Shown: positions 1 to 64,000 of the stretch, one piece after another
How positions within the stretch are numbered: position 1 is the stretch's first letter
How the letters are laid out: every line of letters starts with the position of its first letter
Assembly: GCA_963854735.1 (NCBI GenBank)
Contig: OY978105.1
Coordinates: 1,054,001-1,118,000, forward strand
Source: Marvania coccoides
Taxonomy: Eukaryota > Chlorophyta > Trebouxiophyceae > Chlorellales > Chlorellaceae
Length of the DNA stretch: 64,000 nt
Reading direction: 5' to 3'
Made by a program: the position numbers and the translations under genes
Notes under the pieces: generated by a model
Databases searched by the model: none
What the model saw: only the letters and a program-made list of their open reading frames with translations
Told to the model about the DNA's origin: nothing

Positions 1-1681
1 GGAAGCTGGGAGATATCGCGATCGACAACAACAACGCAGGCGCCGAGTTCACGATCCTCGATGCTGTGCCTGCTATGCTGGCTGACTGCGGGCCCAACAC
101 CTGGCCGATGGCTGACGTCACCATTTCCAACCCCCGAGTCCCCTTCTACATTCCCTCCATGGACGTCGGGCAGAAGCTCCTCAGCGGAAAAGAGCCGCTG
201 TGCAAGGTGGGGCTTGATATAATTCGATATATTGCAGAGTTTCACAATCCATACAAACATGCAACCAAGGCCCCGTAATAAAAAGCCTAAACTGCGGCGA
301 TTTATGCTTCGGGCCGGTGGGACAGCTGATATGCTGTGCTATGCGAGGGGCTGGAGTTTAAAATTCAGCCATTCCATGCGCAACAGCAGGCTCTTGGATT
401 CATTCTTGGGACCAAATCTTGCCTCTCTGTGCTGCCGATCTATGCATCTAAACTCTAAATATTTGTATTCGTATTTTGCAGGTGCAGCTGATGCGGCTGG
501 CGGACGGCTGCGTGCTGGGCGTCACGCTCTCGCACTCAATCACCGACGGCATGCACTGGCCCGCGCTGATGACTCACATCGCGGCGCGGTACCGCCAAGT
601 GACCACTGGAACGTCGGCAAAGGCGGAGGAGCTGATTGTGCTGGCCAACCGCAAAGAGGGGCTGTCGGTGGCACATCTGAAGGTCGCGCTGGGGGTTGCG
701 AAGTGGGTTCCCAAGCCGTTTGAGGTGAAGCCGACCTTCGTTGATTACTTTAGGGCGATGGGGCTGCTGTGGGGCAACGCCTCGCTGAAAATTCAGCACA
801 AGATCATCTTCCTCCCCAAGGATGCCATTTCCAACCTCAAGGCAGCAATTGCGAGTAAGCAGTGACGGAAATATCACCCTACAGCGAAATGGTTGCCAAC
901 TGTATAATGCATTTTCTTTCTTACACCGCATTTAATTATTACAGAGGGGTGCGACGAGCCGGTGACCACTGGGGACGTCGTGCAGGCTCTGGCAGCTCTG
1001 GCGGTGCACGCAGCAGAGGGGCGCCCTCTTCTGCCGGTGAAGCCCAAAACCGCGGTGGTCTTGGTGCAGTTTCCTGGCCCCTCGCACTTCGGTAACTGCG
1101 TGCACCCCATGGCGGTGGGGCTGGACAGCGAGGACCCCCTGCCGGAAGAAATTGAAGGCCTGCTGCCTGTGCTGCGCGCTATGGCACGAAAAATCCGCAT
1201 TTCCGTCGCTGAGCTGCGCGCCAGCCCGGAAAAGGCGCTGCAGGCGCTGCACGAGTCGCATGTGGTGTGCGAGGCCCCCGTGGGCAAGGCGGTTTCTTTC
1301 CTTTCGGGGAAGCTCAATTTCATGACCTGCACCACAAATTTCATCGGCAGCCTGGAGAAGGACCGCAACCTGGACTTTGGGCTGGCAAACGGCGTCAAAC
1401 CTCTGGGCTTCCGGTCGATGACGTTCCCCCTCGCTAAAGGGATGGCGGTGGTCCGCCCTTCATTTCCTCCCTACGGCGAAGGCCTCTTCCTGCACCTCAA
1501 CCTGACGGCTGCCATGGTGAAGACCCTCAATGCGCACCCGCTGCTGTCCACGCTGATCCCAGATGCGCAGTTCGTGGGGGCGCAGATGCCGGCGGCATCT
1601 GCGGCGGCGGTGGAAGAAGCAGCGGCAGCAGTCTCTCCCACCGCCGTCGGGACTTCCTGCTTCTCCTGGAGCAGGCCGTAG
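1..1681 (+). CDS. BAHD-family (HXXXD) acyltransferase, 5' partial
   Basis: C-terminal two thirds or more of a plant-type BAHD acyltransferase, which moves an acyl group from acyl-CoA to an alcohol or amine, usually in the cytosol. Exons: before 1-206 (read from base 3), 482-854, 945-1681. The HXXXDG motif (HSITDG) begins at base 533 with the catalytic His. A DFG-type motif (DFGLA in place of DFGWG) begins at 1373, and the ISTND-like segment of the family is at the start of the last exon. Introns are GT-AG, and the protein reads smoothly across both joins. The first codons lie outside the window. The donor and acyl-CoA cannot be read from sequence; the hydroxycinnamoyl-transferase type is one possibility. 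The tail after the DFG motif is Ala-rich and probably lineage-specific. Family call is firm; substrate unknown. Confidence 0.85.
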
Positions 1682-1818
1682 TAGAAACAAAAATGGATTG
1701 AATATTTCGTTGGTGTTGTTAATGGATCCCTGGTTTATGCTGAAGGCTATATTGTTGTTAAAACGAAGAATTTAAAATCAAATTTCAGAAAAGCAAAAAA
1801 AAAAAACACCGAGGCACC

Positions 1819-4401
1819 TCACAGCTCCTCCCACTCGTCTTCCTCCCCTCCTCCCTTGCTCCCCGTTGCCCGCCGCGCCGCCTGATCCTCCTCTGCCGCC
1901 TCCGCCGCCTCTTTCGCTGCCCGGTGCAGCTCCGTCAGCCCTGTCAAGTCCTCCAGGTAGTGCGGCTGGCTCACGGCCTCCAGCACAAAGTCCACCCCCT
2001 TCTTGTTGAATTCTTTCACGACGGTCGCAGAGCATGCAGGGCACTGTGGAAAGGCCCTGCCGTACATGCAGGTCTGCGAAAACCCTGTGAAGTTGCCTCG
2101 AATCATGTGCGGCACCTGCCCCAAGGCCGGCGGCTCCTCCTCCGGCGCCCCTGGCAAAAATTCATCGGCAGAGGAACTTTCCGCCGCAGGCGCTGCAACG
2201 CCCAGCAGGTGAGTCAGCGTGGCTGCCATGACCTCGCCCGCCAGCGCGCCAGCCACTCCGCTGAGTCCCGGGCGCGCCACGGTGCACTGCTGGTCCAGTG
2301 TGCGATCTCGAGTGGAATTTGCCGGCGCCACCACATCGCTGCAAAAATAGCAACCTAACCGCGTCAAATCCGGCGCATCTTCCCCCTGCATCGCCACCGC
2401 CGCGTCTTCTTCTTCCAGCGCCTCGCCTTCGGGAACTGAAGGCACGCCCGAGGTAGAAGGGGCGAGCGAAGACGCCGACGCCTCTGCGGCGAGTTTGGGG
2501 CCCTCTCCGTGGCGCATGACCACGAAGGAGTCGAACCCCAGCGCCGCGGTGATGGCGAGCTTGCTTGCAGCGGCGCAGAGCAGCGTCGGCAGCCACCTGG
2601 CCTCCCTGGTATCCAGCAGCAAGAAAGTCACATCGTGGCTGCGCACAAGCTCCTCCAGCTGCGCCGCGTGCTGCGCTGTGGCCGCCACTTCCGTGGGCGC
2701 GGGTGGGTGGCCCGGCATGGGGATGGTAAGGTCAACTCCCACGGCATCTACATCCGGGAAGATTTGCCGCACAGCCGCCGCCGCCGCCTCCGCCTTGGGC
2801 TTGCCCCCCTCCAGGCAGTCGTCAAAGGTGTACAGCGACTGCCGCACGGGGTTGCTGAACGCCACCTTCGAGTTGTCCACAAATGTTATTTTTCGAACGC
2901 CCCACCCAAGGAGGCATCGAGCCACAGAGCAGCCCAGCGTGCCAGCGCCCAGCAGCAGGCAGCGCGCGGCGGACACCGAGGCGACGTCCAGCGACGGCGC
3001 GGCCCGCCAGCGCATGAGCTTGAGGTTGAGATCAACGGCGGAAGCTGCAAGCCGACGAGGATCCATAGTTGGCGCCAAATCTGCCACTCTCGGGCCCAGT
3101 TTACCGCCTGCTCCCAGATCCCACCCGCTCACTGCGTAAAAATGGGTTGAACGAGCGTTTCGAAATGATTTTTCGGGTGTAGAAATAATGGGAAATTCGT
3201 CCAAAACAGTGAGGGAGAATCTTTGGGTCAAAAAAAGGTTAAATTATTCCTGCTGTTCTTACGTGTTTTGGGGTGGAACTCAGGGGGTATTTCGGGCAGC
3301 GCCGCCTCGAAAAACACCGAAGCATGGGCGTCGACGCGACCACGACGGGTGCGAATGCACAGCACACGCAGCAGGGGGACTTTCCACCGCACCGCCGCCA
3401 TCAGCAGCGCGTTGCGCAGCGGCCACCCGGGGTGCTCCTCAGCATTGCTAGGATCCACCACCACCAGGTACAAAAAGAAAGATCCGTCAACTGCTATTTT
3501 TGTATTCTCGTCGGCACTCAACAAACCCCACTCGGCCAGCTCATGACACTGGATGCCTTCTTTTACTTCTCCCCGTCTGGAGCTGCTCAGCAGAAACAGC
3601 GGGGAAGGGGCGGCAGGGCCGCTGCCACTGCGGGACATCCAAGCTTCGAGCGCTACGGTGGCGGCTTGTAGTACCGCTGGAGAGGAGCTAAAGTGGGCGG
3701 CCAGAGGACGCGGTTCTTGGTGCAGCGCGAAGGGCGCGGGTGGGGCCAGCACGGGGAAAGCCATCCAGTGGTGATACCTATAATAATAATTTGTTCGGAA
3801 AGAAGAACAAGATCGGCAATAAAATTAAACAAAGAGCAGTGTTTTTTGTTAGAAAAAATGGTAAATATAATAAGTTTTTACCTATATCGCTTGAGATCGC
3901 AGTACACCAGGGCCACCAGGCGCTGCAGCAGCGAGGGCCTGCGCTCTGCCTCCCCACTGACTATGTCACCCCAAATAGCGTCTGCGACGCTCTCCACAGC
4001 CGCCTGCCGATCAAAGGTGACCAAGCCTTCGATAGTGTTCAAGCAGTACAGGTCTCCGCGCACTGCGCAGCTGTCAGCGGCGGTTTGAGCGGCGCCGTCA
4101 TCAGGCGAGAGGCTGGTGGGCCCAATGGAGAGCGCGCCCGGGATCTGCGGGTGGTTGCTGGATTTGTAGGTGGCAGTGACGGACAGAGGGGTCTCTTCCA
4201 GGCCCAGCTCGTTCAGCTTGAGGTCGCCAAGTCTGGCCCAGAACGCTGGTTCAATGACAGCCTGAAATGAAGGGAAAAGATGGATTTTTGAGTCGCGTTG
4301 GATGGCATTGTGTGTTTAATGACATTTTTGACAATTAATAGAGATTGAGAGAGCGCTGTGCGCACCTGCCAAGGCTGAAATAACAATTTTTTCTCAGTCA
4401 T
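1819..4401 (-). CDS. ATG7: Autophagy E1-like enzyme ATG7
   Basis: Activates the ubiquitin-like proteins ATG8 and ATG12 for autophagosome formation in the cytosol. Four exons on the minus strand: 4401-4366, 4261-3882, 3777-3263, 3131-1819, giving 747 residues (human ATG7 is 703). Exon 1 codes only 12 residues and joins in frame to the FW-containing N-terminal domain. Exon 3 has the conserved PGWPLRN segment, and exon 4 opens with GWDLGAGGKLGPR. Exon 4 carries the MDPRRLA and VDLNLKLMRWR blocks, the ATP-binding GAGTLGC, then DTREARWLP, and the catalytic Cys about residue 593 (codon 2284-2286) within DQQCTVARPG. Two zinc-type CxxC pairs surround this core (CYFC and CPAC). The C-terminus is acidic with a DEWEEL tail. 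All introns are GT-AG. Nothing looks broken. Identification is certain at family level; the 12-residue first exon is the least sure part. Confidence 0.96.
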
Positions 4402-4803
4402 TCGACGGGACCAGTCTCTATTTCGGCGTGATCAAGGGACCCAAAACCTAGTATCTGGTTTCTTATTTTTTTAGTTCGATAATTACGGGTTGCGGGGGAC
4501 CGAGAGTTTCCGAAAAATTGCGGAAAAATTCAAACGTGTCGGGGGACAGCTAGCTAAACGCAAATAGCAATATAGAATGCGTCTGCGGTACTCACGCACA
4601 CCTGATTGGATGCCTCGGCTGCGGACGGAGATGCGGCTGTTGTGGCGGAGCGGTGATTTTCTCCGTCAGCTGAACTTTACAAACGATTATTAAACAATAT
4701 AAACGAAATTATTAACAATCATTTATTGTACTTATTCTCGTATGCATTCATAAATAAGGGTCTTTGAGCAGAAATGTAGTTATCGATATATCGACGTGAT
4801 CAG
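4402..4803. other. Intergenic, 402 bases
   Basis: Between the ATG7 start and the 3' end of the next minus-strand gene. AT-rich, with two GGGGGAC-containing stretches near 4495 and 4540. I see no reading frame, RNA gene or repeat that I can support. It should hold the ATG7 promoter. Confidence 0.5.
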
Positions 4804-6456
4804 CTAGACAATTCCATTCTTATCGAGGTGCTGCTGGGGCATGTGGTTGTAGTTCGGCGTTTCCGCCATGAACTGCTGCTCTGGGTGGTCTGGCCACGAA
4901 GGAGCAGTGGGGGGAGGCAAAATGTCAGAAGCTGTCGGGGAAGAAGGCTGCTCTGCTGGGCGTGATTTGGAGGCGCAGCACCGCAGCATGCCCACCATCG
5001 CCCTCACCAAGAAACACAACCCCCACAGCCCAGTTTCCACCTGCAAATAAGAAGCAGAGGAGCGGAAACAATATTTCAACCTGAAGCATATATTCTTTTT
5101 TTCTTACTAGGCGATAATGATATACAAATCAGCGTGGGTGCTTGATTACCCAGAAAAGAATGTAAACGGATGTTCTCCAGTTGGATTTGGGGGTGCCTGC
5201 GTTGTCTGCCTGCTCTGCATAGCGCGTGAGCACAATGCCGCCAATGCCGCACCACACAGCCATGCACGCCGCAACCAGCCCCTCCAGCATGCCCCAGCAC
5301 CGCTTTCCCCTCTGAATCGCCTTTTCCTGCACTCGAATAAACCACACATTTAAACATTGCGCGAAAATGAAAAATTTATGATTTTTCTAATCAAACGAAA
5401 ACCTACTGCAAAAATCGCCAGCAGCAGGGCTCCCAGGAGATTGCTGGAGGACACGATGTAGGAGTACACGCAAAGCGAGTTTCCGTGGGAATCCACCCCC
5501 AGCAAACAATCAGAAGTCACCCGAGTGGCTCCTGGAGTAGAAGCGTCGCCCACCTGCCTGGTGTCCAGCCTAGCAGCCACGATAGCGATGGCGGTGATGG
5601 CGCACAGCATCTGAAGCACCAGGGAGGCGGTCCAGGCGCCCACGGTGCAGGCCTGCAACGGTTTTGCCAGCAGCGAGATTCGCGGGCGGCTGCGCTGGTT
5701 GCTGCCGCCAGAGGAGGTGACCACATCGATGCCGACGGCCACGCAGCAGCAGTCGCGGTGCTCCAGCTCCACCTCACGCTTGGGAGGGTTGAGCTCCGCG
5801 TTCCATGCATCTACGTATAAGCTCAATGAAAGATTTGATATTTAAAACAAGAAGCGCGGGATTGAAGAGAATGGAGGGAGAACTCACAGTCGTAGTCGAC
5901 CAAAAATAGGCTCTCCCACCGCTGCGTCTGCCGTACGTTGTCCTGCGGAATCAAAACACCCAGAATTTAGATGAAATTCAGCAAATTATTTCTAGCTCCC
6001 CAATGAATCAAAACACCGAAGATCGACAACAATTGACAATTGTTTGTTCCTGCGCTCTGCTCTCACCAGGTACCGCAGTCGCTGCCAGACGGTGTAGCCT
6101 TTCAGCAGCATCCCCGACAGCCACTCCTTGATGTGGCTGCCATCCCTGACATAGTCTTGATGGCGTCGCCTAACGTCGACAGACTGGCCAACGTAAACGG
6201 GCACAATTGTGGTTGGAGCCTGCGGCATCGAGACCCCAAACTCGTAAACCGCCGGCTTGGCCTCGGTGCGCGCCATAGCGGGACCCTCCCGCCAGGGCGG
6301 CAGCAGCAGGCGCTCCCAGGCCGACCCGCCCGCCCAGAAACGGCGGTAGGTGCTCAGAGAACCCGGGTTCTCGCCCTCGCGAGGAGGAGGGTCATCCATG
6401 AACCTGCTGGATCCAAGAAGGGAGTAGGATGGCGGGCAACTGCCCACACATCGCAT
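4804..6456 (-). CDS. GIY-YIG domain protein fused to a four-helix membrane region
   Basis: Five minus-strand exons: 6456-6067, 5942-5888, 5810-5407, 5326-5150, 5040-4804; 420 residues. Residues 70-130 form a GIY-YIG-like nuclease fold, with VYEFGV in place of GIY, VYVGQS in place of YIG, and RRR at 96-98. The third exon joins to give DYDYAWN, the motif that closes the GIY-YIG region in plant EFFECTOR OF TRANSCRIPTION-type proteins and their algal relatives. After that come four hydrophobic helices, roughly 206-228, 262-283, 294-316 and 335-360, then a Pro-rich hydrophilic tail. The phases agree at every join. A second ATG at 6399 (Met20) is an equally good start. Whether it cleaves DNA is unknown. 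If the splices are right, the nuclease-like domain is tethered to a membrane. A broken piece of this gene lies near 58.9 kb. Confidence 0.72.
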
Positions 6457-6639
6457 CTCGATTTTTATGCGATATCTAACGGCCGCTACCCTTCTAGCTC
6501 TTTAAATCCAGGCTGTAGATCAAGGTTTGTATGTTGCAAAATTTAGTGTTTAAATTTATAAAATTGGGCAAAGCGATGAGCATGAGACAAGACGCGTCTG
6601 TGCTGTGCTGAGCCTGTTTTCAGTGAAAAACATATTTTC

Positions 6640-7205
6640 AAGGAAAAACATAGCTACTGTAGCTATGTTTTTCCTTGATTTTATGTTTTTCTGGTTTGTT
6701 TTTTAGAGAAAAACATATTTTCAAGGAAAAACATAGGTCGTTTAAAGCATTTAGCTACGTTTTTCCTTGTTTGTACATTTTTCTCGCGTTTAAAACAATA
6801 TATGAAAAACGGTCTTTTTTCTGTGTTTCTTTCTTCTTTATTTATAGGGCTTCAAGTGTATATTATAAAGATGTAAACGTGATGTGAGAATAAAGGGTGA
6901 AATTTCCGAAATTCCGATGAGATGGACCAAAAAAAAAAATGGTGGTGCTTAAAAAGAAAGTTGAGAGCCGGCCCTATAAATAAAGAAGAAAGAAACACAT
7001 AAAAAAGACCGTTTTTCACATTATTTTTTAAACGCGAGAAAAATGTACAAACAAGGAAAAACGTAGCTAAATGCTGTAAACGACCTATGTTTTTCCTTGA
7101 AAATATGTTTTTCTCTGAAAACCAAACCAGAAAAACATAAGATCAAGGACTACTTTAGCTAAAGTAGCTATGTTTTTCTCAAAAAAAAACGAAAACAGAA
7201 AAACA
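6640..7205. mobile_element. Large foldback (MITE-like) element
   Basis: Long imperfect inverted repeat. The left arm at about 6673-6850 is near-identical to the reverse complement of the right arm at about 6971-7149, with a 120-base spacer between. Weaker similarity extends outwards to about 6640 and 7205. A smaller nested palindrome sits at 6640-6677 around TAGCTACTGTAGCTA. The motif GAAAAACATA recurs several times on both strands. No transposase frame is present, so this resembles a non-autonomous foldback element. It lies in the divergent gap between the GIY-YIG gene and the glycosyltransferase. A (CT)n microsatellite follows at about 7375-7394. Target-site duplications were not identified. 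Confidence 0.75.
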
Positions 7206-7491
7206 TAGCTAAAATACGACCTCGCTCTTTTTCTTTCTCTATCCACTGCTCAGCCCTGCCATTTTTATTTAATACGTGACTATCTTTGACTCCATTTTCC
7301 CGGGGATGGACAGCTGGCCTGCAATTTGCATATGAAGAAATAAAAGAAAAGGCTGCCATTGTTCATTTCAGTTTTCTCTCTCTCTCTCTCTCTCCCAACC
7401 CAATCTCAATGATTTTTGGCAGGCTTCTTGCCTCTGAGAGCTGCTAAAGCGGCCGTTTGTGGCTTCCAAGACAAAACTTGTATTTAACAAA

Positions 7492-9149
7492 ATGAGAGTC
7501 TTAAAATGCGCTCTGGCCACAGCCGCTCTTCTTCTAGCAGCCTTACGGCTAGCTGCAGGTCAAGAAGAGCACCCAGAAACCGGGCACCAGCTCATCACCC
7601 CACCGGAGGAACTCTTGTCTCCTCCTGGAGAGGTCTGGGGCCAAGTGAGCGGCCCAGACTTATCGCATGGTTTAGCCTGTTGCATTTTTTTCTCTCCCTA
7701 TTATCGCCAAGAACTAGCTTGTATTTTTTCAATGTTTTATTTTTTCAGTACCCCAAAGAGGCTTCCGTCCCGCCAGCTTTCGTGCTCACCAACGCCTCCA
7801 TGTACTCCATCCTGGACCGCATCTCCGCGCCCATGGCGGACTCCAACCGCCGCGCCGTCATCTTCACCGCGCTGCGCTTTGGCGACTCAGCAGCCGATGT
7901 CATCGGCATGGTCTCAACCTTCTGTTACCACCTGCATCGCCAAGGCTTTCTCGCGCACACCATGCTCATCACCACCGACGAAGCCACCTTCTCTGCCCTG
8001 CTCGAGCGCGGATTCCCCGCATATTTAGACCGCGCTTTTCCCCGCCGCTCCGCCTACGTGGAGCACGTGAGGGTGGGAGATTCGCCCAACCGCGAGTTTG
8101 ACGTGCAAAAGCACTGGTGGGGGTGGAGAATGGCGTCGCTGGGGTACCGTGTGGTGTATATGGACAGCGACGCGGCGGTCATGGGCGATATTTTGGCCCC
8201 GTTTTCGCACCCCTTTGGCTACGACGTTCAAGGCCTCACTGACTGGTGCATATATATTCAGTGTAGCTTATCAATATTGTCAGGTATTTAAGTCATTCAA
8301 ATCGGCATTGTACTGTATTATTTCTTTCTTTTGCACAGGTCTCCAGCCCCAGGAGAGCAGCCAGAGCTGGTGCGCGGCTTCACGCTGCGATTCCCCTGCA
8401 TCCTGTACTACATCAAGCCCTCCGACGCCAGCTCCACCCAGACCATGTGGACCGAATCATGGACCCTCCCCCCAGGCCACCCCTTCCCTTTAGCGCCCAA
8501 TCCTTGTCAGAGCACTGGCACGTGGTTTCTAGAGCCAACGCCCCCGGCTGTAGCCTTCATGGCTGCGCTGGTGGATCGCATCGCCTACCACCACGTGGAA
8601 GAGTGGGACCAGACCGCCTGGAATGACGTGTTGCTGCACTTCCTGTGGGGCACCGGGGACGATGATGCAGCGCCCGTGAAGTACCGACTACTGCCGTTTT
8701 CCAGCTTCTGTAACCTGGGTTTGCGGCTCGATAGGCAGGAGCGGGGCCTGCCTATGTCCTCCATTGTGATTCACCTCGGGGGGATCCACGGGCACGACAA
8801 GCAGCGGGCATTTCAGGAACAAGGAATCTGGGAGCCAGATTTTGTGTGGGACCCAGAAAACGACCCAGCGATGGCTGCGCTGCCGCGCACAAAAGCTGCC
8901 GTTGAGTTTCTGCAGCTGGGGCGGCGCGTCAACGATTCTGCTGGAATTTTCGACGCTGATGTTCTTGAAGAAGAGGCGAGGTGGGGCGGATATGCGACGG
9001 AGGTGCCGCTGCGGTGGATGCACGCGCACTTGAAGGTATGGGGCGTGGTGGCGGCGACTGCGGCCGTGGTGGGGACGGTGTTTGTGGCGGCGTGGAGGCT
9101 GCAGAGGCGCTCAGCAGCGGGGCATGCCACGGCTGGGCACAACCTCTGA
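7492..9149 (+). CDS. GT77-like nucleotide-sugar glycosyltransferase
   Basis: Exons 7492-7632, 7749-8245, 8339-9149; 482 residues. It starts with a hydrophobic signal sequence (MRVLKCALATAALLLAALRL), so it should enter the secretory pathway. The middle holds a nucleotide-diphospho-sugar transferase fold of the Pfam PF03407 type, with a DXD motif (DSD, residues 186-188) after GYRVVYM. An FNPG-like substrate region and conserved Cys/Trp residues lie in exon 3. The join at exon 3 restores LTDWSPAPGEQ. A second hydrophobic helix followed by Arg residues lies near the C-terminus (about 450-470). This suggests a type I or double-anchored layout rather than the usual type II. The likely site is the Golgi, and the likely role is extension of glycan or glycoprotein side chains; the sugar is unknown. 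The first donor (GTCTGG) is weak, so exon 1 is less certain. Confidence 0.75.
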
Positions 9150-10509
9150 AAATTTTCGCTGCAGTTTTTTATTCTGTTGAGAAATCATGTATTTTCTAAA
9201 AAATCATAAGCAATTTTCAGGTTTAAACACATGTTCTGGAGGTTGATTGATACACAGCAGCAGCAGTTGAGCGCGGCCTCAGCCCTGTGCTACCCAAGGC
9301 CTTGGATAATTGATTTTCTTCGCCAAAGCCCGAGAGGGATATGCTATCAAACCGCCAGAGTCACTCTGTAAGAAAGAGCCGGATTCGATCTGAAGCAAGG
9401 GTTTAGAAATCGAGAGCGAGCGGGCGGTGGTTGGAGGAGCAATGTGGCGAGCTATATGATTTATATCCTTCTCTGAAGCTAAACGCATGTCAACGCTGAT
9501 GCACTGTTGTCTGTCGAAAGACGCCACTGAGATCGTAATCAAGCATTGTCAGCAAGACTTGCCGACGCCCCGCCAGAATTTTTTTCGAGGTCGGTATTAG
9601 AGGTACGAACGCGGCTGTCGCGCGATATCTCGAACGTCTATAATCATAAAAAGCTGATGACATGGGAAACTAGCGTTGAAGAGTCGAATTTGAGCGACCC
9701 GGAAGCCAAAAACTGCTAGTTGTGAATGGTTTTTGAATGAAGCGCACCGGCTCCCTGAGCAGAACTAAAAAAATTATTCCGATGGATTTAATTCAAACGA
9801 CGTTTGAGGTGCGCGGATCAGCCGCACATTGCCCGTTCCGTGCCTCAGTTGAGCTCAAAAAAGTTTTTGATCTTGCACCGCCAACCTTTCAGCTCGCTGC
9901 GCCAAGGTTGTCAAACTCGCTGCCTGACGGCTCGTTTAACTATGGATACGCCAGTTTTCGGCGCGGCAGCCCTGGAAGCTCGAATTGGAATTTCGGGTGA
10001 GACTTGATCTTTGCTGCAGCGCCGATATTAAAAAAACTCATCTGTTCTAATCTGTTTCGATTTCCTCATCACGCAGTTTAGAAGAACGATGGGAGATACC
10101 TGGGACGGTCTCCCCTGTCTGGTTCATGCTGTTTGGTCTCAAAACCCGCCTTGTGCAAGCTTGCGTCGTGCGAAGTTTTTCCCTTGCCGACCGCCGCGTT
10201 TCCGATGCCTGCCAAATCCTAGGCTGGGCCTGCGGCCTCTTGGTACCTTCCATGACCACCTCATTGCGGAATCCAAGCAGCTGGCGGCGCACAGTTCCGT
10301 TCGTGGGGCTGACAGCTGCCTCATTGGAAAGTCCGATTTCAAAATAAATTGAAATTAACATCGGCTGCAGCCATTATTTCAGCTCATAATTAAAGGTGAT
10401 TATTATTTGTGGTTATTGTGGGGTGCATATAAGTGGGTCTGCAGCGCAAGGGCACCTAGTTTTGCGACGGTACTTAACAGTTTATTGATATTAATTACGC
10501 AAATTAACA
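9150..10509. other. Intergenic, about 1.4 kb
   Basis: Contains only short frames (for example 9737-10000 plus and 10047-10361 minus) with no recognisable motif, no splice partners that I can defend and no codon pattern like the neighbours. Base content is intermediate. No repeat or RNA gene was recognised. Confidence 0.4.
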
Positions 10510-11850
10510 ATGTATATGTTCTTTCGCAGTCTCTTGCGCTTCATTACCACCGTATATTCCATAAACACGTTTTCGCTCGGCCAGCAGACCGTGTCCAACT
10601 CGGATCGCCGAGTTAACGACAGCCCCAATAACTCTCGCTTGGTGAGTGCTTATTCATCGCCAGCGAGACCCGCGCTGCGCTGCTTTGGTCAACCAACGTA
10701 GTTTAACTCACAAAGCGTGCTAACGCCTGTATTTTGTTGAATTGCAGATGCTGGGCACTGAGGCGACCTTTGGGATCAAACATCTGGTTGCCGGAAAGGG
10801 GGCCTTCCGCACGGCGTAAGTCGTCAATGCGGCGTATAACAAGCCTATAATCCACTTCGTGTCGCTCTGGATCGTTTTTATGCTCCAAAGACCTGGAATT
10901 TCTAAGTTTTGCCTCCCCCCCCCCCCCCCCCAACTCCCGTCTGCAGCATCATGGCCATTCGCAGCCCCTCAGAGGGCGTGCACGTCCAGGGAGAGGTGAA
11001 CATCAACACTGGCGTGGGGCGCATCAGCATCAACCGCACAACATCTCTGTACGACGCTGCCAACGGTAAGAAAGGTTCATTTCAACCGCTACCCCCACGT
11101 ATCACCCTTTCTGACCTCGCTGTTTTCCCCGTTTCAGTCTGCGTCCACGACTCCGGGGTGCTGTACGTGGAGCTCCGCGACAGCAAGCTGCACTTTGACT
11201 TCGTCATCACCCACCGCGCTGGGGCAGCGCTTGCCGTTGACGCTGATTGCGGCGAAGACGTTGAAATGGCCGAGGCTGTGGACGCGCTGGAAGTGCTGAG
11301 GTCCCGAACCACCCGTAAGCGCACCCGCACCGAGTCTGAGCTGGAGTTCCCCGCCCTCAAGACGCCCTTCAAGGAGCCCACCATGAAACGCCCCCGCCTG
11401 GTGGGCTACGACGCCATCGCCTTCTCCCCGGAGCAGCTCGCTGTCAGCTCCCGTGACTTTCCCTGCATCAACGCTGGTGGCATGTTTATCCCCGTTGGCG
11501 TCACTCCTGAGGAGCCTCTCGCGCGCTCCGCCTCCACTGCTTCTTCTGTCGGATCTTCTTCGCCGGCGGCGGCTGTTTCATCCTCCTCCTCGTCCAGCGG
11601 GACCGCGGTGCGTGCCAAGAGGAAGACGAAGAAGGCAGCGAAGGTGAAGGAGATGAACCAGGCGGAGAAGGAACGCTGCTGGCAGGCGGTGCTGGACATC
11701 GCAGAGGCCACCTGCGACGTCCTGGGCATCAAAGGCTACTGCAGCGCCACCGCACAGGCGCCTGCCCCCCCTACGCGAGTTTCCAGCCGGGGTCGCACCC
11801 TGCGGCTGTCCGAGAAGTTCCTCGACAGGGACGTCGCCAACTACTGCTGA
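10510..11850 (+). CDS. Unrecognised basic, Ser-rich protein
   Basis: Proposed exons 10510-10641, 10748-10815, 10947-11065, 11138-11850; about 343 residues. The last two exons are clearly coding: GC-rich, with a long frame and a GTAAG/TTTCAG intron of exactly 72 bases that contains no stop in frame. The second exon (LGTEATFGIKHL) joins in phase to the third, and the first joins in phase to the second, but it is AT-richer and less sure; translation may instead begin at 10951. The C-terminal half has basic runs (TRKRTR and RAKRKTKKAAK) that look like nuclear localisation signals, a long Ser run and a final SSRGRTLRLSEKF segment. A run of about 18 C's precedes the third exon. I do not recognise the family; a nuclear role is only a guess from composition. 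Confidence 0.55.
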
Positions 11851-13560
11851 AATGGTGGCCAGTTTCCGACTCCCCGTCTTTTTGTTCCTATTTTAATGCC
11901 CATAATAGTTCGTTTCTCTCAATTTCAATCGTGGTACTCACACAGAGAGCTTTGAAACAAGAGCTCATTTTTTTCATATGCCCAACGCTCATTGTATTTA
12001 TTTTCCTCTTTGTCCTTTTCGACTTTGCGACTTGACCATTTCTAAGAACAATAGCTGTGTATCCTCCCTTCATTTTCTGTTTTCTTGCTCTAGGTTTCCT
12101 TTAGCTTGTAGGACAGTTTATACCCCCCCCCTCGTTTCCCATACATACATCGATACATTACACGGGTTTAAAGTCCACACAAAAGGGCAACCAAGGCCCT
12201 TTAGCAGACATGCTGCAATACTGCATGGCGGCTTTTTTCTTTCTGACCGACGCGACTCTTAATTTAACATTGCTCCAAAACTATTTATAGCTCATCAAAA
12301 ATAACGCAGCATGTTTCTCCTCTCTCTCGATCTTTTGTTTTTAAGAGCGCCTCGCATTTAAAGGCGGCTCATTTGTTTTGAGGACCGTTCCGTTTTACAC
12401 GTTTTTTTTCATGGCGTTCTCGAGCTCAACACGCTTATCCTAACCATGCCCACCGGATACATGTTTCAATCCTTCAGACTAACAATTCTATCGTTAATGC
12501 CCCGTTGCCGGGGTTATCTGCCAGCAACTAGTTAGCAGTACTGTTGTGGCATTCTGTACTTTACACATGCATTTTTTTTTCTGAGCCCATCGCTGGTTGT
12601 AATTTAAGCGAGCGGTGGATTGTGGCAGGCAGTATAATAATGCTAAACAATGGTACTTTGTATTTTGGCCCTGGCTCGGACATCCAGCCAGCGATTGCTT
12701 GTGGCACGTTCGTACTTTTCTCAAACAGCAAAACACAAAATTTTGTGCTTGAGCATGTACATCTCCTCAATATTGCCTTGCCTGTATTTGTATGATTACC
12801 ACAAGTTTGATTTTTGCATGCCTCGTTGCCGGCTGAATTTCGGCCGCAATTGCTGTGGTATGCTATGCTTTTCTTTGAAACGCTATCATAGTATGTTTGA
12901 TACATAATCATCAATATCAACCCTCTTGTGTTTGTGCCCTCTGTGACGCGCATGAAAACGTGTGTGAAACCAACGCGATTCCTTGCTTCTCTTTCTCCGC
13001 CTTTTCTTTCCAGCAGTTTGCCCTGCTAGACCGCTGAAACAGTGCGAAGACAGTGCATATCTGTAAACACCCAAGCAACGAAAGCGGCCGCGGGGACATT
13101 TTGGGAGGCCGCAGTGGTGGATGGGGGGGCGTGGGATTTGCACGGGGAGGCTGGTATTTTTTTCCCTCCGGCCTTTAAAGTGGCTTGGGTAGGGCTGGAG
13201 CTTGACCGGGCTGGAGCAGCTGCTTCTGGTTCCTCGCCGTGCCTCTGAATCTGGCAGCACTGGCGTGCGTTGCGCCGCAGCTTTCAGGCTTAGGTGCTTT
13301 GAGAATTGTTCCCACTGCCGACTAATTTCTCCCCCTCAAAAGATTTATCCGATCCCATTCACGCGGTTGAAGTGAGGCTTCTGGCTGACAGAGCCTGCAC
13401 CGCCCCGGCTTCTCAATAGGTTCCCTTCAAGCAGCCAAGGCAACCTATATTTTATTTTTAAATTTGTTTAAATAATAAATTTAGCTGCAGAATTCTTTGC
13501 ACATTGCACGAGCGTGAAAAGGACAGTTAAATTTATTAAATCAAATTTAATTTAATCGAA
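11851..13560. other. Intergenic, about 1.7 kb
   Basis: Mostly AT-rich, with GC-rich patches near 13.05-13.25 kb. Frames such as 12886-13260 (minus) lack motifs and do not splice to anything convincing. No RNA gene or repeat was recognised. The last part should carry the promoter of the peptidase gene. Confidence 0.4.
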
Positions 13561-14544
13561 ATGCCACCTCGCATTTTCATCACTGGCTTTTCCTCGTTCG
13601 GAGAGGTCGAGAATAACCCCACCGAGGTCTTGATCAAGCGCCTTGAAACGCTCGCTGTGCCTTCCGGCTCTGATGATACTGCCTTGAATTTCCGCCCACC
13701 GCCCGTGCCCCGCAACGATGGAGGAGAGAGCTCACTCCTTGAGCTCCCAAGCGACCCGGCCTATACTATCAGCGGCACCAAGGTCTTGAAAGTGGCAGCA
13801 GAGAAGTGCCGGCATTACCTCAATGACGATTTATTCAAGCGAGCCGAGTTTTCAACGCAAGACATAGGAGGCCCAATAATTGTGGTACGGTATACTTCAT
13901 ACAAATTATTTCTTTTTCGCATATTTTTATTTTGAAATTAACACGTCAATTAATCTTTTATTCCCAATGCAGGTCCACCTTGGCGTGGATGAGAAATCGA
14001 CGGTGCTGAAACTGGAGCGCTGCGGCTACAACGACGCCTCGTTTCGCATCCCTGACAAGGATGGTTGGCAACCCAGCAGCGCAAAAATTGTCGACTCCGA
14101 GCCGTGGGAGCGTCAGAGGACCACAGATTTGCATGTAGACCACATCGCCGGTGCGTTCATGCAACAAATAATTAGCTATTAAACTACGTACTTTTTGATG
14201 TAATTATGTATTAATACATCTGCGTGTCCTTCTCGTTTTTCTCCCTCTCAATATTGGGCGCCGCAGAGCTGCTGTCTCAGCACGAAGTTGTCGTTTCAGA
14301 GGACGCGGGGCGGTACATCTGCAACTGGACGTACTACCTGTCGCTGGTGGAGTGCGCAAAACGGCAGGAAAGATCTGCCGACCACGTCGAAATGCACGCT
14401 CTGTTTGTGCACGTCCCTCCCTTTGAGTGCGTTGCTGAAGACGCTCAGTTCAAATTCATCACCGATCTGCTGCAGCGGCTGGCAGAATGCGTGGGCGGGC
14501 AGCTTGAGGCGCAGCAGAGTGGAGTATCAGCGGCATGTTTGTAA
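13561..14544 (+). CDS. PGPEP1: Pyroglutamyl-peptidase I (peptidase C15)
   Basis: Removes N-terminal pyroglutamate from peptides in the cytosol. Exons 13561-13884, 13973-14150, 14267-14544; 259 residues (family usual 200-220). The N-terminus has the ITGFSSFGEVENNPTE block of the family (GF..F....NP). The catalytic Cys is about residue 186 within SEDAGRYICNW, and the catalytic His is about residue 216 in VHVPPF. The VHLGV segment at the start of exon 2 and the Tyr/Leu-rich stretch after the Cys also fit. The extra length comes from an insert of about 30 residues at 58-90. GT-AG introns, all in phase. The family call is firm because both catalytic residues sit in their expected contexts. Confidence 0.92.
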
Positions 14545-14685
14545 CAATTGAGCTGGCGCACCACCAAAACATACATTTTTCAAACCCAGTCAACTATTTA
14601 CTGTTTGACTGATCTTCATCATATAATTGATTGACGAATGAGCCGGTGACTGGTTTTTTTTAATTAAAAATGCAATGAAAATTCC

Positions 14686-15033
14686 ATGGAGACGGCAACG
14701 AAGGGCAAGCTCTTGCTAGGCTTCCTGTGCGCAATTTTCATTTATTTTACAATCTGGGTGCTGGGCACTGTGAGTTTTCGCGACGAATTCCTGTCCTGGT
14801 TTCAACATCAATATTTTTTATCACGACTTATATTAATTTCACCCCCGTTGCAGCCCTTCATCGACTCCGACCAGCCCATTTTAGCTTTTTTCCCGGACAC
14901 CTACGTCGCCCTCGCGCTGCCCCTCTTCGCGGGTGTCCTCCTCATTGGGGTCACCCTGATCACAATTGGCGCATTCCTGGTGCACGGGGAGTTGGCGAAG
15001 CTTGGCGGAGGGCGCAAAGTCAAGTCCAGCTGA
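14686..15033 (+). CDS. DPM2: Dolichol-phosphate mannose synthase regulatory subunit DPM2
   Basis: Small ER membrane subunit that stabilises DPM1 and helps it bind dolichol phosphate for protein mannosylation. Exons 14686-14769 and 14854-15033; 87 residues (human 84). Two hydrophobic helices are present, about residues 8-26 and 48-70. Between them is the hallmark PFIDSDQPILAFF segment, followed by AYA-type residues (YVALALPL). The intron has a clean GTGAGT donor and is 84 bases long with no in-frame stop, so an unspliced message would still read through. The stop is only 14 bases before the ATG of the next gene on the same strand. Confidence 0.88.
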   Translation: METATKGKLLLGFLCAIFIYFTIWVLGTVSFRDEFLSWFQHQYFLSRLILISPPLQPFIDSDQPILAFFPDTYVALALPLFAGVLLIGVTLITIGAFLVHGELAKLGGGRKVKSS

Positions 15034-15047
15034 CGTCGCTGATCACA

Positions 15048-17171
15048 ATGTTGACAGAGAACTGGCAGATGCAGGCGGACGAAATCCAGGCGCTGGAGTC
15101 CATTTACGGCGAGGCCGACTTCAGGATAGTGGCGATCAATACCGCCGAAAGCAGCAACTCAGAGGTGGTGTCAAATGAATCACAGGTGCCGCCGCTGCCA
15201 ATAAATGCCACAGCCATCTCGGACATGGAGCCTCTCCCTGAGGGCCATCCTTGGGCGCTGCACTGCCAGCTGTCGCTTCACTTGGAGACCCCTCCCTCCG
15301 GCGCATGGGACGTCATTCTTTCTTTCTCAGGCGGAGAAGAAGAAGAAAGCGCCGCTGGTGGTATGACTGAAACGCCGCTGATCCCGCGCCACAGAGCCCT
15401 GCACCTCCCCCCTATCACCCTTGAACTACAGCTGGGCCCGAACTACCCTTCGGAGGGCCCCCCTGGTTGCCACGTTGCTGCAATGTGGCTTTCCAGAGGG
15501 CAAGCGGTGCAATTGGAGGCCCACCTCGCTGAGATTTGGGCAGCGAGCGGGCCGGGCATCCCCGTGATCTTTGATTGGGCGGAATGGCTGCAGAACGAGG
15601 CTGCATATTACCTGCAAACTAGCGCTGCTGCTGGGTTGGGCAATCGTCGCGCTCCAGCAGCGTTATTGTCTTCGTCTTCTTCTTTTATTATTTTGGAGTC
15701 TGGACCATCACTAAGTCCTCCAGAAGAGGAAGAAAATGGGGGCGCTGCAGATGGGGGCGTTGCTGGTGACGAGCTTGAAGAAGAGGCTCTGCAGTTGAGG
15801 GCTTCTCAGGCGCGGCTGGAGGCGCGGCTGGTGGGGCTGCTGCGCTACTCCGCAGCGCGGGAGGCGCAGCTCTTCCGCCAGGCCCACCACGCCTGCGGCG
15901 TGTGCTTGGAGGAGCACCGCGGCACGCAGTTTGTCCGCCTCGACTGCCACCATGCCTTTTGCGCCGACTGCCTGCGCGCCCAAGCGCAGGTGCACGTGGG
16001 CGACGGCTCGCTGGACGCCCTGCGCTGCCCTGAGCCGGGCTGCCGCGAGCCCCTGGCTGTCCACGTGCTGCGTGCTTTGCTCAGCAGCGATGAATTTGAG
16101 CGTTGGGAGCAGCTGACGCTGCAACGGGCGCTGGACGCCATGTCCGACGCAGCATACTGCCCCCGCTGTGGCACCCTCAGTCTCGAAGACCCGTCGGACA
16201 ACTGCGCGGACTGCCCAAAATGCCTGTACGTCTTTTGCACCCTGTGTCAAGAGGGGCGACACCCAGCAGTGCAGTGCGTCAGCGCGGAGACCAAGCTGGA
16301 GATGCTGCGGAAGAAGGCGGAGGGCGGGGGCGCGGCGGCGGTGGCGGAGCTGCGCAGGAAAGAGCACGAGATGATGTCGCTGGCGGTGATCGAAAAGAGC
16401 TCGAAGCCCTGCCCCTGCTGCAGCATGGCCATCGAGCGCAGCGAGGGGTGCAACAAGATGGTGGGTGAAGAATCGATTTTGTGCATTTTTTCCTTCCTTC
16501 CTTCTTTCTTTCTTTCTTTCTTTCTTCCTCCCTATCTCCGGAAAACGGCTTTTCTGCCCCCCCCTCAGAAAAATGCGTTTTTTTCCTTTTACAACTGTCA
16601 ATGAATATGTAGAAGGGTATTTTTAAATTGACACGTGCTCGAATGTGCAGGTGTGCGGGCAGTGCGGCGCGTTCTTCTGCTACAAATGCGGCAAACAGAT
16701 CACCGGCTACGAGCATTTCCGCGCCGGCGGCGGCTGCGTCCTTTTCGACGAAGCAGAGATTTTGCGGTGGGAACGGCGGTGGGAGGAGCAGGTGGGGGGC
16801 CATGCGGCAGCAGCGTACCGCAACGACTACTTGGGAGAGTTTGGGGGCGGCGATTTTGGCGGAGCTGTGGGTGAAGCCGTTGGTGAGAGGCAGCGGGAGC
16901 CGCTGCCCATGACCAACTGCCCCAGCTGTGGGCAGCCAAACTATAAGTTTGCGCGAAACAACCACATGCAGTGCTGGAGCTGTGAGTGCAGAGAAGACTA
17001 AATTTATGATGCCGTCGTTAATAATAATATTTTTACGTTGCTGAGTTTACCCTTTTTTGCTTCTTTTTTCCCGCAGGTACTCGCCACTTTTGCGCCGTAT
17101 GCAGGACTTTGCTGCCCAGAAGAGGCGGCGGAGTTCACTTTGGCCCGGGCGGCTGCAAGCAACATTCGTGA
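15048..17171 (+). CDS. RWD-RBR E3 ubiquitin ligase, RNF14-like
   Basis: Exons 15048-16460, 16651-16981, 17077-17171; 612 residues. An RWD domain (about 1-190) opens with the typical DEIQALESIYG. An Ala/Glu-rich linker follows. RING1 starts at CGVCLEEH, followed by an IBR and then RING2 (CPCC...). The thioester Cys of RING2 is about residue 468 in EGCNKM. The first splice falls directly after that Met and restores EGCNKMVCGQCGAFFCYKC. The last exon completes the final Cys/His cluster (CTRHFCAVCR ... HFGPGGCKQHS). This layout matches RNF14, which ubiquitinates proteins on stalled ribosomes in animals; the target here is unknown. It is longer than human RNF14 (474). Intron 1 holds a (CTTT)n microsatellite near 16500. 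The start is fixed by the RWD opening. Confidence 0.92.
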
Positions 17172-17888
17172 CCAATACTGGGTGTTATTTAGTTTCATTT
17201 TGGGGGTGTATTAAAGGAAATGAACACACATTCAAAAATATCTCAGCACCATAGATTGCCGTAGTTAAAAGATAAACATAAAATTGGGGTGGGCGCATGC
17301 GGTTTAGCCAACAAAAAGCTACCGTCCGCAAGAATAAAATGGGGGGAAATTACCAAATGAAAGCTAGTAGCAGCACAAGAGGAATAAAACACAGACCACA
17401 CACGAATCAACAGCGTGGTGGCGGCGCCGTGGTTTCCTTCAAACGTCAATGTGAAGGGAAACCGGCAAATGAATCAGGAAAAAAAAATTGCAGGTCTCAA
17501 AACAGGCTGCTTGGTAGTAGAGGAAAAAAGAGAGGAGCGTGTACGATCACTGGAAGAAACCCTCAAATACAAATAAAAGATCAGAAGGACAGTTGCTGTC
17601 TGGTTGTGAACGCTAAAGTATAGAAAAATGTCGGTCTGTTAGCGATGAAGGGAAAAGGAACGTACAATCGTGCGGGAGGACCCGTGAACATCATCCAGAA
17701 GTTAAAGGGAAACGTTCAATTTTTGCAGCTGCTGTAAATAACGACAAGGAAAAAAAGGGTACGTTGGAATAATTATAAACATTTCGCTTGGCTGTCAACG
17801 TGAATAAATTCGCATTTTTAGAAAACTATTTATTTTTTATACACCATTTTCTCGGTGTAATCGAAGTTTTTTTCGAACTATTATTGTT
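17172..17888. other. Convergent intergenic, about 0.7 kb
   Basis: Gap between two genes that face each other. AT-rich and A-rich on the plus strand. I see no reading frame or RNA gene that I can support. Confidence 0.4.
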
Positions 17889-18892
17889 TTAGATGTGAGC
17901 GGCGAGGTCCACAACAAGCTTACGAGCATCGGAGCTTCCTGCCGCCCGCACCGGCCAAGTGGTTCCCTTCCAAGCCACGCTGTACCGCAACGAAGACCTC
18001 CGAGACACCTGCAAATATTCAAGGAAAAAATTCGGCGGTTAATAAATATACGAATATTTTATTTTATTTTGACTGCCTCCTCTGTATCCCCGGGAATTGC
18101 CATCGAATTTCGCACCTCCAGCTCTGGCCAAACCATGGAGCCCCTGCACCACTCCCGCGCCGCGTCCAGGGCCGCCGCGCCGGCGGCTTCCAGCCTGCGG
18201 CGCCGCTCTGCCGCCTCCTGCACCAGCACGCTTTCTTCACTGCGCTCTGCCACAGCAGCAGACGCCATGTGGACTGTGTGACCCAACATCTGAACCACGT
18301 GTCCCCACACGAAGTCCCACGTAATGTACACCACCGACACGCTGCGCATGGACTGCTGGTGAGAGCCGGGTTGTGGGGCGGCGGCGGAGAAGCTTTCTTC
18401 TTCTAAACCAGCGTGCAAATCGTGCTCCAGGGGTGTGTGTTCGGCCAGGGTGGGGGCCATGGGTCGCAGAATGTGGGCGAGCGCGTCGTACTCAGCGTCA
18501 GGCGGTGCTGACGTTGGGTGGGCAGCTGCCGAAAATTCAACACCAGCAGCGCGAGAAACGGCCTGGGGCCAGAACTGACGGTCCCTGACTGCGCACCGAG
18601 AGATCACCACACGCTTCATAAAGTCAGTGGACGCATGAAATGCCTCCATACGGTTCTCCTCCTCAATCTCCTGCGAATTTAAAATTGAAATTGCTTCGGG
18701 TGAGCTTCTCTTCGAACGAAACATGGTGAAAATCCATGTGTCGGTTTGTTCTTCACACACCTGCATGCGGTCTTGAGCCAGGCGTGTGACAACCACGAAG
18801 CTGCGAGCTGTATCTGCGCAAACGATTCCTGCTGATAGCACTTGAATTAGCCTCTTATGTTTCAAAAGCCGCTCTGCGGTGGCCGAAAACAT
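17889..18892 (-). CDS. Unrecognised protein, possibly organellar
   Basis: Three minus-strand exons: 18892-18761, 18670-18116, 18008-17889; 268 residues. GT-AG introns join in phase 0, and the last exon ends SSDARKLVVDLAAHI before TAA. The N-terminus is basic with alternating hydrophobics (MFSATAERLLKHKRLIQVL), as in mitochondrial presequences. The centre contains an acidic EIEEENRMEAFHASTDFM segment, an aromatic patch (YITWDFVWGHVV) and an Ala/Arg/Glu-rich helix. The choice of donor at 18116 rests on the third exon reading well. I do not recognise the family and do not propose a function. Confidence 0.55.
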
Positions 18893-18929
18893 CGCTGAAT
18901 ATTTTTGTATTTATTGGGGGCCGCTAGGA

Positions 18930-19930
18930 CGGCGATAAGGGGGAGATGGGCCTGAGAAACAAAAAAACTAGGTTTTGTTTCAGCTGCCAACCGATCGAGC
19001 AGGAAATCCCCCTGTTCAGGCCCAGAATGGTAATTATATATTCTTTAAACACAACAAACGAAGCACCCTCTTTAAGATATTGCACCGCCATGAAGAGAGA
19101 GGGCCCTTGAAAAACCCTGAACCCTCCTAATTTCAAATACTGCAGAGGCTGTCCCAACACTGTATGAAGAATTTTCCTGTGTTCAATAGATTACAATGCA
19201 AGTTCGAAATGGCATAGAATGCAAGCCACACCCTCATGCTGAAAGACTGAGCATGTTTCAATATCAAACTTAGCGTTGCCGCTCAGCGTGCACAGGGCCA
19301 GCAGCTTCCCCGCTGTGGATGCGAGGCGCACCGATCGGGTGTCACTGCCCACTGTTGGGCAAGCGCGTCTATCAAGAAATTCAAGGTGAAGCCAAGAAAT
19401 TCAGCAAATTTTTCAATAGCACTGCCCAGGCCCGTCAAATGTTGATTGCTGCGTAAGCTCAAATCTGTCAGAACCAGTAGAGCCCCGTATCGGGCTGCTC
19501 CAGCCATGGCTGTGGCTCCCAACCACCCCGAAATCTGCGGTTTCCAAAGACAGCTCCTTCAAGTGAATCCATGGCACGTTAAAAAATGCTTCTAAAACGC
19601 TGTCCTTTATAATTGTACCGCTCAAATCGAGTGTAGTCAGGGCAGTAAGATGTGCCTCATTCTATTAAAAGACAGCATCATTCTCGAGGAATGGCCACGG
19701 CTGCCATAGCCAAAAACTATGGGATGATGGGACAATAAGACATTGGCTCCCAAATCCTTGGTAATTTCCATGGGTAATTTCGTCAACCATTTTCAGAAAA
19801 ACTGTGTCGATTGACTTCACTACTGAGCGAAGAGGTTCCGATCCTTTATTTTTTTGGGATCACCCAATTATTTTATAATCATCCCAAATGTTAGACCATC
19901 GAGGGAGCTCAAAGAGAATAATTCATCATT
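18930..19930 (-). pseudogene. Decayed leucine-rich-repeat gene
   Basis: The minus strand holds LRR-like pieces in different frames with stops between them. In order of transcription they are LFSLSSLDGLTFG near 19.9 kb, LTALTTLDLSGTIIKDSVLE followed by LKELSLE at 19.68-19.53 kb, LVLTDLSLRSNQHLTGLG at 19.48-19.43 kb, AGKLLALCTLSGN near 19.3 kb, and PLQYLKLGGFRVF near 19.15 kb. The spacing and LxxLxLs pattern fit LRRs of the ribonuclease-inhibitor or F-box type. No single frame covers them and splice sites do not rescue the gene. The base content is lower in GC than living neighbours, as expected of old decay. Confidence 0.6.
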
Positions 19931-20083
19931 TTGTGAATAAATAAAAACTATTCCGCTTCGACCTGATTTTACCTCTGAAATCCAAAAATCTCTCGTTATT
20001 TTTATTTGACCAACCCGTCGTCTTTTTAGCCAATTTATTTTTAATACTTAAAGATCAAGCACACCTACTACCATCTCTCCAAC

Positions 20084-22279
20084 ATGGCGCTGCGCCACCT
20101 CACAAAGGTGTGGGGCGTGGTCGCAACCGGGGCGGCTGGCACAGCTACAGCAGCCTATTGCGCTGGTGGGGACGACAAATACTTCGATCCCGATGCCCTC
20201 GAGCGTGGTGCAAAGGTGCGAGGCCGCGCTCTTCCCTGAACACCAAACATCACCAACATCTCATCTCTAGTCCACACCTCTCACAAACCCCAAATCTTCC
20301 TCGCTACAGGCGCTACGCGAAATCCAGGCCTCGCCCCACGCCAAGCGCGTGTTCGAGCAGATCAAGGCCCAGGAGGCCACGAAGCAGCAGGAGCTCAAGG
20401 CCAAAGAGGCGGAGTTCAAGGCGCAGGCCGAGCGGGCGGCCATCGAGCACGAAAAGGTGCGGTGGGAGGAGCAGCGCAAGGCCATGCAGCAGGACTCGCA
20501 GGCCAAGGCGCAGCTGGCGCAGTACCAAGACGAGCTGGCGCGCAAGCGGAACGAGGGCGAGCATGAGAAGCAGCGGGTGAGAAATGTGGAGCTGGTGCGG
20601 CTGCAGGAGGAGAGCGCGCGGCGGCAGGAGGAGCAGAAGATGGCCATTCAGGCGCAGGTGGAGGCGGAGCGGCGCGCCACGGAGAAGTACAAAGCCGAGC
20701 TCGAAAAGACTGTGCAGCGGGAGAAGGCCCTGGCGGAGGCGGAGGGCCGCACCGCGGAGCGCCGCGCCAACGAGGACATCTACCGACGGGAGCTGTCTCT
20801 GAAGCTGGAGGAGGACCGCAAGCGTGTGGTGGAGGCCATCAACGCCACTTTTGCCAATCTGGGCGGAGCAGCCAAGGAGCTGTTGACGGATCAAAACAAG
20901 CTCATTTCCGCGGTGGGGGGCATCTCGCTGCTGGCGCTGGGGGTGTACTCCGCGCGGGAGGGCACCCGGGTGGCTGGAAAGGCGTTTGAACGGTGGTTTG
21001 GCACGCCCAAGCTGGTTCGGGAAACCAGCCGGCGGCCGCTGGTGGGCCGGGGGTCCGCGCCCAAAGAGAAGGGGGCAGAGGAGGTGCGCCGCGACTTTGG
21101 GGACGTGGTGCTGCAGCCGCAGCTGCAGGAGCACGTGCGGGCGTTGGCGGCGGTGACTGCCAACACAAAACGCCACGGAGCGCCGTTCAGGTATAGAGTT
21201 CTAAATTTCTTAGCTTTAAAAAAGTTTTCAAGGGTTAAAAATTGTTTTATTCGCATCCTTGCGTTTCCTTGGCAAACTCTGCTAACGATTTCCCACATCT
21301 TAATTACTAGTGTCATTTTTCCTGAAATATTTTTCCGCTTCTACATTTTCGTTGTTCAGGCACATGCTGTTCTATGGGCCGCCCGGTACCGGTAAAACCA
21401 TGGCTGCCAAGCGTCTGGCGCGCACCTCTGGACTGGACTACGCCATCCTCAGCGGCGGTGACGTGGCCCCGCTGGCTGGCGGCGCGGTGACGCAGCTGCA
21501 CGACACTTTTGACTGGGCCGAGCGCTCCAACAAGGGGCTGCTGCTGTTCATTGACGAGGCGGACGCGTTCTTGGGCCGCCGTAGCGGCAACATGAGCGAA
21601 GGGCTGCGAGGGGCGTTGAATGCGCTGCTGTTTCGCACCGGTGACCAATCCCGAGACTTTTGCGTGGTGAGTTTCCTAGCCTTGTAGCACTGCTGCGTAG
21701 GCTAATAGTATCTATGTTAATGCCTTCGTGATACAGCAGAATAAAATGCGTGTTTTGTTTATCAAAGAGTAGTGAGCAAACAACTGAGCGGTTCTTCTTC
21801 TTCTTTTTTGTTCTGAACAGGTGCTGGCCACCAACAGGCCAGCGGACCTGGACCCAGCGGTGATCGACCGCATGGACGAGGCTCTTGAGTTTGCTCTCCC
21901 GGGGTCTGCTGAGCGCAAGCGCATCCTCGACATTTACTTTGAAAAGTACATCGTGAAAGCGGGCACAGCAGAGGGCGGCGCAGGCGCGGGCGCCTCCATG
22001 AGCTTCCTCGACCGCATGCGCGACGCGCTGCGGCGTCGCAAGTCTGCGGCGGACCGCATCGAAGTACGCGGAGTGGGAGAAGAGGCGCTGTGGAAGGCGG
22101 CCGAGGCCACCGAGGGCTTCTCTGGTCGTGAGCTTGCGAAGTTCATGGCGTCGGTGCAGGCCACGGTGTACGGCTCACACGAGCCCGTGCTGACTGGGGA
22201 CATGTTTGCGAGGGTGCTGGAGTTGAAACTGAAGGAACACAAGCAGCGGCAAATCTTCGCCGAGGGCCCCCAAGACTGA
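20084..22279 (+). CDS. ATAD3: ATAD3 mitochondrial AAA+ ATPase
   Basis: Inner-membrane AAA+ ATPase that organises mitochondrial nucleoids and contact sites. Exons 20084-20215, 20310-21190, 21360-21666, 21821-22279; 592 residues. A long charged coiled coil (about 50-260, rich in Glu, Lys, Arg and Gln) is followed by a membrane segment (AVGGISLLALGVYSAREG) and the AAA+ domain. Walker A is GPPGTGKT at about 344-351 and Walker B is LLLFIDEADAF. The sensor region reads ATNRPADLDPAVIDRMDE, with the RMD segment typical of ATAD3. The exon starting at 21360 joins in phase to put HMLFYGPPGTGKT directly after the linker. Typical length for the family. All introns GT-AG. Confidence 0.95.
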
Positions 22280-22568
22280 GCGCTGGTGCAGTGCAGATGT
22301 AAGAGCAGATTGACGCTGTATTTAGAACTAGTGGAGGAAGGGTTGAGAAAACGGGGAGGAGGAGTGCGAGAGTGGGTGAGGAGAGACGCTGTATGAAAGG
22401 CAAAGTTTTCTTTCGTGTTTGAATAAACGGTGTATTTTTCTCTTTACCAACATGCGTATGCTGTAGGCTGCTTTTATTAATACATTCCCCGACGCATATT
22501 GAGCATATGAGAAATTCCCCGAAACCTTTCTTCTCTGAAAATTCGAATTTTCTTTCCACCGTTACACA

Positions 22569-24251
22569 TCATGCTCGTTTTTGAGGGAGCTCCTTCACTC
22601 GGTACTCGCGCGTGCTGGCCCCAAACCGGAGCACGCTGCCCACGCTCAACTTTCTCGGCGCCTGCGGGCGAATCCATGCCCCGTCCACGTTGCTGCCATG
22701 CGAAGACCCTAAGTCGGTAAGGAAATAGGCGCCGGAGGCGTCCATGGACAGCTTGGCGTGGTGCCGCGAGATGGAAAGGTGGTCCATAGGGACCCCGCAG
22801 GTGGGAAGCCGCCCAAAAATGCACTCTTGAGAGAGCGTACTGACGTCCAAAACCAGGGTGCCCAGCTTCTCCCCGCCCTTGAAAAGCTCCAGCACCGGGC
22901 CAGACGCCGCTGCTGCGTGCGTTCGAGCGCGGCCTCTTTCGGTTCTATGCTCTGCCCGCCACCCTTCTCGGGGGGGGCTTCTGCTGCTGCTGCCGCCGCG
23001 GCGGTAGCGGTCCCTGCTGCGACTGCGGCTTCTGCTGCGGGAAGAGCCCCGCCGCCGCTGCTGCCGGTCCCTGCTGCGGCTCCTCCTGAAAGTGCGCTCC
23101 TCTTTGCTTTGATCTCTGTGCCCTTCAGCAATGAAAGTGGCTTTGGCCTGCTCTGTAGGCTGGTCAGCGTGCCAGTCGCGGCCATGCACCCCCTCAAACG
23201 CATTAGGATTGCTCCTACAGAGCAGTAGGAAGAACACAGCAAGTCGATTATCAAGTTCCAACACATTGTTATATATAACAATACCAAAAATATCAATAAT
23301 TAAACACTTGCCTGTCGGCCACCCCAAGCTCCGCCTCCAGATTGCACAGAGCCTTCCAGAACCCATCGTTTGGCAGCGTGATGCTGCGTCGCTGCTTGAC
23401 ATGCTCCAGCGCCCGCTCAGCCGCCCAGCCGTGCCTGCGCATGAGGTGACCGATGCACAGCGTGGCGGAGCGAGACACACCGGCTCCACAGTGCACCAAC
23501 ACCGCTGCATAGAGCAGGAGAAGAAAAAAATTTAAATAATTTGAGTATTATTAAAAAAAATCTTGATTAAAATGTTTCAGGTAACTCGTCCTGACTCACC
23601 CCCTCCTTTTGCGCGCACTGTTTCGATGAATTCATGCACCGGGGCCAGCCACGGCGCGATCTCCTCGGTCTCTACGTCCGCTAGCTGAATCTGAAGGTGT
23701 CGCACCCCCGCTGGTGGCTTCAACCTCTCCGGATTGTTGTGAATGGTGGTGATACCCTTCACCCCCAGCTCCGCCAGCCGCTCCGTTGCCTCCGCGTGCC
23801 CCCAGTTGCCCAGATAGAGGTACGGCTCCACCTGTGACGGGTAAACTTTATCGACCTGCGTACGCACGCCAGCGGTGCACAGAAACGGGTACGCTTGCGC
23901 AAATGCGGCAAACCCATCGCGAAACACACGCACGCTGCGGGCATGGCCGTCTTTGGCGAGAAAAACGGCCACTGGGTGGTCTTTTTTTAGGTCTTCGGTG
24001 CCGTAAACGATGCAGTGCTTGTCCCACCACACAGCGTCGCTCCAGGGGGTTTGATAGCTGGCTTGGGTGTAGTCGAGCAGCACGCCACCGCCGTTGGGCA
24101 CCCTCACGCAGAAGGAGTGCACGATGTGCTGCTTCTTAAAGTCCTTGAACGCGCGCACGTCGAGGAGCAAGATCTCAGGATCGCCCTTGCAGGCGGTGAA
24201 GGCGGACTGGAAGATCCAGTCAGCGGTGCACGATGTCACCTCCAGCACCAT
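22569..24251 (-). CDS. Rhodanese-like / dual-specificity phosphatase / RS-rich / FHA protein
   Basis: Three minus-strand exons: 24251-23600, 23504-23312, 23214-22569; 496 residues. Residues about 10-120 resemble a rhodanese fold (ILLLDVRAFKDFKKQH) without a Cys in the catalytic loop, as in MAP-kinase phosphatases. A dual-specificity phosphatase follows (YLYLGNWGHA ... HCGAGVSRSAT), with the active Cys about residue 223. Next is an Arg/Ser-rich stretch (RSRSRSRSRDRYRRG), then a C-terminal FHA domain with the phospho-Thr-binding pattern (FGR, then SISRHHAKL, DLGSSHGSNV). The second intron uses a GC donor (AG|GCAAGT); no GT donor keeps the frame. RS and FHA regions like NIPP1 suggest a nuclear speckle or splicing-factor setting, with the phosphatase acting on proteins docked through phospho-Thr. 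That role is inferred. Confidence 0.85.
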
Positions 24252-24482
24252 CGTTCTCTTCTGAAAAGCGCTGCTGAAAATTCCGAGTTGAAAAAAATGA
24301 TCGATTTGAGTTTTTTTTAAGTTTTGCTTGTTGAGCTCCTCTATTTACGCGCGGTTTTTCGTGTCAAAACATGCCACCAGTCAAAGAAAAAGAAATAAAG
24401 CGAATTAAAAAAATGCGTTGCACATCATTATTTTATTTTAAAGCTCAAGAAAAAGAAGGGGTCATCCTCTCCACCCGTACTG

Positions 24483-26750
24483 TTAAAACAGCATGGGCTC
24501 CGGTCCTGACACTGCAGGCGGCAGCAGCACACCAGGCTCCGCGCTCTCCGCCGAGCGGCGCATCCTGCAGGCAGCGCACGCTCCATCATCAGGCCCCGCG
24601 TCCCCCGCCCCGCAAGCAGCACAGCCATCGTTCTGCACGTCCGCAGGGTTTGCGCGCTCATAATCCAGCAGCAGCGACTGGTAGTGGTGCTTCAGCGCGT
24701 TCCCCACGGCCGTCATGGTGGCATCTGCGGTAAAATTAGCCATGGCCGGGAAAATTGAGCCTTTCCAGTCGATGCGGTTGGCTGCGCGGTAGCCGCCGCG
24801 CTTGCACACCTCCCGGTACAGCGCAAGCACGTCCAGCGGCCTGCCGTTGAGGTTCACCCCAGGAAAGGTAAAAAAATCCGCTCCTTGGCGTCCCAGCCGC
24901 TCGGTGTGAAATTTCGCCAGATCTGTCAAGAAATTCTCTTGGCTGACGGACGCCAGAGGCCCACGGTCGGTGCTCCAGGCGAGCGCTCCAGCGCCGATGT
25001 CCATGGAGCCGTCGGATTGCGGGGGGACGGGGCTGGGGGCGAAAGCTGAAGCAGCGGGGAACGCAACGTTGTTAAAAGCTGCCTCAGGCGTGCCGGAGGG
25101 CGGCCGCAGTGGCGCTGCGCCGTCTGCCGCGGGGGTCTGCTGCTGCTGCGGAAGGAGCCGTGCTGCTGCGTTTGGCTGTGGAGCTGCGAGGAAAGCAGGC
25201 GCAGCAGGAGGAAGCGCCCCAGCTGCTGCCACAGCCATTGCTGGCGCAGGCGGCACGGTTTCTCGCACTGCGCCAGTCACCATTGCAGCGGTGGCCGTCG
25301 GCTTGCCGGCTCTAAACAGGCTCGCGGGGTCGTTCTTAGTGGCCACGGTGGTGAACCGGTTGCCGTCCGCCTTGGAGAATGCAGCTGTGGCGGTGGAGGA
25401 CACCGCCGCGATGCCTGCAGCCACCATGGCCCGCCCGCTGGGGCTGGCGCTCAGCGATTTCAGCACCTGCACTACCCACACGGAGGTGACTGCCAGCGCT
25501 TCCACACAGGGGGAGCCCCCCGCCACGCCCTTGTCGCTGCGGGCGGCCGGGAGGGGCGCCCCCGGGGGCGGAAGCTTGAGCTGCAGCGCCTGCGCGTCTG
25601 CCGCCAGAGTTTGCCGCAGCCCAAACTCGACGATGGCGGAATCCTGCAGGACATCTTGTGGGCCGCCTAGTACAATGGTGACGATAGCGCCCGAGGCGGT
25701 GACGGCGGTGCAGCGGCGCGCGGCGGAGCCGGCGGGGAGCTGCGGCGGGGCGGGGCATGGCGCGGCGTTCACCAGCCTCAAGCTGCGCACCTCGGCGACC
25801 AGCAGCCCGCGCAGGGCCTGGCAGAGGTGGCCCATGCAGGGGGCGTTGATGATGTCGTACAGCGCCGCCAGCAGCAGCCGGAGCTCAGCGTGCGGAGCGC
25901 ACATTCGAATGGCGGCGTAGCCAGGCACGATCTCGTGCAGCGGGCGGTTGCCCAGTCCCGCGGTGGCTTTCCCCGAGAATGGCGGCACGCTGGCGCTGTC
26001 GGGCAGCGCAGGGGGCTTGGCGGACAGCAGCAGCGGCAGCGGCGGCGGCGTCACCGCATCTCCGCTCACCTGGCTCGCGTACGCCAGCGTGAGCTCGCTG
26101 GCGATGGCGAAAGCCTCGGGGATGCTGATGGTGGCGTTGCGCAGGCAGGCAAAGAAGGCGTGGGCGAAGTGCATGGAGGGAAGGGCCAGCGGTGGAGAGG
26201 TGGCCGGCCACGCTATCACATGGGGCACCCCAGCTGCGTGCAGCTTCTCCGCAGCTGCCATGGCGCCAGAAGCGTCTAGATACACCAGGCTGGGCCCCAG
26301 GGAGGACAGAATGGCCACGAAAGAAGCCTCGCCAGCCTCCCCGTGCGCCATGCCCAAGGCGCTGAGGGCCTGGCGCTGCAGCCCCGCGCGCTCGCCCAGG
26401 GCGCCGCCGTTGACGTAGATGACGTTGGGGCGCCAGTTCTGCAGCTGCTCTGGCACGTCCTCGATCTTGGGGTACTTGATAACTTGCACCTGAATAATTA
26501 AAATATATTACGAGGCCAGGGAAGACAGTAATGGGGGCGTGTTTTGCAGCATGGGGGGCGTGGGCGCGGTCAGGGAAGGACATGGAGGGTGTCAGCGTGG
26601 TAGTAGGCCTACCTGCGCCACTGATTCGGGGAGGTCGAAAACTTCTTCCACTGCTCCAAGGCCTCGCTGCTCCCCCTCCACCACAGCCTCTGCCGTCTGC
26701 CCCGCCAGCAAGCCCAGCACTTTGATTGGCTTGCCACGCTCAAAGCTCAT
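24483..26750 (-). CDS. ARID/BRIGHT-domain DNA-binding protein
   Basis: Two minus-strand exons, 26750-26613 and 26489-24483; 714 residues. The ARID domain spans about residues 560-657 (FLTDLAKFHTERLG ... FPGVNLNGRPLDVLALYREV ... GGYRAANRIDWKGS). It ends with a Cys-rich tail (CAACGAGDAG, then CAAC) that could bind zinc. Between the N-terminal part and the ARID is a long low-complexity Ala/Pro/Gln stretch. Residues about 46-190 look like a compact alpha/beta domain (VIYVNGGALG, LVYLDASGAM, VPHVIAWPATSP, then an AFF.CL helix) that resembles a CHAT/caspase-like fold without clear catalytic residues. The usual role of ARID proteins is in chromatin remodelling complexes in the nucleus. Start chosen at the first ATG, which gives a 46-residue exon joined in phase 0. 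Confidence 0.8.
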
Positions 26751-27130
26751 GGTCCCCGCCCGTCGAGGTCAATCGGAAACAAGAGAGAGTTTGATTTGTG
26801 ATTAAAATTTCGATCCGACGGTGCACCACCTTGGACTGCTCACCGGCGTTCGACAGGGACTGCGGCTGCAATGCAATGCAAATAAAATTTGACTGCGCTG
26901 GTTTTCTGCGGGGTTCTGTCATGGGCGATCGATTTCATTTCAAAGAAAGGCCATGCAGGGAGATGATCATCGCGCCCATTTAGCGCTCTTTACAGAGCGG
27001 CTTTTATAGAATGCATTGCAATCGTAGTTGAACCCACTCCGCCACAGGCAGCAACGCCACACTCCTCATATTTTTTCAATTGAATTATAAGTTCTTTGAT
27101 CACAGGGAGCTTTCCGATCAATAATAAACA
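26751..27130. promoter_or_regulatory. Divergent promoter gap, ARID gene and eIF2B delta
   Basis: 380 bases between two start codons that point away from each other, so it should hold both promoters. AT-rich; no motif stands out that I can name. Confidence 0.45.
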
Positions 27131-29069
27131 ATGGAAGGTTTGGGGCGGCCAGTGCCCCCAAAACCAGAGCCTCCGGTGAAGGTCGTGGGCTTCCACGTCG
27201 AAGGAGCCACGCCATCGCCTCGCAATTCAAGCTTGCGCGAGGCTGCGTCCGCCGGCTCGATGTCCCCCGTGATCATCCCACCCAGTTTTCAGGCACGTTT
27301 TTCACTACCTATTTTCACACTTTTACACCTCTATAAGATTTGAACCACTTTTTTTTGGATTGCAGGTGGGCGAGCGCCGCACGCCTGACGTCTCCCCTCG
27401 GCACCCCACCGCCACCACGCCAATCGCAGGCGTGGTCCACCCCCATTTCTCCGGGGAGCCCAGCGCTGCGAGCGTGAGGGGGCGCAAATCCGAAGACGCA
27501 GGCCCCTCTCCTTCGGGCGCTCGACAGCCGCTGTCCCCTGCCAGGAATTCCGCCCCTGCAGTGGTGGCAACGCTGGTCAGCGGCTCGGCAGCGGCCCCAC
27601 AGCAAGCAGCACCGGCTGCGCCAGCGCATGAAGCCCCCACCGGGCCGCCGCCGCGGCGACTGCCTTCTTCTGACCAAATGCAGCAGCAGCAGCAGGCACA
27701 GCAGCAGCAGGAGCACCCCGGCGCGAAGCCCAAGCAAAAGGAGATGACCAAAGCGGAGCGGCGGGCGCTGCAGGAGGCGCAGCGAGCCGCCAAGGCAAAT
27801 GCAACGTCGGAAAAAGACGGCGGCGGTGGCGGAGGAGGGAAGCTGACAAAGGCTCCTAGCGGCGGCAACCTGGTGCGCAACGCCTCCGTCGACTCCAAGC
27901 TCGCTCGCCACAAGGTCGCAGGGGGCGGCGGGAAAGCTGAAGGCGGCGACCTCAAGCCTTCCCCAAGCAGTGCTGCAGCGGCAGCGGCGGCGGCAACGGC
28001 ACCCAGGCCCTCCGGCCTGTTTGCGCACCTGCAGCCGTTCCATTCGGTGACAATGGAGGCGGCGGCGGAGCGCGCGGCCGCAGCGGGCATACCCATCGAG
28101 TGCGTTCGCCTGGGGCTGCAAATGGCAGACGGCTCTGTGAGAGGCGCCAACGCCCGCTGCGGCGCCATGCTGGACGTGTTTGCGGCCGCCGCGCGGGACT
28201 TCCGCACCCCCCCCGGTAAGTCGTTCTCCCGGGAGTTTGGCGCAGCGCTCAACGGCATGGTGGCCTTTTTGGTGAGCTGCCGGCCGCTGTCCCCGGCCAT
28301 GGGCAACGTCATCAAGGCGGTGAAGGCGGAGCTCGCGCGGCTGGCCACCAACCTCACTATCACGGACGGCGAGGCCAAGGAGGCGTTCCTGTCGTTCGTG
28401 GCCACTTTCACGCAAGAAAAAGTGCGGTTTGCGAAGGAGGCGTTGGCGCGGCAGGCGGCGGCGCGCGTGCAGGACGGCGACGTGGTGCTCACCTTTGCGC
28501 GGTCCTCCACCGTTGAGGCCGTCTTTCTGGCGGCTGCAGCCGAGGGAAGGCTCTTTTCTGTAGTGGTTGTGGACTCCCGCCCGCTCCTCGAGGGGCGCGC
28601 CCTTTTGACGCGCCTCCTGGGCGCGGGCATCCGCTGCGAGTACGTCCTCATCAGCGGCCTGCAGTCCGCGCTGTCTGCCGCCACAAAGGTGATGCTGGGA
28701 GCGGGGGCGGTGGCCTCCAATGGCGCCGTCCTCTCCCGAGTGGGCACTGCGCTGGTGGCCATGTCGGCCGCCGCCGCGCACGTCCCCGTGATGGTATGCG
28801 CCGAGACCTACAAGTTCCACGACCGGGTGCAGCTGGACAGCGTGACCTACAACGAGCTGGGGGACCCTGCTGCGCTGCGCTGCGTTGGGAAGGCGGGGGA
28901 GGCGCTACGGTGCGAGGACCCCAACCTAGAGATGCTCAACCTGCAGTACGACACCACGCCCGCCGAGTTTGTGACGGTGGTGGTGACCGAGGTGGGGCTG
29001 CTGCCGGCGACATCGGTGCCAGTGGTGCTGCGCGAGTACAGGATGCAAAGCACGGCGGAGATGATGTAA
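27131..29069 (+). CDS. EIF2B4: Translation initiation factor eIF2B subunit delta
   Basis: Regulatory subunit of the guanine exchange factor that recycles eIF2 in the cytosol. Exons 27131-27292 and 27366-29069; 621 residues. The N-terminal half is a disordered basic/Ala/Gln region with a Lys/Glu helix (KEMTKAERRALQEAQRAAKA) typical of delta subunits. The C-terminal half is the eIF2B alpha/beta/delta Rossmann domain: LTFARSSTVEAVF, VVVDSRPLLEGR, VMLGAGAVASNGAVLSRVGT, PVMVCAETYKFH, then NLQYDTTPAEFVTVVVTEVG. The only intron has a GC donor (CAG|GCACGT); the first GT downstream breaks the frame. A shadow frame of 501 residues on the other strand is caused by the GC-rich coding sequence. Confidence 0.95.
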
Positions 29070-29641
29070 CGTAATTGGGGGTAGTAGATGATGGTGGAGA
29101 TGGGTAGATAGATGCAATGGGAAGCAGTAGCAGGAGTAGTTGCATGTTTTTTTTGAAAATCTGACATGAGCTTGCCAAAAAATGTGGGCAATAGACGCGG
29201 CGGTTGTTTGAATTATGTGAACAACATCCATTACAGGGCTTGAAGTTGACGATAAAATGCAACTAAGGTTGAAGGAAATGCGCCTCTTCCTGCGATTGTT
29301 GGCTGAAGAAGGACGATTGAGAAAGACGGTGAAGTGGGAAAACTGTTTTTCTCAAGTCGTGCATTCTGACGCCAAACTTTGGCATGCGTTTTGCATCGGG
29401 GGGGAGTGCTGCGAATTTCTGAATAGTATTGCGCGATGGAGAATGGAGAGCAGAGCAGGACGGAGCATGGAGAGCAGAGCAGACAAAATCAATAATTGAC
29501 GCGAGAAAACGAACTAGGATTTATTTAAACTTTAAAGGTAATATATTTGGCGCTGCAAAATATTCAGGCATGGGGTTACAAAATAGTTAATGCCATGCAG
29601 CGGTCTCTCAGCGACGGCCGCTCACAGCAAGCGTAAACAAA
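29070..29641. other. Intergenic, about 0.6 kb
   Basis: Begins with the eIF2B delta 3' region. A short frame at 29257-29499 includes a two-copy tandem of GGAGAGCAGAGCAG near 29440-29480 and has no domain. No RNA gene seen. Confidence 0.4.
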
Positions 29642-30270
29642 TTATTGTACCAGGCGCAATATGACGTCCCGCATGTTCGGTTTCCCGGCCGTCAGCTGAC
29701 GCAGCTTCAAGCGCACCATGGCCGCCTCCGGTTCCAACTCACAGCTGTCAAGCTCTGGACAAAAAAACACAAAAAACAACACAAATTGAGCGTTAATACC
29801 AGGGTTTATAAATAAAGGCTGTATGGGTTTAATGGGTCTAGTGGGTTTACATATCGTTGTAACGTCTACTACCGAAGGCGCTCTTATAGAGACCTGCAAG
29901 GCGACCTGCCACTCACCCCGCCACAGTAAGGCGGAGTACCCCTTTCCACCGGTGGGATCGACCCCAGGTACTGTGGACGTACGGATACTGCCACTGCGCC
30001 GGCGACCGCACCGTCGCCCACAATGTTAGACTCTGACCCCTGCCTTCCTGAGTCCCCCAGCGGCGCGACCGTACACTATTCTCACATATTTTGGTCGTCC
30101 AGCGTAGTCCACGTCTTCATCAAAAAGCGGCTGACACAGCAGCGCTGTGCTCCTCGGGCTTCCACGCCAGCGCAATTTCCACCCCCACAGCGGTGCCCGC
30201 AGCATTGTGCACCATGGCTATGGAAACAACACGCTTTTTTGAAGAGTAAATGTTCGAGAGAATCAGCCAT
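29642..30270 (-). pseudogene. Broken or mis-read small gene, unrecognised
   Basis: Two coding-looking blocks on the minus strand. The upstream block (30270-30110) starts with ATG (MADSLEHLLF) but changes frame within a run of six A's, reads SIAMVHNAAGTAVGVEIALAW and changes frame again within a run of five T's, then reaches a GTGAGA donor. The downstream block (29754-29642) follows a good acceptor and reads LDSCELEPEAAMVRLKLRQL to TAA. The splice phases do not agree, and a dispersed repeat (29843-30065) occupies the would-be intron. Either the gene is dead, or two homopolymer errors are present in the assembly. Family not recognised. Confidence 0.35.
29843..30068. repeat. Dispersed repeat family 2, copy A
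   Basis: Similar over about 170 bases or more to 44002-44165. Shared landmarks are ACGTCTACTACCG, TATAGAGA.C.GCAAG, GCCACAGTAAGGCGGAG, GGGATCGACC, and a CCCCTGCC...GAGTCCCC end. A shorter inverted copy lies at 43852-43917. It lies on the 3' side of a LINE relic here and at the other site. Confidence 0.6.
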
Positions 30271-30295
30271 TTGACTGCTTTGTCTCTACTGTGAC

Positions 30296-30384
30296 AAGGT
30301 AAGATCGATGGTTCGAACCCATCATAGAGTAGTATAAACCCGGTTTTGCTCTATTGGCCAAGTGGTAAGGCGTACCTCTTGTAA
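30296..30384 (+). tRNA. Circularly permuted tRNA-Thr(UGU) gene
   Basis: The 3' half of a tRNA lies upstream of its own 5' half. The 3' half is 30296-30331: loop base 38, anticodon 3' strand AGGTA, variable loop AGATC, T stem GATGG/CCATC around loop TTCGAAC, acceptor 3' strand ATAGAGT, discriminator A. A 16-base linker follows (30332-30347). The 5' half is 30348-30383: acceptor GCTCTAT, TG, D arm GCC with loop AAGTGGTAA and GGC, G26, anticodon strand TACCT, loop CTTGTA. Across the halves the acceptor stem forms 7 pairs (one G-U), the anticodon stem 5 perfect pairs, and the T stem 5. The rebuilt loop CTTGTAA gives anticodon UGU with U33. The join falls at 37/38, the standard eukaryotic tRNA intron site. 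No CCA is encoded. B box precedes A box. T4 runs lie in the linker (30344-30347) and just downstream (30387-30390). Leader bases ACAA (30294-30297) could pair with UUGU of the loop. Confidence 0.93.
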
Positions 30385-30951
30385 GCTTTTGCTGCTCTGA
30401 ACTCTCGCCGCTGTCCATAATTCTTCAAAACATGCAAATTCCCAAAGTTTTGAGACTTTCAGAGAGATGCCATAACTTTTGGCAAATATAGGCCATTACA
30501 TGCCATCCTAGGCCCTTCCTCTGCGTTACATGTGCTTCTTTACGTTAATTCTTTACGTTAATGACACTCTGAATGGCGAAGCCATGCACAAAAAGGGACC
30601 CAAACCGGTCAGATTCCGGTCTTGGGGAATGGGATATATGCCCGCCAAAAATCTGCCGACCAAAAAAACGCGTTTCCGGAACCTATCCCCTCCCTGGCCG
30701 GCGTGCTCCAAGACCTGCCAATGCGTTGCCCGTGGACATTTGTGAATTCCGGCTCCTATGCAGAGCTCCTGGAAGCTTCCGGCACTTTTGGCTTGGCCTG
30801 CTTTCTTCTCCAACGTCGCAGTGCAGTAAACAACCAATGTTTACGCACTGGCAGCTCCCATGAGCTAACTAGTAGGGAGCGCGAACCACCGCATGTGCAA
30901 GCATAATAAATTAAATTAAATCACCATATTTATCTCGCTAATTTCTTCATT
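30385..30951. other. Intergenic, about 0.6 kb
   Basis: Starts with a T4 tract just after the tRNA 5' half, a possible RNA polymerase III terminator. A two-copy tandem of TTCTTTACGTTAA lies at 30537-30562. Short overlapping frames at 30553-30906 have no motif. Probably repeat-derived sequence next to the LINE relic. Confidence 0.35.
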
Positions 30952-31162
30952 TCATAACTTGACTCTCGCTCTCTCCTTGTGCCCGCCTTGTTCGCCGCCT
31001 GCACGCCCTCCGAGTGCGACCGCACCAGGGCCGCCACCTGGGTGAGGTTTGCCGCCGCCAGCGCTGTGGCCGCTGGCGCCCGCTCTTATTGCAACGCGGA
31101 GCCGATGCGCAAGATGTGCGCGTCGTGGGGCGGGCATTGCTGTGCGCACAGTGGGCACTATA
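30952..31162 (-). mobile_element. LINE retrotransposon 3' relic, copy 1
   Basis: The minus strand reads CPLCAQQCPPHDAHILRIGS, then a stop, then RAPAATALAAANLTQVAALV. The 44.5-45.6 kb element reads CPLCALPCPLLELHILRTCF and RAPALAAVSAAPTVRDLL at the matching place. This CxxC...H...C-like segment is typical of the C-terminus of non-LTR retrotransposon polyproteins. Truncated at its 5' side and interrupted by a stop, so dead. Confidence 0.55.
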
Positions 31163-31259
31163 CAGTAAGCTCCTGGCTTAATTGTTAGGACCAAGCTTGC
31201 CACTCTGCGTGTGGCCTTTGTTGCCGTCTCTGTGCGGAGGATAAACCCTCAAATTTGTA
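31163..31259. repeat. Dispersed repeat family 1, copy A
   Basis: About 97 bases close to identical to 43737-43826 and 43529-43619. Core text is GTTAGGACCAAGCTTGCCAC, then GGCCTTTGTTGCCGTCTCTG and GGAGGATAAACCCTC. It directly abuts the 5'-truncated end of LINE relic copy 1. Confidence 0.8.
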
Positions 31260-32028
31260 CTTTTTTTTGTATTATGTCCAGCCACGGAGCGTTTCGTAAC
31301 CTCCAGCGTCGTAAATAAATTTCTGGCCATTCTCCGGCTCGTTGGAGGCTTTCATCCATTTCTTAACGAAGCACCGCTATTTATATCAAACCGCTGTTGA
31401 AATTAAGTGGTTTTGAGGTTCCCGCTGTATCATCTCTTGAACGACGCCTCGCTGCAGCCCTGAGCCCTGGAGTGTGACGATTTCTTTGAAGTAGCTAGCT
31501 GTTCAAACATAACAAACACAAAATGGATTATACAGTTCAAAAAAAAAAGGCCCCAACTTTAAAAGGGGAAGACTGAAAGATACATCGCCATTATAAAATG
31601 GGCAAATTGCATGAAGATCGTCACCGCCGGGCACCAGCAGTATCCCCGCCGCCCGATCAACGCCAGCAGTAGCTCCGCTCAATCGCCAGCCGCAGCTCTG
31701 GAATGCCAATTGCGCCGATCTCCAACCACCGCGCCGCCCGCCGATATATATGTATATCAGCTAGTATGCCGGCACGGCAAAAAGCATAAATGGAAGAATC
31801 GCAAAAACTAAAATATAAAATAATAATAAAAAGTGCGTGCGAATGGACACAAAAAATAAAAGCAAGGAAAGAAGCGGAAGCGGGTTAATAGAGTACATCA
31901 TTCTTCATTCATTCATTCATTCATGTTTGCTGCTGTAAGAAAGAAGTTCGCACTTTCTTTTCCTAGAGAATGCATGCTACTGTGGTACTTGCATTGCTGT
32001 ATCCCAACCTTAATGGAAATAATCAGAC
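31260..32028. other. Intergenic, about 0.8 kb
   Basis: AT-rich, with a (CATT)n microsatellite at about 31905-31924. Frames at 31503-31709 (minus) and 31611-31811 (plus) have no motif. Includes the 3' flank of the DGAT2 gene. Confidence 0.4.
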
Positions 32029-33213
32029 TCAGTACACCGTCAGCGTTTCTGTCGCTGGGTACCCTGCATCCTCCTTGTGCCGCTCAAAAACCCCCTCCAG
32101 CGCCGCTATGAACTTTCCCAGGTACTCCTCCACCAGCTCCGGCGGCGGAGTGCCCCCCACCTTGGGCACCTCAATGGGCGCGCCCACCACAATGCGCAGC
32201 GGGACTCTCCGCGCCAAAGGAGACCCCCACCGCCCCCACACAAACATGGGGGCCACCCCGATGCGCCGCGCGAGCTTGCCCCACAGCGCTTTGGGCACCA
32301 CCCCCTTTGGAAAGTCCAGAAACGGGCGGCAGTAGGAGTAAATATGGCTCTGGCCGAAGCAGAAAACAGGCACCAAGGGGGCGCCGTGCTGCAGCGCCAG
32401 GCGCACGAAGCCGTGGCGTTTGCGGAGGTAGGCTACCTCCGTGCCTGGCTGCATGTAGAGGCACTCTCGCACGCCGCCAGGGCACAGGGCGACGGTGGAG
32501 CCTGCGGCGAGCAAGGAAGAAACTACGGAGCGGCTGACGGGGCGGCAGCCCAGCCAGTACCACATGTGGCGCATGACGGGGGCGAGAAAGCCTGCGGAGG
32601 AGACCAAGATGCGGGCATGGGCCAGCCCTGGGGGCGGGGCCACCGCTGCAAACTCGCAAAACGCACAAATGCCCTGCAGACATGAAACCGCCAGTAAGAA
32701 ACTCAGCTGTAAATAGCTAAAGCTGCTCAAGGCATCTGTTGTTTCTTCTACTGTCTATTTGTGTTGGGAAACGACCCTCCCAAAAGCAGGAAAACAAATG
32801 AAATATTTGTGTACCTGCGGCAGCACGCTGTGAGGCTCGTAGCCGATGATGTAGGGCCGCCCGCCGTGCAGAGCCGCAGGGTCCTCGATGACGAGCGTCA
32901 CCGGGAAGTAGTGGAACGCTGCGTCCAGGGTGAACGCCATGAAGCGGCGGAGAAGGGCGGGGCAAGGAATGTCCAGGGGGGCCATCGCTAGGGCGATGAG
33001 GATGGCGGCGGAGAGGGAGGCGGGGATGGGGAAGGCGGGGAGCAGGACAACGGTGAGCACTGACCAAACGAAGACAGCGATCAGTCCGAAAATCCAGATG
33101 GAGAGCGTCAGAACGGTGGCGATGGTCCAGCGCCAAGAGTTGGGGGGTGGCGGCCGAGGCGCCAGCACCAGCATCTTCTCCTTGGTGTGGTCCACGCCAT
33201 TGGCAGCGTCCAT
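32029..33213 (-). CDS. DGAT2: Type 2 diacylglycerol acyltransferase
   Basis: Makes triacylglycerol from diacylglycerol and acyl-CoA at the ER and lipid droplets. Two minus-strand exons, 33213-32815 and 32673-32029; 347 residues. Two hydrophobic segments (about 28-90) precede the active-site motif EPHS at 126-129 (GYEPHSVLP), which is the form found in plants and green algae; animals and fungi have HPHG. Further family blocks are PVMRHMWYWLG, ALCPGGVRECL, KRHGFVRLALQHGAPLVPVF.FG, and FVWGRWGSP. Length is normal for DGAT2. GT-AG intron, phase 0. Next to an unrelated oxidoreductase gene on the same strand, 305 bases upstream. Confidence 0.94.
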
Positions 33214-33518
33214 TGGTTTGAACGCAAAATTGAGGCGCTCGAAAGATTAGATGAGTTTAATTATTTGAAAGAATTGAGTGCTCAGGTGAATTGCATTGCT
33301 ATATTTTGTGGGATCAGGTGATTGTCGACTTGGAAATAATTTAAATTTTAAAATAAATGAAGAATGAAACGAAGGGTGATGGCATTTTCAAAAGGACAGA
33401 AATATGCGTGTGCCTGTTTCGGAGCGCCAAGCTGGTGTACGATTCGACAAACCCTTTATTAAGGCAGCTCATTACTGACTCCACCACCTCCTGGTCCCAG
33501 CGGCAGCGCATCATCCAT

Positions 33519-34490
33519 TCACTCCACCAGCCTCCCGCCAACCAACCGCCGCCATTTTTCGTCACTAATCAAACATCTCCACTCCACCCCCGCTTGCTGC
33601 AGCCAATACTCGTGTTTGCTTGCGCTCAGCACCACTCCCTGCTGCTGCTGCTGCTTCAAAAACCAGCCGTTCCTGCACCAAAATTCCTTCATTGCCATCT
33701 CCCTGCTGGGCACTGCGGCAGGGATGCTGAGCGAGTAAGAAACACACGCCTCAACAGTCGCGTCAAGGCTCCACGTAGAAACGTCGCTCGCTTCCATCCC
33801 CGCTGCACCGTTCGCTCGTAAATAGCTTGCAGCAGTCGGAAGCAGCTCGGCAATGAGCTCAGCCACCTCTGTGCGGTGCTCCACCGCCACTTGAACCACT
33901 GGCAGGCCTCCCAGCGCGTCGCTGAGCAGCCAGAACACGCAGCTCCACATCAGCTTGTTCACCATGAGCGGCAGAAACACTGCAGCAGTGCTGATTTCTG
34001 CGCATTCCAGTCCGTGTGCGCGGAGAAGCGCTGAAAACCAGGCAGCGTGGCGGCCGAACGCGGCGGTTTGTCTGCCGTCGGTGAAATTGCCGTCGGAATT
34101 CGCTGCCAGGTAGAGAAGTACTTGAGTGGAAGAGCTGTGGAGGTCGCCGTTCCATCTGGAGAGATGCGGCAGCAGCATGCCGTTTTGCTGTCGGAAATGC
34201 AAATTCCATTAAATCAACCCCAAGATTAAAATAATCAAGTCGAGTCCATTTACCAGGAATATCAAGTCTTGGCGCCGCGCAGGTGGCGTCGAAGCAATAA
34301 CGTCGCCTAACGCATCATTGGTGGTGGCAATGATGATGGGACAAGCAGGTGGTGCCCGCTGAAGAGCTTCCGTAACGCTTTGATGCCTCGAAACGGGGAT
34401 GGCTGAAGGGAGGAGGTTGGCAAACGCGGCACCGACGCGTCCGCTGGCTCCCACAATCACCGCCGTCTCTGGGCCTCTGATGGCAGGCAT
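33519..34490 (-). CDS. Ketopantoate reductase-like (ApbA/PanE) oxidoreductase
   Basis: Two minus-strand exons, 34490-34254 and 34187-33519; 301 residues (E. coli PanE is 303). The N-terminus has a Rossmann nucleotide loop (VIVGASGRVGAAF, GxSGxxG rather than GxGxxG). The join restores LIFLQNGMLLPHL, where QNG is the conserved loop of ketopantoate reductases. A Lys in NKLMWSCVFWLL sits where the family has its catalytic Lys, in an otherwise hydrophobic helix. These proteins reduce 2-oxo acids with NADPH; in pantothenate synthesis the substrate is ketopantoate. The rest of the C-terminal half is divergent, so the true substrate is open. Start ATG at 34490 directly opens the Rossmann strand. Confidence 0.65.
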
Positions 34491-35144
34491 AGGCTGAAAA
34501 AATCGCAAAATATGTCTAATAATTTTGAGAATACAGAAAGGCTGGAATTGTAGGGTTGAACTCGAGAAGTGGATGATATCCCATTCGATGTCGTGCGTTT
34601 ATTTATTTGAATGCCGTGATTTGAATCAGACGGTCGAAAGAGGTTCTGAGAAGGCTTTTATAAATATCAAACAAATAAATAGTATATTATAAATTTGCTT
34701 GTCTTCTCTTCCCCTGCCGCCCGACCTGCTTGCTTTTGTGCTCTCCTCTCCTGCTCTGTTTTTATCCCGCTCTGATTACCCTTGCTCTCAACTCAAAATG
34801 AAGAATTTTGCATCCGTTATAATCTCTTAAGCTACGTAGAATGCCCCTGCAATCAACTGCTCAAGTCTATGATGGCACGTACGCCTGCATATATGTACTA
34901 AGGGCAAAGGAGGCTGTACTTTTCAGTGCCAACCATACACCAAGCCGTGCCTCAGTCCTGCAAATCCCGCAATAAAGAAAGAAATGCGCGTTTCATTAGC
35001 TCTTCAACGTCGTCCTCTGCAGCAGCTCAAGAGAAACGGCGGTGAGCTGGGGAAAGAGGTGAAACACCTCTCAATATCCCCCCCTCTCAATTTCACGTTA
35101 CACATTCTTCATTCCAGAACTGCGCACGGCGAATAAGGAAGCCC
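34491..35144. other. Intergenic, about 0.65 kb
   Basis: AT-rich. A short perfect hairpin (AGAGGTG, AAA, CACCTCT) lies near 35055-35071. No frame or RNA gene that I can support. Confidence 0.4.
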
Positions 35145-36667
35145 TCATTCCGCCTCCTTTTCATCGCCATGGTAGTTCTCCTCCCCTTCTCCCTCCCACG
35201 GCGCCTCCTTCTCGCCCTGTCCCTGCCCTGCACCACCCCCGCGGCCGTAGACGGCGGCGTAGGGGTTGGGCATGATCACCTCCCCTTCTTCAGGCTCGCC
35301 AGGGGGCTCATCGGTGAAACTCTGAGGTGGGCGGTGATGCCCATAGCTCCGTTTGTTCTCTGGCTGCTGCTGCTGCTGCACGTATGTGTACACCCCGCCT
35401 CCACCGTCGCGCTCTTCTCGATATTCCTCCTCTTCCTCCCCTTGCAGCTGCTCCCCGGTGTTTTCAGCCTCGATGGCATACTCAGCATCCTCCGGTGAAT
35501 ACGCCTGCCGCTGCTGCTGCTGGGGGTAGACCGCCAGGTACATGGGGGGAGGCACAGCGTTGTACCCCCGCGGCGGTTGATGGTAGGCGTAGGCTGGGGG
35601 CGGCGGAGGCAGCGGCCGAGGAGGCATGGCTGGGTGTGGCGGCAGGTTGGGGGGGGCGTAGGTGCCTGGAGGCGGCGGGAAGAAGCCTGCGTAGGTGGTG
35701 GCATACTCGGTGCGTATTGTATCGATGAGACTGGCTGCTAATCTGCTCAAAAATAACAGGAAGAGAAAAGCACAAGGAGTGTGATAATTTATTATTATAT
35801 TATATAAATAAATAAATAGTTGAAATAACTGAAATCGACTATATTTTTCATAATTAGAGCTAAAGAAGCGAAGCAATCAAGCATAGCTCACTCTTCTGCC
35901 TGCTTCAGCTGCTCGACGACATCTGACTGCACAAAAATGTGCAGCGGCGCCGCAGGGGGGCCGTACACCTTCACCACCGCTCCCGTAGTGTTCACAATAT
36001 GCTCCACGTAGGCGTTGTTCACCCCCATTAGCCTGGCGGGCGCGTTGAAGGCCGCCGGAGGCTCGCACCCAAAAAACAACCGGCGAAAATTGGGGCCAGT
36101 CGCTGGGAAATGCGTCCACGGGTCTTCAAGAGGCTTCTCTTTGATGTGCGGCTGGCGGCCCGCTATAATGCTGCGAATTTCGGCAGCTGCGCCCTCTAGT
36201 GCCTGCTGCCAATCCTCTTTGTTCCCCGCCGCTGCTACGTGCAAACAAAGCGGCTTGTCGAGGTCGGTGGTGCCTGGCACGGCGTCCGGAGGGCAGTGCT
36301 TCCCTTTCACCGTGATGGCGACTTCCCAGCGGGCCTCTATGGCGTCCAGAATGACTTTTTTGGTAAGGTAATGCCGCTTGACAGGGACGGCGTCGTTTAT
36401 AACCACCTCTGTTGAAAGGTCTTTGTTGCTGCGAGAGCCAGCTGGGCGCTGGGGCTCCTGGGTCACCCCGCGCAGCAGCTTGGCTGCCACGGCTGCCGCC
36501 TGCTGCCGCATTGCTTCCACTGGATCCACGCTGGACGGCGGTGGCAGTGGTGGCTGAGGCGCAGCGGCGGCGGCGGTTGAGGGCTCGGGGGCAGTTGGTG
36601 CGGCTGCCACATGGTGTGCTACATCCCACCGCCGCTTTCGCTTGCGCTGTGCCTCCTCCTGCTCCAT
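35145..36667 (-). CDS. KH-domain splicing protein, KHDC4/RIK-like
   Basis: Two minus-strand exons, 36667-35892 and 35742-35145; 457 residues. It opens with MEQEEAQRKRKRRWD, the RKRRWD motif shared by KHDC4 (BLOM7) and plant RIK. Two KH-like segments follow: TTKKVILDAIE.RW with VTVKG-type strands, then DPWTHF...RLMG.NNAYVEHIVNTTGAVVKVYG. The splice restores AEELAASLIDTIRTEY, again a family block. The C-terminal third is Pro/Tyr/Gln-rich and then acidic (PPPPGTY, QQQQ, GEEEEEYREE), as in KHDC4. Homologues act in 5' splice-site choice in the nucleus. The ATG at 36667 is chosen because the motif starts there; the longer frame upstream has no ATG. Confidence 0.82.
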
Positions 36668-37008
36668 CGGTGTGGAAAAATTAGGTTGAATAATTTCTTG
36701 CCTCCTGCGATGAAGCGCTGGCGTGTTCAACCTGTAAGAAGCTCAGAGGGACGTCAAATAAAATTTTGTCCATCAGAAAACATTCGAAATGCTGCATAAA
36801 ACCAGCTTTTGCTTTGAATTTTCGAAACTTCTTCGCCTCCCGTCGCCTGCTCACTATTTATGACAATTTATTTTATTTATAATAATACATATAACCCATC
36901 AACACCACATCGCCGTTTTCAAAAGCAAGAGGGAGTCCATACTTTGCCATCGAAATTTCATTTCCATCTTAAAAAAAAAACAAAGAAACGCACAGCAGCG
37001 CCGCTGCA
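36668..37008. promoter_or_regulatory. Divergent promoter gap, KHDC4/RIK-like and CPSF30
   Basis: 341 bases between two divergent start codons, both of RNA-processing genes. AT-rich; no named motif seen. Confidence 0.45.
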
Positions 37009-37876
37009 ATGGACGCGGACATCACATTTGACTTTGAGCGGCAGCTGGAGGCGCAGCAGCCCGGCGGTGCCAGCGGCCCAGGTTCTGGCGGCGGCGGCCC
37101 GCCTGGCCAAGGCGGCGGGCGAGGAGAGCCCAAGCCACGCAACTATCGACAGGTACGGCAGCCTGAGCTTGAGAAATCACATCTAGAACCAGGGCCCTTT
37201 GGCGGTTGCTTTCTTTTTTCACCTTTGGTTTACTTCTTCTTCATTCTCTCACCCCCGTTCTCCCCCCCTTTTTCTCTCCCCCCGCCCACGCGTGCAGACC
37301 GTGTGCACCTACTGGCTACGCGGTCTGTGCATGAAGGGCGACACCTGCGGCTTCCTCCACCAATTCGACCCCTCCCGCATGCCGGTCTGCAGAAACCTCC
37401 TAAAATTCGGGGTGTGCAAGGAACCAGACTGCCCCTACAAGCACACCACCGAAGAGATCAAGGAGTGCAACATGTACAAGCTGGGGTTCTGCATCTACGG
37501 CCCCGCCTGCAGATTCAAGCACACCCGCCAGACGGGACCCCCACCCGACCCTGAGCTACTGGAAGCCGCCAAGCCCAAGGAGTTTCGCAACATCAACATC
37601 GTGGCAAACCAAGCCAATGAAGGGATCCTGCCGCCGGAGCAGCGGCGGGCGTCCGCGCTGCGGCTGGGCGCGGGAGCGGCAGGGCAGCAGCACCAACAGC
37701 AGCAGCAGCAGCAGCAACAGGCGGCGGGCAACATGCAGATGGTGCCTGGTGGGGCGCCAGGAGGGATGGGGGGAGCTGGAGGGCAGCAAGGCGGGGGAGG
37801 GCACTCCCATGCCGGCAACGTTGACCAGTCCCTGCTGGCTGCCGTTGGCCAGCGAGACCTGCGCTACGGCTTTTAA
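37009..37876 (+). CDS. CPSF30: Cleavage and polyadenylation specificity factor, 30 kDa subunit
   Basis: Binds the poly(A) signal region of pre-mRNA in the CPSF complex, in the nucleus. Exons 37009-37152 and 37298-37876; 240 residues. The first exon has an acidic start and a Gly/Pro-rich linker. Exon 2 holds three CCCH zinc fingers in a row: VCTYWLRGLCMKGDTCGFLH, VCRNLLKFGVCKEPDCPYKH, and ECNMYKLGFCIYGPACRFKH. Three fingers is the plant-type number; animal and yeast proteins have five. There is no YTH domain as in the longer plant isoform. The C-terminal part has a Gln run and a Gly/Met-rich tail. The intron is GT-AG and in phase. Confidence 0.92.
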
Positions 37877-38127
37877 TTTTTTCTTTCTTTTTGAATCTGT
37901 ATGCTCTTGTACTGTTTCCTGTTTCCGCTGCTGCTTCTTTGCTTTCGTTTGTACTCAATTTTGACAACCGTGTGACTGAATGAAAAACACAACAAACCTT
38001 TTTCAAATGTAAACCCTCGAATCAATCAAATATTTAGCCACACTAATCAAAATCACAGGCCAGTCCCACTTCAAATAAAATATAAAACGCATAAAAATAA
38101 GGGCAGCGCGGCCAAAGAAAGATCACA

Positions 38128-39552
38128 TCACTTCATTCCCATACCGTCGGTGAATTTCGTTCTCACGTCATCCAAAGGCGCCAAATCGTCCAGAAACTGC
38201 CGCCAGGGCGGGGTCCCCGCGCCGCTGGCCCTCACGCTGCCGTCCAGTTGCACCTGCACGTAAAAATTGTCCCCCGCCGACACGACGCCTGCCGCCTTTG
38301 CTTGCGCCTTCACCCACGCCTCCCATTCAGTCATCCCAGCAGCCTGCAGCTGCCAGCGGCGATCCCCTTTGCCAGCGGCAGCTGCAGCTGCCCCTTCCCC
38401 TGCCTCCTCCTGCTTCTTTCCACTGCTGCTGGCGGCTGCAGGAGCGGAGGCACCGAAGCCTTGCGGTGCCCCCGCCGCGGCCGATTCCAGGCCTGCAGCG
38501 TCCTGTCCCTTCACGAGGCCTTCCCGCGCCAGCTCCACCTTCAGCCGTCGCAGCTTCTCCCCGGGGTCCTCGTCGCTGAGGGCCACCGGGATCACGGAAA
38601 CTCCACGCTCCCGCAGCGCCGCTTTGAATGGCTCTGCCGCCGCCAGAGCCTTAGAAATTTGGCCTCGACTGCCCGTCAAGATCACCACACGTGACACGCC
38701 GCGGAACGCCGCCAGAGGGACCATTTTGTCGGGCCCCATGGCTACTTGAAGCGCCGCCAGCGCTTCTTCACGGGAGACGATCTCCTGGTCGCGATTTTGG
38801 CCCTTCAGGTCGCGGTACAGCAGAGTACCCAGCACTGAAAGTGCCGCGCTGTTGATGGCAAAGTTCTGCAGCGTTTCAGTGAGGTCTGGGGCGCCTTCTG
38901 AGCCTGCACGAGTCAAGGCAGCGATCAGCCGCGCTGTGATGATCAAGGTGCCCGCGCCCGCGCCGGCGGTGAGCGCGCCGAACAGGAAGATGCGGGTGAG
39001 GCGGAAGGGCGCCTTGGCCTCCGCCCGCAGCTTCACGAACGACGAATTCGAGATTCCGCCGGCAGCTCTCTCAAGGGCGGCACCCCACTCGCGTCGATCA
39101 CGCAGCGCGCCCAGGTCGGGGTCGTTCATCGCCACAGACAGCTTGAGTCCACGGTCGTTCACGGCGGCCACAACCGCGTCCGCAGCCTCCTGCCAGCGCT
39201 TCAGTTTCGTGAGGGCGCACGCCGAGTTGTACAGCGCTGCACGCGCTTCGTCGTCGTTGGGGTTGAGCTGCAGCGCACGCTGGAACAGCCGCAGCGCGGT
39301 GGACGCATCACCGGCCTGGAACCGCAGCAGGCCGGCCTCCACGCAGGCGGTGGCGGTGACGGGAGCGGCGTCGGCGGAAGTGGCGGTGTAGGAGTCTTTG
39401 GTGGCCGCAAATACGGTCAATCCGAGGGGCCGGTCGCTGGTTATCCTTTTGGGAGGAACGCCGCGAGGAATCGTGCGGAGTGATATTGATAATGTTGGCT
39501 TGAAAATTGTGACGCCGCAAGGGCGCGAGCGGCTCTGTGCCAGCGTCTTCAT
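38128..39552 (-). CDS. LPA1: LPA1-like plastid TPR membrane protein
   Basis: Single exon, 474 residues (Arabidopsis LPA1 is 453). LPA1 helps assemble photosystem II at the thylakoid. The first 60 residues are basic and Ser/Thr-rich with few acids, as in a plastid transit peptide. TPR units follow (AGLLRFQAGDASTALRLFQRALQL; ALYNSACALTKLKRWQEAADAV). Then come the NDPDLGALRD block and two hydrophobic helices (LTRIFLFGALTAGAGAGTLI and NFAINSAALSVLGTLLY). The C-terminal region (VSREEALAALQVA, ILTGSRGQI) matches the plant family. A longer upstream frame exists without ATG support; the start at 39552 gives the transit peptide. No intron, which is unusual for this window. Confidence 0.85.
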   Translation of the reverse strand: MKTLAQSRSRPCGVTIFKPTLSISLRTIPRGVPPKRITSDRPLGLTVFAATKDSYTATSADAAPVTATACVEAGLLRFQAGDASTALRLFQRALQLNPNDDEARAALYNSACALTKLKRWQEAADAVVAAVNDRGLKLSVAMNDPDLGALRDRREWGAALERAAGGISNSSFVKLRAEAKAPFRLTRIFLFGALTAGAGAGTLIITARLIAALTRAGSEGAPDLTETLQNFAINSAALSVLGTLLYRDLKGQNRDQEIVSREEALAALQVAMGPDKMVPLAAFRGVSRVVILTGSRGQISKALAAAEPFKAALRERGVSVIPVALSDEDPGEKLRRLKVELAREGLVKGQDAAGLESAAAGAPQGFGASAPAAASSSGKKQEEAGEGAAAAAAGKGDRRWQLQAAGMTEWEAWVKAQAKAAGVVSAGDNFYVQVQLDGSVRASGAGTPPWRQFLDDLAPLDDVRTKFTDGMGMK

Positions 39553-39745
39553 GACAAATAATTTTCCAAATAATAATGTAAAATCTGAACAGCTCTGAGC
39601 GAAGTTGTGGATGTGGTTTGGTGAAAGCAGTCCAGAATTTGTTTGACCAGCTGAAAAAAAATAAAAGTGTGACGCTTTGCAAAAGCGTGATTGAGAGGAA
39701 ATATGGGGCCCTGCCATTAATGGTCCCGCTGGAGGAAAATTAACG

Positions 39746-41487
39746 ATGGGCAGCCCCGCGAAAACCCCCTCACTGCGTTCACCAACCAAGAGTCCACCGC
39801 TGCTCTCTCCCTCCATCAACGCCCACCAATGGGTCCGCAAACTCAACGGAATAAAGGCGCGTGCCAAAATCTTAAAGATACGCCTAATTAACGGACGTTA
39901 ATTTGCCGACTTTTCAGTTCGCAGGCTGATGCGAAAGTTGGCGGCCTGACTGTGGCAGAGTTCGCTGATGACCTGCACTACGATGGCGAGCTGCCATCGT
40001 CGCCTAGGTCCATCGAGGCGTGCCTCCGGCTGGGCATTGATCCCTCCGACCTAAAATTCGTGCCCTATGGAGATTTCCTGCGGCGCTACGGCTCTCCAGA
40101 CCTCGCAAAAATCGCGTTTGAGCACCACCAGGCGTCGCGACAGACGCGGTTCAGCCAGCTGGTGGATTACTGGACCAAGCTGCGAAAAAATGACCCGCAG
40201 GGAACCATCAGCAAGCGGGGCTCGATCAGAAACAACAGCGGCAGGTACGAAGACACCTCGGAGCGAGACCAGAAGCAGATAGAGATCCTGAGGCGACGTC
40301 TCGAGCGGGAGGTGGGGCAGCTGCAGGCCAGCGAGGAGGCGCGGCGGCAGATGGCCGCCGCCAACGATGCCAAGGTAAATTTTCGAGTTCAAAAAAGAAA
40401 AGAGCATTTTAGCAGCATTCCTAACGAAATAAATGCACTGATGACGATGATCTCTGCAGGAAAAGAAGCTTCAGGAGCGCAAAGAAGCGAGGGAGGCTGC
40501 GATTCGGGCGGCGCGGGAAGCGGCCCGCCGAAAAGCGCAGGAAATTGAGAAAGCCAAGCGCCTGGTACGCCAAGTAAAGGGATTTTCAAGCACAACAAAG
40601 CCGCTTCTTTAAAAGGTGTTTGTATTGGATGCCTGCAGGAAGAAGAGATTGCTATAAAACAAGCCAAGGCCGCCGCAGAGGAGGAGCGAATGCGGGAGGA
40701 GGCAGCAGCCGCAGCAGAGGAGCTAGCAGCGCAGCAGCGCGCCGCGTCAAAGCGCGCTCGGGAGGCGCTGTGGCGTGCCAAAGGGCTTTATGCCAAGAAG
40801 GAAGCGGAGCGCGCAGAGGCGGAGAGATTGCAGCGGGCTGAAGCAGAAAGGTTGGAGCTAGCAGAGAGGGAGCGCGCCGTCAGGGAAGCCAAGATACAGC
40901 GCCAAAAGGCGCTGGCGGCGGCCAGCGCCGCGGAGAGGGCGTTGGCGGAGCAGCGCCTTTCTGCGGCACGCGCGGAAGCTGCGTTGGCGGAGGAGCGCAA
41001 GCGGCAGGAGTACGCCGCCCGGGTGGCCCTGACAGACGCAAATCTTGCGGAGCGCAGGCGGCACCACGAACAGTGGCGGGAGGCGCGGCGGGCGGCAGCC
41101 GCGGAGCAGGAGCGGCTTCGGCAAGAAGTTGTGGCAGTGGCGAGGAGACGAGAGGAGGAGGAGGTCGCAGCGCTGGAAGAGAAGCTGCAAGAGGGCACAG
41201 AAAAGGTGGAGAAGGTGCAGTGCGAGCGACAGAAGGAGGCTGCTCGGCGCGCACTGCTGTTGGAGCTACAGCTGCAGGAGAAGAAGGCTGCGATGGAGGA
41301 GGCGCGGCGGCGGGAGGCATACGAGGTGGCAGAGGCGGCCGCGCGGCTGGAGGAGGTGGAAAGGCGCGGGGCGTTTGTGCGCGAGCGGCGTGAGAAGGAG
41401 CGGGCACAGCGGCGGGTGGCCAATGATTGGGCTGCGGTGGAGAGGCGGCGCCTATTCGACGAGATGGCCGCCAAAATTAAGATTTAG
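39746..41487 (+). CDS. Coiled-coil protein, CCDC177-like
   Basis: Exons 39746-39832, 39925-40374, 40460-40564, 40639-41487; 496 residues. After a Ser/Pro-rich start comes SPRSIEACLRLGIDPSDLKFVP, a motif of coiled-coil proteins related to CCDC177 in flagellate protists and animals. The rest is almost entirely charged helix (long runs of Glu, Arg, Ala and Lys), predicted coiled coil from about 100 to the end, with few breaks. The first donor (TGG|GTCCGC) was picked because other donors hit a stop. Function is unknown; relatives are often linked to cytoskeleton or flagella. It lies 193 bases from the LPA1-like start in divergent orientation. Confidence 0.7.
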
Positions 41488-42307
41488 CTGCTGTTGAGCT
41501 GCTTGTATTATGCCTTTGATAATAAACCTGATGTTTATATTGGTTACGACCGATCAGTCATGACTGGCCAATTGTGCTACTGGCTGTAAATTGCATTGCA
41601 TTTCTTCCGTAAGTAACACTATTTTTTTAGGGTTTCTTAATTACTTCAAGGCATGTGTTCAGCTACTTTCAGGGCTGTTGTTCTCGTCGCCAGGCAAGAC
41701 TGATCAAAAGTTTCCACCCCACCGTCTTCTTCTGAAGACTATGTTGCCTTCCGTGCGGCCTACAATGCCCCGGTTTGGATTTCTTTCAAAGGCATGCATC
41801 GCTTTGTGCACGTGAAAGCGATACTTGGTTGTGCAGAAGCTGACATTGAAAACGCAGCAAAGCTACCATATTTATTGTTTACCGAGTTCACAAAACTGAG
41901 ACGATAGAACGTGGCAGTCTAGAAAGTGTATATGCCCGGACTGTTTCCATGCTTACACACTGATTGACACATCAATTCGATCGGCCCAGCACTGCACTGC
42001 ACTGCAGTGCACTGCACCGAATCTGGCACACCGGGTCGTGCACTGCACAGTGCAGGAATAATATGCTGTTTTTGGTCTCCGAAGTGCGCTTATTAAGCAT
42101 GCCGTCGTATTCAGACATGAGGCCCATTCCACGGTGTTATTCATATTATTTATTTCTTGATGTTAGTTCATTGAATTGAAGCCTTGCCGTAATCTTCTGT
42201 ATATTGCACCGTCGTCTAATCATTTAGGACTTCACCCACGGGTTCACACTATACATTCTGCCCAAACCGGGGTCTTGGCACAATTTCTCTCACAACTCAT
42301 CTCAGCC
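41488..42307. other. Intergenic, about 0.8 kb, with TGCAC repeat
   Basis: AT-rich except for a cluster of overlapping GCACTGCA units at about 41986-42056 (CACTGCACTGCACTGCAGTG and a second block near 42040). These form self-complementary arms. No frame or RNA gene recognised otherwise. Confidence 0.45.
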
Positions 42308-43517
42308 ATGCGCGACTTCTTCCTCCTTAAAAATTCGTTACTTTTAAATAAAGTGCGATCAAACACCGGGGCTGTGGCCCGCTCTTTGGTCTCCCTCTTC
42401 GAACAGGGCCTTTGCTTCAAAGACAGAGCGGTGGAGAGCGGCTGGCGACGTCACTTTCATGAATCTAAACGCCAGCAGGATGCTGTGGGGGCTGGCATCG
42501 TGGCGTTAATGCTGCTAGTTTGCACCTGCAAGATTCCACTGAGAGCCCTGGCGGCAATGTGTTTCGACTATCGTTTTATATTATTATATTTTTACGGGTT
42601 TATCACACCGTTAGCATTCAGCGTCCTGCTCACCAGTCGGTTCAGTTGGTATACCACCCATCGCACGCTAATCTTGGCATTTTTGCAAATATGCCGCATC
42701 CTCATTGGCTACGCGTGCTATCTTTGGCCTCAGTTTAGTGTCTACTTATCCCCGGGGGCAATGCCCGCAAGGCCTGCTGGGATGGCGGCATTCTTCCTTC
42801 TTATACCATTGCAGCTCAACAACATGATGCTCACATACGTGTAAGTCGATTTCCACCGCGCTTTCCCCTAAATAATCATGCTTTTCTCTCGTTTTTCCTG
42901 TCTAAACCTGAAACCTGAAACCTGAAAACCTGTCAAACTCGTTCCTAGTGTTATTATGCAGGCAACCTTTAAAGTTGAGTCAGCCGCTGTACATTTTCGC
43001 CTTTGCGATGTGTCAGATGGCGAACGCATCGAGATGCTCCGACGAGTTGGTAGCGGTAGCAGGCCAGGGGCAGCGCTACTCAAACATTGTATCGATATTA
43101 GATGCCCTGCAGCGGCAGTGGATGCCCATCCCTAGTTCAGTTCCTTTCAGTGGCCTGACCGCAGCAGCTAGGCTCGATGAATGGTCCAGCTGCATGGCTG
43201 TTCACAGCATCCTGCAGCTCGTTGTCGGTCTTCTCATACCGCTGGCGTTCCTTTATTGCGGTGAGCAGCTTGAAAGAGGTATAGATTCGCAGTCGTCCGT
43301 GTTATGAAGCTGAGCATGTTTTTTCTTTTCTACAGATGAAACATGGTCGAGGAAGGCTTACGAAAGGGAGCTGGCTCTGGGGGCAGCCTTTGTGCCGAGA
43401 TATTGCCTCCTTTTGGCTACCCACCTGATGCTGGTGCCATTTCAGTCAATAGTTGGTTTTAACGCCATCGTGTTTATCCTACGTACACTCCAAAATTTGC
43501 TACAATCATTATACTAA
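42308..43517 (+). CDS. Unrecognised multi-pass membrane protein
   Basis: Exons 42308-42840, 42962-43260, 43336-43517; 337 residues; GT-AG introns all in phase. I count about seven hydrophobic helices: VALMLLVCTCKIPL, FILLYFYGFITPLAFSVLL, ILAFLQICRILIGYACYLW, AAFFLLIPLQLNNMML, PLYIFAFAMCQMA, ILQLVVGLLIPLAFLYC, and CLLLATHLMLVPFQSIVGF. Codon use is less GC-biased than the neighbours. A repeat of family 1 begins 11 bases after the stop, so the true 3' end may have been altered by it. I do not recognise the family. Confidence 0.5.
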
Positions 43518-43528
43518 TCAGAATATGA

Positions 43529-43826
43529 TCCTGGCTTCATTGTTAGGTCCAAGCTTGCCACTCTGCTGCGTGGCCTTTGTTACCGTCTCTGTGCGGAGGA
43601 TAAACCCCCAAATTTGTATTTTGCATTATGAGAATAGTGATGTTAAAGTACTGTTTGATAATCATATGCCAACGGGGCTCTCCGGGGCATATTTATTATA
43701 TGGTTTGGGGATCCAATTTGAGCCAAACCAGTGCGGCAGTAAGCTCCTGACTTAATTGTTAGGACCAAGCTTACCACTCTGCTGTGTGGCCTTTGTTGCC
43801 GTCTCTGTGCAGAGGATAAACCCTCA
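43529..43826. repeat. Dispersed repeat family 1, copies B and C
   Basis: Two further copies in the same direction: B at 43529-43619 and C at 43737-43826. They match copy A (31163-31259) at GTTAGGWCCAAGCTTRCCAC, GGCCTTTGTTRCCGTCTCTG and GGATAAACCCYC. Between them is AT-rich sequence of unclear origin. Confidence 0.8.
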
Positions 43827-43851
43827 CATTATTATTATTATTATATATATC

Positions 43852-44165
43852 TCGTCGACTTGCGGTTCTCTATAGGGGTAACCTCGGTAGTAGACGTCAA
43901 ACCATATGTAAAACCTGAAACCATCTATATATCTATATATATATATTGGTAAGTCTATATTAAGGGAGTCTGTATTAAGGGACACTCCGCCGTTTAGGCT
44001 TAGGTTTTGGTTTAACGTCCACTACCGTGGTCACGCCTATAGAGATCCGCAAGCCGACGTGCCACAAACACCGCCGCAGTAAGGCAGAGCCCCCCTTCCA
44101 TCCGTCGGATCAACCTCAGTTTGCTAGGCTCTGGCCCCTGCCCCCGAGTCCCCGACAGCCCTACC
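43852..44165. repeat. Repeat family 2, inverted pair
   Basis: The left arm, about 43852-43917, is the reverse complement of the start of the right arm, about 44002-44067 (GTCTACTACCG / CGGTAGTAGAC cores, then CTATAGAGA..CGCAAG). The right copy extends to about 44165 and matches copy A near 29.9 kb. Inside lie a (TA)n run and two tandem copies of GTCTRTATTAAGGGA (43955-43984). The structure could fold back. Confidence 0.65.
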
Positions 44166-44517
44166 GACACAGAAACAGGTGCAGAGCAGATACAGGTGCA
44201 AAACAGGCAGAGATGCATGCAGAAATGCAAGGCATGCAGGACGCTCCGGTCGGCGAGAACGCGAACCGTCCGGTCAAGGTGCACGCTTGGGCAATGCCGA
44301 GACGCACCCAGCACCCCTCTCTTCTACAGTGGTCACTCAACCCTGGCTGTATGGGAAGTGGTGCATCCAAAGTCGTAGTCAAGAGCGTGTACCAAGGCAA
44401 GCAGGTGCAGCAACAAAATAAATGGGCTAAAATGAAATGAACAAAGGAAAGAATCACGAGCAAACAAAACAGAAAAAAATAAAATAAAATAGATGGGCTA
44501 GAATGAAATGAACAAAA
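44166..44517. other. Likely 3' untranslated tail of the LINE relic
   Basis: Between repeat family 2 and the LINE frame. Ends with AAAAC/AAAAT-rich microsatellite (44470-44542). Short frames show no domains. Probably transposon tail. Confidence 0.35.
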
Positions 44518-45668
44518 TTAAACAAAACAAAACAAAACAACAATGTAGCCAGGCGCTGCCTCCACCATCATCAGAGTCTTGGGCTGCTTCTGAACATCTC
44601 GGTCTCTTCGCATGCCACCCATCACGCCACTGCCACGCGCTCTGAGTGCGCCGGCCGCCACAAGGGTGAGGTCTGCCGCCTCCAGCTTCAGGAGGTCCCT
44701 CACCGTTGGCGCCGCGCTCACCGCAGCAAGTGCTGGCGCGCGCCCATTGTGGAGGGCAAAGCAGGTGCGGAGGATGTGCAGCTCGAGCAACGGGCACGGC
44801 AATGCACATAGGGGGCATGTGCTGGGTGGGTGCCACACTCCACTCTCGCCCGCTGCTGGCACGCGAATCCTCTGCACTCCCAGTCGGAGACGCGCCAGCG
44901 CTGCTCTGTCCGCCCTCTGTGGAAGATGAAGGTGAGGGTGGAGTCCGTAGGTCTCCACGGTGAGCGTCGTCCACCAGGTGCTGAGGTAGTGGCGCAGCTG
45001 CTGGCTCGGCGACGCTGCCAGCGCTGCCAGCCACTTCTCCTGAGCGTTGGTGCGCAGCAGATTGGAAGCCCCATCCCGCAGCGTCCCATTGGCGTGCACG
45101 ACGCCCATCTCGCTGAATAATGCGTGCGCTTCTGTCACCCAGCACAGCGGCACAGTTGCTGGTGGAACCACTGGAAGCCCAACCGCTGCTGCTGCCTCTT
45201 CCGCTGCCGTCCGCGTCGCTGCCTCTCCCGCCGCCATCTCCTTACTGGCCAAGAAAGCTTGGTGGGCCAGGTTATCCTCTGGAAGGTCCTGGGACCGAAT
45301 CCAGAAACGCAGGACAGCTGCAGCGAAACGAGTTTCCACTGGCCACATCGCCGCCTCCACCAGCTGCGCAGCCGTCGCGATCCGCATCGTCGGGACCCCC
45401 AGCGGCGGGCGCAGGAAGCGCTTGTAGAGGCGGTGGCTGCTGCCCAGCGGGTCTACCGCCCATGCCGTCGCTGCCGCTGCCCCCCACACGCGCCGTACTC
45501 CAAACCCGGCAGCACCATGGCGTTAAAGAACGTGATGAGGTCCGCTGGCTTGTGGATGTCCAGCTGCGCCGCCCGTCGGACCAGCCCCCCACCGTCGCTC
45601 ACACATAGCCCATCAGACAAGTCGCACGACCTCCTCGGCGACTTTGAGGTGAGGCCCAGCGCCAGCAC
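44518..45668 (-). mobile_element. LINE (non-LTR retrotransposon) reverse transcriptase relic, copy 2
   Basis: The minus strand reads LVRRAAQLDIHKPADLITFF then AMVLPGLEYGACG in one frame. It then shifts frame near 45485 to continue with RLYKRFLRPPLGVPTMRIAT, PVETRFAAAVLRFWIR, LARLRLGVQRIRVP, and CPLCALPCPLLELHILRTCF. This is the C-terminal part of a non-LTR element: the end of the reverse transcriptase and the Cys/His segment after it. The catalytic YADD region is missing upstream. Frameshifted and 5'-truncated, so inactive. Probably of the same family as the 31 kb relic. Confidence 0.7.
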
Positions 45669-46026
45669 GTCATCAATGGCAGTACAATTGTGCCACTACG
45701 CTGCAGCGCAGGCTTGGGAAGGGTCTCCAGAGTCACCGTAGGCGTCAGAGCGTCTTTGATTTTCAGGGAGCTGATGTCGGGCTGCGGCGTGCCGCTGCCC
45801 TTTTTCCTTCCGCCAGATGGGAATTCGAGGAACCCCTTGCACATTCCGCTAAACATGCTGCGATAAAAGGGGGAGGAAAAAAAGTTTGAGAGCACCTGCA
45901 CCAAGCAATGCTGCCGCTGATAAAATTCAAAATAGGTGTCGCACCTACCTTGAAGGCGCTTGCAGTGGAGCTCTGGTGTTGTGATGATTTTTCAGCCTTC
46001 CGCATTAAGGCATTTTGTTGCTTCAT
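45599..46026 (-). CDS. Possible small gene ending in LINE sequence
   Basis: Two minus-strand exons, 46026-45949 and 45895-45599, GT-AG and in phase; 124 residues. The first 90 residues look coding (MKQQNALMRKAEKSSQHQ; SLKIKDALTPTVTLETLPK). From about residue 95 on the sequence overlaps the LINE relic in another frame. This suggests a host gene truncated by the insertion. No family recognised; may not be expressed. Confidence 0.3.
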
Positions 46027-46287
46027 AGAGCGAGATTGACACAATTTTAAAAATTGTCTGAATTTTATTTGGCAGCGCTATTTCGACTTTTCGCTGGCCA
46101 TGAGATTCAAAACAAGTGTTTTGTCATGAATCAAATTTTATCAATATTTTTTCAAGGGCTGGCTTCGGCGATTTCCACGTCCACCATCCAGGAAAAAACA
46201 AACAAAAAAAAACAAGTAATACATTATTGAAGAGTTTGTTTATTGTTTATTTAACTAAAAGAAATCACACATTTCTCGCTTATCATC

Positions 46288-47184
46288 ATGGAATTTTTAT
46301 CGCCTGAAGGCCTGCGGCTCGATGGCAGAAGACCCAAGGAAATGCGGCAGCTCCGCGCAGAGCTGGGCGTGCTCCAGTCTGCTGACGGATCAGCAACCTT
46401 TGAAATGGGAAACACAAAAGTGGGTGGCATTTTGCTATTCAGTTTAAAAAACAATGCCTCAACATTTTTCACAACTTATATTTCTCTCTGTTCGCAGGTC
46501 ATGGCGGCCGTGTTTGGCCCCAAGGAGGTGGAGCAGCGCTCCCAGATGGACTCTTCCAAGGCCATCGTGCGCTGCGAGTACGCCATGGCGGCTTTCAGCA
46601 CCAACGAGCGTCGCCGCCGCGGCAAGACAGACCGCCGCTCCACCGAGATCTCCAAGGTCATCCGCAACACCCTTGAGGACACCATTCTACTGGAGCTCCT
46701 CCCCCGCACCCAAATAGACGTCTACGTGCAGGTCCTGCAGGCCGATGGCGGCACAAGAGCGGCCTGCATCAACGCGGCTGTGCTGGCGCTGGCGGACGCT
46801 GGAGTTCCCATGCGGGACATGGTGGCAGCGTGTGCCGCGGGGTACTTGGATTCTACGCCTCTGTTGGATTTGAATTACTTGGAGGACAGCGGCGGTGGTC
46901 CAGATGTGACGGTGGCACTGCAGCCGGGGCTGGACAAGGTGGTGCTGCTGCAGTCGGACAGCAGGATGCCCATTGAGACGTTTGCGGGGGTGATGGAGCT
47001 GGTGAGGAGCATTTAATAAAAAATCGCGGCATTTCTTTTTTTTGGAGTTTTTCAACTCAATTTTGAATTATTATTTCTGCAGGCGTCGGCGGGGTGCAGA
47101 GCGGTGGCGGCCTTCCTCAGGGAGCAATTGGTGCGGCATGTTGAGACAATGTCCCTCACGCAGCAGCCAGCACAAAATGTATGA
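46288..47184 (+). CDS. RRP41: Exosome complex subunit RRP41 (EXOSC4)
   Basis: RNase PH-type ring subunit of the RNA exosome, which trims and degrades RNA 3' to 5' in nucleus and cytosol. Exons 46288-46419, 46498-47001, 47083-47184; 245 residues, typical. It opens with FLSPEGLRLDGRRPKEMRQ, followed by GSATFEMGNTKVMAAVFGPKE across the first splice. Then ISKVIRNTLEDTILLELLPR, DVYVQVLQADGGTRAACINA and VPMRDMVAACAAGYLD. These are family hallmarks. Intron 1 is 78 bases and lacks an in-frame stop, so retention would insert 26 residues. The last exon completes the C-terminal helix (ASAGCRAVAAFLREQLVRH). Confidence 0.95.
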
Positions 47185-47410
47185 AGGAAATATAACGTTA
47201 GGGCTTACATTACCACCGAGCATTTGTTTGCTTGCTGTAGAAACGTTCTATAGATGTTGAATATTGAATTGAATAAAAAAACACAATATTAACGAGGTTT
47301 CAAAAATTTCAGCCCACCAGCTTTCATATTTGAGAATTCCCACGACCACTCCGCCGCTTTTGCGCGATCTCGTTAGGGCACTCCCTAGGGGGAGTGCCCA
47401 TTTTCATATT

Positions 47411-48021
47411 TCACTCGTGCATGGCTGCTCGGCGGTTGGGACCTTGGGCAGCCTTTGCCTTCTTGGCCAGCTCCAGCCCCGCCTGTAGCTCCTCGCTGCA
47501 GCCCAGCTGCAGCCCTTTTGCAAACGCTGCTTCGGCGGCGGCTGGATGTCCCATGCACAGCTGCGCAGCCCCCAGGCGAGCCCACCCACGCGCCCTGCGA
47601 CAGGCAGAGCAATATTATTACTATTTTGTTTACTTCCCAGCTCATTTATGAGGAAGAGTGCCATTTTTCTCTCACCAACCGGGGTTGAGCGCCGTGCACT
47701 GCAGGGCGTCGGCCAGGGCCTGCTGGTAGTCACTGCAGTGCAGGGCGCACAGACAGCTGAGATCATATGCCATGTGATCGTTGGGATGGGCCTGGATGTG
47801 CGATTTCAAAGCCTTCAGAGCTCCAGCGTAGTTGGCCACTCTGATGGCAGCGTGCACCTTGCTCCAGGTCTCAGACCCCTATGAAAATGGCGTATACCTA
47901 TTAGATACGCATTGCTAGTATTATTGCATGGTTTTTATCCACCAACCTGCGCAGAGGCTTGGCCCAGAGACGCATCTGCTTGAGGCGCCAGCTGCTGCCA
48001 AGAGACGAGCATTGCCAGCAT
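47411..48021 (-). CDS. Small TPR protein
   Basis: Three minus-strand exons, 48021-47947, 47878-47676, 47594-47411; 153 residues; GT-AG introns, phases agree. It has about three TPR helices pairs: VHAAIRVANYAGALKALKSH, MAYDLSCLCALHCSDYQQAL, and NPGWARGWARLGAAQLCMGH. The second splice joins NPGW to ARGWARLG, a classic TPR turn like that of STI1/Hop. The chaperone-binding Lys/Arg residues of clamp-type TPRs are not clear. Its partner is unknown. The 25-residue first exon is the least certain part. Downstream of RRP41 in convergent orientation. Confidence 0.65.
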
Positions 48022-48354
48022 TCCCTGTTCTTCAAAAATATAACAACGCGCCTTGAACGTGCAACAGTGAATAAAAACCCTGTCTTCCTTGCCAATAACA
48101 GCGCAATGCTGCTTTGTGACCCGTGGAGTGCATCTGTTGCATTTTTTTTTGACCTGTCATAGTCCTTATAATTTGCATCAAGTCATTCTTACTATCAAGT
48201 GTCATGACGGGGGGGGGGGAGCACAAGGAACAAAACTCCACTACTCGCTCTCGTTGCGAAAAATAGTAACCAGAAAACAAACCAGGATTATAAAATAAGA
48301 TGCACAGTTTCTTTCATAATAACGCGAAAAATACCCTCTAAAATCTCAAAAATT
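48022..48354. other. Intergenic, about 0.33 kb
   Basis: AT-rich with a G-run at about 48211-48221. No gene or RNA seen; includes the 3' flank of the IF-2 gene. Confidence 0.4.
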
Positions 48355-51300
48355 TTACACCTGCAAGCTCGTTGCGTGCGCCTCTTCCAGCTTGGGCCTC
48401 TTTTGCGACAGCTCAAACGCCTCCACCTTGTCCCCCTCCTCCCAGTCCTTGAATCCCTCCAAAAAGACGCCACACTCAGTGCCTGCCGGCACCTCCCTCA
48501 CGTCGTCCTTCAGCCGCCGCAGCGACGTCAGCTCGCCCTCGTACACCACATTCTTCTTGCGGCGCACCACCACAGTGGAGCCCTTGCGCAGCGCGCCCTC
48601 CATCACAGCGCATCCAGCAGCCTTGCGGGAGCCCGAGCCAAACACCGCCTTGACGTCTGCCCAGCCCAGCGACAGCCGCTCCTCTTGCGACCGCAGGCGG
48701 CCCTCCATCACCGCCCGCACGTCATCCACCAGGTCGTAGATCACACTGTAGGACGAGAGGTTCACGCCGGCGCGCTTCGCCTGCGACGACACCGCCTCGG
48801 TGGGGGTCACGCCGAAAGAAAGCACCATCCCCGAGGAGGCGACCGCCAGGTCGATGTCGGACACGGTGACCTCCCCGGGCGCGGCCAGCAGGTAACGCAG
48901 CACGACAGTGTCTTGCGGCAGCGCACTCAACGCAGATTTCACCGCTTCCACAGAGCCGGAGGCGTCCGCCTTCAGGATGATGTTCATGCGCTGCAGCGCC
49001 TGCTCCTCGGGGGCGTCGTCGTCCATGGAAGCCAGCGACGACAGCGTCACCATGGAGCCGCCGCCAGCGATCTCAGACAGCCGCTCCAGTCTGCGGGCGT
49101 CCTCGACGGCCTCCGCCGCCGCGCGCGCGCGGCCCTCACTCTCGAAGACCTCGAACTCGTCGCCGGCGGTGGGCACGGCGTTGAGGCCCAGCACCTGGAC
49201 GGCGATGGAAGGGCCAGCTTCTGTGACCTCGCCGGAGGTGGCACGCATGGAGCGGACCTGCAGGATGGGGTAGGGATGGTTGGGGAATGGATAAAAACGG
49301 AAGGTGAGTGGGTGATTCAGCACAAAAGAATCGAAGAAAAATATTGAAATCAGCCCTCCACAGCGTTGAATTGGAAAATGAAAACCAAAAAAGACAGCAA
49401 ACTGTTTGAAAACGAAGGGGCCTCTGTTGAGCGAACCGTGTGCGGTGTTAGCATCACTAAAAATGAAGTACTTTTATCAGGATTTGGATTCCCTAGCACA
49501 GTCTCTTCCTCGGCACCAATTTTCTGATTATAATATAGAACAAACTTCACTCCTCTAGTAGACTACGCTCTCTTACCTTTCCGTAGGTCTCTCCCGCCAC
49601 CAGCGAATCCCCCACCCTTAGCGTGCCGTTCTGCAGCAGCAGCGTGGCCACCGGCCCCGCCCTCTTGTCCAGCGATGCCTCCAGCACAGTGCCCACCGCA
49701 TTCCGCGTGGGGTTAGCCTGCAGCTCCTCTAGCTCTGCCACCAACAGCACCGTCTCCAGCAGCTCGTCCACGCCCTGCCCCTTCTTAGCGGAGATGGTCA
49801 CCATCGGGGTCTTACCCCCCCACTCCTCGGGGATCAGCTCCACCTCGGTGAGCTCCTGCTTGACGCGCTCCGCGTTGGCGCCCTCCTTGTCGATCTTGTT
49901 GATGGCCACCACGATGGGCACTCCCGCAGCCTTGGCGTGGGAGACCGCTTCAAGCGTTTGGGGGCGCACGCCGTCGTCAGCTGCCACGATGATGATGGCG
50001 ATGTCGGTCACGCGGGCGCCGCGAGCGCGCATGGCACTGAACGCCTGCAAAAACGAGGATGACGCGGGTGCAAAAATGGTGAAAATTGAGCCAAAAATGG
50101 CGTAATTTTGTGGAAGTAGTGAAAATGTTGTTAAACGGAGAAGGAAATGGGGGAGAGTGCACCAGCCTCAGTGTTAAAAAGCTCTGTTAGTTATGTCCAC
50201 AAGGGTATTCGGCGTTGGATTATTGGTTAAGCATCCTTGGCAATGCAGTGCACACTCCATTAATTAAATAAATAAAACGAGGAAAAAACCGCCCAAAAAT
50301 ACGAAATAAAATTTCTAAAATTGTTTCTGCGCCCTTACCTCGTGGCCGGGGGTGTCCAGGAAGGTCACCTGCCGCATCTCCCCGCCGTATTCCACGTCGC
50401 AGGTGTAGGCGCCGATGCTCTGCGTGATGCCGCCGGCCTCGCCCGCCGCCACCTTGCTCTTCCGCACAAAGTCCAGCAGCGAGGTCTTGCCGTGGTCCAC
50501 GTGCCCCATCACCGTCACCACGGGGGGGCGCGCCACCAGGTGCTCAAGGTCGCCCTCCTCGATGAAGGCGTGGGTCTTGCGGGCAGAGTCCTCAGGCTTG
50601 GCCTCCTCCTTGTCCAGCACGTCCACGTCGTACTCCGTGCCCACCAGCTTCACGGTCTCCGCGTCCAGCGTGGAGTTCACCTGCACCGCCAGCCCCTTCA
50701 TGAAGAGGCGCTTGACAATGTCCACTGGCGGCACAGCCAGCATGGCAGCCAGGTCCATCACGCTCATGCCCTCGGGGCCAACCTCGAAGATGTCCTCCCG
50801 CTCCCGCGCAGACGCCTTCGTCTTCTCGTCACGTTCAGCCTTGCGGCTCTGGCGGGCCTTGCGGCGGTTGCCAACATCGATTTTCACCTTGCCGCCGCCG
50901 GGGCGCTTGGCGCCGCCGGCGCCCCCCGGGCCGCCCGGCCTGCTGCCGCCGCCGGGGCCGCGCCGTTGTCCGTACGCCGGAGCGCGACCACCAGCACCAC
51001 CGCCGCCACCAGGGCGAGAGAAATTGCTGGTGTTGCCCTGCCCAGGCCCACCGCTGCCAGCCTGAGGCCCGCCAGCGCCGGGGGCGCCAGTGTTGGGGCG
51101 GTTTTGCCAGGGGCGCGGGGGCCCACCAGGGCCACCAGCGTTTCCGCCGCCGCCGCCGTAGCTGCCGCGATTGTTGTTATAGTTAGGGTTGTAGGGGCCG
51201 CGGCTCTGCTGCCCCTGCCCCTGTCCCGGACCCTGCTGCTGCTGGCCTTCGGCCCCAGGGGCTCCTCCTTCCTGGGGACGGTTGCCTCTGTAGCCTCCTC

Positions 51301-51871
51301 CACCGCCGCCGCCGGCTCCGTTGTTGTTGTAATTGCTGTTGTAAGGTCGCCTGCCTTGGTAGGTGCCGCCACCTTGCTGCTGCTGCTGCTGCTGTCCCTG
51401 TGGGCCAGGGCCGCCTTGCTGCTGTTGGCCTGGGCCGCCAGGGCCGCGAGGCTGCCACTGCCTCTGCCCTCCTGCGCCGCTGCCGCCGCCGTTGCCGCCG
51501 CCTGGGCCTCTGCTGCGGTACTGCTGCTGCTCGCCACCACCGCCGCCCTCTTGAGATGGTTGATCGGTCCTGGGGCCCCTGTTGTTGTTGTAGTTCGGGT
51601 TGTAGGGGCCTCGGCTGCGCTGCTGGTAGTCTCGCTGCTGCTGCTGCGGCTTGGGAGGAGGAGGGGCCTTGGGGGGCGGGCGGGTGGGGCGCTCCATGAG
51701 CCCACCGTCGTTTCCACTGGTTGACTCGGCCGGAACAGGGTCGGCTTCTGCGGCGGCGCAAATGGGTTGCGCTCGCATTCGTCTCGGCTGCATCCCACTC
51801 GGGCCCACCCGCAGCGACGCTGCATTGGGCTGCAGGGCGCTGCCCGACAGGAAGAGTCTGTGAAGATGCAT
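48355..51871 (-). CDS. infB: Bacterial-type translation initiation factor IF-2, plastid
   Basis: GTPase that brings initiator tRNA to the small ribosomal subunit in the organelle. Three minus-strand exons: 51871-50339, 50044-49577, 49257-48355; 967 residues. The first 50 residues look like a transit peptide (few acids, then [15 protein letters not shown]). Residues 60-340 are Gly/Gln/Pro/Asn-rich, with several copies of [17 protein letters not shown] units. The N2 region ([15 protein letters not shown]) precedes the G domain: G1 GHVDHGKT at 456-463, G3 DTPGHE at the exon 1 end, G4 NKID, G5 SAK. Domains II and C1/C2 follow. Order and length fit chloroplast IF-2 better than the shorter mitochondrial one, but mitochondrial targeting is not excluded. 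Introns GT-AG. Confidence 0.94.
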
Positions 51872-52283
51872 AGTTGGCTGGAAGCCTGGCGCTGGAGGCC
51901 GTCAAAAGGCTGCAGAGGGTGTCGCCTTTCGTTCAGCTGCCACCGAAATTCTCGCGTGTCAACGGGCAGTGAGAGTTGTTCGGTGTTGATAAAAGTTAAC
52001 TATATATAAATTATTTGATTTTGCTGGGAGGCGGCGAGGAGAGAACCAAACAATTTGGGTCGGGCGGTGTGGATAAAAACCCAGTTTTCCGGAAGAACAG
52101 GAGCAGTGTTGGTGAGTGATACAGACAGAGCGTTTGATTTATTTTCCGTACACAATTAAAGCTGGTCACTACTTGTAGAGCGTGTACAGCGAGCGCACGG
52201 CTTTGCATTTTCACAAAACACATCCATCAAACCACACAGCTCGGCGGTCAGAAAAGGAGGAATTTAGGGGCGCGCAACCGGAA
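51872..52283. promoter_or_regulatory. Divergent promoter gap, plastid IF-2 and ClpR
   Basis: 412 bases between the ATGs of two divergent plastid-type genes. It must hold both promoters. No motif named with confidence. Confidence 0.5.
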
Positions 52284-53185
52284 ATGACCGTCGCAGCGAT
52301 GCAGACAGTTTCGCTTCAATCTTTCACGGGCATGCGCAGCCAGAGTGAGTGTGGTAAAAACCATGAATTACCCCTAAAAGTTGCCCCTGCACTCGCCGCA
52401 TCATCGCGTTCTCACTCCCAAACCACCCCTCACCATTTGCAAATGCAGGCAGCATGCCCTGCCGCGCGCAGACCACCCACACACAGGGTTTCATGCTGGC
52501 AACGCAGCGGGCGTTGTCCGCCCCCGCCCCCTCCAGCAGCGGCAGCAGTGCCACGCGGCGACAGGTCACCCGGATGATGCCCATCGGCGTCCCCCGCGTC
52601 CCGTACCGCACCCCCAAGGAGGGCAGCTGGCAGTGGGTCGACATCTGGAACTGCCTCTACCGCGAGCGCATCATCTTCCTGTCTAAGGCCGTGGACGACG
52701 AGCTGGGCAACCAGCTGGTAGCCACTATGCTGTACCTGGACTCTGAAAACAAGAAGGACATGAACCTCTACATCAACTGCTCCGGCGGCGAGCAGGTCCC
52801 CTCTTTGGCCATCCACGACACCATGCGGCACGTGAAGAGCGACGTGGGCACCGTAGGGTTCGGCGGGTGCATGGGCATGAGCGGATTCTTGCTGGCGATG
52901 GGTAAAAAGGGGAAGCGGTCTGCGCTGCAAAACACGCACATAATGATCCACCACCCCTCGGGGGCTGCCCGAGGCCAGGCCTCCGACATCCACCGCGAGG
53001 CGCAGGAGCTGATGCGCATCCGCGACTACATGGACACCATCCTGGCGGAGGCCACGGGGCAGCCGTTTGAGCGCGTGGCGCGCGACTTCTCTCGCAACAT
53101 GTATTTCGATGCGGAGGAGGCGCTGGAGTACGGCGTGATTGACCAGGTGGTGCGGCCCAGACGCAGCGCGTTGCTGGGCGTTTGA
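52284..53185 (+). CDS. ClpR-type (non-catalytic) Clp protease subunit
   Basis: Subunit of the plastid Clp protease core. Exons 52284-52344 and 52449-53185; 265 residues with a Ser/Ala/Arg-rich transit-type N-terminus of about 60. The ClpP fold is clear (YRERIIFLSKAVDDELGNQL, LYINCSGGEQVPSLAIHDTM, then IMIHHPSGAARGQASDIHRE). At the active-site Ser position, set by aligning TVGFGGCMGMSGFLLAMG to ClpP CMGQAASMGAFLL, there is Gly (residue 162). The His is kept (MIHHP). The Asp of ClpP RDTERD is replaced by Asn (RDFSRN). Two of three catalytic residues are therefore lost, the mark of ClpR proteins of cyanobacteria and plastids. Which ClpR paralogue is not decided. Divergent from plastid IF-2. Confidence 0.85.
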
Positions 53186-54175
53186 TTTGGTGGCGGCGTT
53201 GGGCTGTGTGTGCTTTTACATTGAAAAAACCAGAAATTACTGTAATACTGAATTCCGGGCATCTTTTTGTGAGGTTTTGAATATATGTTAGAAAGATATG
53301 GCTGCATTGCCACTGCTGTCGGTGCGGCCCATTTCTACAGCGACTGCCTGTGCTTCTACTGCGGCAGCATCGATTTCACCGTGTGCGTGCAAGTGGGCGG
53401 CGCATTTTCTACCAGTAGCAGAGGAGAGGGAGCTGGGATGGTGCACCCTGTACGGAAGCTTAACCCCTGGTCAATCAGCCTCGTGGCCCGGGAATGCGGC
53501 CTGCGTCCACAGAACTCCAGCATCATACCGCTGAGCGTGTTTTATTGCTATCGTGCTTCGTGTAGCAGCCGAGGCCCTCCCCTGCGCCATCTCGAAATGC
53601 GCGCTGCCCATGCAACATCATTGATTTCGACCCTGCCCGCAGTAAAAATACAGGCAGGAGGAGCTCCTGCCGACAGCGTTGTGGGCTCTTTTTTTCATGT
53701 TTTTTCAGTCTGGGAAGAAAGCCAGCTGTTCTCACGCCTACCTCGTCCGCTAGGAGCCTGCATGCTGCCACCACACCGCATTTAAAGCTGAATCACCTTT
53801 GAATAAGAAGTCAAGATGTCAAGAAAGAACAAAAATGGAAAGGAAAAAAAAATATGAAAAAAAATCAAACATGTAATATCACCGTACCGTTCATGTTATT
53901 AAGAGATCCGACACCCACACGTGTCTTAAAACGCTGAATATTTACACAAAAATCCGTCGTGTCCTAAAAGCGAAAATTCATTTGCACGTGGCACTGGAGA
54001 AATCGAAAAGAGCTTAATTTCTCGGCCAGAAGCACTCGCCAATTCATCTTAATGCAACACCCAATTATTTGCTGGAACGCCGTGGGTCTGAAATTGGCTG
54101 CTGGCCCACCCACATTGTACAGTATCAATAATCAACAATTCGTTGGTTTGCGAGGTGGCGAACAATGGCCATTTA
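53186..54175. other. Intergenic, about 1 kb
   Basis: GC-rich up to about 53.77 kb, then AT-rich. Overlapping plus frames at 53285-53785 and 53298-53534 exist; the latter starts MAALPLLSVRPISTATA, like a transit peptide, but stops after 78 residues and has no domain or splice partner I can defend. It may be a gene relic. Confidence 0.3.
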
Positions 54176-55239
54176 ATGGCGCCTCCGCAGCCCACCTTCC
54201 ACATTGACGCAGACGGCAGTAATCGTGGTATGAGGCGCCCCGAAAACGGCAGCAGCGACGGCGGCGATTGCGCCCCGCTCCCACCTGCTCCAGTACCAGC
54301 TGGCCAGAGATACGAAGACGCGATGCAGCAGGTGAAACTGCCACACAGCAACAATTTCTAGCCCCATCAGGCTAAGCACCCATCGCATTTTATCAACCTC
54401 CCTCTCGTTTTCTGTCGGTATTAGGAATATTTTCTCGAACTGAGCAACCTGGAAGCTGGAGCCCGCCCTGTGGTGCCGCCCCCTCCTCCCGACCCCACAG
54501 CGCTCGAAACGGCCAACGCCAAGGTCATCATCGAAAGCAAGCAGCCGACGAGTTGGTTGCCGGAGTGGGGCGCCATCCCCAAGAAATTAATAGGTGGGTT
54601 GGACAAGCGAATGCCAATTCCGCCCTTGCGCGAGATTTTCTGGAGCTTTCTCGGCGCCTTCTTGGGCATTCTGGTGGTGTCTGCGATGAACCAGTGGCTC
54701 AGCCCTGAGATCGATCTGCCGCTGCTGGTGGCATCCTTTGGCGCCAGGTGAGCATCGATTTTTTCTTTACTTTTTTGTCGATTTATTCATATTTTCTCTC
54801 TTTATTTCCAATTTAAGTATTTAATTGAGCATCGTCCCTGAAAATGCTCCCCCACCCACCAAAAAAATATATTTGGTGGTGCAGTGCCGTCCTTATTTTT
54901 GCTGTCGTTGAGTCCAAGCTCTCCCAGCCTCGAAACTTCGTGGGCGGCCAAGTCATCAGCGCCATCGTGGGCGTGGTGGTCCGCATCATCATCCACAAGC
55001 CCTGGATTGCCTCACCAGTGGGCATGAGCCTCTCGCTCGTAGCGATGATGCTCACGAGCACAACCCACCCGCCAGGTGGCGCCACAGCGCTCATAGTGTG
55101 CGCTGCAGCAGAGCTGCCGAAGTGGTCGGGGTTTTCGTACGTGGTAACAGTACTTTTTGGCAGTACGGTGATGCTGGTAGTGGCATTAGTGGTCAACAAT
55201 TTGGCCCCGGGGAGGCAGTACCCTACATTCTGGTGGTGA
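54176..55239 (+). CDS. HPP-family integral membrane protein
   Basis: Exons 54176-54331, 54425-54747, 54885-55239; 277 residues. After a hydrophilic N-terminus of about 135 residues there are four hydrophobic helices. The conserved landmarks of the HPP family (PF04982) are present: LVASFGASAVLIFAV across the second splice, QPRNFVGGQVISAIVGV, and THPPGGATAL, which carries the HPP signature. In plants and cyanobacteria, members of this family have been tied to nitrite transport at the plastid envelope; a transport role here is inferred. The N-terminus is not a clear transit peptide. Introns GT-AG, in phase. Confidence 0.88.
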
Positions 55240-56006
55240 TTACAGGGAAATGTTAACAAGCCTGGCAGCCGCATCGCCCATGAACTGGGTCTCATTGCAG
55301 CAGCTCCGAATTGCGCCTTCTATATTGAATACTAACGAAGTAATGAAAAATCAAACCTATGATACATTTTTCCTTTCCCCCCCTTGCTGATTTCTGCATG
55401 CATTTTCCCTCTCTCCCTGTGACTTACTTTTTACTCTGATTCTTGTTGTACTTTTTCTACTACTAATGAAAAGAATTACCCAGCAACAGTGCAGCTTTGA
55501 AAATGAGGCGATACACAGGCGGCGGGCGGCGCATGGAGTAAAACATTCTTCCTATTTGAAAACCTGGGCCTCTTCCGACCCCGCCACGCCACGACGCTTC
55601 GCTCAGCTACCCTGCCACCACACCCTGCTCTTCTGCTCTTGCTCCAGTGTCGGTCAAGAACAGTGAGGTCTTCTCATCACACGAGGAAAGGCCACCTCAC
55701 CAGGGCGTGTTCAAGCGCCCCTGCTTTTACATTAAAAATATTGTCTTACATTGTCCTTACCGCCCATTGGTCTCATCTACAGGGCTATCCGCGAAGAAGG
55801 GCACGGAAAGAAGATTTGATTTTGTCAGCGCCCATTCAAGTTTCCGCGCTGCGCATACACAGGACGAGCTGGTTTGGTTGCCGCTTGAAGAGTCGTTTCG
55901 TTTAAAGGAGGGGAAGAGCGCCCGCTTTCCCTCTGGAGGGGACTGCGAAACACAAATCACTTTGGGAAACTCGGCTTGTGAATTGGATTTTTGTCTGTTC
56001 CAATCA
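55240..56006. other. Intergenic, about 0.77 kb
   Basis: Gap between HPP and CUL3 on the same strand. A plus-strand frame at 55647-56105 overlaps the CUL3 start and shows no domain. Probably promoter and 5' UTR of CUL3. Confidence 0.4.
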
Positions 56007-58631
56007 TGGCGAGCAAACCGAAGAAGGCAAGTGGATCTAGATCGACGAATGCCGTGCCGGAGAGCCGCCCCAAGCGCCCATTTTCCTGGCCTGCTTGATT
56101 CTTGATCTGTTCACTTATGCTCCTCTGTATCCCTTCTCCCGTGCAGTTCAAGATCGAGCCCTTCAAGCACCCGCTGAAACTCGATCCGGATTACGCTGGT
56201 GAGCCCGGCATCCACCCTGCACCCCTCCCTCCCTCCGTTTTGGGCTTCTCACACCCCCTACAAATTTTCGTTGCAGAGAAAACCTGGAAGTTCCTGGAGA
56301 ATGCCATCCACGAGATCAACAACCGCAACTCCAGCGGCCTCTCTTTCGAAGAGCTCCACAGGTCAGCCTTTCAATTTCCCCTTCAAACCCTGCCAGAACC
56401 TATTTTTTTCTCCCGCCACCGCCCTTACCGCCCCTCACTCCTCTCTCCCCTCCCTATTATATCTTTCTTCCCCCCATCACAGAAACGCCTACAACATGGT
56501 GGTCAACAAGCACGGCGAAATGCTGTACAACGGCCTCGTGCGCACCTCCACCGCGCACCTGCAGGGCGTCGCCGCCGGCGTGGCGGAGTCACAAGGCGAG
56601 TCCCTGCTCACTGCGCTGCGCACCGAGTGGGAAAACCACAACAAGAGCTTCACCGTCATCCGAGAGATCCTCATGTACATGGACCGCGTGTTCGTGAAGA
56701 ACACCGGGCGCAAACTGGTGCACGAGCTGGGGCTTGACCTGTGGCGGGACGTCGTGGTGCGCCACGCTGGCATCAGGCACCGCATGCAAAGCACGCTGCT
56801 GGAGATGGTGGCGCGGGAACGCGGCGGGGAGATGGTGGACCGGGGGCTCGTTCGCTCCATCACCTCCATGCTGGCTGATTTAGGGCTGCCGGTGTACACC
56901 CAAGACTTTGAGTCTCCGTTCCTGGAGCGGACGACTGAGTTTTACCGCGCAGAGAGCCAGGCGTACGTGGCGTCGTCCGACTGCCCCGGATACCTGCTGC
57001 ACGCGGAGCGGCGGCTACAGGAGGAGGCGGAGCGGGTGCGGGCGTGCTTCCACCCGACGACTGGGCCAAAAGTGGCGGCGGCAGCGGAGGCGGAGCTCGT
57101 GGCGGCGCAGGTGCGGCCGTTGATGGAGATGGAGGGCAGCGGCGCAGTCGCCCTGCTAGAGAGCGACGCGTTTGAGCCTCTGGCCCGCATGTACTCCCTG
57201 TTCTCCCGAGTGGGTGGGGATGCCGACCTGCGCAGCATGGTGGCGGCGCACCTGCGGGAGGTGGGACGCGCGCTGGTGACCGACCCTGAGCGCGGCAAAG
57301 ACCCGGTGGAGTTTGTTCAGCGGCTTCTGGAGCTTCGGGACAAGTATGAGTCGCTGATCATGAAATCTTTTGCAGCCGACAAGTCCTTCCAGGCGGCCGT
57401 CAACCAGGCGTTTGAGCACTTCGTCAACCTGAACCCGCGGTCGCCAGAGTATATTTCGCTGTTCATGGACGAGAAGCTGCGGCGGGGGCTGAAGGGCGCC
57501 AGCGAGGATGAGACGGAGGCGGTTCTGGACCGCGCGATCTCGCTGTTCCGGTACCTGGCGGAGAAGGACGTGTTTGAAAAGTACTACAAGCAGCACCTGG
57601 CCAAGCGGCTGCTGCATGGGCGCAGCACGAGCGATGATGCGGAGCGGTCGCTACTGGTGCGGCTACGCACTGAGTGCGGCTACCAGTTCACCAGCAAGCT
57701 GGAGAGCATGTTCACCGACATTCGCACCTCCAGGGACGCCATGGCGGACTTCAAGGCCTACCTCACAGCCAAGCATGCAAGTTTTTTTTTTTTTTTTTTT
57801 TTTCCAGCAGCGTTTTTTCTTCTTCAATTTACCATGAAAAACCCTAGTTTCTTACTATTCTTAACCAAATAAATGCTGCAGGTGTCTCTGGGGATGGATC
57901 TCGGCGTCCAGGTGCTCACCACCGGCGCCTGGCCTGCCCCTGGCGGGGGGCAGCGTGCGTGCTCCCTCCCGCGCGAGGTCGACCGCTGCTGCGACGAGTT
58001 CCGCGCCTTTTACCAGTCCACCTACTCGGGGCGCAAGCTGACGTGGCAGACGGCCATGGGCACGGCGGAGCTGCGCGCCACTTTTGGCGAGAAACGCCAC
58101 GAGATCTCGTGCTCGACGCACCAAATGGTGGTGCTGCTGCTCTTTAATGACGCGGACATGCTGTCATTCGAGGAGATCGCGGCGGCCACCGTAATCCCCG
58201 ACGCCGAGCTGCGCCGCGTGCTGCAGAGCCTGGCGTGCGTCAAGGGCAAAAATGTGCTGCGGAAGGAACCCATGAGCAAGGACATCTGCGCTGGGGACGC
58301 GTTCAGCGTCAACGACGGCTTCAGCTCCAAGCTGTTCAAGGTGAAGATCGGCACGGTGGCGGCGCAGCGGGAGAACGAGACGGAGCGGGGAGAAACGAGG
58401 GAGCGGGTAGAGGAGGACCGCAAGCCGCAGATCGAGGCTGCCATCGTGCGGGTGATGAAGGCGAGGCGAGTGCTGGGGCACAACGAGATGGTGGCGGAGG
58501 TGACGCGGCAGCTGTCCAGCCGGTTCATGCCGGCACCTGCGGTGATCAAGAAGCGCATTGAGAGCCTCATCGAGCGCGAGTACATAGAGCGGGACGACAA
58601 AGACAGGACGCTGTACCGGTACGTGGCGTGA
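56007..58631 (+). CDS. CUL3: Cullin-3 ubiquitin ligase scaffold
   Basis: Scaffold linking BTB-domain substrate adaptors to RBX1 in ubiquitin ligases. Exons 56007-56027, 56147-56198, 56277-56361, 56483-57776, 57882-58631; 733 residues (Arabidopsis CUL3A 732). The second exon reads FKIEPFKHPLKLDPDYA, the N-terminal motif of CUL3, and the fourth opens NAYNMVV. The cullin homology region includes FEKYYKQHLAKRLL. The neddylation Lys is about residue 677 in IVRVMKARR, and the C-terminus ends DRTLYRYVA. Introns 1 and 4 use GC donors (AG|GCAAGT and CAT|GCAAGT); GT alternatives break the frame. Intron 4 starts with a run of about 22 T's. Exon 1 has seven codons. Confidence 0.96.
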
Positions 58632-58759
58632 AGGAACTCAACAGCGTCGCGATTTTGTCGTTTCTTTCGCTGTTTGCGCTGCGCTGCAATAGGCAGCCGT
58701 CTCAATAATGAAGTGAAAAGTGGAATAAATGATGATGATGGGCACATTCAAAATAAATT

Positions 58760-59095
58760 ATACTGGTGCTGCACGCTGTCAGCGTGCGATTTGTAAAGAG
58801 AACTGCTGAGAATGAGGCAAGCAAGAGACGCTCTTCATTCTTTTTGCTATAATTTAAACCCGGGTACTGCAGCCGTCTCCAGATGGTTTAGCCTTTGAGC
58901 AACACCCCGACAGCCCTGTCTTGATGTGGCTGCTTTCTCTGGCGCAGTCTTGGTGCCATCGCCAGACTGGCCGGCAGAAAACAGGTGGTAGGCTTATGAA
59001 AGAAAAGCTTTAATGAGCATAACGGCGCTGCATGCTGACAGCGTGCAATGTGCAAACAGAACCGCCGAGAATGAGCTAGGAATGCTGAAGGCTCC
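58760..59095 (-). pseudogene. GIY-YIG gene fragment between direct repeats
   Basis: 58865-58985 resembles 6070-6205, inside exon 1 of the GIY-YIG membrane gene, in the same orientation (shared runs such as GTAGCCTTT/TTTAGCCTTT, CCGACAGCC and TTGATGTGGCTGC). It covers the YIG-side part of the domain and is interrupted. Two direct repeats of about 70 bases flank it: 58765-58833 and 59023-59094 (GCTGCAYGCTG.CAGCGTGC, GAGAATGAG). A copied piece of gene held between repeats suggests capture by, or recombination with, a mobile sequence. Confidence 0.55.
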
Positions 59096-59255
59096 TCAGC
59101 ATGGAACCAGCAGATGGCTTCTGAACAGGGCGCAAAAGCGAGGGGTCGACTGACTAAGATGATTTCAAACAGAAACCTGGTATAAGCCCTCTTTTAATTC
59201 CCTGTTTTTGCTGGCTACCTATTCGCCGCCTGAAGACGTCGAAAAGCCAGCAAAA

Positions 59256-61175
59256 ATGGCGTTCCTCCCCTCCAGTTTGTACACCGCACCTACGAGCAGT
59301 GCGGCTCTGTTCGCGGCTGCCACTGAGCAGGAACAGTCGCAGCGCGGCGTGTCCATGTTCCCCCAGCGGATGGCGATGACCGCGTATGCGCCCGCCGAGA
59401 AGAAGGCAATCAAGCTGTTCAGCAAGGTTAGACAAATCGATCAATAAAAGCGGCGTGGCGCGCCTCGATCAGCGCCGGTTCATGCTCGATGGATACACGG
59501 TCATCTTTTCCACGCGCGCATTACCCCCTGCCCCCCGGGTTTACATGCTCCCTCTTTGTTTGCCTCCTCCTGGCGCCCACTCTCATACAATTATTCTCTT
59601 TGAACTCTGCAGGAGTACTACCAGGCGTGCACCATTGGCGGCATCCTGGCCTGTGGCCTCACTCACACTGCCGTCACCCCCCTGGATGTGGTCAAGTGCA
59701 ACATGCAGGCAAGCCGACACAATAATAATTTATCTCCGCCCCTAATCTTACTATTGTCAGTGAAATTAAAACTGTGCTATTCTCTGGCTTCTTCCTAATG
59801 TGCTCTCCATTACTTTTCCTCTCCAGATCGACCCCAAGACCTACCCCGGCATCGGCGCCGGGTTCAGCAAGATTGCCAGCGAGCAGGGCGTCAAGGGGCT
59901 GTTCCGTGGGTGGGTGCCCACGCTCTTCGGGTACTCCGCGCAGGGCGCCGCCAAGTTCGGCTTGTACGAGTATTTCAAGAAGACCTACGCCGACATGGCG
60001 GGCCCTGAGAATGCCAAAAAGTACCAAAACATCATCTTCCTGGCCGGATCAGCCTCCGCCGAGTTCTTCGCCGACATTGCGCTGTGCCCCTTCGAGGCCG
60101 TCAAGGTCAAGGTCCAGACGGTGCCCGGCTACGCCCGCGGCTTCGCTGATGGCCTGCCCAAGTTCGTGGCGGCGGTGAGTTTTGCGTTCTTTCTTTTTTA
60201 GTTCGGTGGGGTGTTTCGGCTCGTTTTCTTCCGTATACTCTCTGTATTATTTGCATCGAGGCTAATGCGCACCGCTTGAACAAGGGCAAAAATTGCCCTT
60301 TCCTGCCATTTTTTCGTGCCGACGCCGTATTTTTCTCCTCCCCCCCCCCCCCCTTTTCCACCGAATTTTCGAGGCGCTACTTCTCCTTGCTTCCGTGGTG
60401 CTCATAGGTGCCTTCAATGCCAAAATCCCTGTACTGACTGTCGTTTTTTTCCTTTATATTTTCACAGGAGGGCGTTGCTGGCCTGTGGAAGGGTGTCGTG
60501 CCCCTTTGGGGACGGCAGATCCCCTACACCATGATGAAATTCGGAGCTTTCGAGAATACAGTGCAAGCGCTTTACAAGTACGCCGTCCCCAAGCCAAAGA
60601 GCGAGTGCAGCAAGACTGAGCAGCTGGGCGTCTCTTTCGCTGCCGGATACATCGCTGGCGTGTTCTGCGCGGTGGTGTCCCACCCCGCAGACAACCTGGT
60701 GTCCAAGGTAAGCGCCGCGGCCAAAAACAAGTACTTTGAAAGCGATTGCAGCAATTGTGTGTGGGGGGGTGTTGCAAATTAATTAAAAACAACAAAATAT
60801 ATATATTCCAAAATATTAGAAAAATATGTTCGATGTCCCTTGCCTTTTTCTTGCAGCTCAACGCCACCAAGGGCGTGTCCGCTGGCCAGATCATCAAGGA
60901 GATGGGATGGGTGGCTCTGATGACTCGCGGCCTGCCGCTGCGTATCGTCATGATCGGTACCCTCACCGGCCTGCAGTGGGGCATCTACGACGCCTTCAAG
61001 GTATGTAAAACCTAGTGAAAGCAAACAAATTCCCCTTTAATTCTGGCGTGTATTGCCGGGTTTTTGGCATTTTTTGCCACCCTGCCGCTGACCCCTTTGT
61101 CATCTTTAATTTAAACAAAAACAGGTGTACGTGGGTCTGCCCACCACCGGCTCTGCTCCTCCTGCCGAGAAGTAG
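59256..61175 (+). CDS. Mitochondrial phosphate carrier (SLC25A3 family)
   Basis: Imports phosphate with a proton across the inner mitochondrial membrane for ATP synthesis. Exons 59256-59426, 59613-59708, 59827-60174, 60468-60707, 60857-61000, 61125-61175; 349 residues. Three carrier repeats each have the PX[DE]XX[KR] signature: PLDVVKCNMQ, PFEAVKVKVQ, PADNLVSKLN. Phosphate-carrier residues are present (ALTHTAVTPLDVVKC-like entry with THTAVTP; GLWKGVVPLWGRQIPYTMMKF). An N-terminal presequence of about 55 residues precedes. Intron 2 has a GC donor (CAG|GCAAGC) and there is no GT that keeps CNMQIDPKTY intact. Intron 4 has a run of 12 C's... near 60345 in intron 3. All other introns GT-AG. Confidence 0.95.
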
Positions 61176-62006
61176 GGACCCAGACCAGCGGCAACGTGAT
61201 GGTGAAGTGATATGACGATGGCGATGGACGGCGATTCAATAGCGGATTCTTTCTTTTTTATTTTTGCATGGGAGGAGGGAGCAATTTGGGCTGAGTCCGC
61301 TTTGCTTTTCCCCTTGTGAGCAGCAGGTATACATTTGAATGATTCAGTCCTGAACACATACTAAAAGATTACAACAACAAAAAGCGGCAGAGCTTTTTTA
61401 TTTCTCCCTACCATTTGGGCTGGCGTCCTTCCTTTCGTGGCACGCCCCCATGGCGACCTTCCTTCCTTTCTTTTTTGATTCTTTTCCTTCTCGGACGACG
61501 ACAGCGTGTAATGCAAAAATAAAGCTGAAGTGTGAAGACCATGCGCTGGAAGCGGCCATGCTGGGTCAGCTCAGGCGCTGAAAGCTGTCCTAGGGCGGAA
61601 CAACAAAAGAAATGACGGTTTAAGTGAAAACCGTGACGGGCAGCGACCGGAGGAGGGCGCCGGAAGGCAGACAGCAGGCGGCGGCGGAATGCGGTGATTT
61701 TTGGGAAGTGGAGGAAAGAACCGCAACCCAGTGGGCCAACTGGCTGACAGACCACTGTTGTGCATTAAATGGCTTGAGAGAGCCTATTTGGGGGCCGGTA
61801 GCTCGGTCATATTCAAGAAGAAAAAACGCCCATGGGCCAGGCCAAACTTGCCTTCTTGTGGTCGATTGTTGCTTATTTTCTCACGTGTATAATATAAAAA
61901 GCATACGTTTTAGTCCACGCACGCATCAAGCACGCAAGCGCCCGGCCAGCGGAATACTGGCGGTTGGTTTGCTTAAATAAATAAATAATTTTAATCAACG
62001 TCAACG
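61176..62006. other. Intergenic, about 0.8 kb
   Basis: Gap on the same strand between the carrier and topoisomerase I. Frames at 61408-61755 (minus) and 61624-61980 (plus) show no domain. No RNA gene seen. Confidence 0.4.
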
Positions 62007-64000
62007 ATGGCAACCGACGCCCCGCCGCGGCCAGGAGCAGTGATCGGCAGCAGCAGCGACGACAGCGAAGACGACGTGCCTCTGGTCGCTCGCAAGGCAG
62101 CTACGCATCCTTCTGCCGCGACCCCTCGCGAGAAGATGAATGGTGATGCTGAGAAAAAGCGAGCGCCAGCAGCGGCCAAGCCCGTGGTCAAGAGGCCTTC
62201 CATCCTCGACGACGCAGAAGAGCTGCCTTCCGCTCCTCGCCCCAAGCCCGCCCCAAAGCCCAAGCAGGCCGTTCCCTCTGCCAGTGCTGGGCCCTCTGCA
62301 GTCAAGAAGGAGGACTCCTCCGACTCGGACGACGACATCCCCCTCGCGCAGCGCCGCCAGCAGGCTACAGCATCTGGTAAGCTAGAGAACTACAACCTGA
62401 CACCAGCCTCAGCTTTGGCTTATCACCGTCGGTTGAACAAATTATTACTGAGCCCTCTCGCGCGCTGTGTGCAGCAAGCCGGCAGTCCGGCAAGCCCGCC
62501 AAGCCCGCCGCCAAAAAGCAGCTCAAGAGAGAGCCAACGGAGCCCAAGAAGCGCGCCCGCCGCGCTGACGATGATGACCAGTCAAAGCGGAAGCGCACGC
62601 GCGGGGAGGGGGCGCCCTCTGCAGGCGCAGGCAACGGCAACGGCAACGAGGTGCGGTGGAAGACGCTGGAGCACGCTGGGGTGCTGTTCCCGCCCGAGTA
62701 TGAGCCCCACGGCATCAAGATGCTGTAAGTAACAATTATGTCAACACCGCCCCCATGAAAAAGGAGCTTGCAGCGCTGATTTTGAGCATAATTACGCGAT
62801 ACATGCCGGTGAATGTATTCTTGCCCTTTGCGTGTAGGTATGAGGGCGCCCCCGTGGCGCTGACCCCTGAGCAGGAGGAGGTGGCCACGTTCTTTGCTGT
62901 GATGAAGGAGACCGACTACATGAAGAAGCCCACCTTCCTGACCAACTTCTGGGAGGGGTTCAAGGAGGTGCTGGGGTCCAGCCACCGCATCAAGAGCCTG
63001 GAGAAGTGCGACTTTACGCCGATCTACGAGTGGCACATGGCGGAGCGCGAGCGCAAAAGGGCGCTGCCGCGGGAGGAGAAGGAGCGGCTGAAGCGCGAGC
63101 GCGAGGCCGCGGAGGCCAAGTACAAGCACGCGATGGTGGACGGGCGCAAGGAGCAGGTGGGGAACTTCCGCGTGGAGCCGCCTGGGCTGTTTCGAGGACG
63201 GGGTGAGCACCCGAAGATGGGCAAAATCAAGAAGCGGGTGTACCCGCGCGACATCACGCTGAACCTGGGGGAGGGGGTGCCCATCCCCGAGCACCCCTAC
63301 CCTGGGCAGCAGTGGAAGGAGGTGCGGCACGACCACACGGTGACGTGGCTGGCATACTGGAAGGACCCCATCAATACTAAGGAGTACAAGTACGTGTTCC
63401 TGGCGGCGACGTCCACGTGGAAGAGCGAGAGCGACCTGCAGAAGTACGAGCGCGCGCGCCGGCTGAAGAACTTCATCGGCGACATCCGGGAGACGTGAGT
63501 TGAATGTTTAATAGCATAGTGTATAGTATTGGTTTTATGAGTATATTTGATGTGTATTACGTTGGAAAGTGCTACATACTATGTGTACAGCAAACATTAT
63601 CATGCTTATATTGCTGGATTTGCGTGTTTTGAATGCTATTTCTTACGGATGGCTCTCTTTCCTCATTTTCTTTTAGATACACCAAGAACTGGGCGTCCAA
63701 GGAGCGGCGGGAGCGGCAGATGGCCACCGCGCTGTACTTCATCGACAAGCTGGCGCTGCGCGCGGGCCACGAGAAGGACGAGGACGAGGCTGACACCGTG
63801 GGCTGCTGTACACTAAAGTGCGAAAACGTGGAAGCCCTGCCCCCGCACTTTATCAAGTTCGACTTCCTTGGAAAAGACTCCATCCGGTACGAGAACACGG
63901 TTGAGGTGGACCCCAAGGTGTACGCCAACATCGCCGACTTCAAAAAGAAAGACGGAGCGGGGAGGGACAAGGCCCAAGGCGATCAGCTTTTCGACGAGTT
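62007..64000 (+). CDS. TOP1: DNA topoisomerase I, type IB, 3' partial
   Basis: Relaxes supercoils by cutting one strand, in the nucleus. Exons 62007-62376, 62475-62724, 62838-63494, 63677 to beyond the window end. The N-terminal region is charged and disordered with Ser/Asp clusters (SSSDDSEDDVPL, SSDSDDDIPL) and basic runs like nuclear signals. The core starts WKTLEHAGVLFPPEYEPHG, then VTLTPEQEEVATFFAVM, IPGQQWKEVRHDHTVTWLA-like text (PGQQWKEVRHDHTVTWLAYW), KYVFLAATSTWKSESDLQKY, and DKLALRAGHEKDEDEADTVGCCTL. The catalytic Tyr domain is outside the window. All introns GT-AG and in phase. Confidence 0.95.

Follow-up and report, generated by a model that had tools for sequence, protein, structure and literature searches.

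A circularly permuted nuclear tRNA-Thr(UGU) gene and twelve further permuted tRNA genes in the green alga Marvania coccoides

Permuted tRNA genes have been known since 2007, when they were reported from Cyanidioschyzon merolae (Soma 2007, via PMC3978253). As described in PMC3978253, a circular intermediate occurs in C. merolae and in green algae, most likely because the splicing machinery cuts the transcript at the junction and ligates it; excision of the linker, for which RNase P and tRNase Z may be responsible, then opens the circle, and CCA is added later. Table 1 of that paper holds 34 permuted tRNA genes, none of them for Thr(UGU). In 2025 permuted tRNA genes were described in Auxenochlorella UTEX 250-A, where they came to light after tRNAscan-SE had given an incomplete set (PMC12636532). 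Among the titles and abstracts listed, with few subscription journals covered, there was no further trebouxiophyte report. A first-pass annotation of the DNA considered here named Cyanidiales, some prasinophytes and nucleomorphs as hosts, a list to which Auxenochlorella (PMC12636532) and Thermofilum pendens (PMC3978253) have to be added.

The present subject is a gene in a window of 64,000 nucleotides of a nuclear contig of Marvania coccoides (C9:1054001-1118000). It is very probably a working tRNA-Thr(UGU) gene of the nuclear genome, circularly permuted at 37/38 (type II), whose product is processed via circular RNA.

Anatomy of the permuted tRNA-Thr(UGU) gene

Direct reading of the sequence places tRNA-Thr(UGU) at window positions 30296-30383 of the plus strand with its halves reversed, the 3' half coming first. 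That half (30296-30331, A38 to A73) begins with A38 (30296) and continues through the 3' strand of the anticodon stem (AGGTA, 30297-30301), the variable loop (AGATC, 30302-30306), the T arm (30307-30323; 5 bp, loop TTCGAAC), which is the B box, and the 3' strand of the acceptor stem (ATAGAGT, 30324-30330) to A73 (30331). A linker of 16 nt from A73 to G1 (30332-30347), with TTTT at its end (30344-30347), leads to the 5' half (30348-30383), which runs from the 5' strand of the acceptor stem (GCTCTAT, 30348-30354) through U8 (30355), the D arm (30357-30371; 3 bp, A13-A22 unpaired), which is the A box, G26 (30372) and the 5' strand of the anticodon stem (TACCT, 30373-30377) to the loop CUUGUA (30378-30383, C32 to A37), where the anticodon UGU follows U33. 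All of these features, and the two that flank them, lie on the plus strand. On the 5' side the leader of the permuted pre-tRNA (30281-30295) adjoins A38 and would act as the 3' end of an intron; on the 3' side the trailer (30384-30390) consists of AGC and then TTTT (30387-30390), a putative RNA polymerase III terminator. Inspection by eye, rather than by motif statistics, disclosed no clear TATA-like element in the 60 nt upstream.

Joined at 37/38, the halves amount to 72 nt before CCA and form a cloverleaf with the eukaryotic conserved bases U8, G18G19, U33 and TTC, in which the acceptor stem has 7/7 pairs (one of them G1-U72), the D stem 3, the anticodon stem 5/5 and the T stem 5/5. CCA is not encoded, A73 being followed by GTA. 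The halves are adjacent and on the same strand, and their spacing of 16 nt is inside the published range for permuted genes. The reversed halves, the 16-base linker, the stems, the UGU anticodon and the 37/38 join of the first-pass annotation are thus all borne out; its span of 30296..30384 was right at the start and one base too long at the end, since the A at 30384 and the A at 30296 are alternatives, of which the tRNA uses one. ARAGORN calls the 72-nt join tRNA-Thr(tgt), and the 73-nt join is ambiguous to it.

Given the window as it stands, ARAGORN reported 0 tRNA genes and Rfam at gathering thresholds no tRNA. The single Rfam match was a SNORD36-type C/D box snoRNA elsewhere in the window (50163-50242, minus strand; 36.6 bits, gathering threshold 30, E 0.033). 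Among the ORFs tested, the nearest one downstream with a family match resembles diacylglycerol acyltransferase (DAGAT, E 2.6e-39; 32029-32727, minus strand).

A covariance model for permuted tRNAs, R1, was made from 9 ordinary nuclear tRNAs of this genome, with tRNA-Thr(UGU) left out. Each was cut at 37/38 and its parts were put in permuted order on either side of a random linker; in some a single base was inserted or deleted to equalise lengths, because the MAFFT alignment of raw permuted tRNAs was distorted. On the window, with filters off, R1 gave 57.9 bits (E 7.6e-20) at 30296-30383, with 12.0 bits for the runner-up place, and the gene keeps 20 of the 21 model pairs when one D-loop base is added to fit the columns. 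A pairing-based finder dates from after the first sister genes had come to light, so that its thresholds were not blind; it made one match in the window, the same gene, at its maximum of 22.5; 200 dinucleotide shuffles (12.8 Mb, both strands) gave three matches, the best at 18.0 and none at 21 or above. The permuted order of this gene is beyond chance.

Permuted and ordinary tRNA genes of the nuclear genome

The assembly has 22,462,713 bases in 15 contigs, 13 of them non-organellar, and telomere repeats (TTTAGGG)n stand at all four nuclear contig ends sampled. A plastid-like contig of 99,873 bp (C15) carries TilS (closest match 66% identity) and CP47 (closest full-length match 96%), as well as what we take to be FtsH- and CysA-like ORFs. 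Matches of CP47 with a species name are mostly from land plants and various algae, at about 80-86% identity. Another contig (C14, 49,038 bp) is presumably mitochondrion-like, to judge from its ORFs; a tandem 27-bp repeat there (L011 2137-2547) yields an ORF of repeated MYLTSYKVR units.

The genome-wide search for permuted tRNA genes that the first-pass annotation had proposed was run in part, and yielded twelve further ones. It went from B-box words to candidate places to loci examined, for 37/38 junctions only. The word GGTTCGAATCC had 18 places, 4 of them nuclear and all 4 examined, and GGTTCGATCCC with one mismatch had 194, from which 28 were examined, picked by T-loop rules among 100 listed. 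There were 5 positions for GGTTCGAACC (3 already known, 2 examined), 11 nuclear places for GGTTCGATTC (3 already known, 8 examined), 9 for GGTTCGAGTC (all 9 examined) and 9 for GGTTCAAATC (8 examined, one inside the window). For three of the six words reversed-word controls were commoner than the words themselves (237 versus 194 for GGTTCGATCCC with one mismatch, 66 versus 10 for GGTTCGAACC and 120 versus 17 for GGTTCGAGTC), so the evidence lies in the structures and not in counts of B-box words. By these tests the 59 loci examined comprised 12 permuted genes, 4 ordinary intron-bearing genes, one ambiguous case and 42 without a tRNA.

With tRNA-Thr(UGU) the permuted genes number 13 and are spread over 8 contigs. 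Of the resolved nuclear tRNA genes that B-box words picked up, 20 in all (with tRNA-Thr(UGU), Asp, Glu and Cys included), 13 are permuted; over both search routes the figure is 13/26. This share is to be taken as an estimate, since the words span part of the possible T loops. Scores on R1 descend from Phe(GAA) (65.5 bits, linker 8 nt) and Thr(UGU) itself (57.9 bits, 16 nt) through Thr(CGU) (55.0 bits, 6 nt), Arg(CCG) (54.9 bits, 6 nt), Ala(CGC) (52.6 bits, 21 nt), Glu(CUC) (45.1 bits, 8 nt), Arg(UCG) (41.6 bits, 43 nt), Asn(GUU) (38.2 bits, 51 nt; 4/5 anticodon pairs), Leu(CAG) (37.6 bits, 7 nt), Ser(GCU) (35.7 bits, 6 nt) and Arg(CCU) (27.7 bits, 54 nt) to Arg(UCU) (23.2 bits, 56 nt) and Gly(GCC) (12.7 bits, 85 nt). 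For the last two the support comes from the pairing finder, which gives each its maximum of 22.5; R1 misplaced the 5' half of Arg(UCU) and saw the T arm only of Gly(GCC). ARAGORN calls all 13 joins as the stated tRNA, but this 13/13 is weak support, given that 85 of 1200 arbitrary joins of L128 pass as well. The locus in question, the ambiguous one of the search (L085/L128; C9:367754, minus strand), is class II and permuted-looking with 28.5 bits on R1, allows no paired anticodon arm that has a U33 and is left uncounted; it may be a pseudogene or have an unusual junction or an extra intron. A G1-U72 wobble is found in 6/13 permuted genes (Thr UGU, Arg CCG, UCG, UCU and CCU, Leu CAG) and in 2/13 ordinary ones (Gly UCC, Lys CUU).

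The ordinary nuclear tRNA genes also came to 13, 9 through the tRNA family search and 4, all intron-bearing, through B-box patterns only (L049, L050, L112, L121). Those without an intron are Val UAC, Gln CUG, Met CAU, Gly UCC, Glu UUC and Asp GUC, and those with introns at 37/38 are Cys GCA, Lys CUU, Thr AGU, Ser UGA, Ser CGA, Arg ACG and Ile UAU. As read here the 13 permuted and the 13 ordinary genes share no anticodon, and four of the five Arg anticodons found are permuted. Met(CAU) (L014, C7:672075) has C33 in place of U33, and a T loop TTCGAGC; C33 instead of U33 occurs in some initiator tRNAs.

For three of the B-box finds the ARAGORN labels, Thr(tgt) for L049, Gly(ccc) for L050 and Ser(tga) for L121, differ from our readings, which are Ser(UGA), Ser(CGA) and Ile(UAU). 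An ordinary Thr(UGU) at L049 was rejected on account of its Ser-like sequence. Spliced at 37/38, L049 has identities of 66/81 to Ser(CGA) of L050 and 64/81 to the permuted Ser(GCU), against 43/82 to Thr(UGU) and 41/82 to Thr(AGU); its long variable arm is the same as in the two Ser tRNAs, and its pair 27-43 is unformed.

A standard tRNA-Thr(UGU) gene elsewhere, which the first-pass annotation had named as telling against its reading, was sought in non-exhaustive searches and found neither among the 13 ordinary genes recovered nor with the joined sequence. The latter, a DNA search of the whole 22.5-Mb assembly with the 72-nt join, matched at 100%, half by half, at the gene's own locus only. In the same search mode 15 plant tRNAs as queries returned 0 candidates, though tRNAs for those amino acids are present, so the search is too insensitive to diverged tRNAs to show their absence, and its single locus excludes near-identical copies of tRNA-Thr(UGU) only. 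At least 4 intron-bearing genes were missed by the family search, which makes the absence of an ordinary tRNA-Thr(UGU) provisional. The ordinary finders used here miss permuted genes, and this genome therefore seems to lack much of its tRNA set until the permuted order is read.

Termination, processing and alternative readings

A single RNA polymerase III transcript would hold the leader, the 3' half, the linker, the 5' half and a trailer ending in the T-run, and would fold so that the acceptor and anticodon stems form. The splicing endonuclease Sen2/Sen34 would then cut after A37 and before A38, with trailer and leader treated as the two ends of an intron, and tRNA ligase would join 37 to 38 to give a circle. 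Removal of the 16-nt linker from the acceptor loop would fall to RNase P and tRNase Z, and CCA would be added to the tRNA so opened. The genome encodes a Sen34-like ORF (L045) and a Sen2-like ORF (L046), the two catalytic subunits of the endonuclease. We infer transcription, ligation, aminoacylation and the circle; the same pathway has been reported for C. merolae and green algae.

In 13/13 permuted genes a run of four or more T begins +3 to +9 after the 5' half (in Thr(UGU), TTTT at +4), as would be predicted for transcription in the permuted order; such a run lies within 9 nt of 6.0% of positions in the surrounding intergenic stretch and of 5.3% over the window. Linkers in the 13 genes are 6-85 nt long, the 85 nt of Gly(GCC) being beyond the published 1-74 bp. 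T4 is absent from 12/13 linkers, and the exception is that of Thr(UGU), whose terminal TTTT has the same length as its trailing T-run. Some transcripts of this gene might stop there, before the 5' half, which counts against a simple one-piece transcription.

Eukaryotic pre-tRNAs have base pairing between intron and anticodon loop (the A-I pairing named in PMC3978253 and PMC4090602). The pairing of leaders was tested as 33-36 against -4 to -7, with 11 registers for total pairs. The exact register of A-I pairing is 32 with -3. For the permuted set the 33:-4 register is the best of the 11, with 33/52 pairs (shuffled 26.4; P 0.016, uncorrected for the registers tried), and at least three consecutive pairs occur in 7/13 genes (shuffled 2.5; P 0.002); at no other of the 11 for total pairs, nor at any of 4 others for consecutive pairs, did the set reach P 0.05. 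The 7 ordinary introns have at least three consecutive pairs in 4/7 cases (shuffled 1.15; P 0.010), with 33:-4 the best register, and their total of 14/28 pairs is not significant (P 0.22) and equal to that at the -3 register. This supports the view that the leaders of permuted genes, as a group, act as the 3' ends of introns do, which would be expected of a single endonuclease serving both introns and permuted junctions. The junction of Thr(UGU), the place where type II permuted genes are expected to have a BHB/hBH motif, is weaker than that of the set: -3, -5 and -6 of its leader (30293, 30291, 30290) can pair with C32, U34 and G35, and U33 and U36 have no partner at -4 and -7, giving 3 of the 5 tested pairs and not three in a row, so that it is outside the 7 genes just counted.

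Could the tRNA be a split one, with transcription ending at the linker TTTT, the 5' half transcribed apart and the halves joined in trans without a circle? The linker does end in a run as long as the trailing one, and yet this is improbable when T4 is missing from the linkers of all twelve sister genes, when the halves of Thr(UGU) are adjacent and co-oriented, and when sister linkers go down to 6 nt and leave scant space for a second promoter. A swap of the halves of a normal gene in assembly can be all but dismissed; though the gene order is known here from one assembly, a single architecture is common to 13 loci on 8 contigs and the nuclear contig ends sampled bear telomere repeats, four out of four.

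That the locus is a non-functional remnant of tandem duplication, its role filled by another tRNA, would fit with the partial second copies at the sister loci Ala(CGC) and Leu(CAG), described below, and with the presence of Thr(AGU), which, read as inosine, could also decode ACA by wobble, so that a need for tRNA-Thr(UGU) does not prove function. A relic is nonetheless quite unlikely, for the gene retains its model pairs (20/21), the conserved tRNA bases and the T-run, the searches made found no ordinary UGU gene (L049 being Ser(UGA)), and permuted and ordinary genes have no anticodon in common. A functional permuted gene processed through a circle is the reading we prefer.

Partial duplications and comparison with known permuted systems

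At Ala(CGC) on C6 (L124 163-284) a 61-nt block of 5' half and T-run is tandemly repeated with 98% identity, and two possible 5' halves thus follow one 3' half. Leu(CAG) on C2 (L125 206-402) has a second 5' half (44 nt, 98%) 107 nt downstream, in a second unit where the acceptor strand is kept, the T stem is broken and the 3' half has decayed in part, its start being unrecognisable. The second 5' halves of both were left out of the gene counts. PMC3978253 describes an additional 5' half behind the permuted Cys(GCA) gene of Ostreococcus lucimarinus, and its proposal is one of tandem duplication in which the outer segments are lost. The copies here are so alike that they point to recent duplication of genes already permuted, rather than to an original intermediate. 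It is possible, and we put it forward tentatively, that the permuted order is the prevailing arrangement of this alga's nuclear tRNA genes, extends to most of whole families such as that of Arg, and is still turning over by tandem duplication of 5' halves or whole units, with a single 3' half perhaps able to circularise with either of two 5' halves.

A genome with roughly half of its recovered nuclear tRNA genes in permuted form would be the richest case known to us. It would be suited to ask whether permutation originates by tandem duplication and loss or by retroposition of circles, how polymerase III works when the A and B boxes stand in reverse order, and to what extent the translation of a cell can rest on circular tRNA intermediates.

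In the archaeon Thermofilum pendens the 3' part precedes the 5' part, as here, whereas the junction is at 59/60, CCA is encoded and introns are present (PMC3978253). In C. merolae 11/43 tRNA genes are permuted, at junctions 20/21, 37/38, 50/51 and 59/60, where 37/38 alone was sought here; its Thr(CGU) and Thr(AGU) are permuted with a 37/38 junction like the Thr gene of this report, a T-stretch likewise follows the 5' half, and the circular intermediate has been reported experimentally (PMC3978253). Intervening sequences of C. merolae are described there as having no terminator, unlike the Thr(UGU) linker with its TTTT (PMC3978253), but a terminator-free linker is an accompaniment reported for one species and not a defining requirement.

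The permuted genes of Ostreococcus, Micromonas and the Bigelowiella nucleomorph (Maruyama 2010, via PMC3978253) are nuclear or nucleomorph ones and in all but one case have the 37/38 junction, as here. As given in PMC3978253, their linkers are 5-64 nt long and one gene only has an intron; Ser is the commonest identity, with Leu, Cys, iMet, Arg and Asn also represented and no Thr; and the extra downstream 5' half of O. lucimarinus Cys(GCA) resembles the arrangement of Ala(CGC) here. Each of those genomes has 2-6 permuted genes, against at least 13 in this one (PMC3978253). Auxenochlorella UTEX 250-A is a green alga with a similar haploid genome of about 22 Mb (PMC12636532). It has 12 chromosomes with TTAGGG telomeres, a plastome of 84.6 kb and a mitogenome of 54.0 kb (PMC12636532), in comparison with 13 non-organellar contigs, TTTAGGG repeats and organelle-like contigs of 99.9 kb and 49.0 kb here. 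Permuted tRNA genes as such are already known; what is unusual in the present genome is the proportion of its tRNA genes that are permuted and the two among them that are partly duplicated.
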